A stretch of DNA of 32,870 nt, taken from Bacilli bacterium (GTDB lineage: Bacteria; Bacillota_I; Bacilli_A; RF39; UBA660). The translations under genes were made by a program, and so were the position numbers. The stretch lies in assembly GCA_028703035.1 (NCBI GenBank), contig JAQVNR010000004.1, positions 1 to 32,870 of the forward strand. The letters run 5' to 3'. Below are positions 1-32,870 of the stretch, piece by piece. Position 1 is the stretch's first letter, and every line of letters begins with the position of its first letter. The notes under the pieces were generated by a model. The model saw nothing but the letters and a program-made list of their open reading frames with translations. It had not been told where the DNA came from and searched no databases.

Positions 1-11
1 CTAGTTCAGTG

Positions 12-272
12 TTATTTTGATTCAACTATTAATTTAATAGCGGTTTTTTCAACCCCATCGATTGTAATATCACTAAATGCTGGTATTACAACTAGATTTT
101 TCCCACTTGGAGCTACAAATCCACGTGCTATAGCAATTGCTTTAATTGCTTGGTTAAGTGATCCCGCTCCAATAGTTTGTAGTTCAACAGTACCATCTTG
201 TCTAAACACATTAGCAATAGCTCCTGCTACTTTACTTGGATTACTCTTGCTTGAAACTTTTAATATTTCCAT
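12..272 (-). CDS. spoVS: Stage V sporulation protein S (SpoVS)
   Basis: The 86-residue product matches the SpoVS family over its full length, including the segments IGAGSLNQAIKAIAIARGF, VAPSGKNL and the ending TAIKLIVESK. SpoVS is a small Alba-like fold protein that in Bacillus affects septation and spore coat and cortex completion. I place the start at the ATG at 272, because a GGAGG ribosome-binding site lies at 279-283 and this gives the usual family length. A GTG at 284 in the same frame would add four residues but would contain the binding site. The neighbours on the left are outside the window. Family identity is very secure; its exact role in this organism is inferred from the family. 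Confidence 0.95.
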   Translation of the reverse strand: MEILKVSSKSNPSKVAGAIANVFRQDGTVELQTIGAGSLNQAIKAIAIARGFVAPSGKNLVVIPAFSDITIDGVEKTAIKLIVESK

Positions 273-455
273 TCCTACCTCCACTAAAATATATGAAAGT
301 AAGATGGATTTAGAATAAAATATAATTTTAATCCTTTATTCTTGAATTGATAATCAAATTTTGTTCAGCTAATATTGTTTTTTAACCCCTTCCTTTATGA
401 CAAAGTTATGACCAAAAAAATATATGATAATAGTATATCTTACATTACTATGAAT

Positions 456-688
456 TTAGCGTTTATAATAATTATCATTAGCTATAAGCATATTGTTATC
501 GTCCAGTTAAACAATCGGTGTTCTATCTGTTATTGATGCACCTTTTTCGTTTCTATAATATTTTGTAGTGTAATAAACATAAGAAATTATATTTGAATTT
601 TTTAAATCTCCTATATATTCTTGTGGCAGGTTATAAAAGTTATTACTATATACAAAGTTTCAATTTTATCTAGTACTTTATAATCCAT
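456..688 (-). pseudogene. Decayed coding remnant of unknown family
   Basis: Read on the minus strand, a coding-like stretch begins at an ATG at 686-688 (MDYKVLDKIET), needs one frameshift near 660-670, then continues with NLPQEYIGDLKNSNIISYVY and YYTTKYYRNEKGASITDRTP. It meets an in-frame TAA at 507-509, but the same frame remains protein-like beyond it (LDDNNMLIANDNYYKR) to a second stop at 456-458. Residue composition looks protein-like rather than random. I do not recognise the family. It could also be chance reading of AT-rich DNA. Confidence 0.33.
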
Positions 689-793
689 ATTTAGTCTAAC
701 ATTTAAATTTATATGTAATTATTTTGGTCTCAGTATGAATTATGTTTTGGGTTTTAATAAATAAATTTATTTAATATATCATTAGGAGTATCC

Positions 794-865
794 ATAATTG
801 CACAAAGATTAAAACATTTAAGGTTAGAAAATGGTTTACCGCAAGTAAAATCAACTAATTTTTAA
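794..865 (+). pseudogene. Fragment of an XRE-type helix-turn-helix regulator
   Basis: The 23-codon reading frame gives IAQRLKHLRLENGLPQVKST, which resembles the first helices of Cro/CI-type (HTH_3) repressors, whose typical form is I-x-x-R-I-K-x-L-R-x-E-x-G-L-[ST]-Q. An AGGAG lies just upstream at 784-788, and an ATA stands where a start codon would be expected. The frame stops at 863-865, so only the N-terminus remains. It is probably the relic of a mobile-element or toxin-antitoxin repressor. The short length makes this tentative. Confidence 0.4.
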
Positions 866-1168
866 AGATATTTTTAATTGTAATATATTTTTATACTGTT
901 TAATTACTTAATGGTTGAATTCAAAAATAAATGCATATAAATGAAGTTTTGCTCGAAATCAGATGTAAATGCATATGATTTCTAGATAAATCATGAATTT
1001 AATTTGCAAAAATTGTTAAAATATAGTTTAATATAAAGCGAAACACCTATATTATTGCACGCAAAAAGATAAGAAATTAAGCATTTTTAAAAAATTCAGA
1101 AGTAAATGCATATTCTTATTAAGATTGAGAATACTAATTTGTATTGCAATTTGTATGTCGTTTATAAC

Positions 1169-1265
1169 ATATGAAGGATATTTCTATCCTTCATATAAAA
1201 TTCCATTATTAGACGGAATTAAAAGTCAAGGGTAAACACGCTCGCTAAAGCGGCCCTTGACTTTT
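1169..1265. terminator. Tandem stem-loops in the left end of the insertion sequence
   Basis: The first hairpin pairs ATATGAAGGATA (1169-1180) with TATCCTTCATAT (1185-1196) around a 4-base loop. The second pairs 1221-1232 with 1254-1265 around a 21-base loop and is followed on the minus strand by TTTTAATT. The second fits a Rho-independent terminator for the transposase gene, which ends at 1273. The first may block transcription entering from outside. Confidence 0.6.
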
Positions 1266-1272
1266 ACTTTAT

Positions 1273-2526
1273 TTACTTTTTTAACAAAGTATTGTTAAGT
1301 ATTACATCATTTGGCTCTATATAATACATATCTATTTTGTTTAGAGTTCTTTCATTAGTTGTAAATAACATCGACTTGAAAGGACATTGATTGTTTAATG
1401 ATTCTCGACATAAGCTATTTATATGATTGGCAATTAAGTTACAATCTTCTTGTGTAAGATCATTAAATGAAGATCCCTTTGGTAATATATATCTAATAAA
1501 CTCATGGTTCTTTTCCAATGCTCCTTTTTGATCACTCCTGTATGGATCACAATAAAACAGTTTAACAACTTTTTCTCCTGTTTTATGATAGAATTCAATA
1601 GATTCAGTATCTAAAAATTCACTACCATTATCAGTTAGTATTATTTCAAATAATTGTTTAAATTCCTCTTCAGATAGTATGTCTTGTAAATCTTTAAATA
1701 CTTTTTTAACACACTCTTGTGTTAAAGAATCAATTAAAAAAATCAACATGAAATTATGCTTTCGCCAAAGTAATGTTAGAAAAGCTTTACCGCCTTTGTT
1801 ACCTTCAACAGTATCCATTTCAACTATATTACAGTTAGGATTTTCTAAGGTATAATCAAGGAAGTCTTGATATGTTCTGTTTATTCTAACTATTCTTTCT
1901 GTTTTTGTTCTTCTTTTTTTAGAGTTTTTTCTTGTTTTATATCTAACTTTACGATTTAAATCAATATTTCTAAATTTGAATAATCCAGCATCTATATAAG
2001 AGTAGAATGTAGTCTTAGAGAAATCTAGTATATCAGGGTAATTAATTAATACATGATTAATAGGTTGGTTTTGATCTGTTATCAAAGGTCCAATAACTTT
2101 ATCAATAATATGTATTTCTTCCTCTGTAATATCAAAACCACTTCTAGAATCAATTAATCTATTTCTATATGTTTTATTAGCTTCTTTAGCATAATAAACA
2201 TACCTTTCTTTTCTGCATCCGTTTCTTGATTTACATCCATTACAAACATAAGGACTTGATTGTAATTTTAAACATTGATCTTTTTCATAACAATCTAATT
2301 TGTAATCACAATATTTTTTATGGCAAGTGTGTCTGTTTTTACAAACTGTATCACCACCGTATGATAAAGTATGAATGTGAGTTTTATTTTTAGCAACTTC
2401 TCTTAAAATAGTAGAATGAGATTTATTTAATTTCTTTGCAATTTTATAAATAGAATCTCGATTGTTCAAATCAGCTTCTATACAACATCTATCTTCATAA
2501 GTTAAATGTTTTGAATTTGTAGTCAT
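1273..2526 (-). CDS. IS30-family transposase
   Basis: The 417-residue protein begins MTTNSKHLTYEDRCCIEADL, an N-terminal helix-turn-helix typical of IS30 (KIAKKLNKSHSTILREV, about residues 28-44). A cysteine-rich segment of eight Cys (about residues 62-104) follows and looks zinc-binding. The RNase H-fold catalytic domain has all three acidic residues: D238 (EMDTV), D299 (LTDNGSEF) and E338 (GALEKNHEF). I chose the ATG at 2526 because AAGAAGG lies a few bases upstream; an in-frame TTG at 2553 lies within the terminal repeat. The gene has no frameshift, so the element may still be active. It fills the insertion sequence and is unrelated in function to its neighbours. Confidence 0.93.
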   Translation of the reverse strand: MTTNSKHLTYEDRCCIEADLNNRDSIYKIAKKLNKSHSTILREVAKNKTHIHTLSYGGDTVCKNRHTCHKKYCDYKLDCYEKDQCLKLQSSPYVCNGCKSRNGCRKERYVYYAKEANKTYRNRLIDSRSGFDITEEEIHIIDKVIGPLITDQNQPINHVLINYPDILDFSKTTFYSYIDAGLFKFRNIDLNRKVRYKTRKNSKKRRTKTERIVRINRTYQDFLDYTLENPNCNIVEMDTVEGNKGGKAFLTLLWRKHNFMLIFLIDSLTQECVKKVFKDLQDILSEEEFKQLFEIILTDNGSEFLDTESIEFYHKTGEKVVKLFYCDPYRSDQKGALEKNHEFIRYILPKGSSFNDLTQEDCNLIANHINSLCRESLNNQCPFKSMLFTTNERTLNKIDMYYIEPNDVILNNTLLKK

Positions 2527-2578
2527 AATAACCTTCTTTCTAGAGACATACAAATTGCAAAAGTTATAATATCATAGT

Positions 2579-2617
2579 AAAAAGTTAAATGCATATAGAT
2601 TGTGCATTTAACTTTTT
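2579..2617. repeat. Perfect 15-bp inverted repeat beside the insertion sequence
   Basis: AAAAAGTTAAATGCA at 2579-2593 is followed after nine bases by its exact reverse complement at 2603-2617. The right arm ends in a run of five T, so it could act as a terminator on the plus strand. It lies 18 bp outside the right terminal repeat and contains one of the four AAATGCATAT copies. Confidence 0.6.
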
Positions 2618-2637
2618 ATTTAACATTTTTAAAAAAA

Positions 2638-2668
2638 TTATCAATTATACTTACAAGATAATTGATAA
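2638..2668. promoter_or_regulatory. Inverted repeat overlapping the murT promoter
   Basis: TTATCAATTAT (2638-2648) and ATAATTGATAA (2658-2668) form a perfect 11-bp inverted repeat with a 9-base spacer. Its right arm covers the putative -35 box of murT, so it has the position and symmetry of a repressor operator. Function is inferred; such AT-rich palindromes can arise by chance. Confidence 0.4.
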
Positions 2669-2690
2669 TAATAATAAAGTAAGTTATAAT
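2662..2690 (+). promoter_or_regulatory. SigA-type promoter of murT-gatD
   Basis: TTGATA (2662-2667), a 17-bp spacer and TATAAT (2685-2690) fit a vegetative promoter. The murT start lies 20 bp downstream, with AGGAGA at 2697-2702. Confidence 0.65.
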
Positions 2691-2710
2691 TTAATTAGGA
2701 GAAGATGTAG

Positions 2711-4075
2711 ATGATAAATATATTAATTATTATAAATAAACTAATAACATTACTATGTAAAATATTTAGTAAATTGTTTAATAAAAATGGAACTGTTCTT
2801 CCAGGTAGTATAGTTTTAAAATTAAATCCTGATATTTTAACAAAAATAAAATATCCTAAATATGTAATTGGCATAACCGGCTCTAGCGGAAAAGGCTCTA
2901 CTACTAACTATGTAGCGCATATTCTAAAAAGTGCTGGTTTAAAAGTTGTTTGGAACAACTCTGGATCTAATGTTTTAAATGGTGCGACAACCTTAATTTT
3001 AAACAATACCAACTTTTTGACAAGAAGATTAAAAGCTGATGCCCTTCTTTTAGAACTAGATGAATCATATATTAGACATATCTTTAAAAGTAATAATTTA
3101 ACTCATCTAGTTGTTACAAATATAACTAGAGATCAACCATCTAGAAATGGAAATCCAGACATTATTTTAAATAAAATTAAATATTCAATTGACTATAATA
3201 CTCATTTAATTATTAATGCTGATGATTCTACTGTTAATAAACTTAGTTTAAATCATCAAGGAAAACTCACCTCATTTGGAATAGCTAAAAATAAATATAG
3301 TTTGAATAAGCCAATTAGTAATAATATAGACTCTGCCTACTGTCCAATATGCTCAGCTAAATTAATATATGGTTATTATCATTATGGACATTTAGGTGGC
3401 TATAAATGCAAGTCTTGTGACTATAAAAGAAATATTGATTATGAAGCTTCTAAAATAGACTTAGATAAAAAAACGATGATTATTAATAAAAATAAAATAT
3501 CTTTAAACAAAAATATTTTCTTTGATGCTTATAATATCCTAGCAGCTTATACTTTATGTAAAGAAATTGGCATTAAAGATGAAGATTTACTTAAAGCTTT
3601 AAATATTAATAAAATAATATCTAAACGAATGAAAAGTTTGAAATTAGGTGACCGAGATGTTATCATGATTGAAAGCAAAAATGAAAACAACTTAAGTTAT
3701 AACCAAAGTTTAACTTATATTAATCAAACAAAAGAAACTAAAACAATTATTCTTGGATTTGATAATGTCTCAAGAAGATATAAGCATAATGATTTGTCTT
3801 GGTTGTATGACATTGACTTTAATATTCTCGATACTGAAAATATCGATCGGATATTTTGTATCGGAAGATTTAGATTTGATGTAGCAGCTAGATTAATAAA
3901 CTCGGGAATTAATCCTGAACTTTTAATTCTTGTTGAGGATATTAATAATATTATCACTCTTTTAAAAGAAAATAGTACTGGTACTATATTTACTATGGTT
4001 TGTTTTGATATGACAGATATTTTAACCAAATTATTTATCAAAGAAGAAGAAGAAGGTGATAATGATGAAAATTAA
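2711..4075 (+). CDS. murT: Lipid II isoglutaminyl synthase, MurT subunit
   Basis: This 454-residue protein has the Mur ligase central domain followed by the MurT-specific C-terminal domain (DUF1727). Visible motifs are a nucleotide-binding loop GITGSSGKGSTT (about 54-65), LELDES (114-119), TNITRDQPSRNG (136-147, usually RDQ-x-DRFGE) and a Cys4 zinc ribbon (C211, C214, C233, C236) typical of MurT. The C-terminal SWLYDIDF matches the MurT segment that completes the GatD active site. With GatD, MurT amidates the alpha-carboxylate of D-Glu in lipid II at the cytoplasmic membrane face. The P-loop and the RDQ segment are somewhat divergent. It is followed directly by, and overlaps, gatD. The partner lacks its glutaminase residues, so the usual reaction is doubtful here. 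Confidence 0.9.
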   Translation: MINILIIINKLITLLCKIFSKLFNKNGTVLPGSIVLKLNPDILTKIKYPKYVIGITGSSGKGSTTNYVAHILKSAGLKVVWNNSGSNVLNGATTLILNNTNFLTRRLKADALLLELDESYIRHIFKSNNLTHLVVTNITRDQPSRNGNPDIILNKIKYSIDYNTHLIINADDSTVNKLSLNHQGKLTSFGIAKNKYSLNKPISNNIDSAYCPICSAKLIYGYYHYGHLGGYKCKSCDYKRNIDYEASKIDLDKKTMIINKNKISLNKNIFFDAYNILAAYTLCKEIGIKDEDLLKALNINKIISKRMKSLKLGDRDVIMIESKNENNLSYNQSLTYINQTKETKTIILGFDNVSRRYKHNDLSWLYDIDFNILDTENIDRIFCIGRFRFDVAARLINSGINPELLILVEDINNIITLLKENSTGTIFTMVCFDMTDILTKLFIKEEEEGDNDEN

Positions 4076-4772
4076 AATAGCTCATTTATATTATGATTTA
4101 CTTAATCTATATGGAGAACAAGGAAATGTTCTAGCCCTTCAAGATGCCTTTAAAAAGCAAGGAGTAGATATAGCAGTTGATTTATTAACTGTTGGTGATA
4201 AAATGGATTTTGATAAATATGATTTATTATACATGGGAAGTGGCACTAAAAACAACTTGCTAATTGCTTTAGAAGATTTTAAAAAACATACAGTAACATT
4301 TAAAAAAGCAATTAAAAATAATAAATATTTTATATCTACAGGTAATTCTCATGAAATATTTGGCAAGTTTATTGAAGTAGATAATGAGAAATATAAAGCT
4401 TTAGGAATATTTAATTATTATACAAAACAAAATCAAATAAGAATTGTTGGAGACTCGATTATGGAATTTAAAGACTTAGAACCAATAATAGGTTTTCAAA
4501 ATCGTTCTTCTGTTATGCAAAATAATAAAAATCATTTATTTAATGTAATAAATGGATATGCTGATAATTACAAATCTTCATATGAAGGATACCTTGAAAA
4601 TAATTTTATTGGAACATATTTAATTGGTCCACTACTTATTAGAAATCCCCATTTAACTGATTATATCGTAAAAGATATTTTAGAAAATAAAAACATAACT
4701 TATAAACTAATTGATAACACTTTTGAATATAAAGCTTATGATGAATACTTTAAAAATTTTTATAATCAATAA
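4065..4772 (+). CDS. gatD: GatD-like glutamine amidotransferase subunit, catalytic residues lost
   Basis: The 235-residue protein aligns along its length with GatD of the class I (CobB/CobQ-type) amidotransferases: LLNLYGEQGNVLAL near the N-terminus, ALGIFNYYT, IIGFQNRSS and GTYLIGPLLIRNPHLTDY near the C-terminus. The family nucleophile lies in a segment like TICGGYQFLGK. Here that is STGNSHEIFGK, with Gly93 at the Cys position. The catalytic His in GTYLHGP is Ile187 here. Both key residues are therefore missing, and glutaminase activity is not expected. I chose the ATG at 4065, which follows GAAGAAGG and overlaps the murT stop by 11 bp; ATG 4062 is possible. It could use ammonia from another source, act as a structural partner of MurT, or do something else. 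Confidence 0.85.
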   Translation: MKIKIAHLYYDLLNLYGEQGNVLALQDAFKKQGVDIAVDLLTVGDKMDFDKYDLLYMGSGTKNNLLIALEDFKKHTVTFKKAIKNNKYFISTGNSHEIFGKFIEVDNEKYKALGIFNYYTKQNQIRIVGDSIMEFKDLEPIIGFQNRSSVMQNNKNHLFNVINGYADNYKSSYEGYLENNFIGTYLIGPLLIRNPHLTDYIVKDILENKNITYKLIDNTFEYKAYDEYFKNFYNQ

Positions 4773-4797
4773 AAAAATGAGTTTGAACTCATTTTTT
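4771..4797. terminator. Bidirectional terminator between gatD and the coat gene
   Basis: ATGAGTT (4777-4783) pairs with AACTCAT (4786-4792), flanked by A-runs on the left and T-runs on the right, so it can stop transcription from both converging genes. Confidence 0.8.
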
Positions 4798-5251
4798 AAA
4801 CACAATCGACGAAAGTGTCGCTTAAGCATCGAACTGCACAGACGCAATTTAAATCCATTGTAAAGAAGCTGTTTGATGCTACCCAAGGAATATTGCATGT
4901 ACTTTTTTCAGGATTAGGAACTAATACTCTAAAAGTAGCACAATTGCCTTCTAATTTTTCAACTCTGAATACTGATGAACAATCATCTGATGTATCTAAA
5001 CCTGTTATAGTTGAGCACACTTCAACATTATCCTTGCATACTGGCATGCTAAACGGAATACCATTACCACAACAAGTAAATAATTGAATTGGTCTAGTAT
5101 TGAATACTATACAATTAGTACCCCCTCCTAATATCGGTCTATCACATGAATCAGTACAATTGTTTGGACAAGCATTTTCTTGAAGTACATTTATAACTTT
5201 TAATATTTCCGTAATACAATTCCCTTTTCCAGAGCATTCATTATTACACAT
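4796..5251 (-). CDS. cotZ: CotY/CotZ-family spore coat protein
   Basis: This 151-residue cysteine-rich protein matches the CotY/CotZ/ExsY family, which forms crosslinked outer-coat or exosporium crust layers. Visible marks are the N-terminal MCNNECSGKGNC, the pattern ILKVINVLQENACPNNC, the central FRVEKLEGNCATFRVL and the C-terminal LNCVCAVRCLSDTFVDC. Many Cys suggest disulfide networks. The start has AAAGGGTG a few bases upstream. A SigK-type promoter (AC, 16 bp, CATAAAATA) lies just before it, consistent with mother-cell expression late in sporulation. It stands alone and converges on gatD through a shared terminator. Whether it corresponds to CotY or CotZ cannot be decided from sequence alone. 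Confidence 0.88.
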   Translation of the reverse strand: MCNNECSGKGNCITEILKVINVLQENACPNNCTDSCDRPILGGGTNCIVFNTRPIQLFTCCGNGIPFSMPVCKDNVEVCSTITGLDTSDDCSSVFRVEKLEGNCATFRVLVPNPEKSTCNIPWVASNSFFTMDLNCVCAVRCLSDTFVDCV

Positions 5252-5281
5252 ATATTTTCACCCTTTCATATATACTCATTA

Positions 5282-5308
5282 TATTTTATGTACTAATTAA
5301 AAATTAGT
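5282..5308 (-). promoter_or_regulatory. SigK-type promoter of the coat gene
   Basis: On the minus strand, AC (5307-5308) is followed by a 16-bp spacer and CATAAAATA (5282-5290). This fits the SigK consensus AC-N16/17-CATANNNTA. The coat gene starts about 30 bp downstream. A second coat-like gene at 10534 has the same arrangement. Confidence 0.6.
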
Positions 5309-5355
5309 GATATTATTTTTCTTAAATATAGTGTATACTTATAGTGGTGATAAAA

Positions 5356-5667
5356 ATGTGGTGGCAATATTTAATTATATTTTTTGTCTTAGCTATTATA
5401 TCTTTAGTTATAGTAAAACTAAATAAGAAGAATTTTACTTTTGAAATTAATAAACTAGTTCAGTTTCTTGGAGGTAAAGATAATATTCTCGATACTGAAG
5501 TAAACTTGTCAAGATTTAAAGTAACACTCAAAGACGTAACAATCGTTGATAAAGATGCAATTCAAAAGTTAGGCGCTAAAGGAATAGTAGAAATAGACAA
5601 TCAATTAAAAATTATATTCGGACCAAATGCTAGAGCATTAAAAAAATACATTAGTGAAATGAAATAA
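5356..5667 (+). CDS. Membrane-anchored PTS EIIB-like protein without the phosphorylated Cys
   Basis: The 103-residue protein has one N-terminal membrane segment (about residues 3-22, WQYLIIFFVLAIISLVIV) followed by a glucose-type EIIB fold: FLGGKDNI, RFKVTLKDVTIVDKDAIQKL, GAKGIVEIDNQLKIIFGP. In EIIB the segment is NLDAC-[IT]-TRLRV; here it is DTEVNLSRFKV, so Asn50 replaces the phospho-accepting Cys. It therefore should not transfer phosphate in a sugar PTS. No EIIC gene is nearby. The start at ATG 5356 follows GGTGAT; upstream GTG codons are alternatives. A terminator overlaps the stop. It may sense or bind a partner at the membrane; this is only inference. Confidence 0.75.
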   Translation: MWWQYLIIFFVLAIISLVIVKLNKKNFTFEINKLVQFLGGKDNILDTEVNLSRFKVTLKDVTIVDKDAIQKLGAKGIVEIDNQLKIIFGPNARALKKYISEMK

Positions 5668-5680
5668 CTAATGTATTTTT
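5642..5680. terminator. Terminator overlapping the end of the EIIB-like gene
   Basis: AAAAATACATTAGT (5642-5655) pairs perfectly with ACTAATGTATTTTT (5667-5680), with a further T-run. The A-run on the left lets it also serve tyrS on the other strand. The stop codon lies in the loop. Confidence 0.8.
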
Positions 5681-5694
5681 TTCTTGTTTATATT

Positions 5695-6873
5695 TTATTT
5701 AATTATTATTTTAGTAATAGATTTTTTACCTTTGCGAATAATAAATTCTTTTTTTGTTACTTCGTGATTAAAATCATTTATTTTTTCATTATCAACAGTA
5801 ATACCACCTTGTTCTATTAATCTTCTTGCTTCACTTTTGGATGTAGTTAAGTTTGAGTTTACTAAAACATCTATAATATTATTATTCGTGACTGATATTG
5901 TTATAGATGGCATATCTTCTGTGATTTCTCCTTTGAAGATTTTTTCACTTGTTTCTAAAGCTTGGTTATATTCTTTTTCTCCATGGAGAAAAGTTATAAT
6001 GTCTTTGGCTAATGCTTTTTGAGCAATTCTTGCCTCTGGTTTTTTTTGATGTTCTTTTTCGATTTCCATAATTTCTTTTGGTGATAAAAATGACAGCATT
6101 TTTAAGTAAGAGATAATCACACGGTCATCTTGATTAATAAAAAATTGATACATTTCATATGATGAAGTTAAGTTTTTATCAAGCCAAACAGCGTTTCCTT
6201 CACTTTTACCAAATTTTTTGCCATTTGCATCAAGAATTAAAGGCATTGTAAAAGCAAAGAGTTCTGTACCTTGTTTTTTGCGAGCAAGTTCTAATCCTGC
6301 AGTAATATTACCCCATTGATCTTGACCACCTATTTGTAGGGTGCAGTTTTTATTATTATATAGCCATAAAAAGTCTAAGGCTTGCATTATCATATAAGAA
6401 AACTCTGTATATGTTATTCCTACATCTAATCTTGATTTAACTGTGTCTTTGGCTAGCATATAGTTTAAACTAAAGTATTTACCATAATCTCTTAAATAGT
6501 CTATAAAGTTAATATCTTTTGACCAATCATAGTTATTAACTACTTCAAAACCAAATATTTCTTCAACTTGTTTTCTTAAACCTAGATAATTCTTATCAAG
6601 TTCTTCTTTAGTAATCATCGGTCTTTCTGAGTCTGGTTTCGGATCTCCAATTAAACCAGTCGCGCCTCCCACTAAAAGAATTGGATGGTGCCTACCATCA
6701 GCTAATCTCTTAGCTACCGAAAAAGATGAGTAATGGCCAATATGCATAGATTCAGCTGTTGGGTCTGTGCCAATATAAAAGGTAAATCCTCCGTTATTAA
6801 TCATTTCTTCGAGTTTTGGACTACTTACATCATTTATTAGTCCCCGCCATTTTAATTCATCAAATAATTTCAT
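5695..6873 (-). CDS. tyrS: Tyrosyl-tRNA synthetase
   Basis: This 392-residue class I synthetase charges tRNA-Tyr in the cytoplasm. Seen motifs are HIGH at 44-47 (ESMHIGHYSSF), the tyrosine-binding YTEFSYMIMQALDF and GGQDQWGNI, KFGKS at 220-224, and a C-terminal S4-like RNA-binding domain (SKSEARRLIEQGGITVDNEK). It is slightly shorter than the usual 410-420 residues. I place the start at ATG 6873, two bases after the dut stop, which implies translational coupling; an in-frame TTG at 6894 lies inside dut. The gene is read with dut from a tyrosine T-box leader, so its expression should rise when uncharged tRNA-Tyr accumulates. Confidence 0.95.
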   Translation of the reverse strand: MKLFDELKWRGLINDVSSPKLEEMINNGGFTFYIGTDPTAESMHIGHYSSFSVAKRLADGRHHPILLVGGATGLIGDPKPDSERPMITKEELDKNYLGLRKQVEEIFGFEVVNNYDWSKDINFIDYLRDYGKYFSLNYMLAKDTVKSRLDVGITYTEFSYMIMQALDFLWLYNNKNCTLQIGGQDQWGNITAGLELARKKQGTELFAFTMPLILDANGKKFGKSEGNAVWLDKNLTSSYEMYQFFINQDDRVIISYLKMLSFLSPKEIMEIEKEHQKKPEARIAQKALAKDIITFLHGEKEYNQALETSEKIFKGEITEDMPSITISVTNNNIIDVLVNSNLTTSKSEARRLIEQGGITVDNEKINDFNHEVTKKEFIIRKGKKSITKIIIK

Positions 6874-6874
6874 T

Positions 6875-7348
6875 CTATTTACCAGTGGAACCAATTCCGC
6901 CTTTCCTTTCTGCTATTATTTCTTCTTCATTATCAATTGTTCCATATTTTATAAATAATCCTTGAGCAATAGCGTCTCCTATTTTAAATGAAAATATTTT
7001 TTCACTAGTATTTTCTATTTTTATAAATATATGTCCTTCATTATCTCCATTATTATAATAATCAGCATCAATTATTCCTACTTGATTAACTAGTCTTATT
7101 CCATGTTTAAAGCCTAGTGAGCTTCTAATTATAATCATCAGTATTTCATCACCTGGTAATAAACATTTAATCCCTGTCGGAATAATTATACTTTCTTTTG
7201 GTTTTAGATCATAATCTATTAATGAAAATATATCATAACCTCCTGAGTTTTTAGTCTTTCTTACGGGTATTGAATAACTATTATATAGCTCTTCATTATT
7301 AACATCTTTCATAAATTGTTCTAAACTTATCTTTTCAAATTTTCTCAT
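6875..7348 (-). CDS. dut: dUTP diphosphatase
   Basis: The 157-residue protein carries all five trimeric dUTPase motifs: SGGYDI, RSSLGFKHG, VGIIDADYYNN with EGHIFIKI, AQGLFIK, and the C-terminal RKGGIGSTG that closes over the active site. It hydrolyses dUTP to dUMP, keeping uracil out of DNA and feeding dTMP synthesis. I chose ATG 7348 because GGAGG sits at 7355-7359; the frame is open up to 7384, but that part overlaps the T-box terminator. Its place between the tyrosine T-box and tyrS is unusual, because it puts a nucleotide-pool enzyme under tyrosine control. Thymidine salvage genes lie 6 kb away. Confidence 0.93.
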   Translation of the reverse strand: MRKFEKISLEQFMKDVNNEELYNSYSIPVRKTKNSGGYDIFSLIDYDLKPKESIIIPTGIKCLLPGDEILMIIIRSSLGFKHGIRLVNQVGIIDADYYNNGDNEGHIFIKIENTSEKIFSFKIGDAIAQGLFIKYGTIDNEEEIIAERKGGIGSTGK

Positions 7349-7371
7349 TTCTTCCTCCAAATTTTCCAAAT

Positions 7372-7503
7372 AAAAAATCATCAACTAAAGGACGAGTTTT
7401 CCCGCGGTACCACCTTAATTCATGATTATCATGCATCTTTTACCTTTAACGTGGGCATTTTATACGTTTTAACTCCAGGACTGTAAATCCCTTCCTAATT
7501 AAC
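7372..7503 (-). promoter_or_regulatory. Very short tyrosine T-box leader
   Basis: The T-box core AAGGTGGTACCGCG lies at about 7403-7416 on the minus strand and CTCGTCCTTT follows. A terminator stem (AUCAUGAAUUAAGG with CCUUUAGUUGAUGAU) ends in a U-run at 7372-7377. From the predicted transcription start near 7503 only about 90 nt precede the antiterminator. Neither the AGAGAG nor the GGUG elements of a canonical Stem I are visible. A small hairpin (AGGA/UCCU, extended by AAUU/AGUU) presents UUUACAG, holding the Tyr codon UAC at 7483-7485. The T-box identity is secure; the reduced Stem I is my reading. Confidence 0.85.
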
Positions 7504-7509
7504 AAATTT

Positions 7510-7538
7510 AGTATAACAAAAGATTATTTGTTAGTCAA
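7510..7538 (-). promoter_or_regulatory. SigA-type promoter of the dut-tyrS leader
   Basis: TTGACT (7533-7538), 17 bp, TATACT (7510-7515) on the minus strand. It fixes the start of the T-box transcript near 7503. Confidence 0.7.
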
Positions 7539-7620
7539 ACCAATTTGATTTTCTAAAATTATATAATAGTTCATCATTTTAATATCAAACTAGCATCAAT
7601 CTCTTTGTTTTAGAAGCAAA

Positions 7621-7640
7621 AGAAAAACGCCTTCGCGTTT
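7621..7640 (-). terminator. Terminator of the ytxH operon
   Basis: AACGC/GCGTT stem with a 4-base loop (7626-7639), followed on the minus strand by TTTTCTTTT. It overlaps the ytxH stop codon. Confidence 0.7.
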
Positions 7641-8082
7641 AATCTTTTTTAGTTTTAGTTTTAGCTTTAGGTGCAGATTCTTTTTTAGTACTTTCTAATT
7701 TTTCTGCAGTATTATTAAGAAGCTCAATTGTTTTATCTCTTACTTCAGCTGCTGCTTTTTGCAAAACTGGAGTACCTTTTTCTAAAGCTAATTTGTATAA
7801 TTCTTCAGCTTTATTTTTAATATTTAAAGCTTGTTTTCTTGCAATTACGCCAACTTTTTCACTATCTAAATCCATTAGCTCTAATTTTAAATCTTCAATT
7901 TTTTCGGAAATAGATTCTTTAACATCTTCGACTTCTATCTCTTTAATATTGGCTTTTAACTCACTTAGTTTTTCCATTACATCTTTTCTAGTTTCTGAGC
8001 CTTTCTTAGGTGCAAATAAAAGCCCTAGACCTCCACCTATAAGTAATCCGGTAAATATTCCGCCTTTTCTTCTTTTACTCAT
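7639..8082 (-). CDS. YtxH-like protein
   Basis: The 147-residue product starts MSKRRKGGIFTGLLIGGGLGLLFAPKKG, the glycine-rich hydrophobic N-terminus and F-A-P-K-x-G signature of the YtxH family. It continues with long charged helices (residues about 30-120) likely to form a coiled coil, and a Lys-rich tail (PKAKTKTKKD). YtxH-type proteins are small membrane-anchored proteins, often stress-induced, of unknown mechanism. The start at 8082 overlaps the previous stop (ATGAGTAA), giving tight coupling; two in-frame ATGs lie up to 12 bp upstream. It is the last gene of a four-gene operon and is followed by a terminator. Confidence 0.75.
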   Translation of the reverse strand: MSKRRKGGIFTGLLIGGGLGLLFAPKKGSETRKDVMEKLSELKANIKEIEVEDVKESISEKIEDLKLELMDLDSEKVGVIARKQALNIKNKAEELYKLALEKGTPVLQKAAAEVRDKTIELLNNTAEKLESTKKESAPKAKTKTKKD

Positions 8083-8368
8083 AATCATCTTCATCCTTTC
8101 CGTTTAATCCGAATATCTTATTTACTAATGATACAACAGTGTCAACCACTTTAATACTCAAAAAGTTTAATTTTTCCGAAGCAAAATTAACTATTTTAAA
8201 CATTCCATTTAATGCATCGACTTTTTCTTTAATACAATCAACAATTTTATTTACTTTATCTATTGTTATTATAAGCTTAACTCCTAGAATAATTACAATA
8301 ACAAGTAAAATAATTAATAATAAGTAAATAATTATCGGTAGTACGACCCCTAATGCTTCCACTTTCAT
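8075..8368 (-). CDS. Small single-pass membrane protein, DUF948-like
   Basis: The 97-residue protein has a long hydrophobic helix (about residues 8-33, VVLPIIIYLLLIILLVIVII) followed by an amphipathic helix rich in Lys, Val and Ile and an acidic end. Such short proteins paired with YtxH are common in Bacilli (DUF948-type), but I see no motif that proves the family. Its start overlaps the preceding stop by ATGA and its end overlaps ytxH, so the three are made together. It probably acts with YtxH at the membrane. The molecular role is unknown. Confidence 0.6.
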   Translation of the reverse strand: MKVEALGVVLPIIIYLLLIILLVIVIILGVKLIITIDKVNKIVDCIKEKVDALNGMFKIVNFASEKLNFLSIKVVDTVVSLVNKIFGLNGKDEDDYE

Positions 8369-9105
8369 TCCTCACTTTCTTTTCTATCTTCATACATAGA
8401 ATCTATTAAATTAAATAAATCCGTTTCAATTGTATTTTCTATGTTAAGATCTTTTTCATCACTATATGGCTGGTCTGGTAATTCATCATCAATTATTGGT
8501 TTTATTTCTTCTTTTTTTATATTTTTTTCGTCTTCAGCCATTAATATCTCATCTAGTGTTTTTAAAGCTTCATCTGCTTCTTTAACAGGCTTCTCTTCTT
8601 TAGAAGTCTTTTTTTTAGAAATCTCTTTTTTAGAATTTATTCCGTAAGCTTTTTTTCTTACCTCATCTAAATCAGGGGCAGCAACACCAATATCTGTTTT
8701 AACTATTATATCATCTTTACTATAATTTTGATCTAGTATTCCATAGACTGGTGATATTATTGGCGTTGGTTTAAACTTATCTTTTGATTTCTCGGTTTTC
8801 ATCTCTTCGTTAAATAGCCTCGAAAAATCTTTTGGATCAGATTTTCTTACTGGTTCATCTTCAAACTTGAAATTGCGATTACTCCTTGTAACTTCTTCTA
8901 CTTCTAAAGGAAAATTAAATGTTGAATCAGATTTCATTAATTCTCTTTCTGATATTTCTTCTTTAGAAATTTTGATTTCTTTAATTGTATTTTCTTCCTG
9001 AAATTTGGGTAATTTAATTTCTTCTTTTTCTTTTTTAGTTATTATAGGTAATTCATCTTCTTCAATATCAAACAAGACATCTTTAAGCTTTTTAAATACT
9101 TTCAT
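8365..9105 (-). CDS. Highly charged protein of unknown function with a conserved-looking core motif
   Basis: The 246-residue protein is dominated by Lys and Glu and is probably largely disordered. It begins with a short amphipathic helix (MKVFKKLKDVLFDI) that could bind membrane, similar in style to the N-terminus of SepF and of the zinc-ribbon protein at 15975. The only ordered-looking segment is FKPTPIISPVYGILDQNY (about residues 111-128). There is no transmembrane helix or signal peptide. GGAGAG precedes the start; the gene lies 13 bp after a lipoprotein gene and overlaps the next gene by 4 bp. I do not recognise a named family. Co-expression with a lipoprotein and two membrane proteins suggests an envelope-linked or division-linked role (inference). 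Confidence 0.6.
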   Translation of the reverse strand: MKVFKKLKDVLFDIEEDELPIITKKEKEEIKLPKFQEENTIKEIKISKEEISERELMKSDSTFNFPLEVEEVTRSNRNFKFEDEPVRKSDPKDFSRLFNEEMKTEKSKDKFKPTPIISPVYGILDQNYSKDDIIVKTDIGVAAPDLDEVRKKAYGINSKKEISKKKTSKEEKPVKEADEALKTLDEILMAEDEKNIKKEEIKPIIDDELPDQPYSDEKDLNIENTIETDLFNLIDSMYEDRKESEE

Positions 9106-9118
9106 GTATATACTCTCC

Positions 9119-9754
9119 TTAATTAATTAAATCTGGATCAGGTATGTCATCGTCATATTTATCATATTCCTGAACATACTCAACATAATTACTATCCCTT
9201 CCACGTACTTCAAATATATTTAACGCCTCTTCATTGAACTTTAGGATGTCATCACCCATCATGTTTTTGAGTATATCATCATTATATTTGATAGTAGATA
9301 ATATAACTAGAGAATTAACTATTCCTTCTTTTAAATAATTAATGTCTACTATTAGTTCTATTTTAGCATAATTATACATTATTTCAATTAAATATTTATT
9401 ATTTTGTAAATTAACTTCTAAATAACCTTCTTTATCTTGATAATTGATAACTTTACTTAAATAACTATTTTCATTTAAGGTGTATTCTTCTTTAATATTA
9501 TTATAATAACTAACAAGATCAACATATAAATAATATTTATAACCTTGGGATGTTATTTTTTCATTTAATTCATTTACTTCTTTAACTACTAAATTTGTTG
9601 GTAAATAATATTTATAACCAGTCCTGTAAGTATTAGTTAAATTTAGTTTACTTTGAATAACTTCACTAATTAATTTATCTTCATCTGCTTTACTTATATT
9701 AGTACAGCCAGTTATAAATAAACATAAAGTTAAAATTAATAATATTTTTCTCAT
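9119..9754 (-). CDS. Putative lipoprotein of unknown function
   Basis: The 211-residue protein has a typical lipoprotein signal peptide: MRKILLILTLCLFITGC, with the lipobox FITGC and Cys17 as the likely lipidation site. The mature part is rich in Tyr, Asn and Ile and looks like a globular beta-rich domain followed by an acidic tail (YDKYDDDIPDPDLIN). No enzyme motif is visible. I chose ATG 9754, preceded by GGCAGG; a GTG lies 6 bp upstream. A TATAAT at 9773-9778 could be the -10 of the four-gene operon, with only a weak -35. It would be attached to the outer face of the membrane. Confidence 0.7.
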   Translation of the reverse strand: MRKILLILTLCLFITGCTNISKADEDKLISEVIQSKLNLTNTYRTGYKYYLPTNLVVKEVNELNEKITSQGYKYYLYVDLVSYYNNIKEEYTLNENSYLSKVINYQDKEGYLEVNLQNNKYLIEIMYNYAKIELIVDINYLKEGIVNSLVILSTIKYNDDILKNMMGDDILKFNEEALNIFEVRGRDSNYVEYVQEYDKYDDDIPDPDLIN

Positions 9755-9858
9755 ATGCACCTGCCTGCTCCAATTATACCAAAAATATTAATATATTTAA
9801 ATCTTTTTATATATAAAAATTAAGCAAAGGTACAAATAATATAAACTTTATATATTTA

Positions 9859-10470
9859 TTATTTATTTTTAGTTGCATATAAATAATTTATTGTTTGTCC
9901 TTTTAAAGCAAACTTTTTTTCATATTCAGTTAAAACATTAAATATATCTTCCTGATGCAAGTCTAGTGATACTTTTTTTAATGTATAACCGCACTTACTA
10001 AAAGAAGTAAGTGAGTAAGCAAATAAAGATTTATTATCAGTCTTTTGATAAATATTTATAATATTATCAAAGATTGTTTCATAAAGTTTTATAAAATTTG
10101 GACTAGTAAGCCTTCTTTTCTCATGGCGAGTTTTAGGCCATGGATCAGAAAAATTTAAATAAAGCGCTGTAATTTTAATTTTGATATATTTATTTATATC
10201 AATAGCATCAAAATTCATAAATTTTAAATTGTTTGGTAATTCTTCTACTTTTTCTAAAGCTCTTACTAAAACTGATTCATATTTTTCGATTCCTACAAAA
10301 TTAATACTTGGAAAAGTCTTTGCCATCTCAATTAAAAAATCTCCCTTACCAGTTCCTATTTCAAGATGCACAGGATTATTATTATCAAAAGTATCTTGAT
10401 TTAATTCTTTAATTACTAGTGCGTGTGACTGAGCAATCTCACTTGCATTCTTAACATTTCTTAAGCGCAT
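9859..10470 (-). CDS. trmB: tRNA (guanine-N7-)-methyltransferase
   Basis: The 203-residue SAM-dependent enzyme methylates G46 in the variable loop of tRNAs. It has the SAM-binding motif HLEIGTGKGDFL (about 35-46), FVGIEKYESVL, and the TrmB signature LNFSDPWPKTRHEKRRLTSP (about 105-124). The length is near the family's usual 210-220. A strong GGAGG site precedes the start at 10470. It stands alone, divergent from the coat-like gene at 10534, with only 63 bp between them. Confidence 0.93.
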   Translation of the reverse strand: MRLRNVKNASEIAQSHALVIKELNQDTFDNNNPVHLEIGTGKGDFLIEMAKTFPSINFVGIEKYESVLVRALEKVEELPNNLKFMNFDAIDINKYIKIKITALYLNFSDPWPKTRHEKRRLTSPNFIKLYETIFDNIINIYQKTDNKSLFAYSLTSFSKCGYTLKKVSLDLHQEDIFNVLTEYEKKFALKGQTINYLYATKNK

Positions 10471-10489
10471 TTTTATGCCTCCTTTATAA

Positions 10490-10516
10490 ACATTTATCCT
10501 AAACTTACATATAATA
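10490..10516 (+). promoter_or_regulatory. SigK-type promoter of the small coat-like gene
   Basis: AC (10490-10491), a 16-bp spacer and CATATAATA (10508-10516) match the SigK consensus AC-N16/17-CATANNNTA. The start codon lies 18 bp downstream of the -10. CATATAATA also contains TATAAT, so SigA recognition cannot be excluded. Confidence 0.55.
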
Positions 10517-10533
10517 GTCTAGAGGTGAAGAAG

Positions 10534-10860
10534 ATGAAAAAAAATAGAAATGCTTTTTTTGAAAGCTCTGGATATGGTAATATTAATCCTGGTATGAACC
10601 CTAATATGATGAATCCAAATATGATGCAACCAGGACAAATAAGTAGTAATGCTAACTTTTATGCAGGTCCTCCCCTTAATCAAAATGTAAATACGGGTGG
10701 AATGACTAGCGTTCCTGCAGATATAGACTCTAGACTTGCAAAAATAGAAAGACAAATAAACAGATTAGAAACTAGAGTTAATAAATTAGAAGGAGATACA
10801 GAGGGAGTTATTTATCCAGAAAACGATTATAATTATTCTAATTCTATGTATATGGTTTAA
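10534..10860 (+). CDS. Probable spore coat or sporulation protein (Asn/Met/Pro-rich)
   Basis: The 108-residue protein has a low-complexity N-terminal half with repeated NPNMM-type units (NPGMNPNMMNPNMMQPGQ, about residues 17-34). A predicted coiled coil follows (IDSRLAKIERQINRLETRVNKLEG, about 68-91) and then a Tyr/Asn-rich tail ending YSNSMYMV. No enzyme motif is present. GAGGTG lies 6 bp before ATG 10534. The SigK-type promoter and the tail and repeat composition resemble small coat proteins, so expression in the mother cell is likely. Its stop overlaps the stop of the convergent flippase gene, with no terminator visible between them. Confidence 0.55.
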   Translation: MKKNRNAFFESSGYGNINPGMNPNMMNPNMMQPGQISSNANFYAGPPLNQNVNTGGMTSVPADIDSRLAKIERQINRLETRVNKLEGDTEGVIYPENDYNYSNSMYMV

Positions 10861-12509
10861 CTCTTTGTTTTTATTTTAAACTTACCAAAGGTGAGTTTTT
10901 TTATGATCTTTTCTAAATCTTTGCCACCAAATATATATTGAGGTATTTTCATCTTTACACTAATGCCTAAATAAATTATGCCCCCAATTACAGCATTTAT
11001 TAAAATTACCTTGACTGCATCAGTTCTACTATAAACATTAAATGGTAAGAACATATTTATTACAAGTAATATAGCTGTCATAGTTAGGGCTGGTACAAGT
11101 AATTTTAAAACTTGTTTAATTGTTTCTTTATATGATAATTTGTGTTCTAAGCTTATGGCATGAAGCCCTATATAAATAGATATTATAAAACTAATTAAAG
11201 TAGCTGCTAATGCTCCATAATAAGCTCCAATTCCAATATAATTACATAGAATCATTAAAGGTACATTAAGTACTACTTTAAATAAAAATCCAAAAATACT
11301 TGATTGATAAACTGCTTTATATTTATTTAAACTTTGCAGTGTTGAGGTAACAATCATATATAGATTAGCAAATAAAGCTGTAAATATTAAGACTCTTAAT
11401 ATCTCTCCACCATAATGATTAATGTTATAAAATAATGTCCAAACAGGTATAGCTAAGATTGATAAACCTAAAGTAAGAGGAACCGATATATATATTATCA
11501 TTTGGAGTGATTTATTAATCTTATGATTTAAATCATCCCAATTTTTCTTAGTGTATGCCTCAACTATAGAAGGTATTAAACTAACAGTCATCCCCATTGC
11601 AATTGAATTAACAATCATACATAATTTGCTACCCCAAGTAGCAATAGCGCTCGTTATAAATTCAGCATCACTTGCTGTATAACCTAAATGATCAAGAGTC
11701 CTTAAAATTAAAACCATATCTACAAAGTTATAAACACTGTTAACTAAGTTTATAATTACAAACGGTATTGCATAAATTGCAATTTTTTTAAGAATAGCTT
11801 TATCAGAAATATTATCTTTTTTATATTCTTTATCTAGATTTAAAGCTTTTTTATTTTTTTGGATACTTCTTTGTAAGTAAATATAAGCTACTACACCACC
11901 CACAAATGCTCCAAAAACTGCTATACCAACTGCTAAAGTAAGACTTGAATTAAATACTTTATAAGCAAGGTATGATCCAGTTAATATTACAAATATTCTT
12001 ACTATTTGTTCAATTAGATTAGAGCTAGATGAAGGAGTTATATAGTTATGTCCTTGTAAAAAGCCCTTAGTTACACTCAAATGAGGAATTATTAAAATTG
12101 CAAAAGAAACACATCTTATAACAAAAGAAACATCTTCTATTGTATTACCACCTGTTAAATTACCAAGAATTAAGACTGCAAGTTCTTCTGCAAAAACAAA
12201 GAGAACTATAAATGATGCAACTGATATATAACCAATAAACTTTTTTCCAAGTTTAAAAGCTCTAGTTTTTGCCTCAGTCATACCAAGCGCACTATATTCG
12301 CTAATTATTTTACTAATTGCACTAGGTATCCCAGCTGATGAAATACTTAAGAATATTAAATATATATTATAAGCATAACTATATAAAGCTCCACCTTTTG
12401 AACCAACAATTATATAAAAAGGCACAACATAAATCATCCCCAATATTTTAACTAATATTACCGATGCAGTTGCGATAAACGTTCCTTCAATAAAACTGTT
12501 TTTTTTCAT
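10857..12509 (-). CDS. MurJ/SpoVB-type lipid II flippase (MVF family)
   Basis: The 550-residue polytopic protein has about 14 hydrophobic segments and the MVF-type start SFIEGTFIATASVILVKILG. The segment SYAYNIYLIFLSISSAGIPS (about 43-62) is typical of the Bacillus YtgP/SpoVB branch. Such proteins flip lipid-linked peptidoglycan precursors across the cytoplasmic membrane. YtgP (MurJ) serves growth, while SpoVB serves spore cortex. The upstream gene is Cse60-like, only 13 bp away, which favours a sporulation (SpoVB) role, but the sequence alone does not decide. The ribosome-binding site is weak. No terminator is apparent at its end. Confidence 0.85.
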   Translation of the reverse strand: MKKNSFIEGTFIATASVILVKILGMIYVVPFYIIVGSKGGALYSYAYNIYLIFLSISSAGIPSAISKIISEYSALGMTEAKTRAFKLGKKFIGYISVASFIVLFVFAEELAVLILGNLTGGNTIEDVSFVIRCVSFAILIIPHLSVTKGFLQGHNYITPSSSSNLIEQIVRIFVILTGSYLAYKVFNSSLTLAVGIAVFGAFVGGVVAYIYLQRSIQKNKKALNLDKEYKKDNISDKAILKKIAIYAIPFVIINLVNSVYNFVDMVLILRTLDHLGYTASDAEFITSAIATWGSKLCMIVNSIAMGMTVSLIPSIVEAYTKKNWDDLNHKINKSLQMIIYISVPLTLGLSILAIPVWTLFYNINHYGGEILRVLIFTALFANLYMIVTSTLQSLNKYKAVYQSSIFGFLFKVVLNVPLMILCNYIGIGAYYGALAATLISFIISIYIGLHAISLEHKLSYKETIKQVLKLLVPALTMTAILLVINMFLPFNVYSRTDAVKVILINAVIGGIIYLGISVKMKIPQYIFGGKDLEKIIKKLTFGKFKIKTKS

Positions 12510-12522
12510 TATATGTCACTTT

Positions 12523-12693
12523 CTAATCTCTATAAATCACTAAGGCTGAAAAACAATATATTTGTTCTTCACCATTAGTTGTAATAGCAACGCTATATTT
12601 GATATCAAATAAATCTTCTATTTCACTTAAAAAACTATTAATAGCGCTCTCTAAATCCTTTTCATGGGATTCATCAAATACTTTAACTAACAT
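12523..12693 (-). CDS. cse60: Cse60-like sporulation protein
   Basis: The 56-residue protein (MLVKVFDESHEKDLESAINS…) matches Cse60 of Bacillus over its whole length, including FDESHEKDLE, DIKYSVA and the ending EQIYCFSALVIYRD. In Bacillus this gene is transcribed by SigE in the mother cell; its biochemical role is unknown. I chose ATG 12693, with AAAGGAGGG immediately upstream. It precedes the flippase gene on the same strand by 13 bp. I could not find a convincing SigE promoter in the 200 bp upstream. Confidence 0.82.
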   Translation of the reverse strand: MLVKVFDESHEKDLESAINSFLSEIEDLFDIKYSVAITTNGEEQIYCFSALVIYRD

Positions 12694-12896
12694 ATGCCCT
12701 CCTTTATTTAAGGATAGCACTTGCTTAAGTTAAATTTTGTCGTTTTTCTAAATTTAAATTCACTGATTTATATCTATAATTATATCTAAAACCAAAACAA
12801 AAATCGACTTTTAGATAGCCTGTTTACACTAGATTGGCATATATTAAGTTCATACAACTATGCAAAGATAATATTATTAAATATGTTAATTAAATG

Positions 12897-13577
12897 TTAA
12901 TTACTTAAATAAGATTTAACTAAATCATAAATATCATCAGAAATAGCTTCTATTGTTCTGACTTCATTATCTTTAGTACAATTAATCATATCAAATTTAT
13001 ATCTTTCTTTTATTAAAAAGTAAGTTTCTTCAGCATTTATTTGATGATTTTTGTCTCTTTCAGCACCATCTTTTGACTCACTTCTTCTTTTTCTTAAAAC
13101 CTCTCCTGCTTCATATGGCATGTATAAGAAAATTACTTTATCTGGTTTAGGTAGTTCAAGTAAGTTAAATTCTAAATGTTCAAGCCATAAAAGCATGGCA
13201 ATTTTTTCTTTTTCCGAATTGAATTTAGCGCCTTGATGTCCCATGTTAGATTCAACATACCGATCTAAGATAACTGTTGTGCCATTAGATAATTTGTCCG
13301 TTATTTTTGATATATTATAAACTCTGTCAGCTGCATAATAAAGTGCGGCTACTTTTGGGGGAATATGTGTTGTTCCTTCAGGAAAAGTACATTTTCCATA
13401 ATCGGACTTACCTAAAATATTTCTAGCTATTATCTCCCCCGTTGGAGTATCATACATCGGAAAAGATAAATATTCAGCTTTGATTCCGCTTTTATTTAAT
13501 CTTTCTACTAACTTAGTTGACTGAGTTTTTTTACCGGAACAGTCTGTTCCTTCAATTACAATTAATTTACCTCGCAT
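12897..13577 (-). CDS. tmk: Thymidylate (dTMP) kinase
   Basis: The 226-residue kinase phosphorylates dTMP to dTDP. It has the P-loop EGTDCSGKKTQS (about 9-20), the dTMP-binding DRYVESNMGHQGAK segment (family DRY-x2-S-x-x-A-[YF]-Q) and a Lys/Arg-rich lid (RKRRSESKDGAERDK). The divergent GHQ after DRY and the long IPPKVAALYYAADRV segment place it in a Firmicutes subgroup. Its ATG directly follows the stop of the Nudix-wHTH gene, so the two are coupled. With tdk two genes upstream, this makes a thymidine-to-dTDP salvage route. Confidence 0.9.
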   Translation of the reverse strand: MRGKLIVIEGTDCSGKKTQSTKLVERLNKSGIKAEYLSFPMYDTPTGEIIARNILGKSDYGKCTFPEGTTHIPPKVAALYYAADRVYNISKITDKLSNGTTVILDRYVESNMGHQGAKFNSEKEKIAMLLWLEHLEFNLLELPKPDKVIFLYMPYEAGEVLRKRRSESKDGAERDKNHQINAEETYFLIKERYKFDMINCTKDNEVRTIEAISDDIYDLVKSYLSN

Positions 13578-14252
13578 TTACATTACTTCCTTATCTTCTA
13601 TTTTTTTCTTGAATTTATATAACTTAGCTGGCCTATTTCCATCAAATTGCTCATGTTTACTAGTATCATCTAAAATATCTAAGCTAAGTATTTTCTTACG
13701 AAAATTTCGTCGATCAAATTTTTTATTTAAAATGGCTTCATATACTTTTTGGAGTTCTGGAATTGTTACTGTATCCGGATATAAAACTTTTAAAATATTT
13801 GATTTAACTATTTTCTTTTGAAGTTCTTTTACTCCTTCAGCTAAGATTTCTTCATGATCAAAGCCAAGTGGTGGTATTTTATCTAAAGCAAACCAATCAG
13901 CATTAGAAGTAGTTCTAGTTTTTCTTAATATATTTACTCTTTTAGAGTCTATTACTCCAAAAAAACAAACTGCTACCATTCTCATAACTGGACTTCTGTT
14001 AACTTCACCAAAAATTTTAAATTCAGTTATATTAATATTTTTAATTCCTGATTTTTCTTCAATTTCTCTTAATGCTCCAGTTATTAAATCTTCATTATTA
14101 TATAGAGCTCCACCAGTTAAGACCCAATATCCTGCGAAAGGCTCATTGGTTCTTTTAACAAGTAAAACTTTGGTAATGCCTTGCTCAACAGTAAAAAGAA
14201 CAGTTATAACATGAATTCCTTGATTTTTATACAGCTTATTTCTGACGTCCAT
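13578..14252 (-). CDS. Nudix domain fused to winged helix, NrtR-like regulator
   Basis: The 224-residue protein has an N-terminal Nudix domain (about 10-150) and a C-terminal winged-helix domain of the NrtR type (TIPELQKVYEAILNKKFDRR, about 162-181, then NRPAKLYKF near the end). The Nudix box is GALYNNEDLITGALREIEEK: the first Glu of the EE pair is kept (E66) but the second is Lys67, so hydrolysis is doubtful. This is as in NrtR repressors that use the domain to sense ADP-ribose-like ligands. It lies between tdk and tmk, overlapping tdk by 17 bp and abutting tmk. I infer a regulator of this operon or of NAD genes elsewhere. Confidence 0.82.
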   Translation of the reverse strand: MDVRNKLYKNQGIHVITVLFTVEQGITKVLLVKRTNEPFAGYWVLTGGALYNNEDLITGALREIEEKSGIKNINITEFKIFGEVNRSPVMRMVAVCFFGVIDSKRVNILRKTRTTSNADWFALDKIPPLGFDHEEILAEGVKELQKKIVKSNILKVLYPDTVTIPELQKVYEAILNKKFDRRNFRKKILSLDILDDTSKHEQFDGNRPAKLYKFKKKIEDKEVM

Positions 14253-14781
14253 TTTTACTTTTTCTCTTCTTTAAACAATTAGAACAAAGAGCTATATAAT
14301 TTTCATTTCCAACTAAGACTGTTTTTACTTTTTTTCCGTCATAATATGAATATATAGCATCCCGATTACAATCATTACATGATGCTTTTTTGGTAACTAT
14401 TTGATCAGCAACTGCTAAAATTTCAGGCATAATTCCAAATGGTTCTTGCTCGCTAGTTTGATTAAGTCCGGCAATAAATATATCAATATCTTTTTTAATT
14501 GATAAATCAAGTAGAATTTGAACATTACCAGTTAAAAGGTTTGCTTCATCAATAAAAATAGTCGTAATTTTTTTATTAAGATATTTTTTAATATCTTTTA
14601 AATCTTTTATTAAAATAGCTTTTACTTCTTTATTGCATCTAGTTTTAATAATTCCATAATCTCTTGTATCAATAAAAGGTTTAAATAATAATATTTTGCT
14701 TTTATGATATTTTTTATTATATTCATCTAATAATTCATCAGATTTACCGCTAAACATTGGCCCAGTTATTACTTTAATCAT
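14236..14781 (-). CDS. tdk: Thymidine kinase (type II)
   Basis: The 181-residue enzyme phosphorylates thymidine to dTMP. It has the P-loop GPMFSGKS (7-14), the acidic IFIDEANLL containing the catalytic Glu, and a lasso region with two Cys pairs (CNDC and CSNC) that bind zinc. The family segment GLDxDFxGxPFG reads GLNQTSEQEPFG here, a moderate divergence next to the base-binding site. I chose ATG 14781 because AGGAG precedes it; the frame extends 30 bp further upstream. It is the first gene of the salvage operon and is preceded by a clear SigA promoter. Confidence 0.92.
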   Translation of the reverse strand: MIKVITGPMFSGKSDELLDEYNKKYHKSKILLFKPFIDTRDYGIIKTRCNKEVKAILIKDLKDIKKYLNKKITTIFIDEANLLTGNVQILLDLSIKKDIDIFIAGLNQTSEQEPFGIMPEILAVADQIVTKKASCNDCNRDAIYSYYDGKKVKTVLVGNENYIALCSNCLKKRKSKNGRQK

Positions 14782-14813
14782 TATTACTCCTATGTGTATC
14801 TTATTACACATTA

Positions 14814-14842
14814 ATCATATAATAATTAAAAAAGTAAGTCAA
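14814..14842 (-). promoter_or_regulatory. SigA-type promoter of the thymidine salvage operon
   Basis: TTGACT (14837-14842), 17 bp, TATGAT (14814-14819) on the minus strand, ending about 33 bp before the tdk start. Confidence 0.65.
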
Positions 14843-14888
14843 GAAAAAGAGACTTAATTTACAGTTTCAAATTAGTAATTTAGAAAGC

Positions 14889-15924
14889 TTACAAGTCTAA
14901 GCTATCTTTATTTAAAAGAAATTCTTGCAATCCTATAATAACAATTCCTAGTTCATTTTGCCATACTTTGGCAATTGAGCCAATTATCTTTTTAAAGGAA
15001 TCATCTATTCTAACTAATGATTTTTGTTCTTGTTCCATTTTTTCTTTAGTTCCAATATGTAGAGCTGACTGGATATAATATCTTTTACTACCTTGATTAC
15101 ATATAAAATCTACTTCTAATTGTTTTCTTATTTTTTCACCATCTTCAGATACCATATTATGTTCTACTAATCCAACATCTACATTATAACCTCTAGAAAT
15201 AAGCTCATTAAAATGATATTTAGAAGGTGTAGAAATATATTTTTTACCTTTAACATCATATCTATCAGCTTTGCAGATCATAAATGATTCTAAAACTATA
15301 TCTTTTTGCAAATTATTCCTATCAATTATATCTTTAAAATAAACTTTTTCAAAAATAGATCTTAAATATATAATTTTTTCTTCATCTTTTTTAAAAGATA
15401 AAATCATTGGTAATCCGCCATAATTTAAGTATTCATCCCAAGCTTCTTTTTCGGGACCTTCAAAAGCTGCTTTAAATTCACTGAAACTTAATGGATTAAC
15501 TCGTATTTCATATCCTCGACCTCTAAATTCTGTGATTATATTGGTCGAAAAAAATTGAATTACTTCCTGTTACATATATATCCAAATTATTTAATTTATT
15601 TAATCCATTTAATACTTTTTCAAAATTTGAAACAAATTGAATTTCATCTAAAAATATATAGTATTTTTCTTAAGATACAATTCTTTCTCTAATATATGCT
15701 CCAAGTACTTTAGAATTTAAAAGATTCTCATTTTCATCATTATCTAAAGATAATTTTATAATATTTTCTTTTTTTACCCCTTCAGCTATTAAGTAATCAT
15801 AATATAAATTAAACAACAAGTATGATTTACCACACCTTCTTATTCCAGTTATGACCTTAATAATATTATTATCACGTAAACTTATTAGTTTGTTTAAATA
15901 TAAATCTCTTTATATTTCTCTCAT
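14889..15924 (-). pseudogene. Broken AAA ATPase/DUF4143 protein
   Basis: On the minus strand an ATG at 15922-15924, preceded by AAAGGAG, is followed by MREI, an in-frame TAA, then RDLYLNKLISLRDNNIIKVI and a Walker A (TGIRRCGKSYL). A second in-frame TAA precedes EKYYIFLDEIQ (Walker B). A frameshift interrupts the segment VTGSNS...ITEFRGRGYE. The last part (172 codons from 15407) runs on with GGLPMILS and KADRYDVKGKKYIST, but the winged-helix segment and part of the nuclease-like domain appear deleted. At least two stops, one frameshift and two deletions make it non-functional. The family (AAA_14 plus DUF4143) is common in gut bacteria; its role is poorly known. Confidence 0.88.
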
Positions 15925-15946
15925 AGTAGCTCCTTTTGAATATTTT

Positions 15947-15960
15947 TGCGGGTACCCGCA
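15947..15960. promoter_or_regulatory. Perfect 14-bp GC-rich palindrome before the broken ATPase gene
   Basis: TGCGGGTACCCGCA is a perfect palindrome 22 bp upstream of the ancestral start codon, standing out in very AT-rich DNA. Followed by a T-run on the plus strand it could fold as GCGG/CCGC, but no plus-strand gene runs into it. An operator role for the ATPase gene is plausible. Confidence 0.45.
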
Positions 15961-15974
15961 CTTTTTTTCAATTT

Positions 15975-16388
15975 CTATTTAAAAGTATATCCACATGAAA
16001 TACAATATTTATTTAGAATATCATTAGGTGTAGCGCACTCTGGGCAAAACTTTTGGGTTTTATGTAATTTTATATCAAGTACTTCAACGTTTGGTGCTTC
16101 CTTGCTAGGCTGCATATTAAATGCATTAACTGCCTCAAATTTTTCTTCATTTAGTAAAAACTTTTTTGCTTCTATTTCAGAATTAGCTATCAGCTGAGCT
16201 TCAATTTCCGGAACTTTTTTTTCTATAGGTGTAACAGTCTCTTCGATAATATTACTTTCTATTTCTTGAGGTGCCATTAAGTCTATTTTATTAGAATCCA
16301 ATGACACTAAATCAGGAATATTATGTTCAATAAATTCCTCTTCTATTACTTCTTCTTTTTTATTAAATATTTTCTTTAAAAATTTCAT
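15975..16388 (-). CDS. Zinc-ribbon protein of unknown function
   Basis: The 137-residue protein begins with a short basic, amphipathic segment (MKFLKKIFNKKEE). It continues with about 90 residues of acidic, low-complexity, probably disordered sequence. It ends in a Cys4 zinc ribbon (FCPECATPNDILNKYCISCG, about 114-133). No signal peptide or membrane helix is seen. It lies between leuS and the broken ATPase, separated from leuS by about 75 bp with a hairpin. The binding site before the start is weak. The layout (amphipathic start, linker, ribbon) suggests an adaptor. No specific function can be assigned. Confidence 0.65.
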   Translation of the reverse strand: MKFLKKIFNKKEEVIEEEFIEHNIPDLVSLDSNKIDLMAPQEIESNIIEETVTPIEKKVPEIEAQLIANSEIEAKKFLLNEEKFEAVNAFNMQPSKEAPNVEVLDIKLHKTQKFCPECATPNDILNKYCISCGYTFK

Positions 16389-16447
16389 ATGACTACCATT
16401 CTTTCAAGGATATCTTTTTATCTTCCTAAGTAAATATTACCATATTA

Positions 16448-16472
16448 AAAGATTGAATTCAATTCAATCTTT
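16448..16472 (-). terminator. Hairpin at the end of leuS
   Basis: AAAGATTGAATT (16448-16459) pairs with AATTCAATCTTT (16461-16472). The leuS TGA stop is inside the stem. Only a weak T-tract follows on the minus strand, so termination may be partial. Confidence 0.45.
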
Positions 16473-19289
16473 AATAACGATATTAACAATTTTTTTAGGG
16501 ATTATAATAACTTTTATTATTTCGTTATTTTCTAGATGTCTTTTAACATTTTTTTCGGTTGTTGCTAGAGCTTTTATTTCTTCTTCGCTCATATCTTCGG
16601 TAACAGAAATAGTACCTCTTAATTTACCATTTACTTGAACACCGATTGAAACAGATTTACTTATTAGTTTAGCTTCATCATATTTAGGATATTTCTGATT
16701 ATGAATACTAAATTCATTGTTTAGAGTTTCACACCATAGCTCTTCAGTTATATGAGGTGCAAAGGGGGCTAAAATTAAAAGTAATTGTTCTAAATAGTAT
16801 CTAGGTATCCCCTCTTTTTCATGCCTTACAAGCATATTAGTATATTCCATTATTCTAGCAAGTGCTGTATTAAATTGAAAATTAGATGTATCTAATTTAA
16901 CATTTTTAATTGTATAATGGAGACTTTTTTCAAGTTCGGGTATTTCTTTTATTTCGTCTTTATAACTTTTAACAAGTCTTTCAATTTTATTATAAAACTT
17001 ATTTATAGCAATTATTCCATCATCAGTCCAAGGACCACCATCGATATAGTTAAAACCAAACATTAAATAATTTCTTAAAATATCTGAGCCATATGCATCT
17101 ACAATTGGATCCGGTGCAACTGTATTGTCTTTACTTTTACTCATTTTCTCACCATCAGCACCTAATATAATACCTTGATGAACTAAAGATTCAAAAGGCT
17201 CATCAAAATTTAAATAGCCCATATCTCTTAAAGCTTTTGTAAAAAATCTCGCATAAAGAAGGTGCATAACCGCATGTTCAATTCCGCCAACATATTTATC
17301 TACTGGTAATATTTTATTTATAATATCTTTGTTAAATGCTTCTTTATCATTATTTGCATCAGGAAATCTTAAAAAGTACCATGATGAGCAGACGAATGTA
17401 TCAAGAGTATCACATTCTCTTTTAGCAACAGAACCACATACTGGGCATTTAACATTTATAAATTCTTTTGATTTTTTTAGAGGACTTTCACCATCAGGAG
17501 TAAACTCTGCTTCTCTTGGCAGAAGTACTGGAAGATCAGCATCAGGTACTGGAACCATCCCACATTTATCACAATAAATAATTGGAATTGGTGCTCCCCA
17601 GTATCTTTGTCTAGATACTAACCAGTCTCTTAGTTTATAATTAATTGCTCTTTCCCCAGTTTTGTTTTTTTCTAAATATTTAGTTATTTTCTCTATTGCC
17701 TCTTCTTCATTAAGCCCATTGATAATATCTGAATTAATATGTTTACCATCACCTATATAGGCTTTTTCTTCTTTAAATTCGAAAGCTGTTTGATGTAGTT
17801 CATCTTTTATTTCATTTAAAATTTTTGACTCACTTACCCACTGTACTTTAAATTTGTTTTCTTCTTCGATATCTAAATCTTGATCTATTTTTGCCTCATC
17901 TATAAGTTCAAAATAAACTAAATCACATTCTATATTATAAGCTTTTTCTTTATTATAAGCATAATAATGGTGATTAATAGGAAAAGCTTGATGTAAAAAT
18001 TTTAAATTAGTATAGCCTGTTTCTTCTATTACTTCTCTAAGAGCACATTCTAAAGCTGTTTCATTTTCTTTAATTGTTCCCCCAATAAATAATCTGCCAC
18101 CTAAATTGCCCCAATTAATTGTTAAGTATTTATTGGTTTTAGGATTATAAACAACTGCTACAATACTTTTTTTAGTTGTCTCATTTTCTCTTGCATCACC
18201 AGTTACCTTTTGAACAACAGGAATAATTTCTAAATTAAATTTTTTAGCTAATTCAAAATCTCGCATGTCATGAGCTGGAACGGCCATAATTGCTCCAGTT
18301 CCATATGTTGCTAGAACGTAATCTGCTATCCAGATTGGAATTTTTTTATTATTGATTGGGTTTATAGCATAACTTCCAGTAAAAACTCCAGTTTTTTCAC
18401 GTGCGGTACTTGTTCGATCTATTTCGCTTTGAGTTGCAGCAATTTTTTGATAATTTAGGACTTCTTTTCTTTGTTCTTTAGTTGTAATTAAGTCAACTAA
18501 ATCATGTTCTGGTGCAAGCACGCAGTAGGTAGCCCCATAAAGTGTATCTGGTCTTGTAGTAAAGACTTTAAATAATTTATCAGTACCATCAATCTTAAAA
18601 GTAATATAAGCACCCTTACTTTTACCAATCCAGTTTCTTTGCAAAGTTTTAGTTCGCTCTGGCCAGTCTAATTTATCTAAATCTGCAAGTAGTTCTTCAG
18701 CATAGTCAGTAATTTTAAAGAACCACTGACTCATTTTTTTTCTAACTACAACTGATGAGCATCTTTCACACTCGCCACTTACAACTTGCTCATTAGCTAG
18801 AACTGTATTACAAGATGGACACCAGTTAACTGGCGCTAATTTTTTATAAGCTAGACCTTTTTTATAAAATTCTAAAAATAACCACTGTGTCCATTTATAA
18901 TAATTAGGATTAGATGTATCTATTTCAAAATCCCAGTCATAAGTCGCGCCAATATTTTTAAGCTGGTGCTTCATCACTCTAATATTTTGCTGAGTTGACT
19001 TTTCTGGATGAATACCAGTTGTAATTGCATAATTTTCAGCCGGAAGTCCAAAAGCATCAAATCCCATTGGATGAAACACATTATATCCTTCCATCCTCTT
19101 TAATCTTGCCCAAGTATCAGCAACACCATAATTCCACCAATGTCCCATATGTAGTTTAGCACCTGATGGATAAGAAAACATTTCTAAACAGTAAAGCTTT
19201 TTTCCTTCTGCTTCTCTATCAAACTTATATATTTTTTCTTTTTCCCATTTATCTCGCCATTTTTTTTCAATTTTATTTATATTTTCCAT
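16464..19289 (-). CDS. leuS: Leucyl-tRNA synthetase with a Nudix domain inserted in the editing domain
   Basis: At 941 residues it is about 115-135 longer than usual LeuRS. Standard parts are HMGH (47-50), a zinc motif (CPSC at 157-160 and CERC at 174-177), the editing-domain TTRPDTLYG (244-252) and GTGAIMAVPAHD (330-341), AYIGDGKHINS (510-520), WCETL and KMSKS, and a C-terminal tRNA-binding domain. Between residues about 363 and 508, where LeuRS normally has a short linker, lies a Nudix fold. Its box is complete: GTIKENETALECALREVIEE plus TGY (404-426), including both Glu of the EE pair. Leucine charging in the cytoplasm is secure; the Nudix activity is inferred. The start lies 3 bp after the small membrane protein gene, in a leucine T-box operon. 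Confidence 0.95.
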   Translation of the reverse strand: MENINKIEKKWRDKWEKEKIYKFDREAEGKKLYCLEMFSYPSGAKLHMGHWWNYGVADTWARLKRMEGYNVFHPMGFDAFGLPAENYAITTGIHPEKSTQQNIRVMKHQLKNIGATYDWDFEIDTSNPNYYKWTQWLFLEFYKKGLAYKKLAPVNWCPSCNTVLANEQVVSGECERCSSVVVRKKMSQWFFKITDYAEELLADLDKLDWPERTKTLQRNWIGKSKGAYITFKIDGTDKLFKVFTTRPDTLYGATYCVLAPEHDLVDLITTKEQRKEVLNYQKIAATQSEIDRTSTAREKTGVFTGSYAINPINNKKIPIWIADYVLATYGTGAIMAVPAHDMRDFELAKKFNLEIIPVVQKVTGDARENETTKKSIVAVVYNPKTNKYLTINWGNLGGRLFIGGTIKENETALECALREVIEETGYTNLKFLHQAFPINHHYYAYNKEKAYNIECDLVYFELIDEAKIDQDLDIEEENKFKVQWVSESKILNEIKDELHQTAFEFKEEKAYIGDGKHINSDIINGLNEEEAIEKITKYLEKNKTGERAINYKLRDWLVSRQRYWGAPIPIIYCDKCGMVPVPDADLPVLLPREAEFTPDGESPLKKSKEFINVKCPVCGSVAKRECDTLDTFVCSSWYFLRFPDANNDKEAFNKDIINKILPVDKYVGGIEHAVMHLLYARFFTKALRDMGYLNFDEPFESLVHQGIILGADGEKMSKSKDNTVAPDPIVDAYGSDILRNYLMFGFNYIDGGPWTDDGIIAINKFYNKIERLVKSYKDEIKEIPELEKSLHYTIKNVKLDTSNFQFNTALARIMEYTNMLVRHEKEGIPRYYLEQLLLILAPFAPHITEELWCETLNNEFSIHNQKYPKYDEAKLISKSVSIGVQVNGKLRGTISVTEDMSEEEIKALATTEKNVKRHLENNEIIKVIIIPKKIVNIVIKD

Positions 19290-19292
19290 CTT

Positions 19293-19637
19293 TTACTTCT
19301 TTCTATTTCTAACAAGTGCTTTGCCAATTGATCCATATATCAAATAAATTAAAATCATCAAGAGAGCAAAGCCAATTATTATTTGCCATATATAATCATC
19401 AGACAAAATAGTTGTAATAGTTGCTGTTACAGCTATTATTAAACTATTTACCAAAACAAATACTAATCCTAATTTATCTTCATCAAAATCTTTTTTAGAT
19501 AATTTAAATTTAGATTTAAGTAATAAAAACTCTCTTGACTTTTTTAAAGTACCTCTCTTTTTTTTAACAAAATAATTAATTAATAATATTATAAATATAC
19601 TAACAAAAGTTATTAAAAAAAACATTAAATCTTCCAT
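19293..19637 (-). CDS. Small three-helix membrane protein upstream of leuS
   Basis: The 114-residue protein has three likely membrane helices (about residues 5-24, 59-79 and 85-105). A basic cytoplasmic stretch (KKKRGTLKKSREFLLLKSKF) lies after the first, and the end is basic (RNRKK). A strong AGGAGG precedes ATG 19637, and the stop is 3 bp before leuS. It therefore shares the leucine T-box. I do not recognise the family; the arrangement basic loop plus two C-terminal helices vaguely recalls small insertase-like proteins, but this is not supported by motifs. Confidence 0.65.
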   Translation of the reverse strand: MEDLMFFLITFVSIFIILLINYFVKKKRGTLKKSREFLLLKSKFKLSKKDFDEDKLGLVFVLVNSLIIAVTATITTILSDDYIWQIIIGFALLMILIYLIYGSIGKALVRNRKK

Positions 19638-19649
19638 ATATCCTCCTAT

Positions 19650-19832
19650 AAAAAAGCACGATTTTTCTAAAGGACGAAAAACCGCGGTACCACCTTAATT
19701 GGATCTTTAAACTAATAAAGGAGTTAACCTAGTACATCCAAAAGTAAGTTCATAACATTAACATGTTAATTTACACCAAACATTAACTCTCTATAATATT
19801 AAATATTATTACTACTCTTTTTTCTTCTGCTT
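19650..19832 (-). promoter_or_regulatory. Leucine T-box riboswitch
   Basis: The core AAGGTGGTACCGCG lies at about 19683-19696 on the minus strand. Canonical Stem I elements are present: AGAGAG, then TTTGGTG, then a specifier loop GAA-CUU-AC with the Leu codon CUU at 19746-19748. A terminator (GGUUUUUC with GAAAAAUC, then U6 ending at 19650) follows. It should relieve termination when tRNA-Leu is uncharged, controlling the small membrane protein and leuS. Confidence 0.92.
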
Positions 19833-19838
19833 AAAAAT

Positions 19839-19867
19839 ATTATATTAAATTTCTGCAATATATTCAA
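19839..19867 (-). promoter_or_regulatory. SigA-type promoter of the leucine T-box
   Basis: TTGAAT (19862-19867), 17 bp, TATAAT (19839-19844) on the minus strand. The -35 lies within the end of the GH31 gene, so leuS is transcribed independently of it. Confidence 0.65.
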
Positions 19868-22256
19868 GTAATTTAATAAACATTTTAATATATTTGCTTT
19901 TTAAACCTTTTGATTTAAACTTTCTGATTGCAATTCTTTTTGTTTTAATCTCTGAATCACTAAATAAAACACTGGCAATTTCTTCTTTTAAAGTAGTTTT
20001 TATTTGCAAGTCAGAAATAATTGTATCAATATCTTCATTAATTATCCGCTCAGCATCTATTTCAATATCAGTTCCTTTACAGTTAATAGAAATCTGCTTA
20101 CTTGAATCAGCATCTGCAACCTCAACAATAAAGTCATTACCAGATGCATACGACTGAACTTCATTTTGTAATTTATCGCCTATATAAAGAATTACTTCAT
20201 CAGCTTCTCGGGTATTCCTAAATCTAATCTTATAAAATCTTTTATTAGGTACTATTCCGCCTTTTCCTTCTGTTGGCCTAATAATAGCGGTAAAATTATT
20301 AACTTGATAATTATAATCTATATCCGTTATCAAGTATTCTCCATTTTTATATAAAGAAGAAATACCGTCATCTTCATATAATTTGTAAGTACTACTCTTG
20401 CCTGGAAAAATATGAATTTCCAATCTTTCTGGAGAATCAGTATTATTTAGATCATTATCATCTAATATTGCTAGGGGGATAATCGTGCCTTTTTTAGCAA
20501 ATACTGGATAATCTTCATCTTTGAAAAATGAAACATATCTTTTACCTCCGACATACTTTTTACCAGTTTTAAAATCATACCAAATACCATTAGGTAAAAA
20601 GATTCGGTGAACAGTTCGGTTCATAAGTATTTCTTTTTTATTAGTAATTGGAGCGATAAACAATTCTGATCCAAAATAATACTCATTTTTATATAATGGC
20701 TCATCATATATTTCTGGATATTTATAGTACACAGGTTGAATAAGAGGTAACCCCGTTTTAGCATATTTATAACCTTCAGTATATATATAAGGAATAAGCC
20801 GGTGACGAAGTCTTAAATAATCTTTAACAATTGCCAAAGTTTTAGCATCCCAAAGCCATGGTTCTCTTTTGTAATAATGACTCTCAGCTGATGATAATCT
20901 TAAAATTGGACTAAAAACACCGAATTGGACAAAGCGAATATACATCTCTCCATCTTCTACTCCATCTAAATATCCGCCAATATCATGACTCCACCAGCTC
21001 ATACCAATATTTGAACTCGTTGAGTTATATTCAGGTATTATGTTTAAATTATTCCAGCTAACTTCTGTATAGCCTGAATAATGAACTGGGTAATTGTGAG
21101 CTGCCAGTCCTCCATTTCTAGATAGAATCATTCCTCTTTTACTAAAATCTTTTTTATAATCAGTAAAATGATAATGATTAAGAGCTCTTAAAGTCAGTAA
21201 ATCTCTAGGATTATAATAATCAATCCAGTAAAAATCAACCCCTATATTGTTAAGTGGTCTGATTAGCTCATCAAAATAAGCAGATAAAATACCTTTATTA
21301 AATACATTAAAAGGAATAATGCCACTATCAGTTAGTTCAGCAGTTGTTTTAAATCTTTCATAAGATATCTCATCTGGAGAAATCCCCCCAGTTGGGTCTA
21401 TATTTAATCCTAATCTTATTTTTTTTGCATGAAGAAAGTCAATCATCTTTTTAGGATTATCTAAAAGATCATAATTAAAAGTAAAACCCGAATAAGTATT
21501 TTCATAAAGAATGTGCCAGTACTTACTTAAAAGAATAATGGATAAAGGAATATCACGACTGTTAAATTCCCAAATTAAATCCTCAATTTCTTTTTTTGTA
21601 TATGGATAATCTTTATTCCACCAAACTCCTAAAGAATAGCGAGGAATTAGTGGAGGCTTACCAGTTAATTTATAGTAATCTCTTAAACAAAAACCAAAGT
21701 CTTTACGATATAAAAAGACATAAATATCTATTCTTTTATCACTACGGCGCCCAAGTGAACCATCTTTATTAAATATTAAACTTTCTGAATCATCAAGTGA
21801 AACAAAACCATCAGTTGAATATAATCCTTTACTGTAATTAACACTACCATCAGAATTATCTAAACTATAACTAGTCCCTTTAAAGTTACGTGCCTCTGGA
21901 TGATGATAATACCAAAACTTATCTGTATTAACTAAGCTTATTTTCAAATTTTGATCTGGTGTTACTCTAGAACCAATAAATGGTCTATTTTTAGTATATT
22001 CTAATTTAAAATAATTTGTCGAAATAACTAAAAAATCTTTATCTTCTTTTTTTAAAAATTTAGGAACATTAAAACGTCTACACTTAACTAGTTCAGTTGG
22101 TCTATTTTCAAAAGTACCTGTTTCACTATATTCAAGACGCACTAAAACATCACTTAAAATAGTGATGCGATACTTTTCCCCAGTTATCATTGCTCCATCT
22201 ATTGAACTTGCTTCTTCATAATTAGGAACTGAAAAATGTGGTTTTAAACTAGCCAT
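19845..22256 (-). CDS. GH31-family glycosidase-like protein with altered acid/base residue
   Basis: This 803-residue protein has the GH31 layout: N-terminal beta domain, catalytic TIM barrel (PRYSLGVWWNKDYPY onward, about 205-480), then the C-terminal beta domains (LYEDDG) and a helical tail of about 70 residues. The nucleophile is kept at D346 in DFYWIDYYNPRD. The acid/base Asp normally in HRYPV-x-FSGDT is Tyr396 here (HNYPVHYSGYT), so ordinary alpha-glucosidase chemistry is doubtful. SSNIGMSWWSHDIGGY matches the substrate-binding strand. There is no signal peptide, so it is cytoplasmic. I chose ATG 22256, after GAGGG; the frame opens 54 bp earlier. A promoter TTGCCC-N17-TATTAT lies just upstream. 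It is not in an operon. Confidence 0.88.
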   Translation of the reverse strand: MASLKPHFSVPNYEEASSIDGAMITGEKYRITILSDVLVRLEYSETGTFENRPTELVKCRRFNVPKFLKKEDKDFLVISTNYFKLEYTKNRPFIGSRVTPDQNLKISLVNTDKFWYYHHPEARNFKGTSYSLDNSDGSVNYSKGLYSTDGFVSLDDSESLIFNKDGSLGRRSDKRIDIYVFLYRKDFGFCLRDYYKLTGKPPLIPRYSLGVWWNKDYPYTKKEIEDLIWEFNSRDIPLSIILLSKYWHILYENTYSGFTFNYDLLDNPKKMIDFLHAKKIRLGLNIDPTGGISPDEISYERFKTTAELTDSGIIPFNVFNKGILSAYFDELIRPLNNIGVDFYWIDYYNPRDLLTLRALNHYHFTDYKKDFSKRGMILSRNGGLAAHNYPVHYSGYTEVSWNNLNIIPEYNSTSSNIGMSWWSHDIGGYLDGVEDGEMYIRFVQFGVFSPILRLSSAESHYYKREPWLWDAKTLAIVKDYLRLRHRLIPYIYTEGYKYAKTGLPLIQPVYYKYPEIYDEPLYKNEYYFGSELFIAPITNKKEILMNRTVHRIFLPNGIWYDFKTGKKYVGGKRYVSFFKDEDYPVFAKKGTIIPLAILDDNDLNNTDSPERLEIHIFPGKSSTYKLYEDDGISSLYKNGEYLITDIDYNYQVNNFTAIIRPTEGKGGIVPNKRFYKIRFRNTREADEVILYIGDKLQNEVQSYASGNDFIVEVADADSSKQISINCKGTDIEIDAERIINEDIDTIISDLQIKTTLKEEIASVLFSDSEIKTKRIAIRKFKSKGLKSKYIKMFIKLLEYIAEI

Positions 22257-22386
22257 ATTCTTTACCCTCTTTATTATCATAATAATATCATATTTTATAT
22301 AAGTGGGCAAGCTCGTTTAACAAGCTTTTTCTTTGTTATTTTGGTGGTTTTTATGGAGCACCCCCAAAAAAATCATTTCAATATGT

Positions 22387-22415
22387 TTGACAAACTACAT
22401 ATAATTATATATAAT
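22387..22415 (+). promoter_or_regulatory. Consensus SigA promoter of rpsD
   Basis: TTGACA (22387-22392), 17 bp, TATAAT (22410-22415): a perfect consensus. The bases from the -10 onward are nearly identical to the rimP promoter start at 32693-32715. Confidence 0.85.
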
Positions 22416-22421
22416 ACAAAT

Positions 22422-22570
22422 GCAGATTTAAGGCAGGACCTTTAATTAAGCAAGTAATGTGTTTATTTGAAATAACTTTAGTAACTTATACTGCCTAAGG
22501 GAAAAAGATGAGTAGACACCCTACATGTTTGAAAAGGTTATCCTTTTAAAGCAAAGAAAGGAGAAATATT
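22422..22570 (+). promoter_or_regulatory. Structured rpsD leader, probable S4 autoregulatory RNA
   Basis: The roughly 150-nt untranslated leader contains TTAAGGCAG (22428-22436) that can pair with CTGCCTAA around 22490-22498, enclosing smaller stems. An AAAGGAG lies next to the start. In Bacillus, S4 binds its own mRNA leader to repress rpsD translation, and the position and length here fit. The structure is my reading; no binding data are available. Confidence 0.6.
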
Positions 22571-23173
22571 TTGTCAAGATATACAGGACCAATTTATCGT
22601 AAAAGTCGTCGACTTGGTTTTAGTACTCTAGAAAATGGAAAAGAATTAAGTAGAAAACCATATCCTCCAGGAATTCATGGAACAAGCAGACGTAAAAAAA
22701 CAAGCGAATATGGAATTCAATTACAAGAAAAACAAAAATTAAGATTCATGTATGGACTTACAGAAAAACAATTTGCCCGTACTTTTGAAAAAGCAACTAA
22801 GATGCAAGGAATTACTGGTGAAAATTTATTTAAACTACTTGAAAGTAGACTTGATAATGTTGTCTATCGTATGGGACTAGCTAGCACAAGACGTGCTGCT
22901 AGACAAATTGTTAACCATGGTCACATTTTAGTTAATGGATCAAGTGTTGATATCCCATCTTATACAGTTAAACCAGAATCAATAATTTCTGTTAAAGAAA
23001 AATCTTTAAACCATCCGGCTATTAAACAATCTCTAGAGGCAACTTTAGCAAGACCAGCTTATGTAAATTTCGATGTTAAAAAGATGAGCGGTACATTTAT
23101 AAGATTACCTGAAAGATCGGAACTTAATGCTGATATTAATGAATCGTTAGTAGTAGAATACTATAACAGATAG
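22571..23173 (+). CDS. rpsD: 30S ribosomal protein S4
   Basis: The 200-residue protein matches bacterial S4 over its whole length: [18 protein letters not shown] at the start, YGLTEKQF, then the S4 RNA-binding domain ([38 protein letters not shown]). S4 binds 16S rRNA first during small-subunit assembly and often represses its own synthesis. It begins at a TTG preceded by AAAGGAG. The weak start codon together with a long structured leader fits autoregulated translation. It is transcribed alone from a consensus promoter and ends at a terminator. Confidence 0.97.
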
Positions 23174-23174
23174 A

Positions 23175-23201
23175 AAAACTGAAAAAATTTCAGTTTTTTT
23201 T
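23175..23201 (+). terminator. rpsD terminator
   Basis: AAAACTGAAA (23175-23184) pairs with TTTCAGTTTT (23188-23197), followed by more T. Confidence 0.8.
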
Positions 23202-23231
23202 GTATTTTAACAGTATCAGCATATTATTAAC

Positions 23232-23262
23232 AAAAAAAAAAGCTTATTAAATATAAACTTCT
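23232..23262 (-). terminator. ileS terminator
   Basis: On the minus strand AAGTTTAT pairs with ATAAGCTT (one G-U pair), followed by a run of about ten T directly after the ileS stop. Confidence 0.7.
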
Positions 23263-23264
23263 TT

Positions 23265-26200
23265 TTATTTAACTTTTTCTATTTCAATAAAAACTTTGTG
23301 ATTATTTATATCTATTGTTTGAATTAGGTCTTCTTTAAAATTAATGCTTAACCCTAAAGTTTCATCTTTAATATATTCTTCAAATTTATTAATCGTTTCT
23401 ATTATTTTTTCACTTGCATTATAATAAATATGGATGCGATCTACTAAATTTAATTTTAGTTCTTTACGAATATTTTGGATTTTACTAACTAACTCTCTAG
23501 CTAAACCTTCTAACAATAATTCTTCAGTTAATGTGGTATTTAAAATTACAAAGTTATTAGCACCCATTCCGACATTTAAACCTTCTTTGGAAGAAATTCT
23601 TATTTCAATCATATCTTCTGAAACTAAAATTTCTTCTTCATCTAAGTTTAATTTTATTTTTTTTCCAGATTGAAGCTTAGTTATTTCATTATCTGTTAAA
23701 TTCTCTAAAAGCATTGCAAAAGTCTTTATTTTAGAACCAAATATTTTGCCTACTTCTTTATAGTTAGGTTTAACTGATAAATTCATATAATTATTTAAAT
23801 TATCAACATAAGTAATTTTTTTAACATTTAACTCTTCTTTTATTAGTTCATCTAATTCGGCAATTATATTTTTGTTTTTTCCATCAAGTAGTATTTCTGA
23901 AAGAGGCTGGCGGACCTTTATTTTAGTTTCTTCTCTAACGTTTCTACCAATACTTATTAAACTTCTTACTAAATCCATTTTAGTTTCTAATGGCTTGTTA
24001 ATTAAGTTTTCATCATATTTAGGAAAATCTGTTAAATGTACTGACTCCTTACCAGTTAACTTTCGATAAATTTCTTCGGTTATAAAAGGAGAAATTGGAG
24101 CGATTAGTTTACATAATCCTATCAGGGTTTCATAAGTAGTTAAGTAAACTGACTGTTTAGAATTATTCAAAGTACTTCCCCAAAAACGATCTCTATTTCT
24201 TCTAATATACCAATTAGATAAATCTTCTGATACAAAATCTGTTGCAAACTTTACTACTTTATGAAGATCATATGCCTCATAAGCATCAGTTACATTCTTA
24301 ATTAGGGTGTTATATTTTGATAGTAACCATCTATCAATATCTTCCCGTATTTTTACTGGAACATCACATTTATCAATATCAATATTATCAATATTTGCAT
24401 ACATTGAGAAAAATGAATAAGTGTTTTTTAGGGGATTAAAGAATTTAGAATAAACTTCTTTTAATCCTTCATAATCAAACTTAAGTGGCATCCAAACAGG
24501 TGATGCATAAAGCAAATAAAATCTAACTACATCTGCTCCATACTCTTCCATTAGAGCAAAAGGTTCAATAATATTGCCTTTACTTTTACTCATTTTCTTA
24601 CCTTCAGAATCAAGCAACAAATCATTTACTAATACATTTTTATATGGAGCTTTACCAGTAATAAAGGTTGATATTAATATCAGTGTGTAAAACCAGCCTC
24701 TTGTTTGATCAATTCCTTCACAAATAAAGTCCGCTGGAAACTGAGTTGCAAAAACTTCTTTATTTTCAAAAGGATAATGGTACTGGGCAAAAGGCATTGA
24801 CCCAGAATCAAACCAACAATCAATTACTTCTGGAACTCTTTTCATTTCTTTAGAACATTTAGGACATTTTAATTTTACTTCATCAATATTTGGCCTATGA
24901 AGTGAAATAGCTTTATCAATTTTAATAGTAGCTTTTTTGATAAGCTCATCTTTTGAGCCTATCATCTCTTCATGACCACAAACACATCTCCATAAAGGAA
25001 GTGGTGTCCCCCAATATCTATTTCGAGATATTGCCCAATCATTCATATTTTCAAGCCAGTTACCAAAACGTTTTTCTCCAACATGAGCAGGAAACCAATT
25101 AACTTTATTATTCTCAGCAATAACCTTATCTTTAATTTTAGTTACTTCTAAATAATAACTAGGTTTAGAATAATATATAAGTGGACTATGACATCTCCAG
25201 CAGTGCGGATAATTATGATTTATTCTTTGCTTTTTAAATAATTTGTCATTTTCTCTTAAATATTTAATTATTTCAATATCTGCATCAAAAACAAGTAAAT
25301 CCTTCCAAGGCCCTTCAGTATATTTTCCAGCCTCATCAACTGGGTTAATAATTGGTAAATTATATTTTCTACCAACTTCATAGTCATCTTGCCCAAAAGC
25401 TGGAGCCATATGCACAATACCAGTCCCGTCTTCCATACTCACGAAAGTAGCATTAGTTACATAAAAAGCTTTTTTAGCTGGATTTATAAATGGAAGAAGT
25501 TGCTGATATTCTTCATACTCTAAATCTTTTCCTAAATAGGTTTCTATTACTTCTGCATGTCCTATTACATTACTTACTAGTTTTTTAGCAACTATAAAAT
25601 TATAGTCACCAGACTTTACCTTAACATATTCTTCTTTGGGATTTACACAAAGGGCAACATTTGCAAGAAGAGTCCAAGGGGTAGTTGTCCAAACTAAAAA
25701 GTAAGCATCTAATTTCTTCGATTTAAAAGGCACTGTTACTGTCTCAACAGTTACATCTTTGTATCCTTGAGCAACTTCATGGCTAGCAAGCCCTGTTCCA
25801 CATCTTGGACAATATGGAAGTATTTTATGCCCTTCATAAAACAAACCTTCATCAAAAAACTTCTTTAAAATCCACCACTCGGTTTCTATATAATTATCAT
25901 GATAAGTTAGATAAGGATTTTTTAAATCAATAAATTGTCCCATTTTAGTTGTTAATTTAGCAAACAAATCTTCATTACGCATCACACTTTCACGACACTT
26001 TTTATTAAATTTAGCAATACCATATTTCTCGATATCATTTTTCGAAGTAAAGCCAAGTTCTTTTTCTACTTCCAGTTCAACTGGAAGACCATGAGTATCC
26101 CAACCAATCTTACGTAAAACTTTATAGCCTTTCATTGTTTTATATTTACAAAAAGAATCTTTTAATAACTTTGCCAGCATATGATGAAGCCCAGGGTATC

Positions 26201-26351
26201 CATTAGCAGTTGCTGGTCCATCATAAAATACAAAATACTTATCACGATTATCAATTGACTTTTGAAAAACATCATTTTTTTCCCAATAATCTGAGTATGA
26301 TGACTCTACCATACTTATTTTTTCTTTACTTAATTCTTCATATTTTTTCAT
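23265..26351 (-). CDS. ileS: Isoleucyl-tRNA synthetase, type 2, with swapped GXHH signature
   Basis: The 1028-residue enzyme is of the longer, eukaryote-like IleRS2 type: YDGPATANGYPGLHHMLAKL near the N-terminus, IGWDTHGLPVELEVEKELG, the editing domain, WFYTLI and KKMSKSKGN, and zinc-type Cys pairs (CPRC, CPKC). The class I HXGH signature reads GLHH at residues 54-57, so its first and third residues are exchanged. IleRS2 enzymes are generally tolerant of mupirocin, and forms with GXHH have been linked to very high resistance (recalled from the literature, to be verified). An AGGAGG precedes ATG 26351. Expression is under an isoleucine T-box. It is a single-gene transcript. Confidence 0.95.
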   Translation of the reverse strand: MKKYEELSKEKISMVESSYSDYWEKNDVFQKSIDNRDKYFVFYDGPATANGYPGLHHMLAKLLKDSFCKYKTMKGYKVLRKIGWDTHGLPVELEVEKELGFTSKNDIEKYGIAKFNKKCRESVMRNEDLFAKLTTKMGQFIDLKNPYLTYHDNYIETEWWILKKFFDEGLFYEGHKILPYCPRCGTGLASHEVAQGYKDVTVETVTVPFKSKKLDAYFLVWTTTPWTLLANVALCVNPKEEYVKVKSGDYNFIVAKKLVSNVIGHAEVIETYLGKDLEYEEYQQLLPFINPAKKAFYVTNATFVSMEDGTGIVHMAPAFGQDDYEVGRKYNLPIINPVDEAGKYTEGPWKDLLVFDADIEIIKYLRENDKLFKKQRINHNYPHCWRCHSPLIYYSKPSYYLEVTKIKDKVIAENNKVNWFPAHVGEKRFGNWLENMNDWAISRNRYWGTPLPLWRCVCGHEEMIGSKDELIKKATIKIDKAISLHRPNIDEVKLKCPKCSKEMKRVPEVIDCWFDSGSMPFAQYHYPFENKEVFATQFPADFICEGIDQTRGWFYTLILISTFITGKAPYKNVLVNDLLLDSEGKKMSKSKGNIIEPFALMEEYGADVVRFYLLYASPVWMPLKFDYEGLKEVYSKFFNPLKNTYSFFSMYANIDNIDIDKCDVPVKIREDIDRWLLSKYNTLIKNVTDAYEAYDLHKVVKFATDFVSEDLSNWYIRRNRDRFWGSTLNNSKQSVYLTTYETLIGLCKLIAPISPFITEEIYRKLTGKESVHLTDFPKYDENLINKPLETKMDLVRSLISIGRNVREETKIKVRQPLSEILLDGKNKNIIAELDELIKEELNVKKITYVDNLNNYMNLSVKPNYKEVGKIFGSKIKTFAMLLENLTDNEITKLQSGKKIKLNLDEEEILVSEDMIEIRISSKEGLNVGMGANNFVILNTTLTEELLLEGLARELVSKIQNIRKELKLNLVDRIHIYYNASEKIIETINKFEEYIKDETLGLSINFKEDLIQTIDINNHKVFIEIEKVK

Positions 26352-26369
26352 ATATTCCTCCTATAAATT

Positions 26370-26580
26370 AAAAAAATCATAAACTAAAGGACGAGCAAAT
26401 GCCCGTGGTACCACCTTAATTCATGACTATCATGCTCTTAAACTTCATAACGGAAAGTAACCGATTTTTTAAAAAAATGCATCAGATTAGTGATCTATTA
26501 ATAAATATTATACTTACTTTCACCAAATGTAAACTCTCTTTAATAATTTTTTATTAGCCGGCTAATCTTCAAACTGCTTA
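26370..26580 (-). promoter_or_regulatory. Isoleucine T-box riboswitch
   Basis: The core AAGGTGGTACCACG is at about 26404-26417 on the minus strand. Stem I is closed by AGATTAG and CTAATCT, contains AGAGAG and TTTGGTG, and presents the Ile codon AUC at 26492-26494. The terminator stem (GUCAUGAAUUAAGG with CCUUUAGUUUAUGAU) ends in a U-run at 26370-26376. It controls ileS alone. Confidence 0.92.
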
Positions 26581-26586
26581 TAAAGA

Positions 26587-26615
26587 ATTATATGCAATTA
26601 TTGCTACTTTGTCAA
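26587..26615 (-). promoter_or_regulatory. Consensus SigA promoter of the ileS leader
   Basis: TTGACA (26610-26615), 17 bp, TATAAT (26587-26592) on the minus strand: a perfect consensus. Confidence 0.85.
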
Positions 26616-26643
26616 ATTATTTTATAAGTTAGAATCCTTATTA

Positions 26644-26853
26644 TTAACGAACTTCAATTAAATTACTAATTTCTTTTATATTAGTTAAAAACTCTAATAT
26701 ATCAAAAGCTATAATATCTATATTATTAAAATACTTATAAAGTTTTATTGCGTCAATAACATCGACGTGAATTTTTGGTGCGAAAAATATTGAAAAAGTA
26801 TCCTCTTTAACTTTTTGTTTATATTCTGTTAAGTGTCTTTTAATAGGAATAAT
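26644..26853 (-). pseudogene. C-terminal fragment resembling an AlwI-type restriction endonuclease
   Basis: The minus strand encodes IIPIKRHLTEYKQKVKEDTF, then SIFFAPKIHVDVIDAIKLYK and DIIAFDILEFLTNIKE, ending in a stop at 26644-26646. The pattern P-x-x-R-H-L-x-x-Y, then FxAPKIHxD, then a hydrophobic segment IxxFxxI is what I know from the C-terminal half of AlwI-like type II restriction enzymes. Upstream the frame is closed by a stop just before IIPI, and no N-terminal catalytic part is visible. No methyltransferase gene is near, so this is a relic. Family assignment is from memory of the pattern. Confidence 0.4.
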
Positions 26854-26912
26854 TTAATTATTAATTGATCACATATGTACACTACTTATTTCTATTTTCC
26901 TTTAAAATAATT

Positions 26913-26948
26913 AAAAAAAAAGCAGCTTTCAGTAAAACATATTTGCTT
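26913..26948 (-). terminator. Terminator after the DUF4143 remnant
   Basis: On the minus strand AAGCA (26944-26948) pairs with TGCTT (26920-26924), with a long loop, followed by a run of T. Confidence 0.5.
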
Positions 26949-27011
26949 CTTATATTTAAAATTATAATTGTTTGTTTCTGTTTTAAGTTTTAATATAATA
27001 AATACTTGTAA

Positions 27012-27632
27012 TTAATTTTTTAAGTTTGCAATTGAGACTACTAATACTCCATCTGATCTTTGATAAGAATTTTGTCCCCCATATAGAACCATTAAAAATG
27101 ATGGTTTTCCTTTTATATCAGTATTAATTTTGTTTTTTAATTGCAATAGATTTGTAGCTGCTTCATCAACTTTTTCTTCACCAAGTTTTATTTCTACCGC
27201 GCCCCATCTACCATCATTTAATTCTAGTATCGCATCTATTTCATAACCTTTTTCTTCTCGATAATTAAATATATTACCATCAATACTATCTATATAAATT
27301 CTTAAATCTCGCAAAGCTAAAGCTTCAAATAGAAAACCAAAATAATTAAAATCAGTTAAAATTTTTGCACTTGTTAATCTTAAAGAGGAACAAACCAAGG
27401 AAGTATCAACCAATAATTTTTTATCACTTTTTCTAAGAGCTGTTTTACTTCTAATTGAAGTAGGCCAAGAAGGAATATTTTCAATTATAAATAATTTTTC
27501 TAAAGTGATTTTATAATCTCTAAAGGTATTACTACTAATTTCAATTCCTTCATTGATCATATCTTCCATTATTGTTACATTACTTGCATAAGTTGCAATA
27601 TTTCTTGAATATGATCTTAGAAGAGCATTCAA
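27012..27632 (-). pseudogene. C-terminal half of a DUF4143 ATPase, N-terminal part missing
   Basis: The 206 codons read as the C-terminal half of AAA_14/DUF4143 proteins. A winged-helix segment comes first (NALLRSYSRNIATYASNVTI, FRDYKITLEKLFIIENIPSW), then the DUF4143 core (GFLFEALALRDLRIYI, EIDAILELNDGRWGAVEIKL), which resembles a PD-(D/E)XK nuclease fold with E-x-D and E-x-K. The Walker A and B part is absent: 5' of this frame lies the truB terminator. The only possible start is a TTG at 27632 without a clear ribosome-binding site. It is an unusually well-preserved reading frame for a fragment, so either the truncation is recent or the fragment is expressed. It differs from the broken ATPase at 14889. 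Confidence 0.75.
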
Positions 27633-27634
27633 AT

Positions 27635-27668
27635 AAAAACAGCAATATTTAATAAAACATAACTGCTG
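27635..27668 (-). terminator. Terminator of the rimP-truB operon
   Basis: On the minus strand CAGCA (27664-27668) pairs with TGCTG (27640-27644), extended by AU pairs, followed by TTTTTATTT. The truB stop lies in the loop. Confidence 0.65.
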
Positions 27669-28497
27669 GTTTTATTTTCTGAGGATCTTTATCATATTTT
27701 TTATAAAGGGCTATTTCTTTATCTCTTACTACAAATAAAATATAATTATCTATTTCTCTATCTAATATCTGACCGTTTTTTACTTTATATAGCATTTTTG
27801 GATCTATTTCTTCTTTTGGATAATCTTTTAATATTTCTATTACATTATAGAAGTAATGTTTATTATATAAAACATCATCTAAGGAAGATGCATTATCTAT
27901 TTTAAAATTACCCAAAGAAGTTCTTCTAAGTTCAGTAAGTGTTGCAACTGTTCCAAGTGATGCACCAATATCTCTTACTAAACCACGAATATAAGTTCCT
28001 TTAGATACTTTAGTTTTAATTTTAATAATATCTTTGTCAATAGATAAAAGTTTTAAATCATATATAGTAACGTCTCTTTTAGGGAGCTCTACTTCTTCAT
28101 TGCATCTAGCATATTCATATAATTTTTTACCCATAACTTTGACTGCTGAGTATATAGGAACTTCTTGACTATAGGTTTTAATATATGATTTTAATGTTTT
28201 CTTGATTTCTGTTTCTTTAATATTTACTTTTTCTTCGATTAATATATTGCCTGTAATATCTAAAGTATCAGTTAAAACTCCTAATTTAAAAGTAGCTATA
28301 TATTCTTTATCTTGATTAGTTAATATATTAGATAGTTTAGTTGCTCTACCAATTAAACATACTAAAACGCCAGTTGCCATTGGATCTAGTGTGCCAGTAT
28401 GACCTATTTCTTTTGTTTCTAATATCTGATTTAATCTATTAACTACATCTCTGCTAGTAATACCAGCTGGTTTATCAATAACTATCGCACCATTCAT
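27649..28497 (-). CDS. truB: tRNA pseudouridine(55) synthase
   Basis: The 282-residue enzyme makes pseudouridine 55 in the T-loop of tRNAs. The start MNGAIVIDKPAGITSRDVV and the catalytic motif GHTGTLDPMATGVL, with Asp38, are diagnostic; KGTYIRGLVRDIG matches the second conserved region. The C-terminal part resembles a short PUA-like tail. AAGAAGGG precedes the start. It is the last gene of the operon, about 70 bp after rbfA, and is followed by a terminator. Confidence 0.95.
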   Translation of the reverse strand: MNGAIVIDKPAGITSRDVVNRLNQILETKEIGHTGTLDPMATGVLVCLIGRATKLSNILTNQDKEYIATFKLGVLTDTLDITGNILIEEKVNIKETEIKKTLKSYIKTYSQEVPIYSAVKVMGKKLYEYARCNEEVELPKRDVTIYDLKLLSIDKDIIKIKTKVSKGTYIRGLVRDIGASLGTVATLTELRRTSLGNFKIDNASSLDDVLYNKHYFYNVIEILKDYPKEEIDPKMLYKVKNGQILDREIDNYILFVVRDKEIALYKKYDKDPQKIKPAVMFY

Positions 28498-28566
28498 TTT
28501 ATTTACCCTTCTTTAACCTACTAAGTAATTCTTATTAGTTGTTTTTTTCTTTTTTCCCCAAACCAA

Positions 28567-28905
28567 TTATTTATTTATATCTGCAAGTATCCTTTCGATA
28601 TTAGTACCATATTCAATCGACTTATCAAAGATGAATTTTAATTCCGGTGTATGTCTAATATCAATTCGCTCAGCAAGTTCAGTTCTTAAAAATGAACTTG
28701 CTTTATTTAATTCTTCTTGAACTAAATTTTTATCATAATCACCTAAATAAGTATAATATATTTTAGCAAGACCTAAATCAGAAGTTACGTCAGTGGCAGT
28801 TATTGTAACAGTTTTTAGTATTTCTGATTTGGCTTTATCTAGAATAATTTCTGATAATTCTTTTACAATTTGTGAACCTATTCGTTCTGTTTTTATTTTA
28901 CTCAT
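28567..28905 (-). CDS. rbfA: Ribosome-binding factor A
   Basis: The 112-residue KH-fold protein helps mature the 5' end of 16S rRNA in the 30S subunit, in cold adaptation and late assembly. It matches RbfA over its length: RIGSQIVKELSEIIL near the start, VTITATDVTSDLGLAKIYYT centrally and IDIRHTPELKFIFDKSIEYG near the end. Its ATG overlaps the infB stop by 4 bp (ATGA), giving translational coupling. Confidence 0.95.
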   Translation of the reverse strand: MSKIKTERIGSQIVKELSEIILDKAKSEILKTVTITATDVTSDLGLAKIYYTYLGDYDKNLVQEELNKASSFLRTELAERIDIRHTPELKFIFDKSIEYGTNIERILADINK

Positions 28906-31007
28906 CTTTTTATTTCAACCTCTTCATAAGTTTCAAAGACATCTTTTTCTTTAATATTATTATAATTATCTAAAGTTATACCACATTCAAAACCTTGTTT
29001 TACTTCTTTAACAGTATCTTTTTCTCTTTGAATAGAAGAAATTTTACCATCATGAATAATGACTCCGTCTCTTATAATTCTTACATTAGATTGATTTTTA
29101 ATTATTCCACTAGTTACCATAACTCCAGCAATACTTCCAACTTTGCTAAATTTAAATAATTGCCGAACCTCAGCAGTTCCCATAATTTTTTCTTCAAATT
29201 CTGGGTCAAGTAAACCTTTCATAGCAAGTTCCATCTCTTCAACTAGTTTATAGATTACTTGATATAATCTTATTTCGACATTGTATTCTTTAGCAACATC
29301 TTTAGTAATAGAGACAGGTGAAACATTAAAACCAATCACTAATGCATCTGATGCATTAGCAAGAACAATATCGCTTTCAGTTATTGTTCCGATACCTGAT
29401 CTAATTACTTTTATTTTTGCGCCTGCAATATCTATTTTTTCTAAAGCATTTTTTACAGCTTCTTCAGAGCCTCTAACATCACATTTTAAAACAACGTTTA
29501 TTTCTTTGATTCCACATTTTATTTTTTCGAACATATCTTCAAAAGTTAGAGGAATATTTTGGCATCTTTTTTCTTTGCTTTGAACTAATCTTTTTGCCGC
29601 AACATCGCGTGCTGATTTTTCAAGTTCAAAAGCCATAAATTTATCTCCAGCTTCTGGATTTGCATTTAATCCCGTAATTTCAACTGGAGTAGAAGGTCCT
29701 CCCTCAACAATATCTCTACCTTGATCATCTTTTAAGGTTCTTACTTTACCATGAGTTGACCCAACAACTACTGGATCTCCTAATCTAAGAGTTCCATTTT
29801 GAATCAGTAGTGTTGCAACGCCTCCAATATTTTTATCAATCCGCGACTCGATAACTGTTCCAACCGCATAGCGATTTGGATTAGCTTTTAACTCTCCTAC
29901 CTCAGCAATTACTAAAAGTGTTGCAAGAAGCTTATCAATTCCCTCGCCTGTGTGAGCACTGATATTAACAAATGGGATATTTCCTCCCCAAGCTTCAGGA
30001 TTTAAATTAAGAGCAGCAAGCTCTTGCATAACTTTTTCAGGATTTGCCTCAGGTTTATCAATTTTATTGATTGCAACAACGATTGGAACATTTGCTGATA
30101 GTGCATGATCGATTGCTTCTTCGGTTTGGGGCATTACCCCATCATCAGCTGCGACAATTATAATAACAATATCTGTAACACTTGCTCCTCTTGCCCGCAT
30201 TTCCGTAAATGCCGCGTGACCTGGAGTATCAATAAATGTTAATATCTCCCCATTATAAGACGTTTGGTATGCTCCAATTGCTTGAGTGATTCCTCCTGCT
30301 TCACATGATGCCACACTTGCACATCTTATATAATCAAGTAGTGATGTTTTACCATGATCAACATGTCCCATAACTGTTATAACTGGTGGTCTTTTAACTA
30401 AATCTTCATCACTATCAACAATCTCATATTCTTCAAAATTAGAAATATCTTGGCTTGCTTCTTTTTTTAAAACTTTTTTATAATCAACAACAATTATTTC
30501 CGCTGTTTCAAAATCAATTGGTTGATTTTGATTAATCATTAGTCCTAAGCCAATCAACTTTTTAATTACTTCTGCACTTCCTACTTGCAGGCTATCAGCA
30601 AAATCTTTAACCGTCATTCCTTCTCTATAAAGAACAACATCACTGCTAGTTTCAACATTTCCCATTAGCTTAGTCTTATTTTTATACATAGCTTTTCTTT
30701 TCTTTGTATAATCACTAGTTTCTTTAACTTGAAATTTTTTCTTTAATTTTTGTTTTCTTTCAGAATCATCTTTAATATAACTAGATTCTTTTAATATTTC
30801 TTCAACAGCATCATCTAGTACATCATTATCCTCATGGGTTGCATCCGTATCGGTGCTGATAAGGTTCATAGAATTATCTAAAACAATAATATCATCATCT
30901 TCTAAAAGATCACTACTTTCTGTTTTTTTAATTCCCAGTTCTTTACACTTGCTTATTACTTCTTGAACTGTATAGCCCATCTCAGTTGCATATTCTTGTA
31001 TACTCAT
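28902..31007 (-). CDS. infB: Translation initiation factor IF-2
   Basis: The 701-residue GTPase brings initiator tRNA to the ribosome. It has two IF2_N helical domains (about 1-45 and 127-178), G1 GHVDHGKTS (214-222), the G2 region [12 protein letters not shown]3 DTPGHAAF and G4 NKID, followed by domain II and the initiator-tRNA-binding C-terminal domain. The N-terminal region is short compared with Bacillus or E. coli. AAAGGTGG precedes the ATG. It lies between rnpM and rbfA in the classical nusA-infB operon order; the L7Ae-like gene usually found between rnpM and infB is absent. Confidence 0.96.
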
Positions 31008-31025
31008 TTAAGAGCACCACCTTTC

Positions 31026-31277
31026 TTAATCTATCATCTTTAATAACTCATCATATATCAAGACATTTACATCAGTTTCAAATACTCTATTTAAGACTTT
31101 AGTATTTTTTGCTTTATTTATTACTTCAATATCTTTTTTTAAATAGCACCCTTTACCATTTAGTTTACCTGATAAGTCTATTTTTATTTCATTTTCATTC
31201 ATTACTATTCTAATTAAGTCCTTCTTAGGTAATTTTTCTTTAGTAATAACACACATTCTCATTGGAATTTTTTTCAC
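31026..31277 (-). CDS. rnpM: RNase P modulator RnpM (YlxR family)
   Basis: The 83-residue protein matches YlxR: MRMCVITKEKLPKKDLIRIV at the start and the conserved GKLNGKGCYLKKD (family GK-x2-GRGAYL). YlxR is a small RNA-binding protein recently assigned as a modulator of RNase P. It begins at a GTG that shares one base with the nusA TAG stop; GAAGGA lies about 11 bp upstream. An ATG at 31262 is a weaker alternative. Its place between nusA and infB is the usual one. Confidence 0.88.
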   Translation of the reverse strand: MKKIPMRMCVITKEKLPKKDLIRIVMNENEIKIDLSGKLNGKGCYLKKDIEVINKAKNTKVLNRVFETDVNVLIYDELLKMID

Positions 31278-32395
31278 TAAGCTTCATTTCCTTCTTCAGT
31301 AATTTGCTTTAAGGTTTTAACAGTAATATGGAATTTAGTTAAACGACTAGCAAGCTTAATATTTATTCCTTTTTTACCGATGGCAAGTGGTAAGTTATCC
31401 TCATCAACAATTGCTAGAGCTTCTCTTGTTTTAGTATCATCTAGTATATTTACAATAATACCTTTAGCTGGAGATAAAGCATTAGCAATATACTCACTAT
31501 TATCTTCACTATAAAGTATTAAGTCTATTTTCTCGCCATTTAATTCTTTTAAAATACTAGAAATTCTAGAGCCTCTTTCCCCAATACATGTCCCAATTGG
31601 ATCAATTCTCTCTTGATCTGTATTTACCGCAACTTTGCTTCTTACTCCGGCTTCCCTAGCAACACCATAAAGTTGGATTATTCCATCTTCAAGTTCAGGT
31701 ATTTCTAGTTCAAACAATCTTTTAACAAAATTATTATGTTTTCTAGAACATAAAATTAGTGGTCCCTTAGGAGTTTCTTCAATTTTTTGTAAATAAACTT
31801 TAATTGAAGTTCCCATTTTTACTTCTTCACCAGGAATCATTTCAGTTTTAGGAAGGATTCCTCTTGTTCTTCCTAAGTCAATATAATAATTTTTATTATC
31901 TTCCATTGCCAGCATTCCTAGCATTATTTCATCTTGTTTATCAGAAAACTCTTCAACAATACTTGACTTTTCAGCATCTCTTATCTTTTGAGTTAAAACT
32001 TGTTTAGCAGTTGATGCTGCTACTCTTCCAAAATCTTTAGGTGTTACTTCTTCTTCAATTGTTTCCCCAACTTTAATATTTGGAACAAGTTTTTTTGCAT
32101 CTTCTAATAATATTTGCGCATCTTCGTTTATTTCCGGTTCTAAATAAGTAATATTACCTTCTTCATCAATAGTTTCTTCTCCATCAATATAGTCATCAAC
32201 TACTACTAAATATGAATAAACCTTAATATTACCTGTATCACGATTTATATCTACTTTAACATTAGTTTTAGAATCAAAATTTTTCTTATATGCAGTCATT
32301 AAAGCTTGCTCCATACCATCAAAAACTATATCTTTATCAATTCCTTTTTCTTGAGCAATATTATTTACTGCTTTAATAAATTTTTTCGTATCCAT
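31277..32395 (-). CDS. nusA: Transcription termination/antitermination factor NusA
   Basis: The 372-residue protein is the usual length for Firmicutes NusA, with no C-terminal acidic repeats. It has the N-terminal RNA polymerase-binding domain (ALMTAYKKNF), an S1 domain (GRTRGILPKTEMIPGE), and two KH domains (GTCIGERGSRISSILKEL and LAIGKKGINIKLASRL). NusA promotes pausing and hairpin-dependent termination, relevant to the many attenuators in this window. AGAGGTT precedes the start; rimP ends 3 bp upstream. Confidence 0.96.
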   Translation of the reverse strand: MDTKKFIKAVNNIAQEKGIDKDIVFDGMEQALMTAYKKNFDSKTNVKVDINRDTGNIKVYSYLVVVDDYIDGEETIDEEGNITYLEPEINEDAQILLEDAKKLVPNIKVGETIEEEVTPKDFGRVAASTAKQVLTQKIRDAEKSSIVEEFSDKQDEIMLGMLAMEDNKNYYIDLGRTRGILPKTEMIPGEEVKMGTSIKVYLQKIEETPKGPLILCSRKHNNFVKRLFELEIPELEDGIIQLYGVAREAGVRSKVAVNTDQERIDPIGTCIGERGSRISSILKELNGEKIDLILYSEDNSEYIANALSPAKGIIVNILDDTKTREALAIVDEDNLPLAIGKKGINIKLASRLTKFHITVKTLKQITEEGNEA

Positions 32396-32398
32396 TTT

Positions 32399-32650
32399 TT
32401 AACCTCTTTCTTTACTGGAAATATCTAATATATATTCTTCTTTTATTAAATCATACTCATCAATAATCGGATTTATTATTTTTGTTGCGTATGCTACCTG
32501 ATCTAAATCAAGTCCACCAACTTTATCTAAAGTAATCTTTAAAAAATTATATTTATTTTCTTTAACATACTCTATTTTATCAACAATAATTTTTCTATCA
32601 ACTAATTTACTTTCAATAACAATTTTTATTTTTTCTAAACTTTCTTGCAT
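32399..32650 (-). CDS. rimP: RimP-like ribosome maturation factor, N-terminal domain only
   Basis: The 83-residue protein corresponds to the N-terminal alpha/beta domain of RimP (GLDLDQVAYATKIINPIIDE, then the conserved Y-x-L-[ED]-[IV]-S-S motif as YILDISSKERG). The family is normally about 150 residues and carries a C-terminal SH3-like domain that contacts ribosomal protein S12. Here the stop follows directly after the SS motif, and nusA begins 3 bp later. There is therefore no room for a frameshifted C-terminal domain. AGGAGG precedes the start. It is the first gene of the operon. It may work with the remaining domain alone or be vestigial. Confidence 0.82.
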   Translation of the reverse strand: MQESLEKIKIVIESKLVDRKIIVDKIEYVKENKYNFLKITLDKVGGLDLDQVAYATKIINPIIDEYDLIKEEYILDISSKERG

Positions 32651-32665
32651 ATGTCCTCCTAAAGC

Positions 32666-32693
32666 AATAATAAAAGCGGGATGTTCTGCCCAC
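32666..32693 (-). terminator. Possible attenuator in the rimP leader
   Basis: On the minus strand GTGGG (32689-32693) pairs with CCCGC (32676-32680), including one G-U pair, around an 8-base loop. TTTTATTATT follows. It lies between the promoter and the rimP ribosome-binding site, so it can act as an intrinsic terminator controlling the operon. Confidence 0.55.
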
Positions 32694-32709
32694 TTAAATC
32701 TGTATTTGT

Positions 32710-32738
32710 ATTATAACAAAGGCCTTCACTAAAGTAAA
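32710..32738 (-). promoter_or_regulatory. SigA-type promoter of the rimP-truB operon
   Basis: TTTACT, 17 bp, TATAAT (about 32710-32715) on the minus strand. The sequence from the -10 onward nearly repeats that of the rpsD promoter. Confidence 0.65.
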
Positions 32739-32802
32739 GGATTTATAGTTACAATTCACAGCCAAATGACAAAATAATTTATTGCATAAGAAAGCGGAAC
32801 AA

Positions 32803-32870
32803 TTATTGTTCTTCTTTTTTGTAGTTTAATACTTCTGTTAGAGTATAAGGGTTGCCATGCATTAATCTCT
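32803..32870 (-). CDS. C-terminal end of an unidentified gene (cut by the window edge)
   Basis: The minus strand reads RLMHGNPYTLTEVLNYKKEE followed by Gln and a TAA at 32803-32805. Only 21 residues are visible, too few to name the family. A short hairpin (GAACAAT/ATTGTTC) overlaps the stop and may terminate the transcript before the rimP promoter. Confidence 0.5.
   Translation of the reverse strand, partial: RLMHGNPYTLTEVLNYKKEEQ

Follow-up and report, generated by a model that had tools for sequence, protein, structure and literature searches.

A GatD-like subunit without catalytic cysteine and histidine, encoded beside a variant MurT in Bacilli and Clostridia

The window, meaning the whole stretch of 32,870 nucleotides that was analysed, forms contig 52 in the draft genome (1.29 Mb, about 91% complete) of a Bacilli bacterium. 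Judged by the named genomes that match its MurT best, this lineage stands near uncultured 'Tenericutes'/Bacilli bins and probably belongs to the order RF39. Near one end it carries murT and gatD, the two genes of a MurT/GatD-type complex, on the same strand and with an overlap of 11 nucleotides. The reading frame of gatD possibly starts at the ATG at 4065. The features of the two genes, placed by alignment unless stated otherwise, are as follows.

2711-4075, forward strand: murT, a Mur-ligase-like subunit of variant type, 454 residues (Pfam, PDB and fold)
2879-2902, forward strand: the P-loop GSSGKGST of MurT (canonical GTNGKTTT)
3059-3064, forward strand: Asp117-Glu118 of MurT, the kept pair for Mg2+ and the acceptor carboxylate (function according to PMC6085368)
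3128-3154, forward strand: RDQPSRNGN, the ammonia-channel loop of MurT (channel role according to PMC6085368)
3677-3688, forward strand: an internal segment of murT
3770-3781, forward strand: SRRY in place of the canonical DNAADG, the segment of MurT facing the GatD active site (location according to PMC6113224)
4065-4772, forward strand: gatD, 235 residues, a subunit like the class I glutaminases but lacking the catalytic Cys and His
4341-4343, forward strand: Gly93, where S. aureus GatD has its nucleophile Cys94
4440-4442, forward strand: Arg126, the kept equivalent of the glutamine-capturing Arg128 of S. aureus
4623-4625, forward strand: Ile187, at the site of the catalytic His189

The overall identity of the second gene is clear. 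Its product matches PF07685 with 41 bits (Pfam cut-off 27) and S. aureus GatD among PDB sequences with an E-value of 1.5e-31. An AlphaFold model with a pLDDT of 93 was compared with known structures, and the top PDB matches were all GatD: those of S. aureus, S. pyogenes and S. pneumoniae came first, with TM-scores of 0.84-0.91 (0.90 to S. aureus GatD, 6h5e/6gs2). The protein scores 106 and 125 bits against NCBIfam NF045636 and NF052463, below the equivalog cut-offs of 400 and 450, which are a weak test, as a canonical, Cys-bearing GatD from Clostridia also falls below them (244 and 208 bits).

The active site is a different matter. An ungapped alignment with S. aureus GatD places the elbow STGNSHEIFGK opposite TICGGYQFLGK and GTYLIGP opposite GTYLHGP, which confirms the two replacements named in the original prediction, Gly93 for the nucleophilic Cys and Ile187 for the His. 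In addition, Gly60 of the oxyanion hole is replaced by Ser. The residue equivalent to Arg128, which captures glutamine in S. aureus GatD (PMC5871853), is retained. The window protein therefore combines the fold, the sequence and the Arg128 equivalent of a GatD with the absence of Cys94, His189, Gly60 and the [GT]xCxG elbow. The prediction named a Cys/His pair elsewhere in the active site as a refutation; the protein contains no Cys at all, so none is able to stand in, and a hidden cysteine nucleophile is ruled out. A second, canonical gatD was sought in the organism's own draft genome and was not found; MurT_C and full-length GATase_3 each match once in that genome, both times at the window locus. 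Judged by its residues, the window GatD is almost certainly not a glutaminase.

MurT can be recognized just as readily. Its sequence matches PF08353 (61.5 bits) and PF08245, Mur_ligase_M (35.4 bits), both above cut-off, its best PDB sequence match is S. aureus MurT (E-value 1.8e-48), and its modelled fold matches MurT structures first. All four zinc-ribbon cysteines (Cys211, Cys214, Cys233 and Cys236) are kept, and so are Asn87, Glu115, Asp117-Glu118, Lys323 and Ser363-Trp364. Both domains, the Walker lysine, the acceptor Asn, the EIDE motif and RDQ are present, as is the adjacent gatD on the same strand. The suggestion that MurT is also divergent at its nucleotide loop and RDQ motif does not hold. 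The P-loop GSSGKGST resembles that of FolC, and its sequence reads as a Walker A loop of the working type, not as a loss. RDQ is intact (TNITRDQPSR) and is invariant in canonical and variant MurTs alike; the changes lie downstream, where MDRFGE has become PSRNGN. Within this channel loop the second Arg is retained, while the Asp, Tyr/Phe and Glu that follow are replaced. Two further segments do depart from the canonical pattern, with NVSRRY at the DNAAD segment and KNEN at the KNP loop. By its retained residues, MurT is very probably still a ligase of peptidoglycan precursors.

The changes can be followed in a residue comparison, in S. aureus numbering, of 60 canonical pairs with 139 pairs of the same type as the window, here called group I and recognized by the MurT motif S[RGY][KR]Y; a few genomes may stand twice in these sets. 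In GatD of group I, Cys94 is replaced by Gly in every pair save one with Ser, His189 by Ile, Thr or Leu, and CGGYQ by TGN[SA]xE. Positions 93, 94, 95, 98 and 189 are wholly changed between the two sets and positions 60, 96 and 149 strongly so, with Ser, Ala or Met for Gly60 and TGN[SA] at the elbow. All of these sites belong to the active site. Tyr17, Asn22, Gly59, Gly61, Arg128 and Asn148 are kept, and Arg128 is more than 95% conserved in both sets. A fully conserved Ser, Thr or Cys that could serve as a substitute nucleophile was sought in the group I alignment, and none was found. A nucleophile shifted to Thr93 or Ser96 is likewise ruled out, since neither is strictly conserved: Thr93 is sometimes Ala, Cys or Leu, and Ser96 is often Ala.

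In MurT of group I, the retained residues are Gly55, Gly58, Lys59, Asn85, Glu108, Asp110, Glu111, Arg133-Asp134-Gln135, Arg138, Lys315, Ser351 and Trp352. The changed segments are 112-113, 132-141, 313-319 and 340-348. The 132-141 loop is thought to line the ammonia channel (PMC6085368), and the DNAADG segment adjoins Asp349, which completes the glutaminase triad (PMC6113224). Two arginines are new and nearly fixed, at position 112 in 114 of the 139 pairs (Ser in the window) and at position 345 in 127 of them. On this alignment, MurT has changed in concert at its GatD-facing and channel segments, with the catalytic residues of a Mur ligase left in place.

GatD is under purifying selection and is not decaying. 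Within the genus, dN/dS is 0.07-0.22 for GatD and 0.10-0.33 for MurT, rough values because for many pairs dS approaches or exceeds 1. Together with the fold match to S. aureus GatD and the preserved murT-gatD operon, these low ratios argue against decay. In all 139 pairs of group I, gatD is the gene that directly follows murT, with both on one strand, and the same holds for 68 of 68 canonical pairs.

The loss of the GatD Cys is clade-wide and extends beyond the window's family. A protein search matched 53 of 147 relatives, and when 395 genomes from the class were searched for MurT_C, 53 matches were again obtained. The pair is carried by about 48 genomes of the family, and an alignment of the kind suggested in the original prediction finds GatD to be Cys-less in all but two of them (G030 and G050, which are canonical). 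The family's common replacements are TGN[SA]xE for CGGYQ and Leu, Ile or Thr for His189. A sequencing error or chance is ruled out, as the change is common to all seven retrieved congeners, the family, and other genera and orders.

Outside the family a Cys-less GatD is found in cultured bacteria as well. Named genomes were scanned once with the MurT alignment, and GatD was Cys-less at all of the best 80 loci, which comprise Bacilli metagenome bins and many Clostridia. Cultured carriers include Ruminococcus bromii (L171), Oscillibacter valericigenes (L152), Flavonifractor sp. An82 (L174) and Massiliimalia massiliensis (L148). The Cys-less pair is the sole MurT in 12 of 13 such genomes tested, these four among them. 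In a Clostridia sample, the class of R. bromii, MurT is present in 212 of 391 genomes. The 30 best-scoring loci (L200-L229) are all canonical, and 47 low-scoring loci read singly gave 43 Cys-less GatDs, two canonical ones and two loci where a search for GatD found none. Once G459 and G465 are counted in, about 21% of the Clostridia carriers (45/212) have a Cys-less GatD, an estimate for which the remaining high scorers were assumed to be canonical. No earlier report of a Cys-less GatD was found in the limited library of literature searched.

The variant is not a single type. In a tree of 87 MurT sequences, which contains no GatD column and is unrooted and without an outgroup, all Cys-bearing pairs group together with good support (SH-aLRT 97). 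Those without the Cys form group I (41 rows, SH-aLRT 98), which takes in the window and Oscillospirales, group II (16 rows, 99) and group III (7 rows, 100), with a further group of two rows from one family (f17). On this unrooted tree three changes suffice, one deep split and two later losses (L230 and L238) within the canonical group. Several types can occur in one genome: groups I and II in G034, G069 and G462, groups II and III in G748 and G836, and a canonical with a Cys-less pair in G800 (L320 and L311). Since the types coexist in single genomes, it can be argued that they are not redundant and that not all of them can perform the same amidation of D-Glu.

Some of these types have further peculiarities. 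Another Cys-less GatD, with AIEQGY and TQLRGP, is found at L298 and at the two f17 loci (L057 and L058). The sole f17 genome in which MurE was read (G114) has DDPY for DNPR, which may point to peptidoglycan of an unusual type. The group III loci L261-L267, L269-L272, L275, L277, L287 and L289 have KDQVQRNGD and IKQENP in MurT. The GatD of group III has VTGTS and TNTLGP and has lost Arg128 as well, and its MurE has DNPA for DNPR in two of three read. One genome (G484) has, beside an intact canonical copy (L310), a second GatD (L316) that is otherwise canonical and keeps the His, and in which only the Cys has become Gly (CIGGGYQ), a possible intermediate.

Several known systems can be compared with the variant. 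The MurT/GatD complexes of S. aureus, S. pneumoniae and S. pyogenes share its operon order, both folds and the zinc ribbon. These lipid II isoglutaminyl synthases also share the catalytic residues of the Mur ligase and GatD Tyr17, Asn22, Arg128 and Asn148. ATP-dependent acyl-phosphate chemistry and the fold are common to MurT, to MurE, MurC and MurF and to the pseudomurein ligase pMurC. Unlike the isoglutaminyl synthases, the variant has no nucleophilic Cys or catalytic His and an altered Gly60 in the oxyanion hole, and unlike canonical MurT it has other conserved motifs in place of the channel loop, the KNP loop and the DNAADG segment. Fold, sequence and operon are thus those of GatD and MurT, and the defining catalytic residues place this GatD outside the glutaminases. 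The fitting description should be a MurT/pseudo-GatD variant rather than a glutamine-hydrolysing isoglutaminyl synthase.

The closest precedent is a laboratory mutant of S. aureus GatD in which the same Cys was replaced by Gly. The C94G protein loses glutamine-dependent amidation, and its NH3-dependent amidation of lipid II is unchanged at pH 8.5 (PMC3266927). MurT alone is inactive with any donor, and the ammonia-dependent amidation of the C94G complex still requires GatD (PMC3266927). The mutant differs from the variant in that its His189 and its MurT are unchanged and in that ammonia is used only at pH 8.5. A natural precedent is vertebrate CPS I, which has kept a class I GATase domain from which the Cys is absent and uses free ammonia (PMC7657897); it is an unrelated synthase with a fused domain and a small-molecule product.

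From these precedents the activity, acceptor and nucleophile of the variant complex may be inferred. GatD would be a conserved, non-catalytic subunit, a pseudo-glutaminase, of a MurT/GatD-type complex, and MurT an ATP-dependent ligase acting on a membrane-bound peptidoglycan precursor. MurT would activate a carboxylate as an acyl phosphate and couple it to free ammonia, with glutamine not used; the likeliest carboxylate is the alpha-carboxyl of D-Glu in lipid I or II. The part left to GatD would be an essential one, giving the MurT site its shape or controlling access to it. Because S. aureus C94G keeps its NH3-dependent amidation and needs GatD, and because CPS I does without the Cys, the favoured reading is a MurT that works on free ammonia and cannot do without GatD as its structural partner, a tentative reading with something short of an even chance; ammonia as the nucleophile has the same near-even standing. 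Several observations count against it. The S. aureus complex does not use ammonia at pH 7.5 (PMC3266927). Group I retains Arg128, a surprise if the glutamine pocket has been given up. The gain of Arg112 and Arg345 and the loss of DNAADG in MurT exceed the needs of a simple loss of glutaminase, and Cys-less types occur side by side, or with a canonical pair, in the genomes listed above.

Some of these observations feed the main rival, in which the variant MurT couples an amino acid (for instance Gly) or a polyamine to the alpha-carboxyl of D-Glu or to another carboxyl of the precursor, and the pseudo-GatD acts as a subunit for docking, as a lid, or as the holder of a ligand in the old glutamine pocket. 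The replacement of DNAADG by [VI]SR[KR]Y, with Arg345 in most pairs, falls in a region that has been compared with the amino-acid-binding motif of MurE (PMC6113224), and in most of group I Ala112 beside the Mg2+ pair has become Arg. The third residue of the stem does not explain the DNAADG change, as canonical Clostridia and most of group I both have a DAP-type MurE; for the same reason (DNPR in MurE) the motif was rejected as a mark of DAP versus Lys stems. The kept Arg128 would also suit a bound ligand, and several types per genome imply several products. Against this, the window itself has Ser at 112, and no conserved third gene is there to supply a substrate. The changed segments are also in contact with the active site of GatD and with the ammonia channel, and could simply follow the loss of glutaminase. 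The rival is rather unlikely. An equally doubtful extension of it would see in gut Clostridia and Bacilli a branch of the Mur ligases that is widespread but has gone unrecognised, adding an amino acid or amine to the alpha-carboxyl of D-Glu in lipid-linked precursors with an inactive GatD-fold partner, and with types, some of them coexisting, that make different products.

It is improbable that the complex uses ammonia to amidate another carboxyl, such as that of meso-DAP. The carriers tested mostly have a DAP-type MurE, and if there were two sites to amidate, this would agree with the genomes that hold two Cys-less types, but the acceptor-side residues Asn85, Asp110 and Glu111 of MurT are unchanged and, according to PMC8554201, DAP is amidated elsewhere by AsnB-type enzymes. 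Even less probable is continued dependence on glutamine, through Cys-independent hydrolysis by GatD or ammonia from another docked glutaminase. Tyr17, Asp/Glu19, Arg128 and Asn148 are kept, in favour of this; yet the Cys and the oxyanion Gly60 are gone, no fully conserved Ser, Thr or Cys lies at or beside the elbow, and C94G, C94A, C94S and H189A each abolish the glutamine activity of the S. aureus enzyme (PMC3266927, PMC5871853, PMC6113224). A relict operon, decaying and functionless after the loss of D-Glu amidation, would account for the many family genomes without a detectable copy. This reading is largely refuted and extremely unlikely, given the purifying selection, replacement motifs conserved across distant orders, frames intact in nearly all copies and unbroken pairing. 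Among the three outcomes offered in the original prediction, namely free ammonia, a changed substrate or a new ligase-like complex, free ammonia is thus the best supported, by C94G (PMC3266927), while the two new arginines of MurT and the coexisting types leave some room for a changed nucleophile.

The choice matters because amidation of D-Glu governs cross-linking, charge and the reading of peptidoglycan by the NOD sensors of the host. Annotation would make these genes glutamine-dependent lipid II amidases, and in many common bacteria of the gut, some of which are in culture, the sequence contradicts it. The cell-wall chemistry of the carriers probably runs on free ammonia or another amine. 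With a natural equivalent of C94G and a co-changed MurT, it can be tested directly whether the gut, rich in ammonia, lets amidation of peptidoglycan run on the free form, or whether a different ligase has arisen from MurT. Muropeptide data for a carrier were sought in the same limited library and none were found.

The genomic context links the pair to the cell wall. Its neighbours in related loci are murB, murG and ftsQ in some cases, ftsA and ftsZ or mreB in others, which ties it to cell-wall synthesis. Clustering of the neighbours of related loci, a procedure cluttered by antisense frames of high GC content, gave no conserved third gene in the operon. The window's own genome encodes MurC, MurD, MurE, MurF and Ddl, and its MurE has the DAP-type motif DNPR. 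This argues against a link in the window to type B peptidoglycan, in which the cross-link runs through the alpha-carboxyl of D-Glu; for family f17, with its DDPY, such a link is possible. Besides an ordinary MurF (L102), another MurF-like ligase, whose N-terminal region is hydrophobic, is encoded directly upstream of Ddl on contig 14 (L101:955-2526, genome G000).

In the window, murT is preceded by a transposase-like gene and gatD is followed by a convergent CotZ-like gene, so the immediate context is uninformative. The transposase-like frame (1273-2553, reverse strand) has its 5' end about 157 bp upstream of murT; Pfam finds HTH_38 only, and it appears IS30-like by eye. The CotZ-like spore coat protein (4796-5251, reverse strand; PF10612, 56.1 bits) and a SpoVS (12-284, reverse strand; PF04232, 122.8 bits) may be remnants of sporulation, or signs of a capacity for it, in this reduced genome of 1.29 Mb. 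An orphan domain resembling PTS EIIB (5344-5667, forward strand) has an N-terminal hydrophobic stretch and scores 26.5 bits against a Pfam cut-off of 27. Finally, the leucyl-tRNA synthetase of 941 residues (16464-19289, reverse strand) has a NUDIX domain (PF00293, 40.3 bits, residues 375-492) inserted beside its editing domain.
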